Source: Marilutibacter aestuarii
GTDB lineage: Bacteria > Pseudomonadota > Gammaproteobacteria > Xanthomonadales > Xanthomonadaceae
Assembly (NCBI RefSeq): GCF_006546775.1
Contig: NZ_VICE01000006.1
Coordinates: 1 to 64,000 of the forward strand
Length of the DNA stretch: 64,000 nt
Direction of reading: 5' to 3'
Position numbers and translations under genes: made by a program. Under the pieces are notes generated by a model. It had not been told where the DNA came from and ran no database searches. It saw only the letters and a program-made list of their open reading frames with translations. Below, in pieces: positions 1 to 64,000 of the stretch. Each line of letters opens with the position of its first letter. Position 1 is the first letter of the stretch.

Positions 1-1
1 C

Positions 2-586
2 GCCCCCGAGCCCGCGACCGCGACCGCGACCGCCGACAGCCTGGCGGTATGGCTGGTCGACAACCGGGTCCAGGGCCGCGTCCGCCTGGAACGCGGCGGT
101 CAGAGCGTGCTGATCGACGCGCCGGCCGGCCAGTACCATGCCGGCACGGCGCTCAAGCCACTGGCGCCGTTGTTCGAGGGCCCGGTGTCGGCCAGCGACT
201 TCCAGGCGCTGGACGATGCCGCCTGGCGCGACGCGGTCGCAGACGCCGGCGAAGCCCAGCCGCTCACGCGGCTCGCCTGGCTTGGCGGCCTGCTCGCCGG
301 ACAAGGCCGCGTCGTCGGTGGATACGGCATCGACAGCCGCTTCCACATGGTCAAGTGGCCGCAGACCGAGCGCGAGTACCCCAAGCATTTCCGCATCTCG
401 ACGGTGATGATGAAGGGCCCGGCCACCCTGGGCGAGATCGCCGCCGCCAGCGGCGTGCCGGAGGCCGACGTGGCCGACTTCATCAATGCCAACCTGGCCA
501 CCGGCTTCGCCGAGGAATACCGCGAACCGGAACCCGAAGCCGAGCAGGCCAAGTCGGGCCTTTTCGGCCGGCTTCGCGGGCGCTGA
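2..586 (+). CDS. C-terminal part of an unidentified protein (5' end outside window)
   Basis: The frame is open from the first bases of the window to a TGA at 584-586, so the true start lies upstream; the GTG at 107 is internal. The visible 194 residues begin with an Ala/Thr-rich linker encoded by three gcgacc repeats. Then comes a segment that looks like a small beta domain (VWLVDNRVQGRVRLERGGQ), then a helical region. The final part (MMKGPATLGEIAAASGVPEADV) reads like a winged-helix fold. The tail is acidic, then basic (KSGLFGRLRGR). No catalytic motif, signal or membrane segment is visible in the part present. I do not recognise the family. It ends 138 bp before dxs on the same strand. Confidence 0.7.
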   Translation, partial: APEPATATATADSLAVWLVDNRVQGRVRLERGGQSVLIDAPAGQYHAGTALKPLAPLFEGPVSASDFQALDDAAWRDAVADAGEAQPLTRLAWLGGLLAGQGRVVGGYGIDSRFHMVKWPQTEREYPKHFRISTVMMKGPATLGEIAAASGVPEADVADFINANLATGFAEEYREPEPEAEQAKSGLFGRLRGR

Positions 587-724
587 GCGCCTCCGGGGCA
601 GGTCCCGTGCCCGCCCCGCCCCGCGGGCACCCATGGCGCGTTCACGCTCGCGCTTGCCCCTCCCGTATGACCGCAGGACAATGACGGACGCGCTGCATGC
701 CGCAGCGAGGAAGCCGTCGTCGTA

Positions 725-2644
725 ATGATCGATCCGCAACGCTACCCGCGCCTGTCCCGCATCCAGGTCCCCGCCGACCTGCGCCAGTTCCCGGAAGAGG
801 AACTGCCCGCCATCGCCGACGAGTTGCGCGCCTACCTCATCGAGCAGGTCGCGCGCGTCGGCGGCCATTTCGGCGCCGGCCTCGGCGTGATCGAACTGAC
901 CGTCGCCCTGCACTGGCTGTACGACACCCCGGTCGACCGCCTGGTCTGGGACGTCGGCCACCAGACCTACCCGCACAAGATCCTGACCGGCCGCCGCGAC
1001 AGCATTCACACGGTCAAGCAGAAGGACGGCGTCGCGCCGTTCCCCAAGCGCGAGGAGAGCGAGTACGACACCTTCGGCGTCGGCCACAGCTCGACCAGCA
1101 TATCGGCGGCGCTGGGGATGGCGATCGCGCTGCAGCGCCAGGGCGACGACCGCAAGGTGGTGGCCGTGATCGGCGACGGTGCGATGACCGCGGGCATGGC
1201 GTTCGAGGCGCTCGCGCACGCCGGCGGCATGGGCGACGACGGCAGTACCCCCGAACCCAACCTGCTGGTGGTGCTCAACGACAACCAGATGTCGATCTCG
1301 GAGAACGTCGGCGGCGTCACGCGCATGCTGGGCCGCCTCACCGGCAGCCGCACGCTCAATGCCCTGCGCGAAGGCGGCAAGAAACTGCTGGGCGACAAGC
1401 ACGGCGCGCCGGCACGCTTCGTACGGCGCTGGGAAGAGCACTGGAAGGGCATGTTCGTGCCCTCCACCTTCTTCGAAGAGCTGGGCTTCCACTACACCGG
1501 GCCGATCGACGGCAATGACGTGCCCTCGCTGCTGGCGGCGATGAAGACGCTCAAGACCCTCAAGGGCCCGCAGCTGCTGCACATCATCACCACCAAGGGC
1601 AAGGGCTACGAGCTGGCCGAGGGCGACAAGATCGGCTACCACGCGGTCAGCCCCTTCGATCCCGCCCAGGGCATGGTGAAGAAGGCCGGGGCGAAGAAGC
1701 CCACCTACACCGACGTCTTCAGCGACTGGCTGTGCGACATGGCCGATGCCGACCCCCGGCTCATGGGCATCACCCCCGCCATGCGCGAGGGCTCGGGCCT
1801 CGTGCGCTTCAGCAAGGCCCATCCACAGCGCTACTTCGACGTCGCCATCGCCGAGCAGCATGCGGTCACCCTGGCCGCCGGCATGGCCTGCGAAGGGGCC
1901 AAGCCGGTCTGCGCGATCTATTCGACCTTCCTGCAGCGCGGCTACGACCAGCTGGTGCACGACGTCGCCATCCAGGAGCTCGACGTGCTGTTCGCGATCG
2001 ACCGCGGCGGCGTGGTCGGACCCGACGGCGCCACCCACGCCGGCAACCTCGACCTGAGTTACCTGCGCTGCGTGCCCAACATGGTGGTGATGGCGCCCGC
2101 CGACGAGGACGAGTGCCGCCTGATGCTCTCCACCGGCCACCACCATGACGGCCCCGCGGCCGTCCGCTACCCACGCGGCACCGGGCCGGGCGTCGCCGTC
2201 CGCGACACCCTCGACACCCTGCCGATCGGCAAGGCCGAGCTGCGCCAGCGCGGCGGCCCAGTGGCCCTGCTGGCGTTCGGTGCGGTGGTGGCGGCAGCCG
2301 CCGAGGTCGCGGCGGCGCTTGGCCTGACGCTGGTCAACATGCGCTTCGTGAAACCGCTCGACCGTGAGCTGGTGCTGGAGCTGGCGCGCGACCACCAGGG
2401 CTTCGTCACCATCGAAGACAACGTGGTCGCCGGCGGCGCCGGCTCGGGCGTCGCCGAGCTGCTCGCGGCCGAGGGCGTGAGCCTGCCGATCGTCCACCTC
2501 GGCCTGCCCGACGCCTTCCAGCACCATGCCAGCCGCGAGGAACTGCTGGCCGAATCGGGCCTGGATGCGGCGGGCATCCGCGCCGCGGTGCTGGCACGCT
2601 GGCCGGAGCTGGGCACGCCGCCGCTGCAGAGCGCGTCGCGTTGA
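725..2644 (+). CDS. dxs: 1-deoxy-D-xylulose-5-phosphate synthase
   Basis: Condenses pyruvate and glyceraldehyde-3-phosphate to DXP, the first step of the MEP isoprenoid pathway and a branch point to thiamine and pyridoxal phosphate; cytoplasmic and ThDP-dependent. The protein is 639 residues (E. coli 620). The ThDP motif is intact, GDG at residues 150-152 to NDN at 185-187. The family signatures [15 protein letters not shown], the pyrimidine-domain [13 protein letters not shown] and the [15 protein letters not shown] segment are all present, as is a C-terminal transketolase domain. The ATG at 725 follows GAGGAAG at about 11 nt. The gene stands alone: an unrelated partial gene lies upstream and a lipid-type cassette starts 88 bp downstream, where I see no clear terminator. 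Confidence 0.97.
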
Positions 2645-2732
2645 GTCCAGGCATCTGAGTCAGCGCCGCTCCCGCACCCGCGGGGGCGGCCACGCCGGTG
2701 CGGTCCGGCATCCATCGGGGCAGGAGCGGTCA

Positions 2733-3506
2733 ATGGGGACATGGTTCGTCGCGCAGGATGCCTGGGTCGTGATGGCCGTCGGCGTGGCCTGGTTCAGCCT
2801 GCTCTACCTCGGGACCGGCGCCCTCTCCATCCTGCTCGCGGCCGTAATGCAACGCTTCGGCTACGGCCGCCGCCTCGACCCGCGACCGGTGACCGGCGCC
2901 CAGTTACGGCGCGAACTGGGCGCGTCCGGCAGCTCGATCCTGGTGTTCGGCCTCGGCCTGGTCGTGCCCTGGGGCATGCTGCGCCTGGGCTGGGCCGGGC
3001 TCGCGGTGGCGCCCAGCGGCTGGCAGGTGGCGCTGGAGATCGTGCTGCTGTTCTTCTGGAACGAACTGCACTTCTACGCCTGCCACCGGCTGCTGCACAC
3101 GCGCGCGTTGCGCCGCTTCCACGTCATGCACCACCGCTCGCACGTGGCGACGCCCTGGTCGACCTATGCCTTCCACCCGGTGGAAGCGGCGATGCTCGGC
3201 AGCGTGCCCTTGCTGCCGATGCTGGTCCACGATTTCAGTTTCGCCGCATTGATGACGCTGCCGGTGTTGAGCATCGTGCTCAACAACCTCGGCCACGCGA
3301 ACTACGAAGCCAGCGCGCGCGCACCGGCACGTGGCTGGCGCGCCGCCAGCCGGCGCCACCATCTCCATCACGCGTGCTACCACGGCAACTACGGCTTCCT
3401 GCTCGAGGTCTTCGACCGAATGTTCGGCAGCGTCCTGCCGCTCGACGCCGCCGACGCCGTGATCGCGCGCCAGCGGGCAAGCGACACCGGGGCACGTCGC
3501 CCATGA
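2733..3506 (+). CDS. Sterol desaturase / fatty acid hydroxylase family membrane protein
   Basis: A 257-residue integral membrane protein with the three histidine clusters of the fatty-acid hydroxylase superfamily: HFYACHRLLH, HVMHHRSH and HHLHHACYHGNYG. These normally bind a diiron centre that hydroxylates or desaturates lipid carbons. Several hydrophobic segments precede and separate the clusters. The ATG at 2733 follows CAGGAG by 9 nt; the frame is open further upstream into dxs, but that part is shadow. The stop overlaps the start of the next gene (ATGA), so translation is probably coupled. It is the first gene of a four-gene cassette containing a desaturase and a ketosynthase, so the substrate is probably an acyl chain or a polyketide-like lipid rather than a sterol (inference). 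Confidence 0.88.
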   Translation: MGTWFVAQDAWVVMAVGVAWFSLLYLGTGALSILLAAVMQRFGYGRRLDPRPVTGAQLRRELGASGSSILVFGLGLVVPWGMLRLGWAGLAVAPSGWQVALEIVLLFFWNELHFYACHRLLHTRALRRFHVMHHRSHVATPWSTYAFHPVEAAMLGSVPLLPMLVHDFSFAALMTLPVLSIVLNNLGHANYEASARAPARGWRAASRRHHLHHACYHGNYGFLLEVFDRMFGSVLPLDAADAVIARQRASDTGARRP

Positions 3507-4399
3507 GCCTGCAACCGATCGGGCCACTACGCGACCGGCACGACCTGCGCAGCCTGGCCTATCTCGCGATGCAGGCGCTGGCGATGGCCTGGCAATGGCG
3601 CCACGGCTTCCATCCGGTGGTCTTCGCCGCCAGCCTGTTCCTGGCGGTCGGCATCACCGTCATCCACCACAACCACGCGCACCTGCCGATGTGGACGCGG
3701 CGCGGACTCAATCGCGCGACCGACCTTGCGATCACCCTGCTGCAGGGCCACCCGACCTGCGCAATGCACCCCGCGCACCGGCTCAACCACCATCGCCACC
3801 ACCATGGCCCGCGCGACGTCGCCCGCACCTGGCGGTTCGGCGACCACAACCATCTGGGCGGCTGGATGCTGCACCCGTTCCAGGCACTGACGCCGGTCTA
3901 CCCCCTGGTGCTGGCATGGCTGCGCCGCCTGCACGGACGCCATCCCGGCGCGTGGCGCTGGTATGCCCTGCAATACCTTGCCTGGATCGGCAGTTGGGCC
4001 GCCCTGCTCCTGCTCGACCCGGGCAAGGCCTTGCTGCTGGTGATCGTCCCGCAACTGTTCGGCCTGCACTGGCTGCTCGCGGCCAACTACCTGCAGCACG
4101 CGCACGCCGACGATCGCGAACCGCTGGCCCGCGCGCGCAACTTCGAGGGCGTGCTGAACCCGCTGCTGTTCAACATCGGCCTGCACACCGCCCACCACGC
4201 TCATGCGCGCGCGCACTGGTCGCAGCTCCCCGGACTGCACCGCCAGTACCGCGCGCGCATCGATCCGCGGCTGCTCGAGCCCTCGTTCCCCGCCTACGTC
4301 GCCCGCGTGTTCCTGCTGGCGCCATTCATGCCGCGCTATCGTTCGCGCTCGTTGCGCCTCGCCACGACGACGGCGCCCCGACCCCACAAGGATTGTTGA
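3503..4399 (+). CDS. Fatty acid desaturase family protein
   Basis: A 298-residue membrane protein with the desaturase histidine boxes: HHNHAH near residue 55, HRLNHHRHHHG near residue 95, and HTAHHAH about 80 residues before the C-terminus. These are the diiron ligands of membrane acyl desaturases and related hydroxylases. Hydrophobic segments flank the boxes. It starts within the stop of the upstream hydroxylase gene (ATGA), and its own TGA overlaps the ATG of the ketosynthase gene (TGATG), so three consecutive genes are translationally coupled. The family is clear; the acyl substrate and position of oxidation cannot be told from sequence. Two diiron membrane oxidases in a row before a third, soluble diiron-type domain is unusual. 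Confidence 0.88.
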   Translation: MSLQPIGPLRDRHDLRSLAYLAMQALAMAWQWRHGFHPVVFAASLFLAVGITVIHHNHAHLPMWTRRGLNRATDLAITLLQGHPTCAMHPAHRLNHHRHHHGPRDVARTWRFGDHNHLGGWMLHPFQALTPVYPLVLAWLRRLHGRHPGAWRWYALQYLAWIGSWAALLLLDPGKALLLVIVPQLFGLHWLLAANYLQHAHADDREPLARARNFEGVLNPLLFNIGLHTAHHAHARAHWSQLPGLHRQYRARIDPRLLEPSFPAYVARVFLLAPFMPRYRSRSLRLATTTAPRPHKDC

Positions 4400-6291
4400 T
4401 GCCCACCGTCTTCCATCGCACCTGGCTCCAGGGCACCGGACGCTTCCTCCCCGGCGCTGCCGTCGACAACACGGCCATGGATGCCTACATCGCGCCGCTC
4501 AACCGGATTTCCGGGCGCATCAAGCGCCGCATCCTCGCCGAGAACGGCATCCAGTCGCGCCATTACGCGATCGACGCGGACGGGCGCACGGTGCATTCCT
4601 GCGCGGGGATGGCGGTCCGCGCCATCCACGACTGCCTGGCCGACGCCGGCAGTCGCCTGCCCGACATCGGCCTGCTGGCCTGCGGCAGCTCGGGCGGCGA
4701 TGCGCTGATGCCCGGCTTCGCCAGCATGGTCCACGGCGAACTGGCTGCCCCGCCGATGCAGGTGCACTCCAGCCATGGCATCTGCGCCTCGGGCGTGGCG
4801 GCCTGGGAAAGCGCGGCGGCGGCGGTCGAACTGGGCGCGCACGAACGCGCACTGGTCGCCGCGGCGGAAATGCCTTCGCGGCTGTTCAAGCGTTCGCGTT
4901 ACGCCGGGCGCGACTACGACGCGGACTTCGATGCCCACTTCCTTCGCTGGATGCTGTCCGACGGTGCCGGCGCCCTGCAGCTGACCTCGACCGCGCCGCG
5001 CCATGACGGCGTCCGCCTGCGCCTGCGCTTCATGCACCAGCGCTCCTTCGCCGGCGACTATCCGGTGTGCATGCAACTGGGGCTCACCCCCGACCGCGCG
5101 CGCTCGCACCTGGACTATGCCGCGTGGCGCGACGCCGAGGCCGACGGCGCGCTGTTCCTGCGCCAGGACATCCGCCTGCTGCCGCACCTGTTCGACGTCG
5201 GCGTTCACGAGTACGCCTCGCTCTGCCACGCGGGCTGGATCCAGCCCGATCGCGTCGACCACTTCCTGTGCCACTACTCGTCCGAACGCTTCGCCCCGGT
5301 GGTGGAGGAACTGATGGCCAAGGCCGGCCTGGCCATCCCGCGCGAGCGCTGGTACAGCAACCTCACGCAACGCGGCAACACGGGCGCGGCCTCGATCTTC
5401 GTCATGCTCGACGAGTTCCGCCGCACCCACGCGCTGACGCCGGGCGAGCGCATCCTGTGCTTCATCCCGGAGTCCGGCCGATTCACCGTTGCCTTCGTGA
5501 TGCTCGAGGTCGAGGCTGCCGACGAGGCACCGGCCGAACGCAGTCCCCCGTCCAGCACCTCGCGTCCGGCCCCGGACGGGATCGCGCCGCCGCACGACCC
5601 CGCCGACGCCCCGGCGGCCCTGCGCCACCTGTTGGGCGAACTCGCCACGATCTGGCACGACTACCGCTCGCGCGCGTGGCGCACGCCGATGATCCGCAAG
5701 CTGCGCGAACGCCGTTTCGGCATCGAGGACTACCGGCAGTGGATGCAGCACTGGATCCCGCAGGTCCGCGAGGGCAGCAAGTGGATGCGCGAGGGCGCGG
5801 CTTCGGTGCGGGCACCGTACGACGCGCTGGCCGGCCTGATCGAGACCCACGCCGGCGACGAGCAGGACGACTACATGATCCTGTTCGAGGACTACCGCAA
5901 GGCGGGCGGCGAGGTGGCCGAACTCGACGCGCTGCGCCGCAACCCCGGCGGCGAGGCCCTCAACAGCTACCTGCATGCACTCGCCGCGACGCCCAACCCG
6001 CTGGGCCTGCTCGGCGCGATCTACATCATCGAGGGCACCGGGCAACGCATCATCCCCGCCCTGCTGCCGCTGATGAAGGCCAGCCTCGCGCTACCGGCCG
6101 ACGCCTTCCGCTTCCTCGAGTACCACGGCGAGAACGATGCGCACCACCTGGCGCGCTGGCTGCGCGCGGTCGAGATCGTGTTCGAGCACGACGCCGACGG
6201 CCGCGGCGCGCGTGCGATCATCGACACCGCCCGCCGCACCGCCGAGCTGTACCTGATGCAGTTCGACCACCTCGCCATCGACCCGGAGTAG
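4399..6291 (+). CDS. DarB/StlD-like ketosynthase (KAS III fold) fused to a haem-oxygenase-like diiron (HDO) domain
   Basis: A 630-residue two-domain protein. Residues 1 to about 375 form a KAS III-type thiolase fold with an intact triad: Cys129 (HGICASG), His292 (FLCHYSS) and Asn327 (RGNTGAAS). The segment NGIQSRHYAIDADGRTVHS near residue 55 resembles the DarB/StlD ketosynthases that form dialkylresorcinols and stilbenes. A Pro/Ser-rich linker (about 380-410) leads to a helical domain to residue 630 that resembles TenA/haem oxygenase-like HDO enzymes. It has His420 (IWHDYR), Glu545 (YIIEGTG) and H576-x3-D580-x2-H583 (YHGENDAHHL), a plausible metal site. HDO enzymes cleave or oxidise fatty acyl or amino acid substrates (UndA, BesC). 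The fusion suggests that the chain made by the ketosynthase is then oxidised (inference). It is coupled to the upstream desaturase. Confidence 0.85.
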   Translation: MPTVFHRTWLQGTGRFLPGAAVDNTAMDAYIAPLNRISGRIKRRILAENGIQSRHYAIDADGRTVHSCAGMAVRAIHDCLADAGSRLPDIGLLACGSSGGDALMPGFASMVHGELAAPPMQVHSSHGICASGVAAWESAAAAVELGAHERALVAAAEMPSRLFKRSRYAGRDYDADFDAHFLRWMLSDGAGALQLTSTAPRHDGVRLRLRFMHQRSFAGDYPVCMQLGLTPDRARSHLDYAAWRDAEADGALFLRQDIRLLPHLFDVGVHEYASLCHAGWIQPDRVDHFLCHYSSERFAPVVEELMAKAGLAIPRERWYSNLTQRGNTGAASIFVMLDEFRRTHALTPGERILCFIPESGRFTVAFVMLEVEAADEAPAERSPPSSTSRPAPDGIAPPHDPADAPAALRHLLGELATIWHDYRSRAWRTPMIRKLRERRFGIEDYRQWMQHWIPQVREGSKWMREGAASVRAPYDALAGLIETHAGDEQDDYMILFEDYRKAGGEVAELDALRRNPGGEALNSYLHALAATPNPLGLLGAIYIIEGTGQRIIPALLPLMKASLALPADAFRFLEYHGENDAHHLARWLRAVEIVFEHDADGRGARAIIDTARRTAELYLMQFDHLAIDPE

Positions 6292-6300
6292 CGCACGCGC

Positions 6301-7242
6301 ATGAAGCACGCCCCCGACTTCCTCGACCTGGCACACGACCCGCGCGACCCCAACCCCTGGCTGGCGATGTACCTGGACCGCAGCACGCCGATCGACGAGG
6401 CGGTCAAGCGTGCCTGGCTGGCCGACTCGAGTTCGGCCTCGCGCCAGTACATCCTGCCCTTCGTGCGCCCGCTGGCGCGCACCCTGATCGTGCTGATCCA
6501 GGTGCTGAAGGTGTTCACCCCGCGCAAGCTGGCGTTCTCGCGCTTCCTGCACCGGCTGCTGGCCTGGGGCATGGAGAACTTCATCCGCCCGGAGGCCAAC
6601 TGGCTGATCCTGCGCCACTTCCACCTGGGCTCGCAGGTCCTGGGCTTCATCGCGAAGAACGCGCCGGTCGAGGTACCGACGAACCCGCTCACGCCGGCGC
6701 GGATCAGCGACGTGCGCGAGGAGATGTTCCTCGTCCACGACCTGAACCTGTACAACTTCATCATCCGGCTCAACCAGGGCCTGCGCGACGCCGGCCAGCA
6801 CCTGGGCCGCGTCGACGACCCCGACCTGTCGATGATCGAACAGCCGGCGCTGTCGCTGGAAGACATGCCGCGACGGCGGCGCAACTTCCTCGACCTGCAG
6901 AGCTCGATCGAGCTGTTCACCCCGATCTACCAGCTGCTGCTCACCGACAGCGACTTCTGGCGCGCGACCAACTCGCTGCAACTGGACGAGACGATCGGCC
7001 TGTACGCGGCGACCCTGCTGGATGCCCGCGACCACCTGGTGCTGCTCAACAATCGCCACCCGCTGGTCCCCATGTCGACCCTGCGCGCAGGCTTCCGCCT
7101 GACCCTGCACGGTCTGTCCACCGAGATGCTGCACGGCCTGCTGGTGCAGTTGCGCGCGCAGCGCGAGGCCCTCGCTCAGTCGGCCGTGGCGGCCGCCTCC
7201 GCCGCCTCCACCGGCTCCGCCGACACCTCCACGGCCTCCTGA
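6301..7242 (+). CDS. Conserved hypothetical protein, last gene of the ketosynthase cassette
   Basis: 313 residues with no signal peptide and no catalytic motif I can name. It starts 9 bp after the ketosynthase-HDO stop. A hydrophobic stretch near residues 57-75 (LARTLIVLIQVLKVF) could dip into a membrane; the rest is mixed helical. There is a conserved-looking core (EEMFLVHDLNLYNFIIRLN and LFTPIYQLLLTDSDFW) and an Ala/Ser/Thr-rich tail. I vaguely recall a domain of unknown function beside such ketosynthases in xanthomonads but cannot name it with certainty. The last 67 bases overlap the 3' end of the convergent TraB gene, so one tail may be longer than needed. Its job is probably tied to the lipid product of the cassette. 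Confidence 0.75.
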   Translation: MKHAPDFLDLAHDPRDPNPWLAMYLDRSTPIDEAVKRAWLADSSSASRQYILPFVRPLARTLIVLIQVLKVFTPRKLAFSRFLHRLLAWGMENFIRPEANWLILRHFHLGSQVLGFIAKNAPVEVPTNPLTPARISDVREEMFLVHDLNLYNFIIRLNQGLRDAGQHLGRVDDPDLSMIEQPALSLEDMPRRRRNFLDLQSSIELFTPIYQLLLTDSDFWRATNSLQLDETIGLYAATLLDARDHLVLLNNRHPLVPMSTLRAGFRLTLHGLSTEMLHGLLVQLRAQREALAQSAVAAASAASTGSADTSTAS

Positions 7243-8291
7243 GCAGCCGCCGCAGCGGCGATCTCGTCGGGCGACTCGATGCGATAGCCGCGTTCGCGCA
7301 GGGCCGCGACCAGGCCGTCGTCGGACAGCAGTTCGCGCATCGGCAGCAGGGCCAGGGTGGTCGTATTGGCCGACAAGGCCCGCTCGGCCTCGCGCAGCCA
7401 CTCCGCCCGCAGGCGGCCGCCGATGTCGCCGGCGCGGCTGCGCAGGGCTTCGATGCTGCGGGCAGCGTCGCGGCAAGCCTCGAACTGGTCGGTATAGGGC
7501 AAGGCGCGCAGGCCCTCGATGTCGCCCACCGCCCAGGCATTGGCGCGCTCGCGCATCATGCCCAGGTCGGTTTCCAGCCGGTCCAGGGTGCGGGTGAAGC
7601 AGGCCAGGTCGTCGATGCGGCCCTGCTTGAACTCCTCGATCGCGGCCTTGGGGTCGTCGATGCGCACCTCCACCCCGGGCTTGCTCAGGGTGACGCCATG
7701 CGTCCGGGCCATGCGCTCGACGCGGTCGGCGACGTCCGGCTCGCTTTCCAGGCCCACGTCCTCGACCGCCTCGACGTACAGCTTGAGCGCGGCGAACATG
7801 GGGCGCCAGCGCTCGATGCCGCCATCGCGACCGATGTAACGCGCCTTCAGGGCTTGCCAGCGCGCGTAATCGGCGGGCGGGACCAGGTCCTCCAGGCGTT
7901 TGTCGCCGGGGTTCCTGCGCGCACCGATCAGCCGCGGCGCGAGCGCCAGTCCGCTGAAGAAGCCGACGTCGGCCTCGACGTCCACGTTCGGCGCCAGCAT
8001 GACCTCGCTGGCACGGGCCACCACCGCCTCGACGTCGCGCCCTTCCCACTCCATCCGCCGGGGCAGCGGCGACAGCACGCCCAGCACCCACATCTCGCGG
8101 CCGTCGCGGCTGACGCGCCACAGGCCCGGACCCGGCACCACCCCGCTGACGACCACCGCATCGATGTCGCGGATCGCCTCGGCCGGCGCGGCGGCGGGCA
8201 CGGTCCGCGAGGCCGCGTCCTGCGCGCTGGCCGCCATGGGCAGCAAGGCCGCCAACACGAGGGCGGTGGGAAACGGGGAACGGATGCGCAT
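7176..8291 (-). CDS. TraB/GumN family protein, exported
   Basis: A 371-residue protein with a signal peptide (residues 1-24, cut after MAASAQ). It carries the TraB/GumN layout: an N-terminal segment ending in WRVSRDGREMWVLGVLSPLP, a middle helical region, and a C-terminal repeat containing RLRAEWLREAERALSANTTT. Family members are thought to be metal-dependent peptidase-like (TIKI/TraB clan) proteins; the role here is unknown. The ATG at 8291 is preceded by AAGGA about 8 nt upstream; a longer in-frame start at 8381 would add a stretch unlike a signal peptide. Its 3' end overlaps the convergent upstream cassette by 67 bp. It lies downstream of tRNA-Pro and its terminator, so it has its own promoter. 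Confidence 0.82.
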   Translation of the reverse strand: MRIRSPFPTALVLAALLPMAASAQDAASRTVPAAAPAEAIRDIDAVVVSGVVPGPGLWRVSRDGREMWVLGVLSPLPRRMEWEGRDVEAVVARASEVMLAPNVDVEADVGFFSGLALAPRLIGARRNPGDKRLEDLVPPADYARWQALKARYIGRDGGIERWRPMFAALKLYVEAVEDVGLESEPDVADRVERMARTHGVTLSKPGVEVRIDDPKAAIEEFKQGRIDDLACFTRTLDRLETDLGMMRERANAWAVGDIEGLRALPYTDQFEACRDAARSIEALRSRAGDIGGRLRAEWLREAERALSANTTTLALLPMRELLSDDGLVAALRERGYRIESPDEIAAAAAAQEAVEVSAEPVEAAEAAATAD

Positions 8292-8340
8292 GCCGACGTC
8301 CTTGCAGGGGGGATGCGGCGCAGTACAGCAAAGCGCCCCG

Positions 8341-8370
8341 CAAACAAGAACAGCCGGAAGTCCCGGCTGT
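8341..8370 (-). terminator. Rho-independent terminator after tRNA-Pro
   Basis: Read leftward, an 8-bp perfect stem (ACAGCCGG / CCGGCTGT, loop of 5) is followed by TTCTTGTTT. It lies about 20 bp past the 3' end of tRNA-Pro. Confidence 0.7.
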
Positions 8371-8388
8371 TGGTCGCTCATTCAGATT

Positions 8389-8465
8389 TGGTCGGGGTGG
8401 CCGGATTCGAACCGACGACCACCTGTCCCCCAGACAGGTGCGCTACCAGGCTGCGCTACACCCCG
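8389..8465 (-). tRNA. tRNA-Pro (anticodon GGG)
   Basis: A 77-nt cloverleaf on the minus strand: acceptor stem CGGGGTG/CACCCCG, D arm GCGC/GCGC, anticodon stem CCTGT/ACAGG around loop CTGGGGG (anticodon GGG), T arm GTCGG-TTCGAAT-CCGGC, and an encoded CCA end. It follows the merR-like gene, as in the ihfA neighbourhood of other xanthomonads. Confidence 0.97.
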
Positions 8466-8592
8466 AATGCTGCTTCGGCCGCCGACGCTTGGGTCGAGCG
8501 GGCGGCAAGTATAACCAGTGTCGGGACTTCCGGCCATGCCCGGAACGATCCCTTCGATGTTTTTTTGCGGGCCGGCGCGGCCGGCGGCGCGC

Positions 8593-8949
8593 TCAGCGGC
8601 GCAGCAGCTGGACGATTTCCTCCAGTTCCATGCGCACCTGCTTGATGATCTGGCCGCTCAGGGCGGACTCTTCCTTCGCCGAGTCCCCTTCCAGCCGCAG
8701 CCGGGCGCCACCGATGGTGTAACCCTGCTCGTAGAGCAGCGCGCGGATCTGGCGGACCATCAGCACCTCGTGGCGCTGGTAGTAGCGACGGTTGCCGCGG
8801 CGCTTGACGGGGTTGAGGCTCGGGAACTCGGTCTCCCAGTAACGCAGCACGTGCGGCTTCACGTCGCACAGCTCACTGACCTCACCGATGGTGAAGTAGC
8901 GCTTGGCCGGGATCGGCGGTAGCTCGCGATTACTGCCCGGATCCAGCAT
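8593..8949 (-). CDS. MerR family transcriptional regulator
   Basis: 118 residues with an N-terminal MerR helix-turn-helix ([20 protein letters not shown], then WE), the wing motif [13 protein letters not shown], and a leucine-rich dimerisation helix at the C-terminus. There is no cysteine pair or other effector-binding domain, so it is a short MerR of unknown ligand. The ATG at 8949 lies inside the last 20 bases of ihfA, so the two genes are translationally coupled. This ihfA-merR pair at the end of the pheST operon is widespread in gammaproteobacteria. Confidence 0.92.
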
Positions 8950-9229
8950 AGGCCTCCACACGCTCCTTGAGCTTCTGGCCCGGGCGGAAGGTCACCACCG
9001 TGCGGGCCGAAATCGGAATTTCCTCGCCGGTCTTGGGGTTGCGTCCCGGCCGCTGGTTCTTGCGGCGCAGGTCGAAGTTCCCGAAACCCGACAGCTTCAC
9101 CTGGCGTCCCTGCTCGAGCGCTTCGCGCAGCGCGTCGAAGAATGCATCGACGAACTCCTTCGCCTCGCGCTTGTTGAGGCCGACTTCGTCGAACAGTCGC
9201 TCGGCCATTTCCGCCTTGGTCAATGCCAT
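8930..9229 (-). CDS. ihfA: Integration host factor subunit alpha
   Basis: 99 residues, the usual IHF-alpha length. It begins [20 protein letters not shown] and has the DNA-intercalating arm [12 protein letters not shown] with its proline, typical of the HU/IHF fold. It pairs with IHF-beta (encoded elsewhere) to bend DNA at specific sites for recombination, replication and sigma-54 promoters. It is 20 bp downstream of pheT, the same linkage as in E. coli, so it is probably transcribed from the phe operon and possibly an internal promoter within pheT. Confidence 0.97.
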
Positions 9230-9249
9230 CTCTATCCCCTGCCTCTGCC

Positions 9250-11637
9250 TCAGCCGCGGATGACCGCGCCGTGTTCGCGCTGGAGCGAAGCCGTCACCGC
9301 GGCCACGATCCCGTCAACGTCACGGTCTGTGAGAGTGCGGGATTCATCCTGCAGAATCAAGCCCATAGCGAGACTCTTGAATCCTGATTCCACCCCCTTG
9401 CCCTGGTACTGGTCGAACAGCACCAGATCCCGCAGCACCGGGCCCGCGGCGGCTTCCACGCAGGCCGAAACCGTCGCCCAGGCCAGTCCTTCGGCGACGA
9501 CGAACGCAAGATCCCGGCGGACGGACGGATACTTGGAGATGCGTCCCGCGCGCGGGATCGCCCGTTCAGTCAGGGGCACGAGGTCGACCTCGAAGGCCAG
9601 CACCGGCACGTCCACTTCCAGGGCATCGCGCAGGCGCGGGTGCAACTCGCCCAGCCAGCCGATCCGCACGCCATCGCGCAGGACGTCGGCGCAACGGCCC
9701 GGGTGGGCCCAGGCCGGCTGCGCAGCGACGAAGGACAGTCGCGCGCCCGACAGGGCCGCCAGGCTCTCCAGGTCGCCCTTCAGGTCGTGGAAGCCGACCG
9801 GACGCTCGGGCTGGCCCCACTGCTCGGCACCGGCGCTGCCGCAGACCGCGGCCGCCACGCGCAGGGTCTCAAGGGCACCGCCCGCCGGGTCGGCGGCGAA
9901 TACATTGCCGACCTCGAACAGGCGCACGCGCGACTGCTGGCGCGCGGCATTGCGCCCCAGCGCGGCGACGAGGCCGGGGACCAGGGCGGTGCGCATCACG
10001 CCCAGCTCGGCGCTCAGCGGGTTGGCCAGCGGCACGGCGCCCGCGTCCATCGACCAGGCCTCAAGCAGGCCGCGATCGACGAAGGCGTAGTTGATCGCCT
10101 CCAGCATGTCGCGGGACACCAGGTGGCGGCGCAGCGTGGGCAGGTCGACCCGGCCCTCGCCCGGTGCCGCCAGGCGCGACGCACCCGCCGGCAAGGTCGT
10201 CGGCACGGCGTCGTAGCCGTGGATGCGCACGACCTCCTCGATCAGGTCTTCCTCGATGGCGATGTCGAAGCGCCGGCTCGGCGCGACCACGCGCCAACCG
10301 GTGTCCACTGTCTCAACTGCCAGGCCGAGCGCGCGCAGGATGCGCTCGACTTCGTCGTCGGGCACGCGCACGCCGAGCACGCGGGCCAGGCGCTCGCGGC
10401 GCAGGACGACGGCCTCGGGCCGGGCGATGTCGCCTTCGCGCGCGACTTCGACCACCGGGCCGGGCGTGCCGCCGGCGATGTCGAGGATCAGTCGGGTGGC
10501 GTATTCCACGGCGATCCGCGGCAGCTCGGGGTCGACGCCGCGCTCGAAGCGGTGGCCGGCGTCGGTGTGCAGGCCCAGGCGCCGGCTGCGGCCGATGATG
10601 GCCGAGGGCACCCAGTGCGCCGCCTCCAGGAAGACCCGGCGCGTGCTGTCGGTAACGCGGGTGTCGTGGCCGCCCATGATGCCGCCCAGGGCCACCGCGC
10701 GGGCGCCCTCGCCGCCCTGGCTGTCGGCGACCACGAGGAAGTCGCCGTCCAGGTCCACCGTGCGCCCGTCAAGCAGCTTCAGGGCTTCGCCCGCGTTCGC
10801 GGGGCGGACCACGACCGGCTCGACCAGGCGGTCACGGTCGAAGGCATGCATCGGCTGGCCCAGCTCCAGCATGACGTACTGGGTGACGTCGACCAGGAAG
10901 CTGATCGGCCGCACGCCGCTGCGACGCAGGCGCTCGGCCATCCAAAGCGGCGTGGCGACGCCGGCGTCGACGTCGTCGATCGCGCGTCCGACGAAGCGCG
11001 GCACCTTCTCGCCAGCCTCCAGGCGTACCTGGGGCGCGACCGCGCTGGCCGCCGGCACTGGCGCGGCCTCGAGCGGTTCGACCTGGCCGCCGAGGGCGGC
11101 GGCGACGTCATAGGCGATCCCGCGCACGCTGAAGCAGTCGGCGCGGTTGGGGGTCAGCTTGATCTCGATGCTGGCATCGGGCAGGCCCAGGCACTCGGCG
11201 ATCGGCTGGCCGACCCGTGCGTCGGCCGGCAGTTCGAGCAGGCCGGAGGCATCGACGTCGGTACCCAGCTCCTTGGCCGAGCACAGCATGCCAATCGACT
11301 CCACCCCACGCAGCTTGGCCGGCTTGATCGCCATGCCGCCCGGCAGCACCGCGCCGACCTTCGCCAGCGGCGCCTTCAGGCCGGGCCGCGCGTTGGGCGC
11401 CCCGCACACGATCTGCACCCGACCGTCGCCGGTGTCGACCTGGCAGACCTGCAGGCGATCGGCCTCGGGATGCTTCTCGGCGCTGACGATGCAGGCCACC
11501 ACCACGCCGTCGAGCGAATCGCCCATCGACACCACGTCTTCGACCTCCAGGCCGATCGCGGTCAGGGTGGCCACCAGCCTGTCGTGGTCGGCGGGGGTGG
11601 GAACGTGCTGGCGCAGCCAGTTCTCGCTGAATTTCAT
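9250..11637 (-). CDS. pheT: Phenylalanine--tRNA ligase subunit beta
   Basis: 795 residues, identical in length to the E. coli protein. Domains in order: N-terminal OB/EMAP-like tRNA-binding domain ([20 protein letters not shown], about 45-150), B3/B4 editing domain, B5 domain, catalytic-like core, and C-terminal ferredoxin-fold anticodon-binding domain ([14 protein letters not shown] onward). It forms the alpha2-beta2 synthetase with PheS; the beta subunit edits Tyr-tRNA(Phe). It is separated from pheS by 121 bp that hold TGATT-type degenerate repeats. Confidence 0.98.
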
Positions 11638-11758
11638 GTATCGAAGCCGTTATGCGTGATTCGCGATGAGTGATTCGAGGGGCGCAACGGGGAGAAGCGG
11701 ACTGGCATTCAACTCGTGAAACCACGAGTCACCAATCACCCATCACCCATCACGGCCG
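11638..11758. repeat. Degenerate TGATTNG-type repeat spacer between pheS and pheT
   Basis: The spacer holds clustered imperfect copies of a short motif in both orientations: GTGATTCG and GTGATTCG near 11655-11680, and on the opposite strand TCACCAATCACCCATCACCCA near 11726-11749. The same motif family appears just upstream of the thrS start (GTGACTGGATATTCGTGATT). It is not coding. Such islands are familiar between genes in this family of bacteria, from memory. Confidence 0.55.
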
Positions 11759-12769
<1,011 letters not shown>

Positions 12770-12835
12770 CTATCCACCCGCGCCAAAAACGAACATGGGG
12801 AAGGACTTGCGCCCTTCCCCATGCGTGTACTGCAT
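12770..12835 (-). CDS. Candidate phe leader peptide (pheM-like), 21 codons
   Basis: The ORF between rplT and pheS starts ATG at 12835 and encodes MQYTHGEGRKSFPMFVFGAG plus one G, with Phe at residues 12, 15 and 17. It stops with TAG immediately before the pheS ATG. E. coli has the Phe-rich leader pheM at this position. Against it: the Phe codons fall in and just after the 3' arm of the terminator stem rather than upstream, there are only three, and no strong ribosome site is visible. It may instead be a coupling ORF or chance. Confidence 0.35.
   Translation of the reverse strand: MQYTHGEGRKSFPMFVFGAGG
12784..12823 (-). terminator. Terminator/attenuator hairpin between rplT and pheS
   Basis: Read leftward, an 11-bp perfect stem (CATGGGGAAGG / CCTTCCCCATG, loop of 8) is followed by TTCGTTTTT. 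It sits in the 113-bp rplT-pheS gap. By position it is either the end of the ribosomal-protein transcript or the pheST attenuator known from E. coli. Confidence 0.8.
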
Positions 12836-12882
12836 TGTCCGGCCAGGCGGCCGCGCGGTGCGCGGGCGCCCTTCGGTGACAA

Positions 12883-13242
12883 TTACGCTGCGAGCGCGCC
12901 CTTCGCCTTCTCGGCCAGCGCGGCAAAACCCGCCGCGTCGTGCACGGCGATGTCCGCCAGCACCTTGCGGTCGAGGGTGATGCCGGCCTTGGACAGGCCG
13001 TTCATGAAGCGGCTGTAGCTCAGGCCGTTGATGCGGGCCGCGGCGTTGATGCGGGTGATCCACAGCGAGCGGAAGTTGCGCTTCTTCTGCTTGCGGCCGA
13101 TGTAGGCGTACTGCAGGGCCTTGGTGACGGCCTGCTTGGCGACGCGGAACACCTTGCGGCGCGCGTGGTAGTAGCCCTTGGCCTGCTTGAGGATCTTCTT
13201 GTGACGGCGTCGTGCAGTGACGCCACGCTTGACTCGTGCCAT
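12883..13242 (-). CDS. rplT: 50S ribosomal protein L20
   Basis: 119 residues, very basic, with the family start [20 protein letters not shown] and the core segment [17 protein letters not shown]20 binds 23S rRNA early in 50S assembly. In E. coli it also represses its own operon by binding the rpmI leader. It follows rpmI by 13 bp and precedes the hairpin before pheS. Confidence 0.98.
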
Positions 13243-13255
13243 TTTTCAGTCCTCC

Positions 13256-13453
13256 TCAGAGATACGGCAACATGCGGTCCAGACGGCCTGCGTCCTCGGC
13301 ACGAACGTGGTTCGTCTGCCGGAGGTTGCGCTTCCGCTTGGTCGCCTTCTTGGTGAGGATGTGGCTACGGTTGGCGTGGCCAGCCTTGTACTTGCCGGAA
13401 GCGGTCTTGCGAAAACGCTTGGCCGCTCCCCGGTGGGTCTTGATCTTGGGCAT
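13256..13453 (-). CDS. rpmI: 50S ribosomal protein L35
   Basis: 65 residues, basic, with the L35 signature [20 protein letters not shown] and [12 protein letters not shown]. It starts 272 bp downstream of infC, beyond a terminator-like hairpin and an inverted repeat in the leader, so expression is probably controlled separately from infC. It forms a two-gene unit with rplT. Confidence 0.98.
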
Positions 13454-13537
13454 AACGGGGTCCTTTCGGAATGTTTGTCACTGGCCTGGGCGGTGGCTGC
13501 GCCACGCTTTCCGTCCTGCCCTTGCCGGCTTGTAAGT

Positions 13538-13560
13538 CATTGATCCAAAACGGATCAGTG
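13538..13560. promoter_or_regulatory. Inverted repeat in the rpmI leader
   Basis: TGATCC-AAAAC-GGATCA with partly matching flanks, 88-106 nt upstream of the rpmI start. Read leftward it can form a 6-8 bp stem. In E. coli, L20 binds structured RNA in this region to repress rpmI-rplT; whether this hairpin is that site is inference. Confidence 0.4.
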
Positions 13561-13600
13561 ACAGGTCCTGAACGTCGTCAACCGGCGGCACGGGGCCACC

Positions 13601-13626
13601 GGAAACAACAAACCCGGCGAACCGGG
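13601..13626 (-). terminator. Terminator after infC
   Basis: Read leftward, CCCGG-TTCG-CCGGG (a UUCG tetraloop stem) is followed by TTTGTTGTTT. It lies about 100 bp past the infC stop and before rpmI. The stem is short, so it may be partial. Confidence 0.55.
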
Positions 13627-13725
13627 CCGCCTAGTATGACGGGTGCTCGCCGGGCTTGCAATGTTTTCCTTGCGAATCAGTGGCTTTGGCGGCGCCAGGC
13701 GGTTCAGCCAGGCGCCGGCCGGGCG

Positions 13726-14250
13726 CTACTGCTTCTTCTTCGGCGCGATCATCATCACCATCTGGCGGCCTTCCAGGCGCGGGCGCGACTCGATGACGAT
13801 GTCCTCGCCCAGGTCGGCCTCGATCCGGGCCGCCATCTCGCGTCCGAGCTCCTGGTGGCTCATCTCGCGGCCACGGAAGCGGATGTTGACCTTGATCTTG
13901 TCGCCTTCCTCCAGGAAACCGCGCATCTTGCGCAGCTTGATCTGGTAGTCGCCCTCGTCGGTGACGGGGCGGAACTTGACTTCCTTGATCTCGACCTGCT
14001 TCTGCTTCTTCTTGGCCGCGTTGGCCTTTTTCTGCAACTCGAACTTGTACTTGCCGAAGTCCATGATGCGGCAGACCGGCGGATCGGCGTTGGGCTGGAT
14101 CTCCACGAGGTCCATGCCTTCGTCCTCGGCGCGGCCGAGGGCCTCGTCGCGCGTGAGCACGCCGATCATTTCGCCATCGCTACCGATCACGCGCACGCGG
14201 GGCACGCGGATTTCATGGTTTCTGCGGTTCGGTTTGTCGGGGGTACTGAT
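13726..14250 (-). CDS. infC: Translation initiation factor IF-3, probable AUC start
   Basis: IF-3 binds the 30S subunit, blocks early 50S joining and checks the start codon. The protein from 14250 is 174 residues (E. coli 180). It has the N-domain [20 protein letters not shown], the linker rich in Lys, and the C-domain [16 protein letters not shown] and [12 protein letters not shown], ending MIAPKKKQ. No ATG, GTG or TTG sits at the expected position. An ATC codon at 14250-14248 has GGAG 8 nt upstream and gives the expected N-terminus ([11 protein letters not shown], read as Met). The in-frame ATG at 14292 has no ribosome site and would add 14 residues. E. coli infC uses AUU for autoregulation, so a rare start here fits the family. 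Confidence 0.95.
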
Positions 14251-14324
14251 TGTGCGATCTCCAATGAGGGTTGGGCCGGCCCCGGCGTTCATGCCGGGAG
14301 CGGTGCCGTGAATCTACTGCGGGG

Positions 14325-16241
14325 TCAGCCTTCGCCAGCGGCGCCGACCTGCTCACTGCGCAAACGTGAGGCGAACTCGGCGACGGTCATCGTGCCCAGG
14401 TCCTCCCCTCCTCGCGTCCGCACTGCGACCATGCCATTCTCGCGCTCGCGGTCGCCGACCACCAGCAGATAAGGCACCCGTTGCAGCGTGTGCTCGCGAA
14501 TCTTATAGCCGATCTTCTCGTTCCGCAAATCGGACTGGACCCGGAAGCCTTGATTTGAAAGGGTTTTCCGAACGCCATCCACATAGTCTGCCTGGGCGTC
14601 CGTGATGTTCATGGCCACGGCCTGGACCGGGGCCAGCCAGGCCGGGAACTGGCCGGCGTGGTGCTCGATCAGGATGCCGATGAAACGCTCCATCGAGCCG
14701 ACGATGGCCCGGTGCAGCATGACCGGATGGCGGCGCTGGCTGTGCTCGTCGACATATTCCGCCCCGAGCCGGCCCGGCATCATGAAATCGACCTGCATCG
14801 TGCCCAGCTGCCAGGTCCGGCCGATGGCGTCGCGCAGGTGGTATTCGATCTTCGGGCCGTAGAAGGCGCCCTCGCCCGGCAGTTCCTCCCACTCCACCCC
14901 GGCCGCGCGCAGGGCCGCCCGGAGGGCGTCCTCGGCCTTGTCCCAGGTGTCGTCGTCGCCCAGGCGGGATTCCGGCCGCAGGGCCAGCTTCACCTGGATG
15001 TCGCTGAAGCCGAAGTCGGCGTAGACCTGCATGGCCTGGGCATGGAAGGCGGTGACCTCGGCCTCGACCTGGCCCTCGGTGCAGAACACGTGGCCGTCGT
15101 CCTGGGTGAAGCCGCGCACGCGCAGGATGCCGTGCAGCGCCCCGGAGGGCTCGTTGCGGTGGCAGGCGCCGAATTCACCATAGCGGATCGGCAGGTCGCG
15201 GTAGCTGTGCAGGCCGTGGTTGAAGACCTGGACGTGGCCGGGGCAGTTCATCGGCTTGAGCGCGTAGGTACGCTTCTCCGACTCGGTGAAGAACATGTTC
15301 TCCTGGTAGTTGTCCCAGTGGCCGGACTTCTTCCAAAGCGAGACATCCAGGATCTGCGGGCAACGCACCTCCTGGTAGCCGCTGTCGCGGTAGACCCGGC
15401 GCATGTACTGCTCCACCACCTGCCAGATCGACCAGCCCTTGGGGTGCCAGAAGATCAGGCCGGGAGCCTCTTCCTGCAGGTGGAACAGGTCCTGCTGGCG
15501 GGCGATCTTGCGATGGTCGCGCTTCTCGGCTTCCTCGATCCGCTCGATGTAGGCGTTGAGCTGCTTCTTGTCGGCCCACGCGGTGCCGTAGATGCGCTGC
15601 AACTGCTCGTTCTTGGAGTCGCCGCGCCAGTACGCACCGGAGATGCGCGTGAGCTTGAACACCTTCAGGAAGCGCGTGTTGGGCACGTGCGGGCCGCGGC
15701 ACATGTCGACGTATTCCTGGTGGTAATACAGGCCCATCTGCGCCTCGTCGGGCATGTCCTCGACCAGGCGCAGCTTGTAGTCCTCGCCGCGCTCGCCGAA
15801 CACGCGGATGACCTCGTCGCGCGGGGTCATCTTCTTGATGACGTCATAGTCCTGGTCGATCAGCTCCTTCATCCGCTGCTCGATCGCGGCCATGTCCTCG
15901 GGGGTGAAGGGGCGCTCGCTGTAGATGTCGTAGTAGAAGCCCTCGTCGATGACCGGGCCGATCACCATCTTGGCGTCCGGGTACAGCTGCTTCACCGCGT
16001 GGCCGACCAGGTGGGCGCAGGAGTGGCGGATGATCTCCACGCCCTCCTCGTCCTTGGCGGTGATGATGCGCAACGCGGCGTCGTGGTCGATGACGTCGCT
16101 GGCGTCGACCAGCTTGCCGTCCACCGCGCCGGCGATGGTGGCCTTGGCCAGCCCCGGGCCGATGGACTGGGCGACGTCCATGACGGACACGGGATTGACG
16201 AACTCGCGGCGGCTGCCGTCGGGGAGCGTGATGGTGATCAT
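14325..16241 (-). CDS. thrS: Threonine--tRNA ligase
   Basis: 638 residues (E. coli 642). Domains in order: TGS domain ([20 protein letters not shown]), N2 editing domain with the [10 protein letters not shown] zinc/editing motif, class II core with [18 protein letters not shown] and [15 protein letters not shown], and the C-terminal anticodon-binding domain. It charges tRNA-Thr. I chose the ATG at 16241 because it begins the TGS domain; the in-frame ATG at 16283 would translate a stretch of the TGATT-type repeat. The leader upstream holds a nine-codon Thr-rich ORF and a terminator, suggesting attenuation control. infC follows 74 bp downstream. Confidence 0.98.
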
Positions 16242-16341
16242 TACGGGGACCGTTATTGGTGACTGGATATTCGTGATTGGCAAGCGCGATCAAGCGTCTG
16301 GAATCACGGATCACATATGTGGCGGCGAAAAGGACAGGCAC

Positions 16342-16363
16342 AAAAAAAGCGCCACGAGGGCGC
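16342..16363 (-). terminator. Terminator in the thrS leader (candidate attenuator)
   Basis: Read leftward, GCGCC-CTCGT-GGCGC (with an outer G-U pair possible) is followed by seven T residues. It lies 100 bp upstream of the thrS start and 26 nt after the stop of a Thr-rich mini-ORF, so transcription of thrS must pass it. Confidence 0.8.
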
Positions 16364-16389
16364 CGGCGCGTGCAGGGGCCTCGGGCGGT

Positions 16390-16416
16390 TCAGCGATGGG
16401 CAGTGGTAGTGCTCAT
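16390..16416 (-). CDS. Candidate thrS leader peptide, MSTTTAHR
   Basis: A nine-codon ORF on the minus strand, ATG at 16416 to TGA at 16390, encoding M-S-T-T-T-A-H-R. Its three consecutive Thr codons are directly upstream of an intrinsic terminator and thrS. This is the classical arrangement of a leader peptide that senses charged tRNA-Thr. The bases just before its ATG (GCGTGC, minus strand) can pair with GCACGC just ahead of the terminator stem, giving an alternative hairpin that loops out the ORF. The ribosome site is weak (GAG 8-12 nt upstream). The function is inferred from layout only. Confidence 0.55.
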   Translation of the reverse strand: MSTTTAHR

Positions 16417-16646
16417 GTCGCACGCTCGGCCGGCGGGTTGCCGCGGGCCACCTGTTCTGCTCGTGGGGACCGTCAAATTAGTGGCCCGGGGGCCGCAAGT
16501 CAATGAAACGGGCATGCCCGCGCCTGCCGGGGTGGTGTTCCACGGGGCCGGGCGCGGGGGCGGGACTGCATCCGGGCGCGCGGACCGCTACATTGGGGAC
16601 CACCCGCCGGGGGCCCGGCATCCCTTCACACTGGAGAACCACCCGT

Positions 16647-17858
16647 ATGCGTACAGGCTTGAGCATTCCACTGGGACTGGCGATCGGCTGGCTGGCGATC
16701 TCGAACGCCGCCGCGGCCGAGGCCACGCCGGCCGCGGAGAAGCTGGCGCGCGACGCGGTCATCGTCGACACCCACATCGATGCCCCCGGGCAACTGATGT
16801 CGAAGTGGGCCGACCTGGACGAAGAGGCGCCCGATCGCGAGTTCGACTACCCGCGCGCGCGCGCCGGTGGCCTGGACGTGGCCTTCATGTCGATCTACAC
16901 CTCGGCCGGCCAGGACGAGGCCGGCACCGCGTGGGGCGTGGCCAACCAGATGATCGACGCGGTCGAGGCACTGGTGCAGCGCCATCCCGACAAGTTCGCG
17001 CTGCTGCGCTCGCCCGGCGACGTGGCGCGCCTGGGCAAGGGCGGCAAGGTGCTGCTGCCGCTGGGCATGGAGAACGGCGCGCCGATCGGCAAGGACCTGT
17101 CGAACATCGCCTTCTTCTTCGACCGTGGCATCCGTTACATCACCCTCGCCCACAGCGCCAACAACGCCCTGGCCGACTCGTCCTACCAGCGCGACAAGAA
17201 GTGGAACGGCCTCAGTCCGCTCGGGCGCCAGGCGGTGGCCGAAATGAACCGCCTGGGCATCATGGTCGACGTGTCCCACCTCTCCGACGATGCCGCCGCG
17301 CAGGCCATCGAGCTGAGCGCCGTGCCGGTGATCGCCTCGCACTCGGCCTTCCGCCACTTCACCCCGGGCTTCGAGCGCAACATCAGCGACGCGCTGGCCA
17401 GGCAGCTCGCCGCGAAGGGCGGCGTCGTCCAGCTGGCCTTCGGCAACGGCTTCGTCGATCCGGCCTCGGCGCAGGACCTGCAGGACTACTTCGTCGCCGC
17501 CGAAGCCTGGGAACAGGCCAACGCCGCGCGCGCGGCCGCCGGCCAGCCGGTGCAGACCGAGGCCGAGTTCGACGCCGAATGGGAGGCGTCCCACCCCAAC
17601 CGCACCGTGCCCATCGACGCCGTCCTCGACCAGGTCGACCATGGCGTGGCCCTGGTCGGCATCGACCACCTGGGCATCGGTTCGGACTTCGACGGCGTGG
17701 GCGGCAACCTGCCCACCGGGCTGAAGACCGTGGCCGACTATCCCCGCCTGGTCGCCGGCCTGCAGGCGCGCGGGTACTCCGATGCCGACATCCGCAAGCT
17801 GCTGGGCGGCAACCTGCTGCGCGCGTGGCAGGCGGTGGAAGACGGCGCCCGCCGATAA
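16647..17858 (+). CDS. Membrane dipeptidase (renal dipeptidase family, peptidase M19)
   Basis: 403 residues with an N-terminal signal peptide (MRTGLSIPLGLAIGWLAISN and a cut after the Ala run near residue 23). The dizinc site is visible: H43-x-D45 in DTHIDAP, Glu in GMENGAPIG, His in VDVSHLSD and ASHSAFRH, and Asp in GSDFDGVGG. M19 enzymes hydrolyse dipeptides, including D-residue-containing ones. Export points to a periplasmic role in peptide or cell-wall fragment turnover. The ATG at 16647 has GGAG at about 10 nt; the longer frame upstream lacks a signal. Two further genes follow at 33 bp and with overlap, so it may head a small operon. Confidence 0.93.
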   Translation: MRTGLSIPLGLAIGWLAISNAAAAEATPAAEKLARDAVIVDTHIDAPGQLMSKWADLDEEAPDREFDYPRARAGGLDVAFMSIYTSAGQDEAGTAWGVANQMIDAVEALVQRHPDKFALLRSPGDVARLGKGGKVLLPLGMENGAPIGKDLSNIAFFFDRGIRYITLAHSANNALADSSYQRDKKWNGLSPLGRQAVAEMNRLGIMVDVSHLSDDAAAQAIELSAVPVIASHSAFRHFTPGFERNISDALARQLAAKGGVVQLAFGNGFVDPASAQDLQDYFVAAEAWEQANAARAAAGQPVQTEAEFDAEWEASHPNRTVPIDAVLDQVDHGVALVGIDHLGIGSDFDGVGGNLPTGLKTVADYPRLVAGLQARGYSDADIRKLLGGNLLRAWQAVEDGARR

Positions 17859-17891
17859 GCCCCGCCATCGACCGGACCCGAGGCACGCCGC

Positions 17892-18827
17892 ATGGCCCAC
17901 AGCATCCATGAGTTCCACGACGACCCGCGCAACGCCGACATCCGCATCTGGATCAACGGCCAGCTCAAGCCCCGGGCGCAAGCGACGGTGTCGGTGTTCG
18001 ACAGCGGCTTCGTCCTCGGCGACGGGGTCTGGGAGGGCCTGCGCATCGTCGGCGGCCATCCGGTCTTCCTCGACGCCCACCTGGACCGGCTCTACGAGGG
18101 CGCCCGCGCCATCGCCATGGACATCGGCCTGGACCGGCGGGCGCTGACCGCCGCGCTCTACGAGACCCTGGCGGCCAACGGCATGCACGATGGCGTGCAT
18201 GTCCGCCTGATGGTGACCCGCGGCGTGAAGCGGACGCCCTACCAGGACCCGCGGGTGACCGTCGGGCCGGCGACGGTGGTCATCATCCCCGAGCACAAGG
18301 TCGCCAAGCCCGAGACGCTGGCGACGGGCCTGCGCCTGTTCACCGTGCACGTGCGGCGCGGCTTCCCCGACGTGCAGGACCCGAAGCTCAACAGCCACAG
18401 CAAGCTCAACTGCATCACCGCCTGCATCCAGGCCACCGAGGCAGGCGCGGACGAAGGCCTGATGCTCGACCCGCACGGCTTCGTCGCCACCTGCAACTCC
18501 ACCCACTTCTTCATCGTCCGCAAGGGCGAGGTCTGGACCTCGACCGGCGACTACTCCCTGGGCGGGATCACCCGCGAGAACGTCATCGGCGCCTGCCGCG
18601 ACGCCGGCATCCCGGTGTTCGAGAAGAACTTCAGCCTGACCCAGGTCTATGGCGCCGACGAGGCCTTCGTCACCGGGACCTTCGCCGGCGTCGTGCCGGT
18701 GCGCCAGGTCGACGGACGGGTGATGGGCGACGGCCGCCCCGGACCGATGGTCGAGCGCCTGCAGGCGCTTTACCGCGAGCGCGTGGCCCGCGACATCGCC
18801 TTCCGCGCGGGCGAGCGGCTCGCATGA
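17892..18827 (+). CDS. Class IV (PLP-dependent) aminotransferase
   Basis: 311 residues with the fold-type IV layout. IWINGQLKPRAQATVSVFDS leads to the substrate-binding DGVWEGLRI. The PLP lysine is Lys171 in NSHSKLN, and the phosphate-binding region lies near GGITRENVIGACRDAGIPVF. The family includes branched-chain and D-amino acid aminotransferases and aminodeoxychorismate lyase; I cannot assign the substrate. The last 4 bp overlap the sulfotransferase-like gene (ATGA), implying coupled expression and perhaps a shared pathway. Confidence 0.9.
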   Translation: MAHSIHEFHDDPRNADIRIWINGQLKPRAQATVSVFDSGFVLGDGVWEGLRIVGGHPVFLDAHLDRLYEGARAIAMDIGLDRRALTAALYETLAANGMHDGVHVRLMVTRGVKRTPYQDPRVTVGPATVVIIPEHKVAKPETLATGLRLFTVHVRRGFPDVQDPKLNSHSKLNCITACIQATEAGADEGLMLDPHGFVATCNSTHFFIVRKGEVWTSTGDYSLGGITRENVIGACRDAGIPVFEKNFSLTQVYGADEAFVTGTFAGVVPVRQVDGRVMGDGRPGPMVERLQALYRERVARDIAFRAGERLA

Positions 18828-19552
18828 CCAGGCTGCGGATCGCGATGTGGAGCGGCCCGCGCAACATTTCCACGGCAATGATGCGTGCCTGGGAGAACCG
18901 CGAGGACTGCGTGGTCAGCGACGAGCCCCTGTACGCGGCCTACCTGGCGCGCACCGGGCTGGACCACCCGGGGGCCGCGGCGGTGATCGCGGCCGGCGAA
19001 ACCGACTGGCGACAGGTCAGCCGGGCGCTGGTCGGGCCGATCCCCGGCGGCGCGCCCCTGTGGTACCAGAAGCACATGAGCCACCACCTGCTGCCGGAGA
19101 TGGACCATGCCTGGATCCACGACCTGGCGAACGTCTTCCTGGTGCGCGACCCCGCCGAAGTGGTGGCGTCCTACCTGAAGTCGCGGGCGACGGTGACCCC
19201 CGAAGACATCGGCCTGCTGCAGCAGGATCGCCTGCATGCCGAGCTCACCGCCGCGGGTGCCGCGCCGCCTGTGATCGATGCCACCGACTTCCTGCAGGCC
19301 CCCGAGGCCCACCTCAGGGCCCTGTGCGACCGCTTGGGGATCGCCTTCAGCGCGCGCATGCTGGCCTGGCCCGCCGGCCCGCGCGACAGCGACGGCATCT
19401 GGGCGCCCTACTGGTACGACAGTGTCTGGAGATCGACGGGGTTCGAGCGCCCCCGGCCCCGCGACATCGAACTGGCTCCTGCGGCGCGCGCGGTCGCCGA
19501 GGCCTGCCGGCCCGCCTACGAACGCCTGCATGCCCTGCGCCTGCGGCCTTGA
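18824..19552 (+). CDS. Sulfotransferase-like protein
   Basis: 242 residues. The N-terminus MTRLRIAMWSGPRNISTAMM resembles the 5'-phosphosulfate-binding loop of sulfotransferases (SGPRNIST). FLVRDPAEVVASYL matches the 3'-phosphate-binding segment. The domain is otherwise short and lacks an obvious catalytic His in the usual place, so it could be a branched relative that does not transfer sulfate. It starts inside the aminotransferase stop codon. A strong bidirectional terminator lies 33 bp downstream. Confidence 0.8.
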   Translation: MTRLRIAMWSGPRNISTAMMRAWENREDCVVSDEPLYAAYLARTGLDHPGAAAVIAAGETDWRQVSRALVGPIPGGAPLWYQKHMSHHLLPEMDHAWIHDLANVFLVRDPAEVVASYLKSRATVTPEDIGLLQQDRLHAELTAAGAAPPVIDATDFLQAPEAHLRALCDRLGIAFSARMLAWPAGPRDSDGIWAPYWYDSVWRSTGFERPRPRDIELAPAARAVAEACRPAYERLHALRLRP

Positions 19553-19585
19553 GGCCCGCGCTCGCGCCCGCGGGCGCCATAAACA

Positions 19586-19612
19586 GAAAGCCCCCGGAGA
19601 CCGGGGGCTTTC
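19586..19612. terminator. Bidirectional terminator
   Basis: A long GC stem (AAAGCCCCCGG / CCGGGGGCTTT, loop AGA) has a T-rich tail in both directions (CTTTCTTC rightward; CTTTCTGTTT leftward). It ends the sulfotransferase transcript and, leftward, the tRNA-Val transcript. Confidence 0.85.
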
Positions 19613-19623
19613 TTCACCAAATC

Positions 19624-19698
19624 TGGTGGGCGGTACAGGGTTCGAACCTGTGACCCCTACCATGTCAAGGTAGTGCTCTACCGCTGAGCTAACCGCCC
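19624..19698 (-). tRNA. tRNA-Val (anticodon GAC)
   Basis: A 75-nt cloverleaf: acceptor GGGCGGT/ACCGCCC, D arm GCTC/GAGC, anticodon stem CTACC/GGTAG with loop TTGACAT (anticodon GAC), T arm with TTCGAAC, and an encoded CCA. Confidence 0.97.
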
Positions 19699-19793
19699 AT
19701 TCGTCGTCGAACCACCCGACGAGGGGCGCGCAGTGTATCCCAGCCCGCGTCGTCCGACAATAGGTTTCGTCGCATTCGGGCCGACTCCCGGGC

Positions 19794-21860
19794 TCAGCCG
19801 GCGAACCCGCGCTCCTTGAGCTGGCGCAGCTGGTCGCGCACCGACGCGGCCTGTTCGAACTCCAGGTCGCGGGCATGCTGGTACATCTGCTGCTCCAGCG
19901 CCTTGATCCGGGCGGCCACCTGGCGCGGCTCCATCGCCTCGTAGTCGGGCGTGTCGTCGGCCACCTTGCGGCCGCGGCCGCGGCTTCGCGCTGCGTCGGG
20001 CTCGGTGCGCGCGCCCTCCATGATGTCCATCACCGCCCGGTTGACCGAGGTCGGGGTGATGCCGTGCTCGGCGTTGTGCTCGACCTGCTTATGGCGGCGG
20101 CGGTCGGTCTCGTCGATCGCCTTCTGCATGGAATTGGTGATCCGGTCGGCATACAGGATCGCCTTGCCGCGCACGTTGCGGGCCGCGCGCCCGATCGTCT
20201 GGATCAGCGAACCGGCCGAGCGCAGGAAGCCTTCCTTGTCGGCGTCCAGGATGGCCACCAGCGAGACCTCGGGCATGTCCAGGCCCTCGCGCAGCAGGTT
20301 GATGCCCACCAGCACGTCGAACTTGCCCAGGCGCAGGTCGCGGATGATCTCGACGCGCTCGACGGTGTCGATGTCCGAGTGCAGGTAGCGCACCTTGACC
20401 CCGTGCTCGGCCAGGTACTCGGTGAGGTTCTCGGCCATGCGCTTGGTCAGCGTCGTGATCAGCACGCGGTCGCCGAGCTTCACGCGCTCGTGGATCTCGC
20501 CCAGCACATCGTCGACCTGGGTCCCGACCGGGCGGATCTCCACCTCCGGGTCGATCAGGCCGGTGGGCCGCACCACCAGCTCCACCACCTCGTCGCCGGA
20601 GTGCTTGAGTTCGTAGGGCCCCGGTGTGGCGGAGACGAAGATCGCGCGCGGGGACCGGCCCTCCCACTCCTCGAACTTCAGCGGGCGGTTGTCCAGCGCC
20701 GAAGGCAACCGGAAGCCGAACTCGACCAGCGTCTCCTTGCGAGAGCGGTCGCCCTTGTACATCGCACCCACCTGGGGAACGGTGACGTGGGACTCGTCGA
20801 TCACCAGCAGCGCATCGGGCGGCAGGTAGTCGAACAGGCAGGGCGGCGGCTCGCCCGGCATGTGCCCGGTCAGGTGGCGGGAATAGTTCTCCACGCCGTT
20901 GCAGTAGCCCACCTCGGCCAGCATCTCCAGGTCGAACTGGGTGCGCTGGGCCAGGCGCTGGGCCTCCACCAGCTTGTTGTCGGCGTACAACTGCTCCAGG
21001 CGGACGCGCAACTCCTCCTTGATCGTCTCGATGGCGTCGAGCACGGTCCGGCGGGTCGTCACGTAGTGAGAGCCGGGGTAGATCGTGTAGCGCTGGACCT
21101 TGTCAAGGGTTTCGCCCGTCAGCGGGTCGAACAGGGTCAGCTGCTCGATCTCGCCGTCGAACAGCTCGATGCGCAGCGCCTCGGCATCGCTTTCGGCCGG
21201 ATGCACGTCGATGACCTCGCCGCGCACGCGGTAGGTACCGCGCCGCAGCTCGGTGTCGTTGCGGGTGTACTGCATCTCGGTCAGGCGCCGGATCAACTCG
21301 CGCTGGTCGATCCGCTCGCCCCGCACCATGTGCAGCACCATCCGGAAGTATTCGTTCGGGTCGCCCAGTCCATAGATCGCCGAGACCGTGCAGACGATCA
21401 GGGCGTCGCGGCGCTCCAGCAGGGCCTTGGTCGCCGACAGCCGCATCTGCTCGATGTGTTCGTTCACCGAGCTGTCCTTCTCGATGAACGTGTCCGACGA
21501 GGGCACGTAGGCCTCGGGCTGGTAATAGTCGTAGTAGCTGACGAAGTACTCGACCGCGTTGTCGGGGAAAAAGGCCTTGAACTCGCCGTACAGCTGGGCG
21601 GCCAGGGTCTTGTTGGGCGCCATCACCAGGGTCGGCTTCTGCACCTGCTGGACCACGTTGGCGATGGTGTAGGTCTTGCCGGACCCGGTCACGCCCAGCA
21701 GGGTCTGGTGGGCCAGGCCGCCCTCGAAGCCGGCCACCAGGCGCTCGATGGCCTGGGGCTGGTCGCCGGCCGGTGTATAGGGCGCGACCAGGCGGAAGCC
21801 GCGGGACTCGAGCCCGGCGGCGGCATCGGCGACACGGTTGTCGGGGGAGGCGTCAGTCAT
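19794..21860 (-). CDS. uvrB: UvrABC system protein B (excinuclease subunit)
   Basis: 688 residues (E. coli 673). It verifies DNA damage in nucleotide excision repair after loading by UvrA and recruits UvrC. Visible are Walker A GVTGSGKT, the beta-hairpin [24 protein letters not shown]-like VIDESH, helicase motifs ([12 protein letters not shown]) and the C-terminal UVR domain ([20 protein letters not shown]). I chose the ATG at 21860 because the frame upstream has no coding character. TACAAT lies about 20 bp upstream on the minus strand and could be a -10 element. No obvious LexA site was seen. Confidence 0.97.
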
Positions 21861-22005
21861 GGCGATCGCGGTGTCGGCTCCATTGTAGTCAGACAAAGGA
21901 ATGGGGACGCCGCGGACTTTTCCTACCCCCGGGCCCGGGATCTGCTGACAGACGCACCCCGCGCGCGCACCTAGTCTGCCTCCAGCGAAGGCCCGGGAGG
22001 CAAGC

Positions 22006-22539
22006 ATGGACAGGAACTCACTGAACCGCGGATTCACCCTCATGGAGCTGCTGGCGATCATGGCGGTGCTGGGCACCCTGCTGGCAGTGGCCTCGCCGCC
22101 GCTCGGCCGCTTGCTGGAGTCATTCAAGGCCTCAGGGACGAGCCATCGGCTCACCACCTCGTTGGCCCTCGCCCGCATTGCCGCCATCAAACGCGGGCAT
22201 CCGGTCACGGTCTGCCCCAGCCGGGACGGAACGCAATGCACGCAGGATGGCATTTGGGACGAGGGCTGGATCGTCTATGCCGACCCGGGAAAGCAGGCCA
22301 ACCCCGTGGCCGCGTCGGACGTCCTGGAGGCCTCGGAGGGCGCCGGAAACGGCATCTCTGTGCTGAGCTCCAATCATCGCACCCACGTACGCTTCAACCC
22401 GAGGGGCTGGTCCGCGGGCCACAATCTGACCGTCGAACTATGCGGCCGACGGCACGGCGCGCGCCGCCGCCTCGTGCTCAACAATGCCGGGCGGCCGCGT
22501 ATAGAGCACCTGTCCCGGCATACGCCCTGCCCCGGGTGA
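22006..22539 (+). CDS. GspH/FimT family pseudopilin
   Basis: 177 residues with a class III prepilin leader: MDRNSLNRG, cut before FTLMELL, with Glu at mature position 5, then a hydrophobic helix and the GspH/FimT fold with [19 protein letters not shown] and a C-terminal strand region. Minor pseudopilins of this family prime type IV pilus or type II secretion assembly. GGGAGG lies 7-8 nt before the ATG. It stands apart from the pilus cluster 0.2-7 kb away and faces it, separated by tRNA-Asn. Four cysteines could make a disulfide pair. Confidence 0.85.
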
Positions 22540-22597
22540 ATGAGTCGGCGGCGAAGGGCTTGACCCCGGCTCTGGAGGCCTTACAATTCACGTCCCC

Positions 22598-22674
22598 GCC
22601 CGAATAGCTCAGCTGGTTAGAGCACTTGACTGTTAATCAGGGGGTCGTTGGTTCGAGTCCAACTTCGGGCGCCA
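22598..22674 (+). tRNA. tRNA-Asn (anticodon GTT)
   Basis: A 77-nt cloverleaf: acceptor GCCCGAA/TTCGGGC, D arm GCTC/GAGC, anticodon stem CTTGA/TCAGG with loop CTGTTAA (GTT), T arm GTTGG-TTCGAGT-CCAAC, encoded CCA. A strong terminator follows. Confidence 0.97.
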
Positions 22675-22695
22675 GATTCAAGAAGATCGAAACAG

Positions 22696-22725
22696 AAAAG
22701 GGTCCGCATGCGCGGACCCTTTTTT
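22696..22725. terminator. Bidirectional terminator between tRNA-Asn and pilE
   Basis: The stem AAAAGGGTCCGC / GCGGACCCTTTT (loop ATGC) has a six-T tail rightward and an A/T-rich tail leftward. It serves tRNA-Asn and the convergent pilus operon. Confidence 0.9.
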
Positions 22726-22750
22726 GTTGCCGCCCGACAGCGGGCCGGTG

Positions 22751-23230
22751 CTACCAGCATTCCGCCACGGGCGTACCCGAAACGCTGACGGTCTTCTGGC
22801 CCGTGTGGTCGATCGTCAAGGTGCCGCACTTGGTGTCCTTGGTCGCCTGCCGACCTTGCGGCACCGCTCGGATGCTGTAGGTCGACGCGGTCGAGGCGGC
22901 CAGCTGGATCGCGTACTGCCCGCCCATGTCGGTCATGCACTGCAACGCGGGCAGGGCGACGGCAGTTCCCCCCTGGTCCTGGTCGTAGCGCAGGTTCGTC
23001 GTGTAGAAGCGCTCCATGAACTGGGACGCCTCAAGCGCACAGGCACCGGCCGTGGCCCGACGGGTCTTGATCGTGTGGTTCTGGTACGCCGGATAGGCGA
23101 TGGCCGCCAGCACCGCGATCACCAGGACCGCGATCATCAGTTCGATCAGGGTAAAACCCGCCGCCCCGACGCGTCGCCCCAGGGCGACGTGTTTGCGGTT
23201 GCGGACGGTGGAACGAGAAATCTTCGCCAT
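22751..23230 (-). CDS. pilE: Type IV pilin-like protein PilE
   Basis: 159 residues with a prepilin leader ending AAG before FTLIELM (cut after residue 25, Glu at mature position 5). A long hydrophobic helix follows, then a small globular domain with Cys pairs (ACALEASQFMERFYTT; TKCGTLTIDHTGQKT; terminal ECW). The segment TLTIDHTGQKTVSVSG is typical of minor pilin PilE. It is the last gene of the fimT-pilVWXY1E operon, 3 bp after pilY1. It is thought to join the tip complex with PilY1. Confidence 0.92.
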   Translation of the reverse strand: MAKISRSTVRNRKHVALGRRVGAAGFTLIELMIAVLVIAVLAAIAYPAYQNHTIKTRRATAGACALEASQFMERFYTTNLRYDQDQGGTAVALPALQCMTDMGGQYAIQLAASTASTYSIRAVPQGRQATKDTKCGTLTIDHTGQKTVSVSGTPVAECW

Positions 23231-23233
23231 GGA

Positions 23234-26200
23234 TCAGTCCCTCAGAATTTCGCGCCAGGAGATACGGCCGAAACCCGGCCCCCATTCGAATGGTACGCAA
23301 CCCGGCGCACCGGTGGAGCCGTTGGCGCAGAAGACCGCCTCGCCCCCCGACCCGATCAGGGCGCCCGGATCAGTCGGCATGCCAAGGCCCAGGTCGATCG
23401 AGCCCACCGGCGTGGTGGCGTCGTTCGTGCCATCGCCATCGGTGTCGGAGCCGAGGGTATCGTTCTCGTCGATGACGCCATCGCCGTTGGCGTCAATGAA
23501 GGGACTGCCGACCGCGCCACCGGTGAAGGCATCGATGAAGTTCAGATAGCCCCGGCCCGTGGTATCGCAGCCGTCACTGACCGGGATGATGCTCGACGCC
23601 ACCAGGACGTTGCCCGAGACCACGAACTGGTCGCCGATCATCCTTTCGCCTTCCGCGGTATCCGAGGGCGGTGTCAACAGGTCCACGTACCAGCCCTTGA
23701 GCGTGTTCATGTCTCCTGCCACCGACTCGCCGAACGCGCGCACCGGGTTGCCTCCCAGCACACCGGCGAGCTCGATGGAGCGCTCCTTGAGCGCCGAGCG
23801 CCCGGTGACCGCCGTACCGCTGTCCTCGATGCCATACCAGGTCTGGACGCTCACGTCCGACGGGTCGGTTTCCAGAATGTAACGCCCCGTGCCGAAGAAC
23901 ACCCAGGGGTTGTACGTGGCAGGGTTGTAGGCAACGGTGATGCCACCGGTGATGGGCTGCCGCCGGGTGGGGTCCGCACTGTACGTGGCCGTGAACAGCC
24001 TCGACGCGCTCCAGGTCGAGCTGGTGGTCGCCGACAGGTCGAAGCGCCAGACGTTGCCTTGCAGGTCGCCCGCATAGACCGTGTCGATCCTGCCGTCGCC
24101 ATTGGCGTCGACGCCGGAAGGCATCGACAGGCCATTGTCGACCTCGGTGTTCGTGGCGATCTTCTGGACCAGGGCGCCCGTCTCGAGGTTGATGACGAAC
24201 AATGCGGAACGTCCGTTCGGGCTATTGATGCCATTGCCGACGATCGCCACCATCGTGTCGGTCCCGCTCAGGTTGACCTTGGCGATCAAGGGCTTGCCCA
24301 GGACCATTCCCATGTCGTTGTCGCCGGCGTACTCCCACGACCTGCCAGTGCTGGCGAAGGTGGTCGGATTGGTGACATCAAGACCATAGACGCCCCGGCC
24401 ACCCCGGCCCAGCGTGCCCACCAGCAGGTTCTTGCCAGGGGTCTGCGTGCGGGTCGACACGACCACCGGGCCATCGACGAAGTACTGGTGAACGAAGTCG
24501 ACGCGGCGGCTGAGTTCCTTGAGGCGCGACATGTCGAGCAGCCTGGGCACGTACGTGAAGCGCTCGGTGCCATCCACCGCATTGATCGCGTGCAGCATGC
24601 CGTCGTTGGCACCCACGTAGATCGTCTTGTCGGTGCCGCTTTCGACGTAGACCGGGGAAGAATTCACGATGTCGCCGAAGAGGCTGCTGCGCGCCCGGTA
24701 GGTCGTACCCTCGCCCGCCCGGTTGCCCTTGATGTAGTTGGCAATCGGCGTGGTCAGCACCGTTTCCTGGGCGGTGGTCGGGAAGGCCGTCGTCCCGGTG
24801 CGCGTACCCGTGGTGCCGCCGTAGGTGAGGATGTTGCGCGAACCGGTGGGAATCCCCGTCGAGGCCTTCCAAAGAGGAGGCGTCACGACGCCGCTGCTGG
24901 CGGTCGAGTACGCAATGACGTCACCCGTCCACTGTCCGGCGACGAAATTGGACGAATACGACACGGTGCCATTGGTCAGCGTCGAGCTGTTGAACGCGAT
25001 GTTCGAACCCGAACTGGTGCGCTCGTCAATCGTGGCCAGTGCCGAGCGCAGCGCATTCGCGAACTCTACCGGATTGCTGGCTGCGGCGAACGCACCGTGA
25101 CCGTTGACCGCGGCATGCAACAGGTCGTCGATTCGGTGGTCGTCTTCGTTGTCGGTCGGATCCGGCCAGTTGAAACCCGACGCACCGTCGCGCAGCACGT
25201 CGGCAACCGAGGTCTGCGGAAGCGTACCCTTGAGGCCGAGCGAAACGCCGAACGTGACCATGTGCTGCCAGAAAGCCGGATTCAACGTGGATGCCGGGAC
25301 GATATTGTCCATGTTGGGCATCAGGTCCGTCTTCCAGTAATGCATGGCGACGTCCGCCAGGGTCCTGCTCCTGCCGTCGGTATAGGGCGCCGAGGCGGTG
25401 TAGCCGTAACTGTTGCCGTCCTCGTCCACGTAAGTTGGTCCGTCCTGGCCGTCGGAATTGCCCTTGTCGACTTCTCCGCTGTTCCAATAGCCATCCGTCG
25501 TCAGGATTGAAAAGTTCTGCCGACAGGCAAGTGGGGTGGATTCAGGGCCGTAGGGGCCTGTCGCGCCCGAGTAGCCCGACAGATCGTCACTGTAGTAGCT
25601 GCCCATCCGATTGAGAGCACTCTGCAAAGGGGTGCCGTTGGTCGCCCTTGCTTCATAAAGACGATTGAACCAAGTGGACCGATTGACAGAGCCGTTCCTG
25701 TTCTCAAACAGTCCATTGTTGGAGCCGACATTGATCAGGAATTCCTCATTTTGCGAGGCGGCATTGGGGCCCCAGATCGTGGTGAAACCTACCCGATAGT
25801 TGCCGCCATTGAGGTCCCCAAATGCCGCGCCGGCGCCTGCCTTGGCGGACTTCATTCGGGTTCGGTAGTAGGAGTACCACGTCGCATAATTGGTAATTTC
25901 CGCGGCTTCGGTACGGCCATTTGGCGTGGTGAAATTGTTGCCACTCAGGACGTTGACCTGGATGTCTACGCCCCGGACGGATCGATCACCGCCACCGGAT
26001 GGAGCCGTCACCCGGACCGTGTACTGCCCGGACTGAGGGGAGGAAATCGAGCAGTACTCGTTATTGCTTCCCGCATCGCTGGCACAGTAGGTCGTATTGT
26101 TGCGCCGAATACTGACGGATACTTCGTATCCGTTGTTGTTGTAGCCATTCCGGGTGATCACCTCGAAGCCCTGTGCTCCATTCGGCACGGTGATCGTATA

Positions 26201-26800
26201 GTCGTTATCGCCCTCGTAGATCGTTCGATTCGACCAGGAGGCGAGCGACGTCACGCCGCCCTTTATGACACGTTGGGCCCCACTCACCGTCGCGATCGTA
26301 TACCTGTCGTAATTGGCGGAGTTGGCCTTGTCCAGCGTGGGCGACCTGAGGACGTAATAAGGATGCAAATAGCCCCTCAGGTCCGTAGAACTAGTCAGTC
26401 TTTCCACGTCCGTATACACCGCGTTCAAAGAACGTCCACCGGTGTAGCGCGTGCCGTCGTCCTTCAGCCAGGGCTCGTAGTCGATGGACGGATCGTAGTA
26501 GAGCGTGTTCTGGCTCGACGTCCTCAGACCGAACGCAACTGGACTCGTAGCGATCTCGAGCGCGTTCGCACTGGTCGCGAAAGGTCCCGGCATGAAATCC
26601 CACTCCATGGACCCCGAGTCATCCAGGATCAACATGATGTTGGGCGGCAACGGCGTGCCGACCTGCAGAGGCACCGCAGGCACGTTGAGCGCCGCCGCGC
26701 TGGGGAAGCTCAGCATGGTGGTGGCGAATGCGCACATGAGCGCCGTCAATCGCTGACCGACGGAACGCTTGCGGGCGCTACCGGACCTGGAAGTGTTCAT
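23234..26800 (-). CDS. pilY1: Type IV pilus tip-associated adhesin PilY1
   Basis: 1188 residues with a signal peptide (LTALMCAFATTMLSFPSAAA). The N-terminal half starts with a von Willebrand A-like metal site, ILDDSGSM. The C-terminal half is the PilY1 beta-propeller (from VGANDGMLHAINAVDGTERF) with a calcium loop DANGDGRIDTVYAGDLQGNV; a second EF-like loop (DANGDGVIDENDT) lies near the C-terminus. PilY1 sits at the pilus tip, binds surfaces and counteracts PilT retraction. The stretch coded by about 25955-26295 looks like an inserted bacterial pre-peptidase C-terminal (PPC) beta-sandwich and is visibly less GC-rich. I chose ATG 26800 for its AGGGA site; ATG 26818, overlapping pilX, would add six residues. 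Confidence 0.93.
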   Translation of the reverse strand: MNTSRSGSARKRSVGQRLTALMCAFATTMLSFPSAAALNVPAVPLQVGTPLPPNIMLILDDSGSMEWDFMPGPFATSANALEIATSPVAFGLRTSSQNTLYYDPSIDYEPWLKDDGTRYTGGRSLNAVYTDVERLTSSTDLRGYLHPYYVLRSPTLDKANSANYDRYTIATVSGAQRVIKGGVTSLASWSNRTIYEGDNDYTITVPNGAQGFEVITRNGYNNNGYEVSVSIRRNNTTYCASDAGSNNEYCSISSPQSGQYTVRVTAPSGGGDRSVRGVDIQVNVLSGNNFTTPNGRTEAAEITNYATWYSYYRTRMKSAKAGAGAAFGDLNGGNYRVGFTTIWGPNAASQNEEFLINVGSNNGLFENRNGSVNRSTWFNRLYEARATNGTPLQSALNRMGSYYSDDLSGYSGATGPYGPESTPLACRQNFSILTTDGYWNSGEVDKGNSDGQDGPTYVDEDGNSYGYTASAPYTDGRSRTLADVAMHYWKTDLMPNMDNIVPASTLNPAFWQHMVTFGVSLGLKGTLPQTSVADVLRDGASGFNWPDPTDNEDDHRIDDLLHAAVNGHGAFAAASNPVEFANALRSALATIDERTSSGSNIAFNSSTLTNGTVSYSSNFVAGQWTGDVIAYSTASSGVVTPPLWKASTGIPTGSRNILTYGGTTGTRTGTTAFPTTAQETVLTTPIANYIKGNRAGEGTTYRARSSLFGDIVNSSPVYVESGTDKTIYVGANDGMLHAINAVDGTERFTYVPRLLDMSRLKELSRRVDFVHQYFVDGPVVVSTRTQTPGKNLLVGTLGRGGRGVYGLDVTNPTTFASTGRSWEYAGDNDMGMVLGKPLIAKVNLSGTDTMVAIVGNGINSPNGRSALFVINLETGALVQKIATNTEVDNGLSMPSGVDANGDGRIDTVYAGDLQGNVWRFDLSATTSSTWSASRLFTATYSADPTRRQPITGGITVAYNPATYNPWVFFGTGRYILETDPSDVSVQTWYGIEDSGTAVTGRSALKERSIELAGVLGGNPVRAFGESVAGDMNTLKGWYVDLLTPPSDTAEGERMIGDQFVVSGNVLVASSIIPVSDGCDTTGRGYLNFIDAFTGGAVGSPFIDANGDGVIDENDTLGSDTDGDGTNDATTPVGSIDLGLGMPTDPGALIGSGGEAVFCANGSTGAPGCVPFEWGPGFGRISWREILRD

Positions 26801-26814
26801 CTTTTCGTCCCTGC

Positions 26815-27381
26815 TCATGGTGACGGCCTACGTACGATGGATTGCAGGATCACGCTGGAGCGCCCCTGGGCCACGTAACGCGAGCTGACGCGATACATGT
26901 AGGCCTTGCAGAGCGGATCCTTCGGGCGCCCGTTGGGGCCGGTGATCAGGTCGCACTTTGGCGTGGTGTTGTACTCGCCGAGGTATTCGACGATGTACTG
27001 GAGGTCGGCGGCGTTGGGGACCGCGAGCGTGTTGTCGTCGAGCTCGGTCGCATTGACCCAGTCGGCGTTGCCCAGCGCCCGGTTCAGGCCGTTCAGCGGC
27101 GGCCCGCAAACGCCCGCGGCACAGGCATTGCCGGCGGGCGGCGAGGCCAGGCCCATCGCGACCACCTCCCCCTGGCGGAGCGCCGCTTCGGCTGCCTGGA
27201 AGCCCAGGCTCCGGTCGAAAAGATTGGCGGCCATCCTTTCCTCGAGCAGGGTACCCCTCAGGCTGGCAAGCCCGAGAAGGGTCATGATCAGCAGGAGGAT
27301 GAGGACGACGATCAGCGCCACGCCGGACTGGCCACGACGGCGCCGGGTGGCGATGCGGGAAGAAGTGGGTGTACTGATCAT
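26815..27381 (-). CDS. pilX: Type IV pilus minor pilin PilX
   Basis: 188 residues. A basic leader ending QSG is followed by VALIVVLILLLIMTLLGLA, the PilX-type hydrophobic helix without Glu at position 5, and then ERMAANLFDRSLGFQAAEAAL, the PilX N-domain signature. Part of the minor-pilin complex that primes assembly. It overlaps pilW upstream by 4 bp. Confidence 0.9.
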   Translation of the reverse strand: MISTPTSSRIATRRRRGQSGVALIVVLILLLIMTLLGLASLRGTLLEERMAANLFDRSLGFQAAEAALRQGEVVAMGLASPPAGNACAAGVCGPPLNGLNRALGNADWVNATELDDNTLAVPNAADLQYIVEYLGEYNTTPKCDLITGPNGRPKDPLCKAYMYRVSSRYVAQGRSSVILQSIVRRPSP

Positions 27382-28373
27382 ATGCTGCGGTTCCGCAGGG
27401 TGACGACATGGGTGATCTGGCGGCGGAGACCCTGCCCGTCCGTGCCGACCTTGATGCGATCTTCCTGATTGCCCTGTTGGCCCTCAAGCTCAAGCGCGAT
27501 GCGCACCGCGGTGACGTCCTTCCAGCGGGTGCCGACACCGGTTGCGTTCACATAGGAAGCCGCGCCCGGCAACAGGTAGGTCAATTCAAGATCACGTACC
27601 CCGTCGATGATTTCCGTGGGCGCCGCTGCCATGTCCTGCAACCAGAGCGAGTTACCGCCCCGGGCATTCTGGGCCACGTACCAGCGCACGGCGTGGACGC
27701 GGGCAATGCTGGCCTGTCCGTTCGTGGCGGTCGCATAGGCATAAGGAACCGAACCGCATGTGCCACCGAGCCCCAGATTGGTCCCGCAGTTGCCGGCGCT
27801 GGCGACGGGGACGGTGGTCCCGGCGACCGTTCCGGCCTGGAAGATCGATCCCTGGTTGCCGTCACAGGCCAGCACCACGTCGTTGCTGCCGATATCGTGC
27901 AAGGCACTGCTCAGGACGAAGTTGCCACCGGCGAACGATTGCACCGTCACCGCGCTGGTATTGGCCGAGTGCAGTTCGATGGCATCGGTACCGGCGAGGC
28001 TGCCCGCCAGGGCGCCGTTCTCGTACCCCTGCACGCCACTCCCCCAGTTCGCCCACCAGGCGCCGGAGGTCAGGACATTGGCGATCGGGAGCATCTTGCC
28101 GTACTGCGGCAGCGCGGGCTGCGTCTGGGGTTGGCGGCAGGGCGTGCCATCGGCTTCGCGGATATCGCGCGCCATCAACTCGAAGCCGATGCGGCCATTT
28201 TCCTGGATACGCCCAAGGCTCTCGGTGGCCTTGTAGACCCGGCCATTGGCCATGAACATGCTGATCGCACCGCCGACCACGAGCAGCCCCAGCAACATCG
28301 CAACCATCATTTCAATCAGGGTCACGCCCGCCTGGCGACGGGCCAGTGCCACTTTCAAGACGTGCGCGCTCAT
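27378..28373 (-). CDS. pilW: Type IV pilus minor pilin PilW
   Basis: 331 residues. The leader MSAHVLKVALARRQAG is cut before VTLIEMM, followed by the hydrophobic helix MVAMLLGLLVVGGAISMFMA and the PilW segment RIGFELMARDIREAD. It is a minor pilin of the priming complex, with paired cysteines in the globular domain. ATGA overlaps tie it to pilV before and pilX after. Confidence 0.92.
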   Translation of the reverse strand: MSAHVLKVALARRQAGVTLIEMMVAMLLGLLVVGGAISMFMANGRVYKATESLGRIQENGRIGFELMARDIREADGTPCRQPQTQPALPQYGKMLPIANVLTSGAWWANWGSGVQGYENGALAGSLAGTDAIELHSANTSAVTVQSFAGGNFVLSSALHDIGSNDVVLACDGNQGSIFQAGTVAGTTVPVASAGNCGTNLGLGGTCGSVPYAYATATNGQASIARVHAVRWYVAQNARGGNSLWLQDMAAAPTEIIDGVRDLELTYLLPGAASYVNATGVGTRWKDVTAVRIALELEGQQGNQEDRIKVGTDGQGLRRQITHVVTLRNRSI

Positions 28374-28888
28374 AGCTGGCTCACCGTGCTGATGGAGAAG
28401 TTCTGCTCACCGCCCGTCGTCCGCGACTCGTCCCACTCGACCGTCACGGTGCAGACCGTGTCCTCGCAATCGATGGTCCCGCATGACCCCTGCCCCAGCG
28501 TCGAGTGCATGGTCTGGATCCATTCACGGCGATCGTTCTCCGCGAGGCTCGCCCCGGCCGCCGGCACAACGCAGGTACGTGCCATTTCGTACAGCGCGAT
28601 CGCGTTGGCCTTGGCAACGGGATCGTTGATGGCCGCCACCGGGATCGACGCCCGGATGGAATCCATCATGGCGTAGCTGTCCATGATGGCTTGGCTGCGA
28701 GCAAGGGAGCCCTGGCTGTTCTTCAGGGCGGTGGCCTGCAAGGCAGCCACGCCCAGCAGCCCGATGGCCAGGATCAGGACCGCGATCATGACTTCGAGCA
28801 GGCTCATTCCGGCCGCGTGTCTTGGAGATGTCTTCATGATGGTCTGGATGGATCGCGCGCGTCCCGCGTTCTTGGTTGGGTACTTCAT
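28370..28888 (-). CDS. pilV: Type IV pilus minor pilin PilV
   Basis: 172 residues from the ATG that overlaps the fimT stop (TGATG); a second ATG at 28837 gives a more usual short leader, MKTSPRHAAG, cut before MSLLEVM. Neither has a clear ribosome site, and the overlap favours coupling. The hydrophobic helix VMIAVLILAIGLLGVAALQA and the PilV-type SYAMMDSIRAS follow. It is a minor pilin of the priming complex. Confidence 0.9.
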   Translation of the reverse strand: MKYPTKNAGRARSIQTIMKTSPRHAAGMSLLEVMIAVLILAIGLLGVAALQATALKNSQGSLARSQAIMDSYAMMDSIRASIPVAAINDPVAKANAIALYEMARTCVVPAAGASLAENDRREWIQTMHSTLGQGSCGTIDCEDTVCTVTVEWDESRTTGGEQNFSISTVSQL

Positions 28889-29484
28889 CAGGGGTCGGCC
28901 GGTTGGGCGCAGGCGCCGTTACCGCTGGTGCGCTCGATGAACGCCCGGCTGCCGGCACCAAGGGTGACGTTGCGGACGTTGTCCGTCGGTATGGTCGCCG
29001 CGACGCACACGCCGATGGCCGCGGTGACGGGATCGCCGGCGGAATCACGCGCGAAACCATCGGAGCGGAAGGTGAGCACGCCGTCGGCCAGGGCCGGGCT
29101 CGCCTCCACCACCACCGGCGCCTCCACGACATGGCGGCGGAGGATTTCCTCGCCCGCCGTCACCGCGCCATTGCGGTCGGCGTCCGCGAAGACGATCCAG
29201 CCATTCCATGCGCCGCCGGCGGCGCAGGTGGCACCATCGGACGAGCTGCACAGGGCCATGCGCCCGTTCCGCCGGATCGCCTCGGCGCGCGCCAGCTGGA
29301 CGCTGGCGACGAGCTCGTTGGCAGGCGCGCTGATCCGGGCCGAGTTCTGGACATAACGGAAGCTCGGCACGCCGATCGCCAGCAGTACGCCCATCACCAC
29401 CACCGTGATCATGAGCTCGACGAGCGTGAAGCCCCGTGCCGGGCCTGCCAGCCCGCCCCGTCGTCGATCATTCGCGTGCCGCAT
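28888..29484 (-). CDS. fimT: GspH/FimT family minor pilin
   Basis: 198 residues. The leader MRHANDRRRGGLAGPARG is cut before FTLVELM (Glu at mature position 5), followed by the GspH domain with VQLARAEAIRRNGRMALC and WNGWIVFADADRNG. It is the first gene of the fimT-pilV-pilW-pilX-pilY1-pilE operon, equivalent in place to Pseudomonas fimU/fimT. GGGGATACGGG lies just before the ATG. It shares a 168-bp divergent gap with a LytS/AlgZ-type kinase gene. Confidence 0.92.
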   Translation of the reverse strand: MRHANDRRRGGLAGPARGFTLVELMITVVVMGVLLAIGVPSFRYVQNSARISAPANELVASVQLARAEAIRRNGRMALCSSSDGATCAAGGAWNGWIVFADADRNGAVTAGEEILRRHVVEAPVVVEASPALADGVLTFRSDGFARDSAGDPVTAAIGVCVAATIPTDNVRNVTLGAGSRAFIERTSGNGACAQPADP

Positions 29485-29652
29485 CCCGTATCCCCATGAG
29501 AATCCACATGCTCCACCTTAACGGGCCGCCTTTGCGGCCTCCAGCGGGATCCGACCAGCGGAGCCCACGCCGGGCCCAGCGGCAGACGGACAGACAGGCT
29601 GGACTGCTGTCATGATGACGCCCGCCCCGAAACCGCCCACCAATCGCGTGAG

Positions 29653-30681
29653 ATGAACGGACCCAAAGAGACCCAGGCCCTGCTCGACACCCTCTGGCAG
29701 CCCAGGACCCTGGTCTGGGTCCTGATCGCCGGTGAAGGCCTGGCCGTCGTGCTGGCACTCGCGCCTGGCGGCAGCGGGGACCGATGGGTGTACTTCGGCC
29801 TGACCTCGATCCTGCTGCAGTGGATATCCCTGCTGACGATGTCGACGCTGTACTGGGCGCGCCGCAGACTGGCCCGCCTGACGCCGGTGCAGCTTGCATA
29901 CGCCGCGCTGGTCGCGCTGATGGCCAGCACCTGGGTGGTCAGCGGAGGCGCGTGGTTCCTGCTGCAGGACCTGTGGCTGATGGCGCACGGCGGTTGGCGA
30001 TCGCTGATCCTGCGCCTGAGCGGCCTGGCGTTGACAGTGGGCATGCTCGGGCTTGCCGCGTTCCAGAACTACTGGCGCGCGCGCCAATGGGCGTTGCGCA
30101 CCAAGCAGGCCGAACTCGAGGCGCTGCAGGCGCGCATCCGGCCGCACTTCCTGTTCAACACGCTCAACACCGGCGCAGCCCTGGTACACCAGCGCCCCGA
30201 GGCGGTGGAGCAGCTGCTGCTGGACTTGGCGGACCTGTTCCGGGCCGCGCTCGCCGGTCCGCACCAGATTCCCCTGCAGGACGAGTTGGACCTGGCTCGA
30301 CGCTATCTGGAAATCGAGGGCCTGCGGTTCCGCGAGCGCCTGCAGGTAACCTGGAAGCTGCCCCGTGCGCTGCCGGACGTCACCGTGCCGGCACTCACCA
30401 TCCAGCCCCTGGTCGAGAATGCGATCCGCCACGGCATCGAGCGCCTGCCCAAGGGCGGTACGATCGAGGTGGCGGTCACGACGTCGGACGAGCGCGTGAT
30501 CGTGCGCATCAGCAACCCCTTGCCCGGCAGCAGCCGTGAAGCCCGGCCCGGGCATAACGTCGGCCTCAATGCCGCGCAGGAACGCGTGGAGGCGCTCACC
30601 CAGGGCAAGGGCAGCGTCACCACCTCACGGGAAGGCGACCTCTACGTCGCCACCGTGCGCCTCCCGGTCAGCGAGCGCTGA
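29653..30681 (+). CDS. LytS/AlgZ (FimS)-family sensor histidine kinase
   Basis: 342 residues. Four or five transmembrane segments fill residues 20-145. The His_kinase domain follows with RIRPHFLFNTLNT (phosphoacceptor His165), then an HATPase with IQPLVENAIRHGIERLPKGG and a degenerate C-terminal G-box. In Pseudomonas the AlgZ(FimS)-AlgR pair switches on the fimU-pilVWXY1Y2E operon. Here the kinase is divergent from the same operon, but no response-regulator gene is beside it. The link to pilus control is therefore likely from position and family, but unproven. The start has a weak ribosome site. Confidence 0.88.
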   Translation: MNGPKETQALLDTLWQPRTLVWVLIAGEGLAVVLALAPGGSGDRWVYFGLTSILLQWISLLTMSTLYWARRRLARLTPVQLAYAALVALMASTWVVSGGAWFLLQDLWLMAHGGWRSLILRLSGLALTVGMLGLAAFQNYWRARQWALRTKQAELEALQARIRPHFLFNTLNTGAALVHQRPEAVEQLLLDLADLFRAALAGPHQIPLQDELDLARRYLEIEGLRFRERLQVTWKLPRALPDVTVPALTIQPLVENAIRHGIERLPKGGTIEVAVTTSDERVIVRISNPLPGSSREARPGHNVGLNAAQERVEALTQGKGSVTTSREGDLYVATVRLPVSER

Positions 30682-30723
30682 GTCTTCGCCCGGTCCCGGG
30701 TGTCGAGCGGTTGGCGGGAGGCC

Positions 30724-32103
30724 TCAGGCCACGACGCGGTAACAGGGGTGGTAGTCGCCGTCGATCTTCATGCGCCTCTGCTCCACGAACGCACGCAGCA
30801 ATGCGTCGAGCGACTGCATCATCTCCGGGTCGCCATGGATCTCGAACGGCCCGTGCGCATCGATGCGGCGCATGCCGTCCTCCTTGACGTTGCCGGCGAC
30901 GATGCCCGAGAACGCCCGGCGGAGGTCGGCCGCCAGGTCGTGCGGCTTGCGGCCCTTGTGCAGGTCCAGCGCCGCCATCGCCTCGTGGGTGGGCCGGAAC
31001 GGCTGCTGGAACTCCAGCGGGATGTCGATCGACCAGTTGAAGAAGAACGAGTCCTTCTGGGCGATGCGCTGCTCGCGCACCTTGCGGATGCCCGCGGTCA
31101 TCCGCCGGGCCACCGCGGCCGGATCGGCGATGATGATCTCGTAGCGCGAAGTGGCCGCCTCGCCCAGCGTCAGGCGCAGGAAGCGGTCGATCTGCTCGAA
31201 GTACGCCGCCGACGCGGTGGGGCCGGTGAAGATCAGCGGGAACTGCAGGCCGGCGTTCTCCTCGCGCAGCAGGATACCCAGCAGGTACAGGATCTCCTCT
31301 GCGGTGCCGACGCCGCCGGGGAACACGATGATGCCGTGGCCGATGCGGACGAAGGCTTCCAGGCGCTTTTCGATGTCGGGCAGGATCACCAGGTGGTTGA
31401 CGATCGGGTTGGGCGACTCGGCGGCGATGATGCCCGGCTCGGTCACGCCGATGTAGCGGGGGTGCTCGCGCCGCTGCTTGGCGTGCGCGATGTTGGCGCC
31501 CTTCATCGGTCCCTTCATCGCGCCCGGGCCGCAACCGGTGCAGATGTCCAGCCCGCGCAGGCCCAGCTCGTAGCCGACCTGCTTGGTGTAGATGTACTCG
31601 TCGCGCGAGATCGAGTGTCCGCCCCAGCACACCACCAGGCGGGGATCGGTGGGCTGCAGGATGCGTGCGTTGCGGAGCAGGTCGAAGACGCCGTCGGTGA
31701 TGCCCGCGCTGGTGTTGAGGTCGCGGCCGCAGGCCTCGCCCAGCTCGATCGCGGTGAAAGCCAGGTCGCGCACGACCGCGAACAGCAGTTCGGCCACGCC
31801 GCGGATGATCTCGCCATCGACGAACGCCATCGCGGGCGCGTTCGCCAGGTCGATGCGCAGGCCGCGGTCCTGCTGGTGCACCTGGATGTCGAAGTCCGCG
31901 TACTGCGCCTGGGCGGCGCGCGGATCGTCGGACACGCTGCCGGTGGTCAGCACGGCCAGGGCGCAGCGGCGCAGCAGGTCGTGCATGCCGGTGGAAGCGT
32001 CGCGCAGGCGGGCGACCTCGTCGCGGGACAGGATGTCGAGGGCACCGCTGGGGTGGATGCGCGCGTTGACGGTGGGGAGTGCATCCTGCGGGGGCTTGCT
32101 CAT
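30724..32103 (-). CDS. ppnN: Pyrimidine/purine nucleotide 5'-monophosphate nucleosidase (LOG family)
   Basis: 459 residues (E. coli PpnN/YgdH 454). It has an N-terminal extension domain and the Rossmann-like LOG core with VVCWGGHSI, GCGPGAMKGPMKGAN and the signature PGGVGTAEEILYLLGI, then a C-terminal domain. It hydrolyses nucleoside monophosphates to base and ribose-5-phosphate; in E. coli it is a (p)ppGpp target. It is convergent with the kinase gene (43 bp apart) and preceded by the TonB receptor terminator, so it has its own promoter. Confidence 0.93.
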   Translation of the reverse strand: MSKPPQDALPTVNARIHPSGALDILSRDEVARLRDASTGMHDLLRRCALAVLTTGSVSDDPRAAQAQYADFDIQVHQQDRGLRIDLANAPAMAFVDGEIIRGVAELLFAVVRDLAFTAIELGEACGRDLNTSAGITDGVFDLLRNARILQPTDPRLVVCWGGHSISRDEYIYTKQVGYELGLRGLDICTGCGPGAMKGPMKGANIAHAKQRREHPRYIGVTEPGIIAAESPNPIVNHLVILPDIEKRLEAFVRIGHGIIVFPGGVGTAEEILYLLGILLREENAGLQFPLIFTGPTASAAYFEQIDRFLRLTLGEAATSRYEIIIADPAAVARRMTAGIRKVREQRIAQKDSFFFNWSIDIPLEFQQPFRPTHEAMAALDLHKGRKPHDLAADLRRAFSGIVAGNVKEDGMRRIDAHGPFEIHGDPEMMQSLDALLRAFVEQRRMKIDGDYHPCYRVVA

Positions 32104-32166
32104 CGGTGTGTTCTCTTCGTTGTTCTTGTCTGGTCCGTCCCACCGACTCTAGCGCAGGAGGGCGCA

Positions 32167-32199
32167 CAAAAAAAACGGCCGGGGATTCACCCCGGCCGT
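32167..32199 (-). terminator. Terminator of the TonB receptor gene
   Basis: Read leftward, a 10-bp perfect stem (ACGGCCGGGG / CCCCGGCCGT, loop of 5) is followed by eight T residues, about 27 bp past the receptor stop. Confidence 0.92.
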
Positions 32200-32225
32200 C
32201 GCTCTGGATCCGGTTGTCACCGGGA

Positions 32226-35200
32226 TCAGAACTTGTAGCGGAAACCCACCTGCAGCGACCAGCGCGAGATGCCGCGGTCGTCGTAGACGCTCAGCTCGTC
32301 CGGGTTGTTGAAGCGATAGACGTACTTGCCCGTCGCCGCATCGATGCCGCCGTACTCGACGACGCCGCGACCGAACGGGAAGCCGACTTCCTCGATCTGT
32401 CCCCAGTCCTTGTTGAGCAGGTTCCCGACGTTGAGGACGTCGAGCCAGATCTCGGACTTGTGGCCGCTCCAGAAGCCGGGGAGTTCCTGGGAGATGCGCA
32501 GGTCGAACTGGTTGACCCAGGGCGACGTGGCGCCATTGCGCTCGGCGAGCTGGCCGCGATGCGAGCTCAGGTACTCGTCGCCGGCGACGAAGTCCCAGAA
32601 CGCCGCTTCCTCGGCGGGGCTGCCGAAGATGACGTCGCCGGGGCCCGACGGGATGTAGAGCAGGTCGTTGCCGAAACGGTTGTCGCCGTTGGCGTCGTTG
32701 TCGAAGACGTAGCTGTACGGGCGACCGCTGCGGCCTTCGTAGAACATCGACACGTTGGTGTTGTAGTCACCGAAGAAGGCGTGCTTCCAGGTCACTGCGG
32801 CCGTGATGCGGTCGCGGATCTCGTAGCTGGAACGCCCGGTCACTTCCGCGTTCGGATCGAGGGACACGTTGTTGCCCCACTGCGAGCCGGAGGTGGAGCT
32901 GGTCAACGGGCTGACGTCGTTGGCGTTGGTGTAGGTATACGCCAGCTGCCACATCCAGTCGCTGTCGTTGAACGGCTTGTTCAACGACAGGGTCAGCTGT
33001 TGCGACTCGCCTTTGCTGGTGGGTCGGGCGATGATGGCGTCGCCGAAAGCGCGATCGCGATTGGCGCGAGCGCTCGCGCCGTTGGAGCTGTTGCCCGACT
33101 GGTTCCAGTTGTTCGGGTCCAGGCCCGCGGCGTTCCAGAAGATCGGGCGACCGTCCGGACCATACGTGGTGGGCGCGCCGAGGTTCAGGTGCTGGTAGTA
33201 GATCGCTTCCTTGACCTGGGTGAGGACCAGCTCGGCCGCACCGACGATGCCCTGCCACGGCAGTTCGGCGTCGAATGCCAGGTTCGCCTTCCACACCGCG
33301 GGCTGGCCCAGCTCGGGATCGACGAAATCGATCGACTGGGTGCCCTGCGACGCATTCGCGGGGACCAGGACCAGCTGACCGTCCGGGTCGGCGACGAAGC
33401 AACGGCCGTCGGGCGTGTTGCAGTCGATCGCCGGCGACACCGGCAGGCCCGTGAAGAAGGTGTAGTCGGTGTAGCCGAAGCCCGTGTTGGTGAAGGGATT
33501 GGACAGCCACACGTTGGCGGCGGCGCCCTGGAACAGGCCGAAGCCACCACGCAGCTGGCTCGGGCGCTCGCTGTCGAAGGTGTAGTTGAAGCCGAAGCGC
33601 GGCTGGATCAGCCCGTTGCCATCGATCGTGGCCGAGTTGTCGTAGCCGAAGGCGGCTTCGGCAGCGGCGTTGTACAGCGGCTCGTCGTCGACGACCGGCA
33701 CGTCGTACCGCAGGCCGAAGTTCAGCGTGAGGTTGTAGTTGACGGCCCAGGTGTCCTGCACGAACAGGCCCCAGTTCTCCAGGCCCCACGCGGCGGCGGC
33801 GTTGTCGCGATTGCCGTTGCGGGGATGGTAGTAGCGATAGAAGCTCGGGGTGCCGGCCTCGAAGTCGTCGATGCTGTCGAACGAGTAGACGCCGTTGCTG
33901 CGACGACCGAACAGGTTGTAGATGTCGTTCTTCTCGTACTCGGCACCGAACTTCAGGGTGTGGTCGCCGATGAACAGGTTGCCCGCGAAGAAGGCGTTCC
34001 AGGTCTCGGTCTCCAGCACGTTGGCGTGCGTGTTCTCTTCCGTGCCGAAGTTGAGCGTGGCGTCGCCGATGTCGATGGCGATCGCGGGCAGCGCGCTGGG
34101 CGGGGTACGGACGGCCGAATAGTCGCGGTACGACACCTTGGCTTCGGTGGAGAACACGTCGGTCCAGTCGCTGAACAGCTGGGCCGTATAGGTGTCGAGC
34201 TCGAAGTCACGCTGGTACGAATAGGTGTTGAGCGCGATCTGGTTGCTGCCGAAGCCCGGGAAGTTGGCGATGCTCTGGTCGGTGGTGCCGTACCGGAAGT
34301 TGGCGCGATGGTTGTCGCTGATGTTCCAGTCGATCTTCAGGCCGTACTCCTCGGCCGTCGTGTCGGCACCGCCGACGCCGTACTCGCCGGCCTCGAACCC
34401 GTAACCCTGGGCGATCTGGCGGACGCGCTGGATATCGGTGTCGGAAATGTCCTCGACGATGTTGGACGCGCCGGAGCCCACGGGGCCGAAGGTCGGACCG
34501 GGGGCGCCGGTCTCCTGCTTCTCGTAGTTGAAGAAGAAGAACAGCTTGTCCTTGACGATCGGACCGCCGACGGTCACGCCGTAGAGGAAGTCGTCCTCGA
34601 AGCCGGAGAAATCACTGCCGTCCTCGTTCTCGCGCACCATGCTGTTGTCGCGGTAGGTGCCGTAGACGGAGCCGTGGAACTCGTTGGTGCCGGACTTGGT
34701 GACGGCGTTGATGACGCCGCCCACGCCGCCATTGATGGTGACGTCGTAGTTGGCGACGTCGACCGAGATCTCCTGGATGGTATCCATCGAGAAGGGCTGC
34801 TTCGGCGTCGGCAGTCCGTTCGACTCCAGGCCGAAGGCGTCGTTGGTGCTGATGCCGTCCACGCGGATCGCGTTGTAACGCGGATTCTGGCCGCCGATGG
34901 AGATTTCGTTGCGCGACTTGTCGGTCTGCGCGACGCGCGGGTCGAGGCGCGCGTAGTCCTGCAGGTTGCGCTCGATCGAGGGGAACGCGTCGATCTGCTC
35001 GCGGGTGACGTTCGAGCCTGCGCCCATCTTGGTCGCACTGAAGACTTCCGAACCGTAGACACCGGCGACCGCTTCCACCGACTCAAGCGTAGTAACCGAA
35101 TCGCCCGCCAGGGTCACGTCGACCTGGTTGACCTTGTCCAGGTTCAGGTAGATCCCTTCCTGGCCACCCACGCCCTCGCCGGCCGCGTTGATGGACACGG

Positions 35201-35450
35201 AATACGGACCGCCCACGCGGAGGCCGCGGGCGTTGTAGCGACCGTCGGGGCCGGTCACGGCACGGCTCACGGTGCCGGATTCTTCATGGGTGATGGTGAC
35301 TTGCGCGCCCGCGACGGGCTGGCCGTCGGCCGCCACGACACGACCGGCAACGCCGGCGGAGGTGGCCTGCGCGAAGACAGGGGCGGTGGCGAGTACGGCG
35401 AGCAGGCCAAGCGTAAGCCTGGACAGCCGGACACGGTTCGGATGGGTCAT
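32226..35450 (-). CDS. Oar-like TonB-dependent receptor with N-terminal carboxypeptidase-regulatory-like domain
   Basis: 1074 residues. Signal peptide (LTLGLLAVLATAPVFAQ), then a carboxypeptidase-regulatory-like Ig fold (GVAGRVVAADGQPVAGAQVT, about 30-110), then a plug domain (EQIDAFPSIERN; MDTIQEISVDVANYD; GGVGGVINAVTKSGTNEFHG), then a large beta-barrel ending in FRYKF, with the terminal aromatic needed for outer-membrane insertion. Family members import large or complexed substrates or act in protease export (Oar). No substrate can be told; no siderophore or sugar genes are nearby. The ATG at 35450 begins the signal peptide. About 230 bp upstream hold an A/T-rich patch near 35580-35635 likely to be the promoter. 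Confidence 0.92.
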   Translation of the reverse strand: MTHPNRVRLSRLTLGLLAVLATAPVFAQATSAGVAGRVVAADGQPVAGAQVTITHEESGTVSRAVTGPDGRYNARGLRVGGPYSVSINAAGEGVGGQEGIYLNLDKVNQVDVTLAGDSVTTLESVEAVAGVYGSEVFSATKMGAGSNVTREQIDAFPSIERNLQDYARLDPRVAQTDKSRNEISIGGQNPRYNAIRVDGISTNDAFGLESNGLPTPKQPFSMDTIQEISVDVANYDVTINGGVGGVINAVTKSGTNEFHGSVYGTYRDNSMVRENEDGSDFSGFEDDFLYGVTVGGPIVKDKLFFFFNYEKQETGAPGPTFGPVGSGASNIVEDISDTDIQRVRQIAQGYGFEAGEYGVGGADTTAEEYGLKIDWNISDNHRANFRYGTTDQSIANFPGFGSNQIALNTYSYQRDFELDTYTAQLFSDWTDVFSTEAKVSYRDYSAVRTPPSALPAIAIDIGDATLNFGTEENTHANVLETETWNAFFAGNLFIGDHTLKFGAEYEKNDIYNLFGRRSNGVYSFDSIDDFEAGTPSFYRYYHPRNGNRDNAAAAWGLENWGLFVQDTWAVNYNLTLNFGLRYDVPVVDDEPLYNAAAEAAFGYDNSATIDGNGLIQPRFGFNYTFDSERPSQLRGGFGLFQGAAANVWLSNPFTNTGFGYTDYTFFTGLPVSPAIDCNTPDGRCFVADPDGQLVLVPANASQGTQSIDFVDPELGQPAVWKANLAFDAELPWQGIVGAAELVLTQVKEAIYYQHLNLGAPTTYGPDGRPIFWNAAGLDPNNWNQSGNSSNGASARANRDRAFGDAIIARPTSKGESQQLTLSLNKPFNDSDWMWQLAYTYTNANDVSPLTSSTSGSQWGNNVSLDPNAEVTGRSSYEIRDRITAAVTWKHAFFGDYNTNVSMFYEGRSGRPYSYVFDNDANGDNRFGNDLLYIPSGPGDVIFGSPAEEAAFWDFVAGDEYLSSHRGQLAERNGATSPWVNQFDLRISQELPGFWSGHKSEIWLDVLNVGNLLNKDWGQIEEVGFPFGRGVVEYGGIDAATGKYVYRFNNPDELSVYDDRGISRWSLQVGFRYKF

Positions 35451-35681
35451 GGCGGGGCCTCGAGTAACGTGGAGTTCTGGCAGACGAACGCTTCCTTGCA
35501 GCGGAAAGCCTCGCCCGCATCGATCAGCAAAGTGCATCCGCTAGAGCCCGGCTGGCGCAGTGCGCCCCTCCGGGTTAACGGCACTTTAACACGCTACGAT
35601 CCCTACGTTACAGTATCGTGAACAAAGTCATCGAATTGGCCCATGCCCCGCGACATGGGCGCCACGCGCGACCAACTTCGG

Positions 35682-36278
35682 TCAAGGTGCAGCGATCTGC
35701 AGGTAAGTTCCCAGACCGTCGAGGAACATCTGGACGGAGATCGCCACCAGCAGCATGCCCATCAGGCGTTCGATGGCCGACAGCGCCCGTCCGCCCAGCA
35801 ACTTGTAGAGCAGCGTCGCCGAGAACAGGATCGCCGCGGTGGCGCCCCAGGCGATCAGCAGGGCGATGCTCCAGTCGCCCAGCCGGGTGGGGTCGTCGCT
35901 GCCCATCAGCATGACCGCCGCCATCCCCGAGGGTCCCGCCACCAGGGGGATGGCCATGGGCACGATGAACGGCTCGCCGTCGGGCAGTTCGCCCATCAGG
36001 CCTTCCGGGCGCGGGAAGATCATGCGTATGCCGATCAGGAACAGCACGATGCCACCGGCGATGGACACCGATTCCTGGCGCAGGTGCATCAGCTCCAGCG
36101 CGTACTTGCCGCCCCACAGGAACATCATCAGCACCGCCAGCGCGATCAGCAGCTCCCGGGCCAGGACGATGCGCTGCCGTTTGGGTGGCAGGCTGCGCAG
36201 CAGGCTCAGGAAGATCGGGATGTTGCCGAGCGGGTCGAGGATCAGGAACAGCAACAGCGCCGCCGATGCGATGGTCAT
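35682..36278 (-). CDS. MarC family integral membrane protein
   Basis: 198 residues, about six transmembrane segments, with the family motifs FLILDPLGNIPIFLSLL near the N-terminus and PLVAGPSGMAAVMLM in the middle. The function is unresolved; the old link to antibiotic resistance in E. coli was withdrawn. The start overlaps the stop of the upstream SDR gene (ATGA), so grxD, the SDR gene and marC form one coupled operon. Confidence 0.92.
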   Translation of the reverse strand: MTIASAALLLFLILDPLGNIPIFLSLLRSLPPKRQRIVLARELLIALAVLMMFLWGGKYALELMHLRQESVSIAGGIVLFLIGIRMIFPRPEGLMGELPDGEPFIVPMAIPLVAGPSGMAAVMLMGSDDPTRLGDWSIALLIAWGATAAILFSATLLYKLLGGRALSAIERLMGMLLVAISVQMFLDGLGTYLQIAAP

Positions 36279-37024
36279 GCCGGGGGACTCCAGACGTGGC
36301 CGCGGTGCACGCTGCCCCGCGTCGACAGAAGGGTCACGCAGGCCGGCGCGTAGACCGCCGGATCGCGCGTGCGCGGGTCGCTGTCGTCGGCATAGGCACG
36401 CGAGCGCAGCGGCGTGCGCATCGGGCCGGGGCGCAGGCCGCTGACGCGGACGTTCGAACCGATCAGCTCGTGGTGGAGCATGCCCACCGCGGCCGCGAGT
36501 CCGTGCTGGGCCAGGCCGTAGCCGCCCCAGTAGGCCCCGCCGACGCGCTCGGGCGCGTCGAGCGTGAACACAACCGCCGCGTCGGCAGCCTTCGACAACA
36601 CCGGCAGGCAAGCCTGGGTGAGCCACAAGGGCGCGGTGAGGTTGACGTGGATCGCGCGGGCGAGCTGCGCCGGGTCGGTCTGCGGCAAGGGGGTGAGGCC
36701 GCGGAACTCGGCGACGCAGTGCAACAGCCCGTCGAGCCGGCCGAGTTCGGATTCGATCCGCGCCGCCAATTCGGCGTGGTCGTCCGGCACCGCGCCCTCC
36801 AGGTCGAAGGGATACAGGAGCGGCTCGGGCCCGACGGCGGCCACGGCGTCGTACACGCGGTTGAGCTTGGGCAGCTTGCGACCCAGCAGCACGACCGTCG
36901 CACCGGCCTCGGCGCAGGCCCGGGCGGCGGCGCTGCCCAGGCCGCCATGGGCGCCGGTGACCAGCACGACACGGCCATCAAGGCGCGCGGCCGCGTCGGG
37001 CGCCTGCGGCGATGCGTCGCTCAC
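36275..37024 (-). CDS. YciK-like short-chain dehydrogenase/reductase with altered active site
   Basis: 249 residues, Rossmann fold with TGAHGGLG (23-30), the Asn-containing HVNLTAP (N128) and the YciK-like end VRVSGLRPGPMRTPLRSRAY. The catalytic Tyr169 is present, but the lysine of YxxxK is Gln173 (YGLAQ), and the usual catalytic Ser position reads FTLDAPE with no Ser. It may be a non-canonical or non-catalytic member. It overlaps grxD upstream and marC downstream by 4 bp each. Confidence 0.88.
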   Translation of the reverse strand: MSDASPQAPDAAARLDGRVVLVTGAHGGLGSAAARACAEAGATVVLLGRKLPKLNRVYDAVAAVGPEPLLYPFDLEGAVPDDHAELAARIESELGRLDGLLHCVAEFRGLTPLPQTDPAQLARAIHVNLTAPLWLTQACLPVLSKAADAAVVFTLDAPERVGGAYWGGYGLAQHGLAAAVGMLHHELIGSNVRVSGLRPGPMRTPLRSRAYADDSDPRTRDPAVYAPACVTLLSTRGSVHRGHVWSPPA

Positions 37025-37341
37025 GATGCCTGCGTCTCGCTGATCATGCGTGCCAGTTCCCCCGACTCGAACAGCTCGACGGTGATGTCGCAGCCACCGA
37101 TCAGCTCACCATGGATGAACAGCTGCGGGAAGGTCGGCCAGTTGGAGAAACGCGGCAGGTTGGCGCGGACCTCGGGGTCTTCGAGCACGTTGACGGTGTG
37201 CAACTGCGTCGCGCCGGCCTCGGTCAGCGCCTGTATCGCGCGACTTGAGAACCCGCACATGGGGAACTGCGGCGTCCCCTTCATGAACAACACGACCGGG
37301 TGGCCTTCGACCTCGGCCTGGATCCGTTCGAGCACGGACAT
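37021..37341 (-). CDS. grxD: Monothiol glutaredoxin GrxD
   Basis: 106 residues with the CGFS active site (PMCGFSSRA, Cys29) and the glutathione-binding WPTFPQLFIHGELIGGCDI. CGFS glutaredoxins carry and deliver [2Fe-2S] clusters, often with BolA proteins. AGGAG lies 8 nt before the ATG at 37341; longer frames upstream lack coding character. It is divergent from the iron superoxide dismutase gene across 209 bp, a plausible shared iron/oxidant control region. Confidence 0.95.
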   Translation of the reverse strand: MSVLERIQAEVEGHPVVLFMKGTPQFPMCGFSSRAIQALTEAGATQLHTVNVLEDPEVRANLPRFSNWPTFPQLFIHGELIGGCDITVELFESGELARMISETQAS

Positions 37342-37550
37342 CGGATACTCCTGGAATGGGCTGTTGCGCGGCTTGACGGTGCGCCAACACGTGGTGGGGA
37401 TAGAATGGGGCGTCAGTCGAGAGGCTCGCGGCCGATCCCGCCGGCGCCGACTGCCCCTATTGTAATCCCTCAAGAAGTCCTGGACGTGGCCGCCGCCGGC
37501 ACGTCAGGGTTCGCCTTCAGCCAACCAAATCGAGCCACAAGGAGTCCCCC

Positions 37551-38129
37551 ATGGCGATTGAACTGCCTGCCCTGCCCTACGACCGCACCGCGCTGGAACC
37601 GCACATCTCCGGCGAGACGATCGACTTCCACTACGGCAAGCACCACCAGACCTACGTCACCAACCTCAACAAGATGATCGAGGGCACGGAGTTCGCCGAC
37701 CTGTCGCTGGAGGAGATCGTCCGCAAGTCGCAAGGCGGCATGTTCAACAACGCGGCGCAGGTCTGGAACCACACCTTCTACTGGAACTGCCTGTCCCCCG
37801 CCGGTGGCGGCGAGCCCACGGGCAAGCTGGCCGAGGCGATCAACAAGGCCTTCGGCGACTTCGCGACGTTCAAGGACGAGTTCACCAAGACCGCCGTCGG
37901 CACCTTCGGTTCCGGCTGGGCCTGGCTGGTGCAGCGCGCCGACGGTTCCGTCGCCCTGGTCAGCACCTCCAATGCGGCCACGCCGCTCACCGGCGAGGAC
38001 ACCCCGCTGATGACCTGCGACGTGTGGGAGCACGCCTACTACATCGACTACCGCAACGCGCGCCCGAAGTACATGGACGCGTTCTGGAACCTGGTCAACT
38101 GGGAGTTCATCGCCTCGCAGATGAAGTAA
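37551..38129 (+). CDS. sodB: Superoxide dismutase [Fe]
   Basis: 192 residues, the Fe-SOD length. Metal ligands are visible in [18 protein letters not shown] and [24 protein letters not shown] and SGWAWL are the iron-type signatures. Cytoplasmic superoxide detoxification. AAGGAG lies 8 nt upstream of the ATG; a strong terminator follows 23 bp after the stop, so it is monocistronic. Confidence 0.96.
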
Positions 38130-38152
38130 GCGGGCGGCGAACACGCACCACC

Positions 38153-38187
38153 AGGACGGCCGGGGCAACCCGGCCGTCCTGCGTTTT
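38153..38187 (+). terminator. Terminator of sodB
   Basis: A 12-bp perfect stem AGGACGGCCGGG / CCCGGCCGTCCT with loop GCAA is followed by GCGTTTT. Confidence 0.88.
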
Positions 38188-38213
38188 GGCGGGCGGCAAC
38201 GCGGCTGCCGGAC

Positions 38214-39368
38214 TCAGCCCAGTCGGGCGATGACCGGCGCGACCTGCGGCTCGCGACCCAGGGCGCGGCCGACGCGTTCCAGGGCATGGCCCAGCTCGGC
38301 CACGCCGTCGGCACGCAAGGTCGCGTGGCCGACCTTGCGACCCTCGCGCGGCGACTTGCCGTAGTCGTGCCAGTGGCCGCCCGGCTCGGCCAGCACGGGG
38401 CCGGCATCGGGCATCGCGCCGATCCAGTTGAGCATGCACGCATGGCCGACCATGCGCGTGTCGCCCAAAGGCAGGCCGAGCACGGCGCGCAGGTGGTTCT
38501 GGAACTGGCTGGTCTCGCTCCCCTCGATGCTCCAGTGGCCGGAATTGTGGACGCGCGGCGCCAGCTCGTTGGCCAGCAACTCCCCGTCGCGACTGAACAG
38601 CTCGAGGGCGAAGACGCCGACATAGTCGAGCGCGTCGGCCAGCGCGCGGGCGTAGTCGACCGCGGTCGCGGTGAGGACGTCGTCGGCCAGGGCGGGCGCC
38701 AGGCTGGCCGACAGCACGCCATCGACATGCCAGTTCTCGGTCAGCGGCCAGGTGCGGAACTCGCCGTCGCGGCCGCGCACGGCCACCACCGAGAGTTCAC
38801 GGTCGAAGGCCACGAAGCCCTCCAGGATCAGGCCGACGGTGGCGGCCTGCTCGCCAAGCGCGGCCCAGGCGGCATCGGCGTCGGCCAGCGACCGGATGCG
38901 GAACTGCCCCTTGCCGTCGTAGCCCAGGCGGCGCGTTTTCAGGATGCACGGCGCGCCGACGCGCGCCAGCGCCGCGTCGAGGTCCTCGCGATTGTCGATC
39001 GGCGCGAAGTCCGGCACCGGGATCCCGAGCTCGCGGAAGAGGGTCTTCTCGGCGAGCCGGTCCTGGGCCACCGCCAGCGCACGAGGGCTGGGGAACACCG
39101 GGATGCGTTCGGCCAGCCATTGCGCCGATTCGGCGGGCACGTTCTCGAAGTCGAAGGTGGCCACGTCGACGCTGGAAGCGAACTCGGCCAACGCGGCGTC
39201 GTCGCGGTAGTCGCCCACGACCATCGGCGCGAACTGCCCGGCACAGGCATCGGCCGAGGTATCCATGACCTTGAAGCGCAGCCCCAGCGGGGCACCGGCC
39301 AGGGCCAGCATGCGCGCCAGCTGGCCGCCACCGAGGATGCCCACGGTCGTCATCGCGTCGCCGCTCAT
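38214..39368 (-). CDS. purK: N5-carboxyaminoimidazole ribonucleotide synthase
   Basis: 384 residues, ATP-grasp fold: N-terminal [17 protein letters not shown], middle [18 protein letters not shown], and C-terminal [16 protein letters not shown]. It uses ATP and bicarbonate to carboxylate AIR in purine synthesis and feeds PurE. The start overlaps the purE stop (ATGA); a second ATG five codons in (39353) fits the family N-terminus equally well. Confidence 0.96.
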
Positions 39369-39880
39369 TGGCGGGGATCGTCGTTGCCGGCGACGTCGTC
39401 GGTCTGCTTGCGGCGGAAGGCATCGAGCGCCTCGCCGATGGGCGGGTGCGTCGGCGCCAGCATCGCGGCGGCGAACAGCGCGGCATTGGCGGCACCGGCA
39501 TTGCCGATCGCGAAGGTCGCCACCGGGATCCCGGCCGGCATCTGCACGATCGACAGCAGCGAGTCCATGCCGTTGAGTGCCTTGCTCTGCACCGGCACGC
39601 CCAGCACGGGCACCGGCGTCTTGGCGGCCAGCATGCCCGGCAGGTGGGCGGCGCCGCCGGCCCCGGCGATGATCGCGCGCAGCCCGCGGGACCGTGCGGT
39701 CGCGGCATAGTCGAACAGCACGTCCGGCGTGCGGTGCGCCGACACCACGCGTACTTCGTGCGGCACGCCCAGCGCCTCGAGCTTCGCGGCGGCGTGCTGC
39801 ATGGTCTCCCAGTCCGAACGCGACCCCATCACGATGCCCACCAGCGGCTGGGCGTCGGTCGCGGCCTTGCTATCAGTCAT
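39365..39880 (-). CDS. purE: N5-carboxyaminoimidazole ribonucleotide mutase
   Basis: 171 residues from the ATG at 39880 (a TTG at 39898 would add six). Motifs [28 protein letters not shown] and [20 protein letters not shown] are those of class I PurE, which converts N5-CAIR to CAIR. TAGAAT lies about 25 bp upstream on the minus strand and may be the -10 of the purEK operon; if so, the TTG start would fall at the transcript end, which favours the ATG. Confidence 0.96.
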
Positions 39881-39982
39881 GGCTTGGCCCAACGTCAAAA
39901 CGGTATTCTAGGCCGGTTGGCACGGCCAGAGTAGTTCAGCGCCGCCCTGCCGCCCCATTCCCTCCCGAACCGACGTGAAGCC

Positions 39983-40252
39983 ATGGACCGCAAGCTGCTC
40001 GACCTCCTGGTCTGCCCGACCACACGCCAGCCCCTCGCCCTCCTCGACGACGCGGGCCTGAAGGCCGTGAACGCCGCCGTCGAGGCCGGCACGGCCCTGC
40101 GCGGCGACGGCAGCGCCCAGGCCGCGCCGCTGGCGCAGGCGCTGGTCACCCGCGACCGCCGCACGGTGTACCGGGTGGACGACGGCATCCCGGTGTTGCT
40201 TGCCGAGGACGCCATCGCCACCGACGGCATTCCCGGCTTCGCCGCGGCATGA
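39983..40252 (+). CDS. Trm112-like (YcaR/UPF0434-type) small protein
   Basis: 89 residues with the Trm112 start MDRKLLDLLVCPTTRQPLAL and the end VYRVDDGIPVLLAEDAI. Only one cysteine is present, so a zinc site like that of eukaryotic Trm112 is unlikely. Function unknown in bacteria; it may be a partner of methyltransferases or other enzymes. It is divergent from purE, and its stop overlaps the nadC start (ATGA). Confidence 0.85.
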   Translation: MDRKLLDLLVCPTTRQPLALLDDAGLKAVNAAVEAGTALRGDGSAQAAPLAQALVTRDRRTVYRVDDGIPVLLAEDAIATDGIPGFAAA

Positions 40253-41121
40253 ACGCAACGGAAGTCGCGCCGCCGCCCATCGAAGCCGTCCAGGCCGACG
40301 TGGCGGCGGCCCTGGCCGAGGACATCGGCAGCGGCGACGTCACCGCCGCCCTGCTCCCCGACGCGGGGGACGTCGCCTACCTGCTGTGCAAGGAAGAGGC
40401 CGTCGTCTGCGGGCGACCGTGGTTCGACGCCTGCCACCAGGCACTGGATCCGCTCGTGCGCATCGACTGGCGTGTGGCGGAGGGCCAACGGGTGGGCGCC
40501 GGCACGGTACTGGCGACCCTGGAGGGGCGGAACCGCGCCCTGGTCAGCGCCGAGCGCGCATCGCTCAACTTCATGCAGACCCTGAGCGGCACGGCGACGG
40601 TCACTGCCGCCCATGTCGAGGCGGTGCGCGGCACCGGCACCCGCATCCTCGACACCCGCAAGACCCTGCCGGGCCTGCGCCAGGCGCAGAAATACGCCGT
40701 GCGCACCGGCGGCGGGGCCAACCACCGCATGGGCCTGTACGACCAGGTGATGCTCAAGGAGAACCACGTGCGCGCCGCCGGCTCGATCACGGCCGCGATC
40801 CACGGCGCGCGCGCCATGCACCCTGCCCTGCCGCTGATCGTCGAAGTCGAATCGATCGACCAGCTGCGCGAGGCGCTCGAGGCAGGTTGCGACCGCATCC
40901 TGATCGATGATTTCACGGCGACGATGCGCCGCGAAGCGGTGGCGATCGCGCGCGCCGCGCCGTTCGCCGGCCGCATCCCCCTGGAGGTCTCCGGCGGCGT
41001 CGACCTCGCGGGCCTGCGGGCCATCGCCGAGGACGGCGTCGACTACATTTCCATCGGCGGACTGACCAAGCACGTCCGCGCGATCGACCTGTCCCTCAAG
41101 CTCGGCCCCGCGCCGCATTGA
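40249..41121 (+). CDS. nadC: Nicotinate-nucleotide pyrophosphorylase (quinolinate phosphoribosyltransferase)
   Basis: 290 residues. It converts quinolinate and PRPP to NaMN in de novo NAD synthesis. Motifs: ERASLNFMQTLSG, ILDTRKTLPGLRQAQKYAV, GGGANHRMGLYDQVMLKENH and the C-terminal barrel VSGGVDLAGLRAIAEDGVDY. It overlaps the upstream Trm112-like gene by 4 bp and is followed 12 bp later by a small DUF3301 gene, so the three are probably co-transcribed. Confidence 0.96.
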   Translation: MNATEVAPPPIEAVQADVAAALAEDIGSGDVTAALLPDAGDVAYLLCKEEAVVCGRPWFDACHQALDPLVRIDWRVAEGQRVGAGTVLATLEGRNRALVSAERASLNFMQTLSGTATVTAAHVEAVRGTGTRILDTRKTLPGLRQAQKYAVRTGGGANHRMGLYDQVMLKENHVRAAGSITAAIHGARAMHPALPLIVEVESIDQLREALEAGCDRILIDDFTATMRREAVAIARAAPFAGRIPLEVSGGVDLAGLRAIAEDGVDYISIGGLTKHVRAIDLSLKLGPAPH

Positions 41122-41133
41122 CCTGGAACCCGC

Positions 41134-41457
41134 ATGCCGACCGCGATCGTTTTGATGCTGCTGGGTGCCATCGGTTATGCGTGGTGGAATGCCGCGCGCG
41201 CCGCGGCCGAGCAGGCCGAGCACCTGGGACGCGAGGCCTGCCGGAAGGCCGGCGTGCAGTGGCTGGACCAGACCGTGCACGCGCACGGGCTGCGCCTGTG
41301 CCGGCATGAGAACGGGCACCTCGGCCTGGAGCGGAGTTTCCGCTTCGACTACTCGGTGGACGGCGAAGACCGCCGTACTGGCCGGATGGTGCTGCGAGGC
41401 GACCGGCTCGTCGTGTTCAGCGGTCCACCGCTGCCCGACGGGCGCACCACGCACTGA
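41134..41457 (+). CDS. DUF3301 family protein
   Basis: 107 residues. One N-terminal membrane segment (AIVLMLLGAIGYAWWNA) is followed by a cytoplasmic domain with EACRKAGVQWLDQTV and RSFRFDYSVDGEDRRTG, the layout of DUF3301. Function unknown. It follows nadC on the same strand and converges with sspB. Confidence 0.82.
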   Translation: MPTAIVLMLLGAIGYAWWNAARAAAEQAEHLGREACRKAGVQWLDQTVHAHGLRLCRHENGHLGLERSFRFDYSVDGEDRRTGRMVLRGDRLVVFSGPPLPDGRTTH

Positions 41458-41471
41458 GGCGCGCCGCCGCC

Positions 41472-41987
41472 CTACTTGACCACGCGCAGGTGGCCGGTGC
41501 GACGCGGTCCGGATGGCGGGCCATCGTCGTCGCCGTCGCCATCACCTTCCGGTGCCCGCTCGCTGGGGACCGCGCTCAGGGCGGGTGACGGTGGGCCTCC
41601 GGCAGCGTCGCCGCTGGCGTCGTCCGGGCCGGCGTCGCCACCGCTACCCGCCATCGCCGAATCGTCGGGCAGGGCCATGCCCTGGCCGGTTTCCCGCGAA
41701 TAGATCGCCAGCACCGCGCTCACCGGCACCGACACGGCCTGGCTGACGCCGCCAAAGCGCGCACTGAAATCGATCGAGTGGTTGCCCATTTCCAGGTGCG
41801 ACACCGCGCGATGGGCGATATTCAGGACGATCTTGCCCTCGCTGACTGCGTGGGACGGCACCCGCACGCCCTGCCGGGTGGCGTCCACCAGCAGGTGCGG
41901 GGTCATGTCGTTGTCGGCGATCCACTCGTACAGCGCCCTCAGCAGGTAGGGGCGGTGGCTGGTCATGCCGGGTGAGTCATCAGTCAT
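41472..41987 (-). CDS. sspB: ClpXP protease specificity-enhancing factor SspB
   Basis: 171 residues. The folded domain runs from HRPYLLRALYEWIADNDMTP to about residue 105, then a long Gly/Asp/Pro-rich tail ends in LRVVK, the ClpX-binding tip. It tethers ssrA-tagged proteins to ClpXP. A second ATG seven codons in (41966) is possible. The usual sspA-sspB pair is here split by a small acidic protein gene. Confidence 0.94.
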   Translation of the reverse strand: MTDDSPGMTSHRPYLLRALYEWIADNDMTPHLLVDATRQGVRVPSHAVSEGKIVLNIAHRAVSHLEMGNHSIDFSARFGGVSQAVSVPVSAVLAIYSRETGQGMALPDDSAMAGSGGDAGPDDASGDAAGGPPSPALSAVPSERAPEGDGDGDDDGPPSGPRRTGHLRVVK

Positions 41988-42123
41988 TGCGCATCTACTG
42001 CCGGGTCCAGAGAAAAAACGTTGCCGCGCGCCCGCTCGCGGGCCCTGCTACTTTGAAGGGCCGGGGGGCGCTTGTCGATGCCAGGGACGGGGCGGGCCGG
42101 TGCGCGGGCATCGGCCCGGAACC

Positions 42124-42438
42124 TCAGTCGTCGCGATCGCCCCGGTCGTGGACGGCGTCGTCGAGCGTGTCGTGGGCGTCGTCCGCCTTGTCGCGGACAT
42201 CCTCGAGCGTGTCCTTCGCGTCGTCCGCATCCAGGTCGAGGTCAATGGCGTCGTCGGCGGTGTCCTTGAGGGTTTCCTTGGCATCGCAACGACCGCCCAC
42301 GCCCACCGTCGCCTTGGCCGCGGCGCTCTTGGCGGCCTTGGCGGGCGTGCAATGCGAGTCGAGCACGCCCGCATGGGCCGGCACGAACGCCAGTACGACG
42401 GCCAACGACAGGCCGGTCAGCCACATCTGCGTATTCAT
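42124..42438 (-). CDS. Small exported Asp-rich protein of unknown function
   Basis: 104 residues. Signal peptide (MNTQMWLTGLSLAVVLAFVP, cut after AHA), two Cys (SHCTPAK and GGRCDAK), then an extremely acidic helical tail with repeating DDA-x-D-x-L motifs (DLDADDAKDTLEDVRDKADD and DAHDTLDDAVHD), ending DRGDRDD. GTAAGGATC lies before the ATG. The tail could bind cations or form a helix. I recognise no family. It is inserted between sspA and sspB on the same strand. Confidence 0.75.
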   Translation of the reverse strand: MNTQMWLTGLSLAVVLAFVPAHAGVLDSHCTPAKAAKSAAAKATVGVGGRCDAKETLKDTADDAIDLDLDADDAKDTLEDVRDKADDAHDTLDDAVHDRGDRDD

Positions 42439-42534
42439 GATCCTTACCCCTTCGTCAGCACGGGGAGCGCGGCAGGCAGGCCTGCCGGGGACGTCGATGC
42501 GACGCCCCGTCGGATCATCGCAGGGCCGGTGTGA

Positions 42535-43173
42535 TCAGACCGGCAATTCGTTCAGCTTGCGCTCGTCCTCGGTCAGGCTGCGCGAGAAGCCGGGGCTGCG
42601 GAAGATGCGGTTGCCGTAGTCCTCGATCGCCTTCGCGTCCTTGGGCAAGGCAACGCCCAGGGCCGGCAGGCGCCAGACGATGGGCGCCATCGCGCAGTCG
42701 GCGAGGCTCATTTCCGGGTTCAGGAAGAACTTGCTGGCCTTGAACAGCGGGACCGAGGCGGTGAGCAGGTCCTTCAGGCGCTTGCGCCCTGCATCGGCCT
42801 GGGCCTTGTTGCCCAGCTGGATGGCCTGCACCTGCGGCACCCAGTCGTGTTCCAGCCGCAGCATCGCCAGTCGCAGCCGCGCGCGCGACAGCGGGTCGAC
42901 CGGCATCAGCGGCGGGTGCGGGTAGCGCTCGTCGAGGTACTCGCTGACCACGCTGGCGGCGTACAGGACCAGTTCGCGCTCGACCAGGGTCGGCACCGAG
43001 TGGTAGGGGTTGAGGTCGATCAGGTCTTCCGGCGGGTTCTGCGGGTCCACCGGGATCAGATCGTAGGTGACACCCTTGGCGGCCAGCACCAGACGGACCC
43101 GATGGCACAGGACGCAGTCGGTCGAGGAAAACAGTGTCAGGGCATTTCGCATACGGGGACTTGCCGCCATCAT
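42535..43173 (-). CDS. sspA: Stringent starvation protein A
   Basis: 212 residues, the same as E. coli SspA. GST fold: N-terminal LTLFSSTDCVLCHRVRLVL, the PYHSVPTLVERELVLYAASV thiol-fold segment, then the helical domain. It associates with RNA polymerase and lowers H-NS in starvation in E. coli. AGGAG lies 9 nt before the ATG at 43173. It follows petC with a 175-bp gap, the usual petABC-sspAB order. Confidence 0.94.
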   Translation of the reverse strand: MMAASPRMRNALTLFSSTDCVLCHRVRLVLAAKGVTYDLIPVDPQNPPEDLIDLNPYHSVPTLVERELVLYAASVVSEYLDERYPHPPLMPVDPLSRARLRLAMLRLEHDWVPQVQAIQLGNKAQADAGRKRLKDLLTASVPLFKASKFFLNPEMSLADCAMAPIVWRLPALGVALPKDAKAIEDYGNRIFRSPGFSRSLTEDERKLNELPV

Positions 43174-43348
43174 CGACCTCTCCTGGGACCGGCGGGCACT
43201 GCCGCGCCCACCCGTCATCAAGACGCCGCCCACCCCTTGTGGTCGGTCGCCACGGTCTCGAGACTGCCTGCCCGCCGCCTGTCAGTAAAGCCCCCGACGG
43301 CTGCGATGCGCCCGGCCGGGGCCAGGGCGCACCGGCGGTTCCCCCGGG

Positions 43349-44149
43349 TCAGTGCACGTCGCGCCAGTATTCCTTCTTCAGCACCCAGGCCAGCAGCGTG
43401 AACACCGTCAGGAACAGGATCACCCAGACGCCAAGGCTGTGGCGCTTGAGGGCGGCCGGCTCGCCGGCGTACTCGAGAAATGCAGTGATGTCGCGCGCCG
43501 CCTGGTTGAAGCCGGCGGTGTCCAGCGTGCCGGCCTCGGTGACCTTCAGGCCGGTGACGTGGCGCTCGCCGTTCTCGTCGGGCTCGCCGTACTCGGCGTG
43601 CTGCAGGCCCTGCAGCTCCCACAGCGGGTTCGGCATGGAGGCGTTGGGGAACAGCTTGTTGTTCCAGCCCAGCGGACGCGACTCGTCGAGGTAGAACGAC
43701 TTCAGGTAGGTGTAGACCCAGTCACTGCCGCGCGAACGGGCGATCAGGCTCAGGTCCGGCGGCATCTTGCCGAACCAGGCGTTCGCGTGTTCGGCCGTCA
43801 TCGCCACCTGGATCTGCTCGCCGAACTTGGCGCCGGTGAAGTTGAGGTTCTCCATCACCTCTTCCTCGGTGAGCCCCAGGTCCTCGGCCATGCGCGAGTA
43901 GCGCAGGTACTTGAGCGAGTGGCAGCCCGAGCAGTAGTTCATGTACAGGTGGGCGCCGCGCTGCAGGGACGCACGGTCGCCCAGGTCGGTGCCGGCCTGT
44001 TCGACGGCGCCGCCCGAAGCGGCGGCGGCGCTGGCGGAAACCAGCAGCGCGCCAACGAGGACGCCAGCAAGAGACAGGGTGAACTTCTTCACGATGGTCA
44101 TGGTCCGGTCGGTTCGGTCGGTTCGGTGCTTGGCGTTGGTGTCAGTCAT
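43349..44149 (-). CDS. petC: Cytochrome c1 of the bc1 complex
   Basis: Up to 266 residues. Signal/anchor segment FTLSLAGVLVGALLVSASAA, c-type haem motif NYCSGCHSLKY, haem Met ligand region MPNPLWELQG, and C-terminal membrane anchor LGVWVILFLTVFTLLAWVL. It passes electrons from the Rieske protein to cytochrome c. The ATG at 44149 overlaps petB by 8 bp; an internal ATG at 44101 would begin MTIVKKFTLSL, a more usual signal peptide. Between them lies a 9-bp tandem repeat coding RTDRT. Confidence 0.94.
   Translation of the reverse strand: MTDTNAKHRTDRTDRTMTIVKKFTLSLAGVLVGALLVSASAAAASGGAVEQAGTDLGDRASLQRGAHLYMNYCSGCHSLKYLRYSRMAEDLGLTEEEVMENLNFTGAKFGEQIQVAMTAEHANAWFGKMPPDLSLIARSRGSDWVYTYLKSFYLDESRPLGWNNKLFPNASMPNPLWELQGLQHAEYGEPDENGERHVTGLKVTEAGTLDTAGFNQAARDITAFLEYAGEPAALKRHSLGVWVILFLTVFTLLAWVLKKEYWRDVH
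44106..44123. repeat. Two tandem copies of a 9-bp repeat at the petC start
   Basis: CGGTCGGTT occurs twice in tandem with a partial third copy. Read on the minus strand in petC frame it encodes Arg-Thr-Asp repeats in the leader, between the two possible start codons. Confidence 0.8.
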
Positions 44150-45401
44150 GCATCGTCACCCGTTCCGGCACCGGCTTGGTCCGGTCGAGCTTGGTCCAAA
44201 GCGGCATGGAGATGAAGAAAGCGAAGTAGAAGAAGGTCAGGACGCGGCCGACGATGGTCTCGACCGGATCGGTGCCCGGGCCGGCGCCGATCTTGCCCAG
44301 CCACACGAAGGCGAAGGCGAAGGCCAGCAGCATCACCCAGGAGAAGACGCCCCGGTAGCGGTACGACCGGACCTTGGCCTTGTCCAGCCACGGCACCAGG
44401 AACAGGATCGCGATCGCCGAGAACATCACGACCACGCCGCCCAGCTTGTCCGGCACGACGCGCAACATGGCGTAGTACGGGGTGTAGTACCAGACCGGCT
44501 TGATGTGCTCCGGGGTCACCAGGCGGTTGGCCTCGACGAAGTTGTCGTGCTCGAGGAACCAGCCGCCGAACGCCGGCGCGAAGAAGATGATGAAGGCGGC
44601 GATGATCAGGAAGAAGCCGACGCCGAACAGGTCCTTGACCGTGTAGTACGGGTGGAACGGGATGCCGTCCTTCGGCTTGTTCGCGTCCCAGCGGTTGCCC
44701 TTCGGGCCCTTCTTGATGTCGACGCCGTCCGGGTTGTTCGAACCCACCTCGTGCAGGGCGCCCAGGTGCAGCACGACCAGCAGCAGCAGGACCAGCGGCA
44801 GCGCGATGACGTGCAGCGCGAAGAAGCGGTTGAGGGTGGCGTCGCCGGGCAGGTAGTCGCCCATGATCCACTCGACCAGTCCGCCGCCGATCACCGGGAT
44901 CGCGCCGAACAGCGAGATGATCACCTTGGCGCCCCAGAACGACATCTGGCCCCACGGCAGCACGTAGCCCAGGAAGGCCTCGGCCATCAGCACCAGGTAG
45001 ATCAGCATGCCCAGGATCCACACCAGCTCGCGCGGCTTCTGGTACGAGCCGTACATCAGGCCGCGGAACATGTGCAGGTAGACCACGATGAAGAACAGCG
45101 AGGCACCGGTGGAGTGCATGTAGCGGATCAGCCAGCCCCACTCCACGTCGCGCATGATGTACTCGACCGACGAGAACGCCTCGGCCGCGGACGGCTTGAA
45201 GTGCATCGTCAGGAAGATGCCGGTCAGGATCTGGTTGACCAGCACCACGATCGCGAGCGAGCCGAAGTAGTACCAGAGGTTGAAGTTCTTCGGCGCGTAG
45301 TACTCGGTCATGTGCTTGCGGTAGGCCGGCATCATGCCGGGCGCGCGTGCGGTGACCCAGTCGAAGACGTTGTTGGCGGTACGGGTGATGATGTTGGACA
45401 T
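44142..45401 (-). CDS. petB: Cytochrome b of the bc1 complex
   Basis: 419 residues, about eight membrane helices, with the haem-binding His pairs in helices two and four (VHLHMFRGL region and RFFALHVIALPLVL), the quinone-site segment GQMSFWGAKVI and the PEHIKPVWYYTPYYAML region. It carries both b haems and the quinol-oxidising and quinone-reducing sites. It starts 3 bp after petA and overlaps petC. Confidence 0.97.
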   Translation of the reverse strand: MSNIITRTANNVFDWVTARAPGMMPAYRKHMTEYYAPKNFNLWYYFGSLAIVVLVNQILTGIFLTMHFKPSAAEAFSSVEYIMRDVEWGWLIRYMHSTGASLFFIVVYLHMFRGLMYGSYQKPRELVWILGMLIYLVLMAEAFLGYVLPWGQMSFWGAKVIISLFGAIPVIGGGLVEWIMGDYLPGDATLNRFFALHVIALPLVLLLLVVLHLGALHEVGSNNPDGVDIKKGPKGNRWDANKPKDGIPFHPYYTVKDLFGVGFFLIIAAFIIFFAPAFGGWFLEHDNFVEANRLVTPEHIKPVWYYTPYYAMLRVVPDKLGGVVVMFSAIAILFLVPWLDKAKVRSYRYRGVFSWVMLLAFAFAFVWLGKIGAGPGTDPVETIVGRVLTFFYFAFFISMPLWTKLDRTKPVPERVTMHD

Positions 45402-45404
45402 GGC

Positions 45405-46037
45405 TTACGCGGCCCCCTGCGGATCGACGCCGATGACGATGGTGGTGTCGTTCTCGTAGTAGTGCGGCGGCACCACCAGGTTGGTCGGGGCGGGGACGCC
45501 CTCGAACACGCGGCCGGCCATGTCGAAGCGCGACTTGTGGCAGGGGCAGAAGTAACCGCCCTTCCATTCCGGATCGAACGGCTCGGGCCGGATCTCGGCC
45601 TTCATCTCGGGCGAACAGCCCAGGTGGGTGCACAGGCCGACGAGCACCGAGACCTCGGGCTTGATCGAGCGCAGCTCGGGATCCTGCTCGAGCACGTAGG
45701 CCGGCTGCTGCTCGGGGTTCTCCGACATCGGGTCGCGCAGGTGGCTGTCCAGGGTCGGCAGCGCCTCGAGGATCGCCTTGGACCGCTTGACGATCCAGAT
45801 CGGCTGCCCGCGCCATTCCAGCACCAGGCGCTCGCCTTCCTGCAGCGCCGTGATGTCCGCGGTCACCGGTGCGCCGGCCAGCTTGGCGCGCGCACTGGGG
45901 TTCCAGGACTTGATGAACGGCACAGCCGCAACACCCGCGCCTACGGCGCCGACCACGGCGGTGGTCGCCGTCAGGAACCGGCGGCGGCCGGTGTTGACGG
46001 GTTCATGGATAGGATCGTTGACCCCTTGGTTGGCCAT
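45405..46037 (-). CDS. petA: Ubiquinol-cytochrome c reductase iron-sulfur (Rieske) subunit
   Basis: 210 residues. A twin-arginine start (RRRFLTATTAV) and a membrane anchor precede the Rieske cluster site CTHLGCSPE and CPCHKSRFD. It accepts an electron from ubiquinol and passes it to cytochrome c1. First gene of petABC; a TATAAG box lies about 65 bp upstream. Confidence 0.97.
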   Translation of the reverse strand: MANQGVNDPIHEPVNTGRRRFLTATTAVVGAVGAGVAAVPFIKSWNPSARAKLAGAPVTADITALQEGERLVLEWRGQPIWIVKRSKAILEALPTLDSHLRDPMSENPEQQPAYVLEQDPELRSIKPEVSVLVGLCTHLGCSPEMKAEIRPEPFDPEWKGGYFCPCHKSRFDMAGRVFEGVPAPTNLVVPPHYYENDTTIVIGVDPQGAA

Positions 46038-46101
46038 CCGGCACTCCGCAAATCTTGATATCGAAGTTCACCGCGGGCGCGCCACTGGCGACGGCTCGCG
46101 G

Positions 46102-46130
46102 CTTATAAAGACGGGAAAGTGTAACGGAAG
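46102..46130 (-). promoter_or_regulatory. Possible promoter of petABC
   Basis: On the minus strand CTTCCG, 17 bp, then TATAAG at 46107-46102. The -10 is good and the -35 poor; the start would fall about 60 nt before petA. Confidence 0.35.
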
Positions 46131-46244
46131 CCTTAACGAGCCGACAATCCTTGGATGCATCCGCGATGCCCGTCACGCTCCCGCCGCGCGCCCGGACGGG
46201 CGCAAAGGCCGCTGCGACGGCCTTCCCGCGACGACAAGGGGGTT

Positions 46245-47183
46245 TCAGCGCTGCAGGGTGGCCGCGCGGTAGCGCTCGGCCAGCACGCCCACGCGCTGCA
46301 CGTAGCGCTGGGTTTCGCTGTAGGGCGGGACGCCGTTGTACTTGTCCACCGCGCCCTCGCCGGCGTTGTAGCCGGCCGCGGCGAGGGTCAGGTCGCCGTT
46401 GAAGCGCTTGAGCAGCCACGCCAGGTACTGCACGCCGCCTTCGATGTTCTGGCTGGCGTCGAAGGGATTGCTGACCCCGAAACGCCGGGCGGTGGCGGGG
46501 ATCAGCTGCATCAACCCCTGGGCACCGGCATGCGAGAGTGCATTGGGGTTGAACGCCGACTCGGCGTGGATCACCGCCCGCACGATTGCCTCGTCGACGC
46601 CATGGCGGCGGGCCGCCGCCGCGATCTCGTTGCTGTAGGCCGCGGTGTTGAGTCGGATCGAGCCGAAGTTGACGCCGCTGCTCGCCGAGCAGGCGTAGCA
46701 GGTCTCGATGAAGCTGTACTTGATGGTCCGCACCGCGCTGGCATTGGCCACGCCGGCCGGCTTGCGGCTGGTGTAGTGGCGGACGCCGTCCTTGATGTAC
46801 GAGTACACCTGGCCGGACACGACGCGGGAGCCGGACGAGCCCCGGTTGACGGTCTGGATGGGGGCCGCGTTGGTCATCGCCGGACTGTCGCTGGCCTGGA
46901 CCGTCCCCGATGCGGGGGAACCGGCGACCGGGTTGGCGGGCGTCGCACTGCCCACCGTGGCCGGGCGCGAGGGCTGGGAGAGGCTGGAAGTCGTCACCGG
47001 CACCGAGGGCGCGCTGCGGCCCGGCCGGTAGCTGGTGACCGCCGAGCAGCGGGCGCCGGCGACCTTCTTGCTGACATAGCTCGGGACGCCGTCGGCGCCT
47101 TCGCAACGGTAAATCGTGCCCGCGACGGCCGGCGTGGCCGCGAGCAGGCAGATCATCCCCAGTAGTGTGAAGCCCCCCTTCAT
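46245..47183 (-). CDS. Exported lytic transglycosylase (SLT domain)
   Basis: 312 residues. Signal peptide ([17 protein letters not shown]), a short Cys-containing N-terminal region ([21 protein letters not shown]4124-like), a Ser/Thr/Pro linker, and a C-terminal SLT domain with catalytic Glu in [20 protein letters not shown], then [11 protein letters not shown] and [13 protein letters not shown]. It cuts glycan strands of peptidoglycan with anhydro-MurNAc ends. The ATG at 47183 begins the signal peptide; the longer frame is noise. Confidence 0.92.
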
Positions 47184-47325
47184 GGGCGCGAGTGTCACTC
47201 CAAATCGCCTGAATTGCCAATACCTGTCCGACAAAACGCGACTTCCGGCCCGTTCCGGCCGCTACAATCAGCGCCCCTGCAGTGCTGTCCGGCACGGAAT
47301 AACCACCGAACCCCCGGGATCCCCC

Positions 47326-48750
47326 ATGTCCGACCTCCATACCCTGCCGACCGCCTCGGCCCCCTCCGTGCCCGTGCGCGCGGCGCCCGACCGGCCCTCC
47401 GGCAAGCTCTTCATCCAGACCCACGGCTGCCAGATGAACGAGTACGACTCGGCCAAGATGGCCGACGTGCTGGCCGCCTCCGACGGCCTGGAACTGACCC
47501 GGAACGTCGAAGAAGCCGACGTGATCCTGGTCAATACCTGCTCGATCCGCGAAAAAGCGCAGGAGAAGGTGTTCAGCCAGCTCGGCCGCTGGAAGGCCCT
47601 CAAGCAGGGCGGTCGCGACGTCCTGATCGGCGTCGGCGGCTGCGTCGCCAGCCAGGAGGGCGAGGCGATCATCAAGCGCGCGCCCTACGTGGACCTCGTG
47701 TTCGGTCCGCAGACCCTGCACCGCCTGCCGGAACTGATCCGCGCCCGGCGTGAGCAGCGGCAGCCGCAGGTCGACATCAGCTTCCCGGAGATCGAGAAGT
47801 TCGACCGCCTGCCCGAGCCGCGCGCCGAAGGTCCCAGCGCGTTCGTGTCGATCATGGAGGGCTGCTCCAAGTACTGCTCGTTCTGCGTGGTGCCCTACAC
47901 CCGCGGCACCGAGATCAGCCGCCCCTTCGAGGACGTCCTGGTCGAGGTCGCCGACCTCGCCGCGCAGGGCGTGCGCGAGATCAACCTGCTCGGCCAGAAC
48001 GTCAACGCGTACCGGGGCCCGTACGGCGAAGGCGACGAGGCCGACGTGGCCGACCTGGGCCTGCTGATCCGCACGATCGCCGAGATCGACGGCGTCGACC
48101 GCATCCGCTTCACCACCTCGCACCCGCTTGAATTCAGCGACTCGCTGGTGGAGGCCTACCGCGACGTGCCGGAGCTGGCCAACTACCTGCACCTGCCGGT
48201 GCAGTCAGGCTCCGATCGCGTCCTGTCGGCGATGAAGCGCGGCTACACGGCACTGGAGTTCAAGCAGAAGATCCGCAAGCTGCGCGCGGTGCGCCCGGAC
48301 ATCTCGATCAGTTCCGACTTCATCGTCGGCTTCCCGGGCGAGACCGAGGCGGAGTTCGAGAAGACCATGAAGCTGATCGAGGACGTGGGCTTCGACCAGT
48401 CATTCTCCTTCATCTACTCGCGCCGCCCGGGCACGCCGGCCTCCGACCTCGAGGACCACGTGTCGAGCGAGGAGAAGCATGCCCGACTGTCGCGCCTGCA
48501 GGCCGCGATCAACGCCAATGCCAAGCGCATCTCCGAGGCGATGGTCGGCAGCGTGCAGAAGGTGCTGGTGGTTGGCGCATCGAAGAAGGATGCCAACGAG
48601 CTGACCGGCAAGACCGAGAACATGCGCTCGGTGAACTTCCCCGGCGACCCGCGCCTGCTGGGCCGCTTCGTCGACGTGGCCATCACCGGGGCATTGAGCA
48701 ACTCCCTGCGCGGCCGGGTCGTCGCCGTCGACGAAGACGCGACCGCCTGA
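47326..48750 (+). CDS. miaB: tRNA-2-methylthio-N6-dimethylallyladenosine synthase
   Basis: 474 residues (E. coli 474). An N-terminal UPF0004 domain has three cluster cysteines ([36 protein letters not shown]), followed by the radical SAM domain with C-x3-C-x2-C ([15 protein letters not shown]), and a C-terminal TRAM domain. It methylthiolates i6A37 of tRNAs reading UNN codons. The PAP2 phosphatase gene follows 12 bp downstream. Confidence 0.97.
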
Positions 48751-48762
48751 GGCCACGCGTCG

Positions 48763-49431
48763 ATGACGGACGACGCGAGCGCAGCGGAGGCGGAACTGGC
48801 CGTACGCCACCGCCTGCTGGCGGTCGTCGCGGTGGTCTGCCTGAACACCGCGCTCTACCTGCTGATCAATGCCCATCCCACGCGGCCGCCCACGCTGCTG
48901 CCGGTCACCGCGCTCGACCAGGCGGTGGGTTGGCATGCGTGGACGATCTGGCCGTACTGGCTGTTGCTGTGCGTCAACCCCTTCCTCGCCCTGGGCCTGC
49001 GCTCGAAGGCGGTGTTGTGGGCCGCGTTCAAGGCCTATGCACTGGCGATGGGCCTGAACATGCTGGTCTGGCTGGCCTGGCCAACCCGCATCGTGCGCCA
49101 TGCCCTTCCCGACGGACTGGACGGCGCGACGCGCTGGGCATGGGAGCTCCTGTACGCGCTGGACGAGCCCTACACCTGCTTCCCGTCGGGGCACATCACG
49201 ATCCCGGTCGTGGTGATGATCGCCTTCGCGGCCCAGCACCCGGCATCGCGACGCTGGATCTGGCTGCCGGCACTGCTGTTCCCCACGATCATGACTACCG
49301 GCCAGCACTACGCCATCGACATGCTCGGCGGCGCGGCCACCGCGCTGGCCGGGACGTGGTGGGCCGGGCTCTGGGGGGCGCGGCGCGCGGATGCGCCGGG
49401 CGCCGTCGCGACCGGCGTGTCGCGCCCCTGA
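48763..49431 (+). CDS. PAP2 family phosphatase-like membrane protein
   Basis: 222 residues, about six membrane segments. The PAP2 core reads CFPSGHITIPVVV (the SGH motif) and TTGQHYAIDMLGG (the H-x3-D motif); the first KxxxxxxRP motif is not clearly present, as in the PAP2 subgroup near inositol phosphoryl transferases. A lipid phosphate or head-group transferase substrate is likely. It starts 12 bp after miaB. Confidence 0.83.
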   Translation: MTDDASAAEAELAVRHRLLAVVAVVCLNTALYLLINAHPTRPPTLLPVTALDQAVGWHAWTIWPYWLLLCVNPFLALGLRSKAVLWAAFKAYALAMGLNMLVWLAWPTRIVRHALPDGLDGATRWAWELLYALDEPYTCFPSGHITIPVVVMIAFAAQHPASRRWIWLPALLFPTIMTTGQHYAIDMLGGAATALAGTWWAGLWGARRADAPGAVATGVSRP

Positions 49432-49456
49432 GCCGGAGGGCGCGGACCGGCTCGGC

Positions 49457-51121
49457 CTACTCGGGCCGGCGGTATACCGCCTGCCCGTCGACATAGGTCG
49501 CCAGCACCGTCAACTCGCGCAGGTCCGCAGGCGCGATCGCCAGCGGGTCCTCGGCGAGCACCACGAAGTCGGCGCGCTTGCCCGCGGCCAGGCTGCCGAC
49601 CTCGTTCTCGGCGAAGCCGGCGAACGCGGCGTCCAAGGTGAAGCCACGCAAGGCCTCGAAGGCGGTGAGCTTTTCCTCCGGACGCCAACCGCCCACGGGC
49701 AGGCCTTGCGCGTCGCTGCGGGTGGTGGCGGCATGCAGGCCCAGGCGCGGATCGACCGACTCGACCGGGAAGTCCGAACCCAGGGCCAGGCGCGTGCCGC
49801 TGTCGCGCAACTGGCGCCAGGAATAGGCCCCCACGATGCGCGCAGGACCCAGCCGGTCCTCCGCCCACGGCATGTCGCTGGTGGCATGGGTCGGCTGCAT
49901 CGAGGCGATCACGTGCATGCGGGCCAGTCGCGGCAGGTCTTCGGCGGCAAGCACCTGCGCGTGTTCGATGCGCCAGCGATGCTCACCGTCGCGGCGATCC
50001 CCAAGCACGTCGGCATAGGCCTCGAGCACTTCGTGGTTGCCGCGGTCGCCGATCGCGTGGGTGGCGACCTGCACGCCGCAATCCATCGCCTTGCGGGCGA
50101 CCTCATGCAGCCCTTCGGGCGAGGTCACCATCAGGCCGCGATTGCCGGCGTCGTCGCTGTAGTCGGCCAGCAGGGCCGCCCCGCGGCTGCCAAGGGCGCC
50201 GTCGGCGTAGACCTTCACCGTGCGCATCTGCAGGCGCCCGGAGGGATGCCGGTAGAGCCCGTCGCGGCAGAGCGCCGCGAGCGCGTCGCCATCACCCGCG
50301 GCCATCGCGGTGATGCGCATCGGCAACGCGCCGCGGTCGGCCAGGCGCCGGTAGCGCTCCAGCCCGGCCAGGTCGACGCCGGCATCGTGCGCCCCGGTCA
50401 GGCCGTGCGCCACGGCGTCCTGCATGCCGAGCACCAGCGCGCGTTCGGCGAGTGCTTCGTCCAGCGGCGGCCGCGCGGCGTCGACCAGTGCCGAGGCGGC
50501 GTCGACGAAGATGCCCGTCGGCTGGCCGTTGGCGTCCCGGACGATGCGCCCGCCTTCGGGTTGCCAGTCGCCCGCCAGGTCGCGCGTCACGGCCCGCATG
50601 GCGACGCTGTTCGCCCAGCCGGCGTGGCCGTCGATCCGCTCCAGCCAGACCGCGCGGTCCGGGAATGCCGCGTCGAGGTCGGCGGCGGTCGGGAAATCCC
50701 GCTCGGGCCAGTCGTTCTGGTCCCAGCCGCGACCGATGAGCCAGGTACCGGCAGGCAGGTCGCGGGCGAACGCGCGCAACCGCGCCAGCACCTCGCTCTT
50801 GTCGCGCGTGCCCACGAGGTCGGCGGTCAGCTTCGTCATCCCCAGGCCAGCGACATGCCCGTGCGCATCGATCAGCCCCGGCACCACGGTCGCCTCGCCC
50901 AGGTCCAGCGGTTCGGCATCCGGATAGCGGGCCGCGAGCGCCTCGGCCGGACCGGTCCCGAGGATACGGCCGCTCCCGTCGAAGGCGATGGCCTGCACGC
51001 GGGGTGCATCCGCTTCCATGGTGTGGATGGTGCGTGCACGCAGCACGGTCACGTCCGCGGCGTGGACGGTGCTGGTCGACAGCGCCAGGGCGGCCGCCAG
51101 GGCCAGGCAACGAATGCGCAT
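49457..51121 (-). CDS. Exported amidohydrolase family protein (YtcJ-like)
   Basis: 554 residues with a signal peptide (CLALAAALALSTSTVHA). The amidohydrolase barrel shows GLIDAHGHVAGLG (metal His pair), VKVYADGALGSRGA, THAIGDRGN, RIEHAQ and LGSDFPVESVDP (catalytic Asp). This is the YtcJ-type subgroup; substrate unknown, acting in the periplasm. It is convergent with the PAP2 gene. Confidence 0.88.
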   Translation of the reverse strand: MRIRCLALAAALALSTSTVHAADVTVLRARTIHTMEADAPRVQAIAFDGSGRILGTGPAEALAARYPDAEPLDLGEATVVPGLIDAHGHVAGLGMTKLTADLVGTRDKSEVLARLRAFARDLPAGTWLIGRGWDQNDWPERDFPTAADLDAAFPDRAVWLERIDGHAGWANSVAMRAVTRDLAGDWQPEGGRIVRDANGQPTGIFVDAASALVDAARPPLDEALAERALVLGMQDAVAHGLTGAHDAGVDLAGLERYRRLADRGALPMRITAMAAGDGDALAALCRDGLYRHPSGRLQMRTVKVYADGALGSRGAALLADYSDDAGNRGLMVTSPEGLHEVARKAMDCGVQVATHAIGDRGNHEVLEAYADVLGDRRDGEHRWRIEHAQVLAAEDLPRLARMHVIASMQPTHATSDMPWAEDRLGPARIVGAYSWRQLRDSGTRLALGSDFPVESVDPRLGLHAATTRSDAQGLPVGGWRPEEKLTAFEALRGFTLDAAFAGFAENEVGSLAAGKRADFVVLAEDPLAIAPADLRELTVLATYVDGQAVYRRPE

Positions 51122-51208
51122 CCTCGATCTCCCTCCGGACAGGCCTGCGACTGTGCGCGAGCGGCGGGCGCCGGATCAAGCCCCCGCCCGGAGCCCGCCG
51201 GTCGGGGC

Positions 51209-52438
51209 TCAGTCGACGAGGTGCGTCACGATCACCGGAGCGCTGGCCAGGGTCCGGTGGACCGGGCAACGATCGGCGATCCGCAGCAGGTCCTCGCGTT
51301 GCGCCGCGTCGAGATCGCCGACCAGGCGCACGCGACGGGTGATGCGCTCGACGTGGCCGTCGCGCTCGGCGCACTCGGCGCAGTCGCGGGCGTGTACCCG
51401 CTCGTGGACGAGTTCGATGTCGACGTCCTCCAGCGGGATGCGCTTGCGATCGGCGTACATCCGCAGGGTCATCGAGGTGCAGGCGCCCAGGCTCATCAGC
51501 AGCAGGTCGTAGGGCGTGGGGCCGCGGTTGCCCCCGCCCATCCCCAGCGGTTCGTCCGCCAGCAGTGCGTGCGAGGCGCTGTAGAGGCCGCGCAGGAAAT
51601 GCTTGTCGAGCTCGGTGACCAGCACCTCGCCCTCCTCCACCGTCCCGGCAGGCCGCGTGGGTGGCGCCATCAGGCCCAGGTAGCGTCCGGCCCACGCGGC
51701 CAGGGTGGCGCTGACGTACTCGGCGTCCTCCTGCCGCGACAGCAGGTGGTCGGCGCGATCGAGCGAGATGAAGCTCTTGGGATGCAGGGCCGCTTCGTAG
51801 ATGCGCGCCGCCTGTTCGATGGGCACCACCTCGTCGAGCGGGGAATGGAACACGAGCAGGGGGCGCCCCAGCCTGCGGATGTGGCCGGCGGACGCGTGCG
51901 CGTCGAGGTCGTCGAGCAGCTGCCGGCGGATGTTGAAGCGGCGCGGCCCCAGGGTGACGCTCGCCTCGCCGTCGCGATGCAGGCGCTCTTCCACGTCGGC
52001 GAACAGGTGCTTGACGTGGTCGGCGGTGGCCGGGGCTCCGATCGTCGCCACGGCCTTCACGCCGGGCAGGGACTGCGCGGCCACCAGCACCGCCGCCCCG
52101 CCCAGGCTGTGGCCCACCAGGAGGCTGGGGGCCGAATGATGCGCCTCGAGCGCCTGCGCGGCGGCCAGCAGGTCCGCCACGTTGGACGAAAAATCGGTGT
52201 TGGCGAAGTCGCCGTCGCTGCCGCCCAGGCCCGTGAAGTCGAAGCGCAGCACGGCGATCCCGCGCGCGGCCAGTCCACGGCTGATGCGGGTGGCCGCGGC
52301 GATGTCCTTGCCGCAGGTGAAGCAGTGGGCGAACACCGCGTAGCGCCAGTCTTCCGGGCGCCCCGACAGGGGGGTCTCCAGCAGCCCGGCCAGGGTCTGG
52401 CCCTCTGCGTTGGCGAACTCGAACTTCTGGCGCGGCAT
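51209..52438 (-). CDS. Alpha/beta hydrolase fused to OsmC-like peroxidase domain
   Basis: 409 residues. Residues 1 to about 255 form an alpha/beta hydrolase with the nucleophile elbow VGHSLGG and late Asp/His in HSPLDEVVP and DRADHLLS. Residues about 275-409 are an OsmC/Ohr fold with its two cysteines in SLGACTSMTLRMYAD and DRCPVHRTL. The pairing suggests ester or thioester hydrolysis linked to hydroperoxide handling; the same fusion is widespread in proteobacteria. The ATG at 52438 gives the family N-terminus MPRQKFEFANAEGQ. Confidence 0.9.
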   Translation of the reverse strand: MPRQKFEFANAEGQTLAGLLETPLSGRPEDWRYAVFAHCFTCGKDIAAATRISRGLAARGIAVLRFDFTGLGGSDGDFANTDFSSNVADLLAAAQALEAHHSAPSLLVGHSLGGAAVLVAAQSLPGVKAVATIGAPATADHVKHLFADVEERLHRDGEASVTLGPRRFNIRRQLLDDLDAHASAGHIRRLGRPLLVFHSPLDEVVPIEQAARIYEAALHPKSFISLDRADHLLSRQEDAEYVSATLAAWAGRYLGLMAPPTRPAGTVEEGEVLVTELDKHFLRGLYSASHALLADEPLGMGGGNRGPTPYDLLLMSLGACTSMTLRMYADRKRIPLEDVDIELVHERVHARDCAECAERDGHVERITRRVRLVGDLDAAQREDLLRIADRCPVHRTLASAPVIVTHLVD

Positions 52439-52527
52439 CGGCGGGCCCCGGGTGACGGCGGTGCATGCACGGTAACCGGGACGCTGTGACAAAGTAGTGG
52501 GGAGCCCTTCACCGGACAGGAACCCCC

Positions 52528-52974
52528 ATGCTCAAGTGGCAGGACGTGATCGCATTCGCCCGCGACGGCAACCCCAGGCCCGCGCGCCGGGTCGAGAAGA
52601 GCGAGGCCGAATGGCGCGCGCAACTGAGCCCCGAACAGTACCGCGTTACCCGCCAGGCCGGTACCGAGCGGGCCTTCAGCAATCCGATGTGCGGCCTGCT
52701 GGAGCCCGGTCGTTACCACTGCATCGGCTGCGACAGCCTGCTGTTCGACGCCGGCGAGAAGTTCGACTCCGGCACCGGCTGGCCGTCCTTCACGCAGCCG
52801 GCGACGGTGGAGGCGATCGCCTACCGGCTGGACGAGAGCCACGGCATGCAGCGGGTGGAAACGATGTGCAACACCTGCGACGCCCACCTCGGCCACGTGT
52901 TCCCCGACGGCCCGCCGCCCAGTGGCCTGCGCTACTGCATGAACGCGGTCGCCCTGCGCAAGGCGGCCGACTGA
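52528..52974 (+). CDS. msrB: Peptide-methionine (R)-S-oxide reductase
   Basis: 148 residues. The zinc site is two CxxC pairs (YHCIGCD and CNTCDAHLGHVF) and the catalytic Cys is in LRYCMNAVAL; SGTGWPSFTQP is the substrate-side signature. It reduces methionine R-sulfoxide. CAGGAA precedes the ATG. It is divergent from the OsmC fusion gene (90 bp), consistent with a shared oxidative-stress setting. Confidence 0.95.
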   Translation: MLKWQDVIAFARDGNPRPARRVEKSEAEWRAQLSPEQYRVTRQAGTERAFSNPMCGLLEPGRYHCIGCDSLLFDAGEKFDSGTGWPSFTQPATVEAIAYRLDESHGMQRVETMCNTCDAHLGHVFPDGPPPSGLRYCMNAVALRKAAD

Positions 52975-52983
52975 AGCACGGCC

Positions 52984-54084
52984 TCAGTCGAGCCGCTTGC
53001 GGAAGCGCTGGATCGCCAGCGTCATCATCACGGCGGTGAAAGCCAGCAGCGCAAGCACGTCGGGCCACAGTTCCCACAGGCTCGCGCCGCGCAACATGAC
53101 CCCGCGTATCAGCCGCAGGAAATGGGTCAGCGGCAGCACCTCCGCCAGCCACTGCACCGGCCGCGGCATGCCCGCGAACGGGAACATGAAGCCCGACAGC
53201 AGGATCGACGGCAGGAACACGAAGAACGTCATCTGCATGGCCTGGAACTGCGACCGCGCGCGCGTCGAGATCAGCAGGCCCAGGGTGAGGTTGGCCAGGA
53301 TCAGCAGGATCGAGGCGACGTAGACGTCGAGCACGCTGCCCAGCACGGGCACCTTGAACAGCCAGACGCCGAGCAGCAGCACGACGCTGGTCTGGACCAG
53401 GCCGATCACCGCGTACGGCAGCACCTTGCCGATCATCAGTTCGGCCCGGCTGATCGGCGTGGCGATCAGCAGCTCCATGTTGCCGCGCTCGCGCTCGCGG
53501 ACGATCGCCACGCCGGTGAACAGCACCATGGTCATGGTCAGGATCACCCCGATCAGGCCCGGCACGATGTTCACCGCCGAACGTCGCTCGGGATTGTAGA
53601 AGGCCACCACCCCGATCGGCGCCACGCGCCCGGGTGCGGCGGCGGCGCCGGCCGTCGGCGACGCGATCGGCATCTGCGCCAGCTGCACCGCGGCGCTCTG
53701 GACCACGGTATCGCTGCCGTCGACCATCACCTGCACCAGTTCGCGCCCCTCGATGCGGCGGCGCTCGAAGTCGCGCGGGACCGCCACGCCCACGCTGATC
53801 TCGCCCCGACGCAGCATGTCGACCAGTTCCGCCGGCGTGTCGGCGCGGGCGACCGGTTCGATCACGCCGGTCGCCAGCATGTCCATGACGAGCTCGCGCG
53901 AGGCGCGCGTGCCCGATTCGTCGACGATGGCGGCGTCCAGCCCGCGCAGGTTGAGGTTGATGGCGTAGCCGAACAGCACCAGCTGCATGACCGGGATGCC
54001 GATGATCATCGCCAGCGTGACGCGGTCGCGGCCCATCTGCCGCAGTTCCTTCAGCACGATCGCCCACAGGCGGCGCCCGTTCAT
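52984..54084 (-). CDS. ABC-2 type exporter permease
   Basis: 366 residues. One N-terminal membrane helix (MIIGIPVMQLVLFGYAINL), a large extracytoplasmic loop (about 45-175), then five membrane helices with the ABC-2 motif LIATPISRAELMIGKVLPY. It resembles E. coli YbhS/YbhR; only one such permease is present here, so it may act as a homodimer. It overlaps the ATPase gene by 4 bp. Confidence 0.92.
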   Translation of the reverse strand: MNGRRLWAIVLKELRQMGRDRVTLAMIIGIPVMQLVLFGYAINLNLRGLDAAIVDESGTRASRELVMDMLATGVIEPVARADTPAELVDMLRRGEISVGVAVPRDFERRRIEGRELVQVMVDGSDTVVQSAAVQLAQMPIASPTAGAAAAPGRVAPIGVVAFYNPERRSAVNIVPGLIGVILTMTMVLFTGVAIVRERERGNMELLIATPISRAELMIGKVLPYAVIGLVQTSVVLLLGVWLFKVPVLGSVLDVYVASILLILANLTLGLLISTRARSQFQAMQMTFFVFLPSILLSGFMFPFAGMPRPVQWLAEVLPLTHFLRLIRGVMLRGASLWELWPDVLALLAFTAVMMTLAIQRFRKRLD

Positions 54085-55073
54085 GCCCCGCCTCCCGCAT
54101 CCGGCCCCGGATGCAGCTCGCGGTGGGTCGGGCTGCCGCGCGTGGCGTCGACGAACACGTCCTCCAGGTTGGGCTCGACCCGATCGACCGCGGCGTCGCC
54201 GTCCTGTTCGCGCAAGGCATCGCGAACGCGCGCCTGCGCATCCTCGCCATCGCCCGCCAGCACCCGCAATGCGTTGCCGATCTGGGCGACGCTCAGGATG
54301 CCCGGCAGGTCGACCAGCAGGCGCTTGGCCCGGCGCGGTCGCGACGATTGCACTTCGAGCGTGCGGCCGGCCAGCCGCGCGGTGAGCTCGGCCGGGGTGC
54401 CGTCGGCGACCAGCACGCCGCGGTCGAGGATGGCCAGGCGATGGCAGCGCTCGGCTTCGTCCATGTAGTGGGTCGAGACCAGGAGGGTGGTGCCGGCGTC
54501 GGCCAGCTCGAACAACTTCTCCCAGAAGTCGCGGCGCGACTCGGGATCCACCGCGCTGGTGGGTTCGTCGAGGAACAGCAGTTCGGGTGCGTGGATCACC
54601 GCCGCGGCCAGCGCCAGGCGCTGCTTCTGCCCGCCGCTCATGGTGCCGGCCAGCTGAGCCTGCCGGTCGCCGAAGTGGTACTGCTCGACGAGTTCGTCGA
54701 TCCGTGCGCGCGTGCGCCGTCGCGGCACGCCCTGCGCGGCAGCCATGAACTCCAGGTTTTCGCGGACCGACAGGTCCTCGAACAGGGAGAAGCGCTGAGT
54801 CATGTAACCGATCCGCTGCCGCAGCGCCTCGGCCTGCGCGGGGATGTCCAGGCCCAGAACGCGAATGTCGCCGCGGGTCGGGATCAGCAGGCCGCACAGC
54901 ATGCGGATGGTGGTGGATTTGCCCGATCCGTTCGGCCCCAGGAAGCCGTACACCTGCGCCCGGGGCACGCTCAGATCGACCGCGTCGACGGCGACCAGGT
55001 CGCCGAAGGACCTGGTCAGCCCGCGGGCGCGGATCGCGATCGCGGCATCGTCGTCGGCATTGGAATTCGACAT
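54081..55073 (-). CDS. ABC exporter ATP-binding protein
   Basis: 330 residues. Walker A GPNGSGKST, Q-loop YMTQRFSLFED, signature MSGGQKQR, Walker B LLFLDEPTSAVD and switch STHYMDEAERC. It has one ABC domain, unlike the double ABC of E. coli YbhF. A C-terminal extension follows. The ATG at 55073 lies 1 bp after the stop of the small ORF upstream. Confidence 0.94.
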   Translation of the reverse strand: MSNSNADDDAAIAIRARGLTRSFGDLVAVDAVDLSVPRAQVYGFLGPNGSGKSTTIRMLCGLLIPTRGDIRVLGLDIPAQAEALRQRIGYMTQRFSLFEDLSVRENLEFMAAAQGVPRRRTRARIDELVEQYHFGDRQAQLAGTMSGGQKQRLALAAAVIHAPELLFLDEPTSAVDPESRRDFWEKLFELADAGTTLLVSTHYMDEAERCHRLAILDRGVLVADGTPAELTARLAGRTLEVQSSRPRRAKRLLVDLPGILSVAQIGNALRVLAGDGEDAQARVRDALREQDGDAAVDRVEPNLEDVFVDATRGSPTHRELHPGPDAGGGA

Positions 55074-55074
55074 G

Positions 55075-55242
55075 TCAGCAGGCGTCGCCCGGGCGCAGGA
55101 CGGGGGGCAGCGCCCTCGCCTCCTCGCGACGCCGGCGCCCCTCACGCTCGCGGCCCCGCTCCAGCACGATACGGCGCCCGACGCGGGCGGCCCGGCGGGT
55201 GGAGGTCGCGCGCAGCATCGCAGGCAGGCACTCGCGCCTCAT
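55075..55242 (-). CDS. Candidate 55-residue basic ORF between HlyD and ATPase genes
   Basis: The ATG at 55242 overlaps the HlyD stop (ATGA), and the TGA at 55075 is one base before the ATPase ATG, so the ORF fills the whole 165-bp gap. The product is strongly basic (VGRRIVLERGREREGRRRRE and an Ala/Arg-rich start), ends PGDAC, and has no signal or membrane segment. The overlap pattern is that of a real coupled gene, but GC-rich DNA yields Arg-rich frames by chance. Function unknown. Confidence 0.4.
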   Translation of the reverse strand: MRRECLPAMLRATSTRRAARVGRRIVLERGREREGRRRREEARALPPVLRPGDAC

Positions 55243-56213
55243 TCCGCCGCCTCCTCGCCTGCCGCCGGGAAGGTCGCGGTGACGGGTACGCCCACCGGCA
55301 GGTCCTGCACGCCCTCGCCGTGGAGGCTGATCTCGGCGACATAGCTCAGGCGCGCCGCGTCCTCGCCGGTCAACGCGTAGTACGGCGTGAAGTTCGGTTC
55401 GCCCCGGATCATCCGCACTTCGCCATCGAAGGCATCGTCGCGGCCCTCGATGCGAACCCGCGCCTTCTGCCCCACGCGGATCAAGGCGCGGATCGGCTCG
55501 GGCACGTAGACGCGCGCGAAGGGGGCGTCGCCGACCAGCAGCACCGCCAATGGCGCACCCACCGGGGCCTGGTCGCCGAGTTCGTAAGGGAGTTGCTCGA
55601 CGAGGCCGTTGCGCGGCGCGACGACATCGAGCTTGGCCAGGTCGACGGCCTGGGCCCGGGCCTCGGCCCTGCGCGCCGCCTCGGCGGCAGCGCCCTGGGC
55701 GATGGCTTCGCTGCGGCTGCCGCGTTCGAGTTCGAGCAGCGCCGCCTCGGCCTGGCGGACCACGGCGCTGGCATTGGCGGCAGCGGCACGTGCACGGTCG
55801 ACGTCGGCCGCGGCGACGAGTTGGCGTCGACCCAGTGGCTGGAGCCGCGCATGGTACGCCCGTGCGTCCGCGGCCTGCGCTCGTGCCGCGGCAAGCTGTG
55901 CGCGGGCCTGCTCGATCGACTCGCTGCGCGGTCCGGCCTCCAGTTCGGCAAGCGCCTCGCCGGCCTGGCGCGCCTGGGCACGCGCGGCCTCCAGGCGCGA
56001 GCGGGTGCGCGTGGTCTCCAGTTGCAAGATGCGTTCGCCGGCGCGGACGACCTGCCCTTCGCGCACGTCGATCGCGACGATGCGCTCGGCCGCGGGCGCC
56101 GGCAGCGTGATGCGGTCGCGCTCGAGCGTGCCCAGCGCATGCGGGGCGTCCCCATCGCAGGCCGCCAGCGTCGCGCTCGCCAGCAGGCAGGCCAGCAGGG
56201 TGCGGGGGTTCAT
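55239..56213 (-). CDS. HlyD-family periplasmic adaptor lipoprotein
   Basis: 324 residues. Lipoprotein signal (LLACLLASATLAAC, lipobox LAAC), two biotinyl-lipoyl-like halves (ERIVAIDVREGQVVRAGERI; LDVVAPRNGLVEQLPYELGD) flanking a long Ala-rich coiled-coil hairpin (about 70-190), and a beta-barrel end. It is equivalent to E. coli YbhG. The ATG at 56213 overlaps the TetR stop. Confidence 0.92.
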   Translation of the reverse strand: MNPRTLLACLLASATLAACDGDAPHALGTLERDRITLPAPAAERIVAIDVREGQVVRAGERILQLETTRTRSRLEAARAQARQAGEALAELEAGPRSESIEQARAQLAAARAQAADARAYHARLQPLGRRQLVAAADVDRARAAAANASAVVRQAEAALLELERGSRSEAIAQGAAAEAARRAEARAQAVDLAKLDVVAPRNGLVEQLPYELGDQAPVGAPLAVLLVGDAPFARVYVPEPIRALIRVGQKARVRIEGRDDAFDGEVRMIRGEPNFTPYYALTGEDAARLSYVAEISLHGEGVQDLPVGVPVTATFPAAGEEAAE

Positions 56214-56935
56214 CGTGATGCCTCCACCGTAGCGGCGGGCAACTCGAGCCCGCGGTCGAGCAAGGCCAGCGTGTGCCGGCGCAAGGCGTCGAAATCGAGG
56301 TCGTCGGCACCGAACAACTGCCGCCATACCGGCGCGCCGGCGATCGGGAACATGGTCAAGCCGACCAGCGAGACCATCAGCAGGCGGGGGTCGAGATCGG
56401 CGTTGAGCTCGCCGCGCTCGCGGGCCTCGGCGAAGCGCCCGGCCATCATCAGCGGCAGTCGTGGCCCGAGCCGCTCGAACAGGACGTCGCGCAGGCCACC
56501 CCCTTCGCACAGGACCTCGCGCACCCACAGTGCCGGCAGCCACGGATGGGCGGCGACCAAGGCGCCGATGCCCTGCACGAAACCGGCGACCAGACCGGCG
56601 ACGTCGTTGCCCTCGCCGGCGACGCGCGCGCGCAGGCCCTCGAAGGCCGGCAGGATGCGTGCCTCGATCACCGCCTCGCGCAGCCGCGCCTTGTCGCCGA
56701 AGTAATAGTGCAGCAACGCGGGATTGACCTCGGCCTGGTCGGCGATCCGGCGCAGCGTGGTGGCCGCGATGCCGTGTTCGACCCAGCAGGCGATGGCGGC
56801 GTCGAGCACGCGCTCACGCTGGTCGGGTGCGTCCGCGCCCGGACGCCCGGGCGGCCGCCTGCGCGACTTCGCGCCCCCGCCCGATGCGGGACGGGGGCGG
56901 CCGCGCGGGCCCGGCGGGTTGGCTGGCTGGCTCAT
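56210..56935 (-). CDS. TetR family repressor of the ABC exporter operon (CecR-like)
   Basis: 241 residues. An Arg/Pro-rich N-terminal arm, then a TetR helix-turn-helix (RVLDAAIACWVEHGIAATTL and LRRIADQAEVNPALLHYYFG), and a helical ligand domain to the C-terminus. It is the first gene of TetR-HlyD-ATPase-permease, the order of E. coli cecR-ybhGFSR, so it is likely to regulate the operon. An A/T-rich patch with repeats lies directly upstream. Confidence 0.9.
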   Translation of the reverse strand: MSQPANPPGPRGRPRPASGGGAKSRRRPPGRPGADAPDQRERVLDAAIACWVEHGIAATTLRRIADQAEVNPALLHYYFGDKARLREAVIEARILPAFEGLRARVAGEGNDVAGLVAGFVQGIGALVAAHPWLPALWVREVLCEGGGLRDVLFERLGPRLPLMMAGRFAEARERGELNADLDPRLLMVSLVGLTMFPIAGAPVWRQLFGADDLDFDALRRHTLALLDRGLELPAATVEASR

Positions 56936-56940
56936 GCGGT

Positions 56941-56972
56941 TATTTAATTGAATGATTAATTTAATTGCAAGT
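56941..56972. promoter_or_regulatory. A/T-rich repeat patch upstream of the TetR gene (candidate operator/promoter)
   Basis: Two copies of TTTAATTG (56943-56950 and 56960-56967, spacing 17 bp) frame an inverted repeat TTAAT-TGAATG-ATTAA. The patch stands out in GC-rich surroundings and ends 5 bp before the TetR ATG, so it is a good operator candidate. Confidence 0.5.
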
Positions 56973-57075
56973 GCCGGGTATTCCCGCGCCCTGCCCGCAT
57001 GGCTCCGGTGCGGGTCACGCGGGCCGAACGCATGCGGGGCTATCCTTCTTTTCCTGATCTTCCGCTTTCGCCACG

Positions 57076-57297
57076 ATGCCCAAGGACGACACGAGACCCC
57101 CGCCCCGCCTTCGCGACCAGGCCCTGGCCCTCTGGCTGCTCTCGCTGGGCCTGCTTGGCATGCTCCGTTTCGCGATGCGCGCGGTCCGCGATGGCACTGG
57201 CGGCGCCGATGCAGTGGCCTGGGCCTACCTGGTCGGCGGCGCACTGGTCGCGCTGTGCGGGGCCAAGGCATGGCGCCGCCGGCCACCGCCGGGCTGA
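57076..57297 (+). CDS. Small putative membrane protein
   Basis: 73 residues. A charged, Pro-rich start (MPKDDTRPPPRLRDQ) is followed by two hydrophobic segments (LALWLLSLGLLGMLRFAM; AWAYLVGGALVALCGA) and an Arg/Pro tail. No ribosome site is obvious. It sits 78 bp upstream of phoH on the same strand. Function unknown; it could be chance, but the hydrophobic pattern looks real. Confidence 0.5.
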   Translation: MPKDDTRPPPRLRDQALALWLLSLGLLGMLRFAMRAVRDGTGGADAVAWAYLVGGALVALCGAKAWRRRPPPG

Positions 57298-57375
57298 CAC
57301 GCCCCTTGCCTTCCCGTGTTTCGCCCTGATCTTCCCGGATCGACCCGCCCGACCCTTTTCCCAGCCGAGCACGCA

Positions 57376-58371
57376 TTGAACGACTCCGCCTCCCGCGCCA
57401 CCACGTCCGAATTCGCCCTCGATCCCGCCGACGCCGAGCGCCTGGCCAACCTGGCCGGCCCGTTCGACGCCCACCTGCGCCTGCTCGAACTGCGCCTGGG
57501 CGTGGAGATCGCCAACCGCGGCAACATCTTCAAGGTCACCGGCGCCAAGGGCGCGGTCAAGCGCACCGAGAAGCTGCTGCACGCGCTGTGGCAGGACGCC
57601 GGTACCGAGACCCTGGACGAGCCGGCGATCCACCTGCGCCTGGCCGAAGCCGGCGCCGATCGCATGGCGCAGGACTACGCGCCACAGGACGTCGCCATCC
57701 GGGTCAAGCGCGGCACCGTGCGCGGTCGCGGCGCCAACCAGGCCAAGTACCTCCACGCGATCGCCACCCACGACATCAACTTCGGCATCGGGCCCGCCGG
57801 TACCGGCAAGACCTTCCTCGCGGTCGCCAGCGCGGTCGAGGCCCTGAATGAGGGCCGCGTGCACCGCCTGATCCTGGTGCGTCCGGCGGTCGAGGCCGGC
57901 GAGAAGCTGGGTTTCCTGCCCGGCGATCTCACCCAGAAGGTCGACCCGTACCTGCGCCCGCTCTACGACGCGCTGTACGAAATGCTCGGGGTCGAGAAGG
58001 TGGTCAAGCTGCTGGAGAAGAACGTCATCGAGATCGCGCCGCTGGCGTACATGCGCGGCCGCACCCTGAACGATGCCTTCGTCATCCTCGACGAAGCCCA
58101 GAACACCTCCATCGAGCAGATGAAGATGTTCCTGACCCGCATCGGCTACGGCAGCACCGCGGTCGTCACCGGCGACATGACCCAGATCGACCTGCCGCGC
58201 CACCAGAAGTCGGGGCTCAAGGACGCCATCGAAGTGCTGCACGAGGTCGACGGCATCTCGTTCACCTTCTTCGAGTCGCGCGACGTGGTGCGCCACCCGC
58301 TGGTCGCGCGCATCGTCAACGCTTACGATGCACGTGATGCGACGGACGTCCAGTCCGGCGCCAAGGGCTGA
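57376..58371 (+). CDS. phoH: PhoH family protein (YbeZ)
   Basis: 331 residues from the TTG at 57376 (reading [13 protein letters not shown]); a GTG at 57316 is the alternative and would add 20 residues without homology-like character. P-loop ATPase with Walker [20 protein letters not shown] (Walker B) and [11 protein letters not shown]. It acts with YbeY in rRNA maturation in E. coli. ybeY follows 9 bp downstream. Confidence 0.93.
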
Positions 58372-58380
58372 ACACAGGCC

Positions 58381-58863
58381 ATGACCCAAGGTCCCGTGCG
58401 ACTCGATGTCAGCGTCACCTACGGGCTCCCGCGCACCGGGATCCCGGCCGCGGTGAGCTTCCGCAAGTGGGTGGCCGCCGCCCTCGACGGGCGCATCCGC
58501 GAGGCGGACCTGGCCGTGCGCATCGTCGACGTCCGCGAAGGGCGCGCGATGAACCGCCATTTCCGTGGCAAGGATTACGCCACCAACGTGCTCAGCTTCC
58601 CGGCCGAACTGCCCGAAGGCCTGCCCAGCGACGTCAGGTTCCCGCTGCTGGGGGACCTGGTGATCTGCGCGCCCGTGGTCGCCCGCGAGGCGCGGGACCA
58701 GAAGAAGCCGCTCGCCGCGCACTATGCCCACATGACCGTCCACGGCGCCCTGCACCTGCTGGGCTGGAACCACGAGGACGAACGCGAGGCCGAATGCATG
58801 GAGCAGCTCGAGCGCGAGATCCTCGCCTCCCTGGGCATCGCCGACCCGTACCGGGTGGACTGA
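58381..58863 (+). CDS. ybeY: Endoribonuclease YbeY
   Basis: 160 residues. The zinc-binding HGALHLLGWNHEDEREAECM matches the H-G-x-L-H-L-x-G-x-x-H signature, with Asn in place of the usual Asp before the last His. It processes the 16S rRNA 3' end. It lies between phoH and corC as in E. coli. Confidence 0.95.
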   Translation: MTQGPVRLDVSVTYGLPRTGIPAAVSFRKWVAAALDGRIREADLAVRIVDVREGRAMNRHFRGKDYATNVLSFPAELPEGLPSDVRFPLLGDLVICAPVVAREARDQKKPLAAHYAHMTVHGALHLLGWNHEDEREAECMEQLEREILASLGIADPYRVD

Positions 58864-58954
58864 GCCGGCCGACCCGCCGGGAGAAGCGCAAGCCCCCGTT
58901 TCCGCGTTAGACTCGCCCCGACGCCCAACCCCCGCGGGCGTTTGAACAGATGCA

Positions 58955-59839
58955 ATGTCCGAGGACGACAGTAGTACCTACCCCAGCGACGCCGGCGACA
59001 AGCCGCAAGAGAAGCGGCGCTCCTGGCTCGACCGGATCAGCTCGGCGCTGTCGGGCGAACCCACCACCCGCGAGGACCTGGTCGAACTGCTGCGCGACGC
59101 GCAGGCCGACGGCCTGATCGCGGCCGACACGCTGGCGATGATGGAAGGCGCGATCGGCGTGTCCGACCTCAGCGTCGGCGACGTGATGATCCCCCGCTCG
59201 CAGATGGTGGTGCTGCCGGCCGACGAGCCGCTGCCGGAGCTGATGAAGCAGGTGGTCGAGTCGGGCCATTCCCGGTTCCCGGTCCACGGCGAGGACAAGG
59301 ATGAGATCCTCGGCATCCTGCTGGCCAAGGACATGCTGCGCGCGGTGGTGGCCGGTGACGACGAGGGGCCGATCGGCATCCACGAACTCCTGCGCCCGGC
59401 GGTCCTGATCCCCGAATCCAAGCGCCTGGACGTGTTGTTGCGCGAGTTCCGGCTCAGCCGCAACCACATGGCCATCGTCATCGACGAATACGGCGGCGTC
59501 GCCGGCCTGTTGACCATCGAGGACGTGCTCGAGCAGATCGTCGGCGAGATCGACGACGAGCACGACGACGCCGAGGATCCCAACGCGCTGATCGCGGCGC
59601 AGGCCGACGGCCAGTACGTGGTCGACGCCCTGACCCCGATCGACGACTTCAACGAGCGCTTCGGCGCCGACTTCGACGACGACGAGTACGACACCATCGG
59701 CGGCCTGGTGATCGCCGCGATCGGGCACCTGCCCGAGGCGGGCGAGGAGCTCACGCTCGGTCGCTTCGTGTTCCGCGTCTCCAGTGCCGACGCCCGCCGC
59801 GTGCACGCCTTCCACGTGGGCATCCTCGGCGATGCGTGA
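58955..59839 (+). CDS. corC: CorC/YbeX family CBS-domain protein
   Basis: 294 residues. Two CBS domains (VGDVMIPRSQMVVLPAD; LLRPAVLIPESKRLDVLLRE) are followed by the CorC/HlyC C-terminal domain. There is an acidic patch EIDDEHDDAEDP. Implicated in magnesium/cobalt handling and ribosome metabolism. The end overlaps the following DUF4105 gene by 8 bp. Confidence 0.95.
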   Translation: MSEDDSSTYPSDAGDKPQEKRRSWLDRISSALSGEPTTREDLVELLRDAQADGLIAADTLAMMEGAIGVSDLSVGDVMIPRSQMVVLPADEPLPELMKQVVESGHSRFPVHGEDKDEILGILLAKDMLRAVVAGDDEGPIGIHELLRPAVLIPESKRLDVLLREFRLSRNHMAIVIDEYGGVAGLLTIEDVLEQIVGEIDDEHDDAEDPNALIAAQADGQYVVDALTPIDDFNERFGADFDDDEYDTIGGLVIAAIGHLPEAGEELTLGRFVFRVSSADARRVHAFHVGILGDA

Positions 59840-61052
59840 CCGCTGCCGGGCCCGGCTGCCGGCGATGCTGCGCCTGCCCCTGCTCTGGCTGCTCCTGGCC
59901 TTGAGCGCCGGCGCCTGGGCGCAGGCAGGCGACGCGCCGCGGATCGGCGTGGTCACCATGCAGCCGGGCGAGGTCTTCTTCGAGAGATTCGGGCACAACG
60001 CCATCCTTGTCGAGGATCCCGCCACGGGCGAGGCGACCGCCTACAACTTCGGCTACTTCGACCCGACCGAACCCGATTTCGTCGCCCGTTTCGTCAAGGG
60101 CCACATGCGCTACCAGCTGGCCGCACTGCCGATCGCCCAGGACCTGCGCTACTACGAGCAGGTCGGCCGCGGCGTGTCCATCCAGTGGCTGGCCCTGACC
60201 GACGCGCAGGCGCGCGCCCTGGCCGCGTCGCTGGCGGAGAACGCCCGTCCCGAGAACGCGCACTACCGCTACGACTACTTCACCGACAACTGCTCCACCC
60301 GCGTGCGCGACGCCCTCGACGCCACCCTGGGCGGTGCCCTCGCACGGCAGACGCAGGGGCGCTCGCACGGCACCAGTTTCCGCAGCGAGGCGCTGCGGCT
60401 GGCCTCGCCGGCGCCGTGGATGTGGCTGGGTTTCGACATCGGCCTGGGCCCGGCCGCGGACGTCCCGCAGCCGCTCTGGGGCGAATCCTTCGTGCCCATG
60501 CGCCTGGCAAGCGCCTTGCGCGAGGTCGCCAATCCCGCGACGGGCAAGCCCCTGGTCGAGTCCGAGCAGGACGTGCTGCCGCACCGCCTGCCGCCCGAGC
60601 CGGTCGAACGGGCGCGGGCGTGGTGGCCGTGGGCATTGGCCGGCGTCCTGCTGGGCTACGGCATGGCCTGGCTGGCCCGGCATCGACCGCGCCTGGTCGC
60701 CGCCACCGCGCTGCCGATCTGGGCACTGGCGGGCACGCTGGGTGCGCTGATGCTGTTCATCTGGTTCGGGACCGAACACCGTTTCGGCTGGGCCAACCGC
60801 AACCTGTTCCTGTTGTCGCCGCTGTGCTGGTTGTTGTTGCCCGGCGGCTGGCGGATCGCGCGAGGCCGCGCGGGCGGCCGCCTGTTCGGCCTCGTGCTCG
60901 CCGCGGTCGCGGTCCTGCCGGTGGTCGGCCTGTTCTCCTACTGGCTGCCGGTGAGTCCGCAGCAGAACCTGCACTGGATTGTCGTGCTCGGGCCGGTCCA
61001 TGCAGGGCTGTGGGTGGCACTGCGATCGAAGGCAGCGCCGCGGGCGGCGTGA
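59832..61052 (+). CDS. Lnb N-terminal periplasmic domain (DUF4105) membrane protein
   Basis: 406 residues (or 395 from ATG 59865, which begins the signal peptide MLRLPLLWLLLALSAGAWAQ). The periplasmic domain has FGHNAILVEDPATG (His55), YNFGYFD, YRYDYFTDNCSTRVRD (Cys154), the His/Cys pair of the Lnb/DUF4105 family. Four hydrophobic segments form the C-terminal half. Gram-positive Lnb is a lipoprotein intramolecular transacylase. It is coupled to corC, in the position that lnt has in E. coli. Confidence 0.85.
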   Translation: MRDRCRARLPAMLRLPLLWLLLALSAGAWAQAGDAPRIGVVTMQPGEVFFERFGHNAILVEDPATGEATAYNFGYFDPTEPDFVARFVKGHMRYQLAALPIAQDLRYYEQVGRGVSIQWLALTDAQARALAASLAENARPENAHYRYDYFTDNCSTRVRDALDATLGGALARQTQGRSHGTSFRSEALRLASPAPWMWLGFDIGLGPAADVPQPLWGESFVPMRLASALREVANPATGKPLVESEQDVLPHRLPPEPVERARAWWPWALAGVLLGYGMAWLARHRPRLVAATALPIWALAGTLGALMLFIWFGTEHRFGWANRNLFLLSPLCWLLLPGGWRIARGRAGGRLFGLVLAAVAVLPVVGLFSYWLPVSPQQNLHWIVVLGPVHAGLWVALRSKAAPRAA

Positions 61053-61092
61053 GCCGGTTGCCGCCCCCGGCGCCAGCGGGCAGGATGGCCGC

Positions 61093-62082
61093 ATGAACCT
61101 GGGCACCCCGAGCAGCCTCATGAACTGCGTCGCGTACGGACGCGACGGCGCGCGGCGCGAGATCAGCCTCGACGAGATCGAAGGCGTGCTTGCCCGCGAC
61201 GACGGCAGCTTCGTCTGGGTGGGCCTGTACCAGCCGCCGGAAGCCCTGCTGGAACAGCTGCAGGACGTCTTCGGCCTGCACGACCTCGCCGTCGAGGACG
61301 CCCACAACGCCCACCAGCGCTCGAAGATCGAGGGATACGGCAATTCGATGTTCATCGCCGTGCGCACGGCGCAACGCATCGACGACGCGATCCGCTTCGG
61401 CGAGACCCAGATGTTCGTCGGCGAACGCTACCTGGTCACCGTGCGCCACGGTGCCTCGATCAGCTATGCACCCGCGCGGGCACGCATGGAGCGCGAGCCG
61501 GAACTGCTGCAGCACGGCAGCGGCGCCGCGCTGTACGCGGTGCTGGACATGATCGTGGACAACTACCGGCCGATCGTCGACGAGTTCGACGACGAGCTCA
61601 ACCGCCTGGAGCGCGACATCCTCGGCGACGGTTTCCACCACGGCACCGTGCGCAAGCTCTACGTCCTCAAGCGCGAACTCACCCGCCTGCGGATGTCGGT
61701 CTCCCCGCTGCAGGACGTGCTCGGGCAGCTGACGCGATCGCGCCACGCGCTGATCCACGACGAGTTGCAGCCCTACTTCCGCGACGTGCTGGACCACGTG
61801 CTGCGGATGAACGAGATCACCGACATGCTGCGCGAGATGCTCACCGCGGCGGTCAGCATGAACCTGTCGCTGGTGACCGTGCAGCAGGGCGAGACGGTCA
61901 AGCGCCTCGGTGCCTGGGCGGCCCTGCTGGCCGCGCCGACCCTGATCACCAGCTGGTACGGCATGAACTTCGTGCACATGCCCGAACTGCAGGGGCGCTA
62001 CAGCTACGCCATGCTGATCGGCGCGCTCGCCGCCACCAGTTACCTGCTGTACCGCCTGTTCAAACGGGTGGGCTGGCTCTGA
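61093..62082 (+). CDS. corA: CorA family magnesium/cobalt transporter
   Basis: 329 residues. An N-terminal cytoplasmic alpha/beta domain, a long helix, and two C-terminal membrane helices with the pore motif YGMNF followed by the loop FVHMPELQGRYSYA. A pentameric Mg2+ channel. It starts 40 bp after the DUF4105 gene and is near corC, so magnesium handling may be clustered. Confidence 0.95.
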   Translation: MNLGTPSSLMNCVAYGRDGARREISLDEIEGVLARDDGSFVWVGLYQPPEALLEQLQDVFGLHDLAVEDAHNAHQRSKIEGYGNSMFIAVRTAQRIDDAIRFGETQMFVGERYLVTVRHGASISYAPARARMEREPELLQHGSGAALYAVLDMIVDNYRPIVDEFDDELNRLERDILGDGFHHGTVRKLYVLKRELTRLRMSVSPLQDVLGQLTRSRHALIHDELQPYFRDVLDHVLRMNEITDMLREMLTAAVSMNLSLVTVQQGETVKRLGAWAALLAAPTLITSWYGMNFVHMPELQGRYSYAMLIGALAATSYLLYRLFKRVGWL

Positions 62083-62114
62083 GCGAAGGCCCGGGGATGG
62101 GCCCGGCGGGGCGA

Positions 62115-63125
62115 TCAGCCCGCCAGCCGGGCGGAGAACGCTTCGAGGGCATCACGACCGACCGGTTCGCCCGGCAGCAGCGGCAGTTCCAGCAGCGGCA
62201 CCCCCGGTAGCGAACGCGCCAGTTCCTCCAGGTGCCCGGCCTCCAGTGCGGCGCGATGGGCCAGGAACTCACCGGCATCGAGCGGCGAGCGCTTGTTGAC
62301 CACCAGCCCGCCCACGTGGATGCCCGCGCGCTGCAGCTGCGCGTGCAGCTCCAGCGTCTCCAGCACCGGCAGGCGCTCGGCGGTGAGGACGATGACGAAG
62401 GCGGTGCGCTCGCGATCGGCGAGGACCTCGCGCAGGTGCTCGAAGCGGTGGCGACGCCGGTTGAGCAGGCTGCGGATGCGATCGTCGCGCGCATCGGCGG
62501 GATCGCCCGCGCCCCGCGCGCGTCCACCCTCCACCGCCCCGATCGCCTGGCGGCCGACGTCGTCGTCGCGGCCGAGGCCGCGCAAGACCTCGCCGAAATG
62601 CCGGCTCCGTGACTGGCGGTGGAGCATGCCGTCGACCCATGCCGACATCATCTCCGGCAAGGCCATCAGGCGTGCGGTATGGCCGGAAGGCGCGGTGTCG
62701 AACACCAGCAGGTCGTGGTCGCGGTCGCCCTGCTCGACCAGTTCGGCGATGCGTTCGAGCATGGCGGCCTCGTGCATCCCGGGTGTCTCGCGCGAGAGCG
62801 CCATGTGCCTGTCGACCTCGGCACCCAGGTGCTCGGGCATCAGCTTGCGCAACGCCGCGCCGACCTCCTCCAGGTGGGCCCGCGCCGTCTGTTCGGGGTC
62901 GAGCTCAAGGCCGTCGAGGTTGGGCGCGAGCCGCCGCACGCGCGCGCCGATCTCGCAGCCCCACAGATGCCCCAGGTTGTGCGCCGGATCGGTCGAGACC
63001 AGCAGCACGCGACGGCCCTCGCGCGCCGCCGCGAGGGCGGTGGCGGTGGCGACGGTGGTCTTGCCGACGCCGCCCTTGCCGCCGATGAAGAGGACGCGTC
63101 GCGCGCGCGCCAGGCTCCGCAGCAT
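62115..63125 (-). CDS. ArsA/GET3-type ATPase
   Basis: 336 residues. Walker A with deviant Lys (GGKGGVGKTTVA), STDPAHNLGHLWG (switch I), and VFDTAPSGHTARLMALP (switch II). One ATPase domain. There is no arsenite-binding CxxC pattern, and no arsenic genes are nearby, so arsenic resistance is unlikely. It follows the cory-CC-star gene by 10 bp and lies in one operon with cstA. Confidence 0.9.
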   Translation of the reverse strand: MLRSLARARRVLFIGGKGGVGKTTVATATALAAAREGRRVLLVSTDPAHNLGHLWGCEIGARVRRLAPNLDGLELDPEQTARAHLEEVGAALRKLMPEHLGAEVDRHMALSRETPGMHEAAMLERIAELVEQGDRDHDLLVFDTAPSGHTARLMALPEMMSAWVDGMLHRQSRSRHFGEVLRGLGRDDDVGRQAIGAVEGGRARGAGDPADARDDRIRSLLNRRRHRFEHLREVLADRERTAFVIVLTAERLPVLETLELHAQLQRAGIHVGGLVVNKRSPLDAGEFLAHRAALEAGHLEELARSLPGVPLLELPLLPGEPVGRDALEAFSARLAG

Positions 63126-63135
63126 GCCCCCGGCC

Positions 63136-63414
63136 TCAGCAGCAGCCGACGTGGTCGAGCGGGGAACGTTCCAGGCCCATGCGGCGATGCCAGTCGTGGA
63201 AGCGCTCGTACATCACCGGCATCAGCTCCATCGTGTAGCAGGCCGCGGGATTGGGCACGCCCAGCGTTTCGGCGAACACCAGCAGCATGAACAAATCGTC
63301 CTCGTCGCGACGCGCGCGGGCGAAGGTCCGCCGGTAGGGGGCGGCGTAGAACTCCTGCAGCCCCGCCGCCAGCTTCTGCAGCAGGGAATCGTCGCCGGGC
63401 GCGCCGCCCGCCAT
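63136..63414 (-). CDS. cory-CC-star family small protein
   Basis: 92 residues, helical. Its middle reads DEDDLFMLLVFAETLGVPNP, then CYTMELMPVMYERFHDWHRR, and it ends DHVGCC with a Cys-Cys pair at the stop. This C-terminal CC is the mark of the family I know by this name. Function unknown. It starts 1 bp after the cstA stop and precedes the ArsA-type ATPase gene. Confidence 0.75.
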   Translation of the reverse strand: MAGGAPGDDSLLQKLAAGLQEFYAAPYRRTFARARRDEDDLFMLLVFAETLGVPNPAACYTMELMPVMYERFHDWHRRMGLERSPLDHVGCC

Positions 63415-63415
63415 G

Positions 63416-64000
63416 TCAGCGCGACTCCGGCACCGCTTCGCCGCCGGCACCGCGCGCCATCGCCATGATGGCCTCGAACGCCACCCAAAGGGCCGCGATC
63501 AGGATGACGATGTCCATGCCCAGCAGCAGCCAGTTCTGGTCGGTGTAGAACTTGCCCAGTTGCACCAGCAGCGCGAGCAGCGACATCACCAGCAGGAAGG
63601 CCAACGGGATCGCGGTGAACCAGACCGGCCGGCGCTGCTTGATCAGGATCACCGACAGGATGCACAGGGTGAGCCCGGCCAGCAGCTGGTTGGTGGTGCC
63701 GAACAACGGCCAGATGACCATGCCGCCGGAGCCGTCGCCGCCGGCACCGAAGGCCAGGGCCAGGCAGGTCGCCAGCGCGACCAGGGTCGCGACCCAGCCC
63801 TGCTGCACCGGTCGCGCGCCGACGATCTCCGCGGCTTCCTGGACCACGTAGCGCTGCAGGCGCAGGCCGGTGTCCATGGTGGTCGCGGCGAACAGGATCG
63901 CCATCACCGAGAGGATGGTGCTGCCCAGGCCGGGATCGAGGCCCAGGCCGTTGGCGAGGATGTTGCCGCCGCCGTTGACGAAGGCGACCACGCCACCGGA
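63416..64000 (-). CDS. cstA: Carbon starvation protein CstA, C-terminal part (5' end outside window)
   Basis: 195 residues visible, open to the right edge. It has several membrane helices and the family motif WPLFGTTNQLLAGLTLCIL; the N-terminal two thirds lie outside. CstA imports pyruvate or peptides under carbon limitation. The stop at 63416 is one base from the cory-CC-star start. Confidence 0.9.
   Translation of the reverse strand, partial: SGGVVAFVNGGGNILANGLGLDPGLGSTILSVMAILFAATTMDTGLRLQRYVVQEAAEIVGARPVQQGWVATLVALATCLALAFGAGGDGSGGMVIWPLFGTTNQLLAGLTLCILSVILIKQRRPVWFTAIPLAFLLVMSLLALLVQLGKFYTDQNWLLLGMDIVILIAALWVAFEAIMAMARGAGGEAVPESR

Follow-up and report, generated by a model that had tools for sequence, protein, structure and literature searches.

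The locus of interest encodes a protein that unites a condensing enzyme and a diiron-type oxidase in a single polypeptide. Its gene belongs to a run of four on the + strand that spans positions 2733-7242 of the window (the whole stretch of Marilutibacter aestuarii DNA that was analyzed, 64,000 nucleotides long). According to open reading frames and Pfam matches, the four genes encode a hydroxylase, a desaturase, a fusion of a ketosynthase (KS) with a haem-oxygenase-like diiron oxidase (HDO) domain, and a DUF6999 protein:

2733..3506, + strand: g1, membrane fatty-acid hydroxylase (PF04116), 257 aa; FA_hydroxylase 4.5e-22; accessory
3503..4399, + strand: g2, membrane fatty-acid desaturase (PF00487), 298 aa; FA_desaturase 3.9e-24; accessory
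4399..6291, + strand: g3, KS-HDO fusion, 630 aa; ACP_syn_III_C and Haem_oxygenas_2
4399..5517, + strand: KS domain of g3, StlD/DarB-like, residues 1-373; triad C129/H292/N327
5599..6291, + strand: HDO domain of g3, residues 401-630; H484, E488, D491, E545, H576, D580, H583
6301..7242, + strand: g4, DUF6999 (PF22523), 313 aa, helical; Pfam 3.6e-126

Domain calls and coordinates agree on the four-gene cassette of the original prediction, including its hydroxylase and desaturase. The genes are as tightly coupled as it had described: g1 and g2 overlap in ATGA, the stop codon of g2 and the ATG of g3 form TGATG, and a gap of 9 nt separates g3 from g4. The gene upstream of the cassette is presumably dxs. 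The genome contains one full-length copy of the KS-HDO fusion, plus one weak FabH-like match, and a single copy of DUF6999. With Pfam, none of the four genes matches an ACP family, and the cassette shows no sigma-70-like promoter; one terminator-like site lies within g1, and shuffled sequence gives as many. The hydroxylase has no sequence relative in the PDB, and the desaturase has chance-level matches there only (best 0.06). In the accessible literature, whose coverage mostly leaves out subscription journals, neither the cassette nor the lipid pathway that it suggests was found described.

Searching 84,980 species genomes for DUF6999 relatives gave 408 stretches that encode them, a patchy but wide distribution. 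The best 80 of these 408, which lean towards close relatives and include Lysobacter, Bordetella, Achromobacter and Variovorax, were fetched. All four genes are present in 64 of the best 80 loci. The cassette is not a chance grouping, because gene order and strand are kept in 64/64 complete loci. The overlap between the fusion and DUF6999 is 4 nt in 36 and 17 nt in 19 of the 63 complete loci in which it was measurable. Homologues of g1 and g2 occur in 74/80 and 66/80 of the best loci, respectively. Eight of the incomplete loci have no desaturase and two no hydroxylase; three consist of KS, HDO and DUF6999 only (L039 at a contig end, L053, and L112 with an interrupted KS), and one, L076, which lies at a contig end, retains HDO and DUF6999 alone. 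Two Variovorax loci (L060, L061) show only hydroxylase and DUF6999, with desaturase and KS-HDO on another contig, so that all four genes are present. In 82 of the 85 loci examined, KS and HDO form a single open frame, one locus (L084/L128) being counted twice. In Verticiella (L112, 8002-9122) the KS part is split over two reading frames, either as a decaying gene or by sequencing error.

In even draws of genomes, which do not lean towards close relatives, DUF6999 occurs in 9 of 398 genomes of the phylum (the window's own included) and in 6 of 289 from another class, one genome being common to both sets. In 14/14 genomes (13 besides that of the window) KS and HDO adjoin DUF6999, fused in seven and as separate genes in seven, and all three stay adjacent also where they are separate. 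Both membrane enzymes are nearby in six of the 14, the desaturase only in one, and neither in seven, one of which is represented by a contig of only 5,803 bases (L152). Among 250 genomes of the order, 6/6 full fusions have DUF6999 beside them. An unfused example is found in Pseudoalteromonas sp. THAF3, with a 185-aa protein, KS, an iron-containing redox enzyme and DUF6999; the redox enzyme stays under the Pfam HDO threshold, but is 63% identical to the enzyme of L134, which reaches the HDO family. The conserved core of the cassette is KS, HDO and DUF6999, and the hydroxylase and the desaturase are accessory. The linkage of four genes that had been proposed is thus seen in most of the best loci, but in seven of the 14 DUF6999 genomes neither membrane enzyme is found nearby.

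The KS half of g3 matches ACP_syn_III_C (5.3e-9) and, below the cut-off of 24 bits, ACP_syn_III (0.0018, 18.6 bits). Its nearest solved structure by sequence is StlD (2.6e-60), and residues 7-372 of the predicted structure superimpose on StlD 5gk2 with Z 33.5 and rmsd 4.0 over 335 aligned residues. Cys129, His292 and Asn327, which the original prediction had named, align with the Cys, His and Asn of StlD and are invariant in 93/93 family rows (91 distinct; L039, at a contig end, and L112, with its interrupted frame, are left out of this count, and L032-L034, which duplicate the contigs of L038, L042 and L056, out of all row counts). The likeness to DarB/StlD that had been claimed stands for the broad subfamily and the triad. 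It does not extend to the NCBIfam StlD/DarB model (NF005293), against which the KS scores 322.9 bits with a curated cut-off of 450, and therefore its chemistry may differ from that of StlD/DarB. In 249 phylum-wide genomes the same model gives five matches of 561-601 bits, five of 302-344 bits and a next match of 66.3 bits. The 302-344-bit enzymes (G000, G330, G415, G441, G467) all belong to cassette genomes, and the genes over the cut-off are the five DarB-type genes used for comparison.

A KS tree of 34 rows (including 18 fused, five DarB, six unfused, L134 and four FabH; L176 and L179 were dropped) places the fused KS in one clade (support 100/100) and the five DarB in a separate clade (96/92). 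The six unfused KS from the other class, presumably Alphaproteobacteria, form a clade of their own (100/99), and the unfused KS of L134 adjoins the fused clade (97/94). The cassette KS lie beside DarB and far from FabH, although support for a joint clade of fused and unfused cassette KS against DarB is only 81/70. Judged by its place outside the DarB clade and its score under the subfamily cut-off, the cassette KS is not a DarB. The fusion most likely arose once, from separate genes, because the fused KS are monophyletic in this tree with unfused KS around them. A more distant KS, 39% identical to that of the window, is encoded on a Streptomyces plasmid (L193, 9703-19279), one of three such plasmids, where it adjoins genes for an ACP, a FAD monooxygenase, FabF and a P450 and belongs to another cluster.

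In the dar cluster of Azoarcus, DarB is the DAR-cyclase and DarA the DAR-aromatase, and Variovorax paradoxus is reported to have DAR clusters (accessible part of PMC3949708). A gene of about 306 aa adjoins the five DarB genes used here; no Pfam or NCBIfam model names it, and it was read as DarA from its position. This presumed DarA matches 5/5 DarB genomes (one being the query's own) against 1/14 cassette genomes (G621), one of the 14 (G751) being only 74% complete, and has no match in the window's genome. The KS and HDO stretches of G621 are identical to those of Variovorax sp. Root473 (L084). Conversely, no HDO or DUF6999 homologue was found in 16 kb around any of the five DarB genes.

The C-terminal half of g3 belongs by sequence to the HDO family, as had been proposed. 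It matches Haem_oxygenas_2 (PF14518) with 1.9e-10 and 41.3 bits, over the cut-off of 28.9, a match that it shares with the HDOs UndA, SznF, BesC, MboA and AetD, and a PDB search with a 27-member profile detects 3dde (5.2e-12). The domain is helical in the model, with pLDDT block means of 74-91 except in the last block; the fold list of the whole KS-HDO model is filled by the KS and has no HDO entry. In its main text, the 2026 HDO review (PMC13108848) contains none of the words 'ketosynthase', 'fused' and 'fusion'.

Glu545, His576, Asp580 and His583, which had been predicted as retained, are invariant in 95/95 HDO rows (93 distinct), and so are His484, Glu488 and Asp491, which had been missed; these rows are related rather than independent, and the 26 that were compared with the window's span 32-84% identity (L060 and L061, with no KS-HDO there, and L076, with no KS and at a contig end, are left out of the KS and HDO counts). 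The remaining residue of the predicted set, His420, is His in 85 of the 95 rows and otherwise Gln, Ile or Thr (three rows each) or Phe (one row). As a ligand on helix 1 it was ruled out together with Asp421, since both positions vary among family rows. Ordinary HDOs share Glu545 and H576-x3-D580-x2-H583, but carry Tyr/Glu/His at positions 484/488/491 (15/15). In MboA the canonical ligands are Glu86, His89, Glu143, His172, Asp176 and His181, with Tyr82 positioned as a base (accessible part of PMC13185094), and about 85% of the HDO groups analyzed in the available part of PMC11363339 have E-H-X-H-D-H or E-H-X-H-E-H. Aligned via the ordinary HDO L009, Glu86, His89 and Tyr82 of MboA correspond to positions 488, 491 and 484. 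By this alignment the metal set of the cassette HDO is not canonical: H-x3-E-x2-D replaces the ExxH of the first pair, in a domain that, unlike ordinary HDOs, is fused to a KS. We infer that His484 replaces the lost His ligand, and the altered set may point to a different reaction or a different metal.

The last gene, described originally as without known function, is a full-length member of DUF6999 (420.2 bits, cut-off 27), a family with no recorded function. The name was not found in the accessible literature, subscription journals lying largely outside its coverage, and no DUF6999 relative was confirmed in viral contigs. A structure model from 33 sequences (pLDDT 86.6, pTM 0.85) has no PDB match under 0.001 in Foldseek (best E 0.17), and the best VIA match has Z 4.3 and rmsd 5.4 over 152 aligned residues; a known fold was rejected accordingly, and the protein has no sequence relative in the PDB. 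Four HDO chains appear in the Foldseek list at E 1.9-2.7 and TM ~0.1, and nothing was drawn from them. Columns invariant in 33/33 sequences, down to 26% identity, include H106, H146, D147, D198, D229, H270 and E275, which would suit a metal site. The model bacterium Caulobacter vibrioides, used as a control genome, has a DUF6999 match.

Beyond the observed domains, linkage, conservation, fused clade and scarcity of DarA, we infer every reaction and product of the cassette. The preferred reading, with a probability of roughly 40%, is an O2-dependent pathway of lipid formation by fatty-acid condensation, with KS, HDO and DUF6999 as its core and the HDO in the place of DarA. Like DarB, the KS would probably condense two acyl thioesters drawn from primary fatty-acid metabolism, yielding a beta-keto acid or an acid of the cyclohexanedione type. 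On the same chain, the HDO of the fusion would use a dimetal site and O2 to remove hydrogen and/or CO2 from this product, standing in for the DarA aromatase and leading to a resorcinol-like or related oxidized lipid. DUF6999 would act at the HDO step or directly after it, and in the Lysobacter/Burkholderiales form the acyl chains would be tailored by the hydroxylase and desaturase. With the presumed DarA so rare in cassette genomes and constant in DarB genomes, the simplest reading would be an HDO that takes over the oxidation from DarA. To our knowledge, no characterized HDO aromatizes a ring, which counts against the proposal. The cassette provides an HDO whose metal set is altered, and a family without a function, DUF6999, gains a testable setting. 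In a stronger form, which is doubtful, one polypeptide would both build and oxidatively aromatize or decarboxylate a fatty-acid-derived ring by means of an HDO with a moved His, helped by DUF6999 as a metal enzyme of new fold, and the cassette would represent an O2-dependent, DarA-free route to an undescribed lipid class across Pseudomonadota.

An unlikely alternative is a hydrocarbon route, in which an OleA- or FabH-like KS makes a beta-keto acid that the HDO decarboxylates oxidatively to an alkene or enone lipid. UndA, an HDO converting fatty acids to 1-alkenes (accessible part of PMC13108848), offers a precedent, and OleA chains come after StlD in the fold list of the KS (Z 30-31 vs 33). 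However, by sequence and in the tree the KS is nearest to StlD/DarB, not FabH, the ExxH pair is absent from the cassette HDO, and DUF6999 is left unexplained. Also quite unlikely is a modification of the acyl chain by the HDO (desaturation or acetylenation), before or after condensation, which would give a signal or antibiotic based on a polyunsaturated or acetylenic fatty acid. The seven of 14 DUF6999 genomes with neither membrane enzyme nearby, the short L152 contig among them, weigh against it, as does the fusion, which favors an HDO acting on the KS product. It would, however, suit the presence of a membrane desaturase and hydroxylase in the same gene run, and the HDO MboA is an acetylenase, though one acting on arginine (accessible part of PMC13185094); among PDB entries it is weakly related to an ordinary HDO (8.1e-5). 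Ordinary lipid remodelling, with a KS that does no more than start or extend fatty acids for membrane lipids and an HDO that has no chemistry of its own and serves as metal or oxygen sensor or structural domain, is improbable in view of the seven invariant potential metal residues in the HDO and the kinship of the KS to DarB/StlD rather than FabH, although phospholipid-type neighbors occur in single lineages (PLD-like in 27 Variovorax loci, Aas-like in one genome).

Further neighbors were rejected as members of the preferred condensation pathway: in rough gene calls, no other gene cluster occurs in more than 27 of the best 80 loci. The PLD-like protein of about 530 aa is encoded in 27 of these 80 loci, all from Variovorax (e.g., L069, 5586-7160), and its gene lies directly upstream of the cassette genes in L069, L060 and L061. 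In L133 (5697-9098), from another class, an Aas-like gene (MFS-acyltransferase-AMP-binding) follows DUF6999 after about 20 nt on the same strand. The gene before the KS in the Alteromonadales-type loci L134 (12441-13007) and L192 (7436-7993) codes for a small membrane-like protein rich in His, with 64% identity between the two loci and no Pfam match, which is perhaps a membrane metal enzyme in place of the hydroxylase or desaturase.
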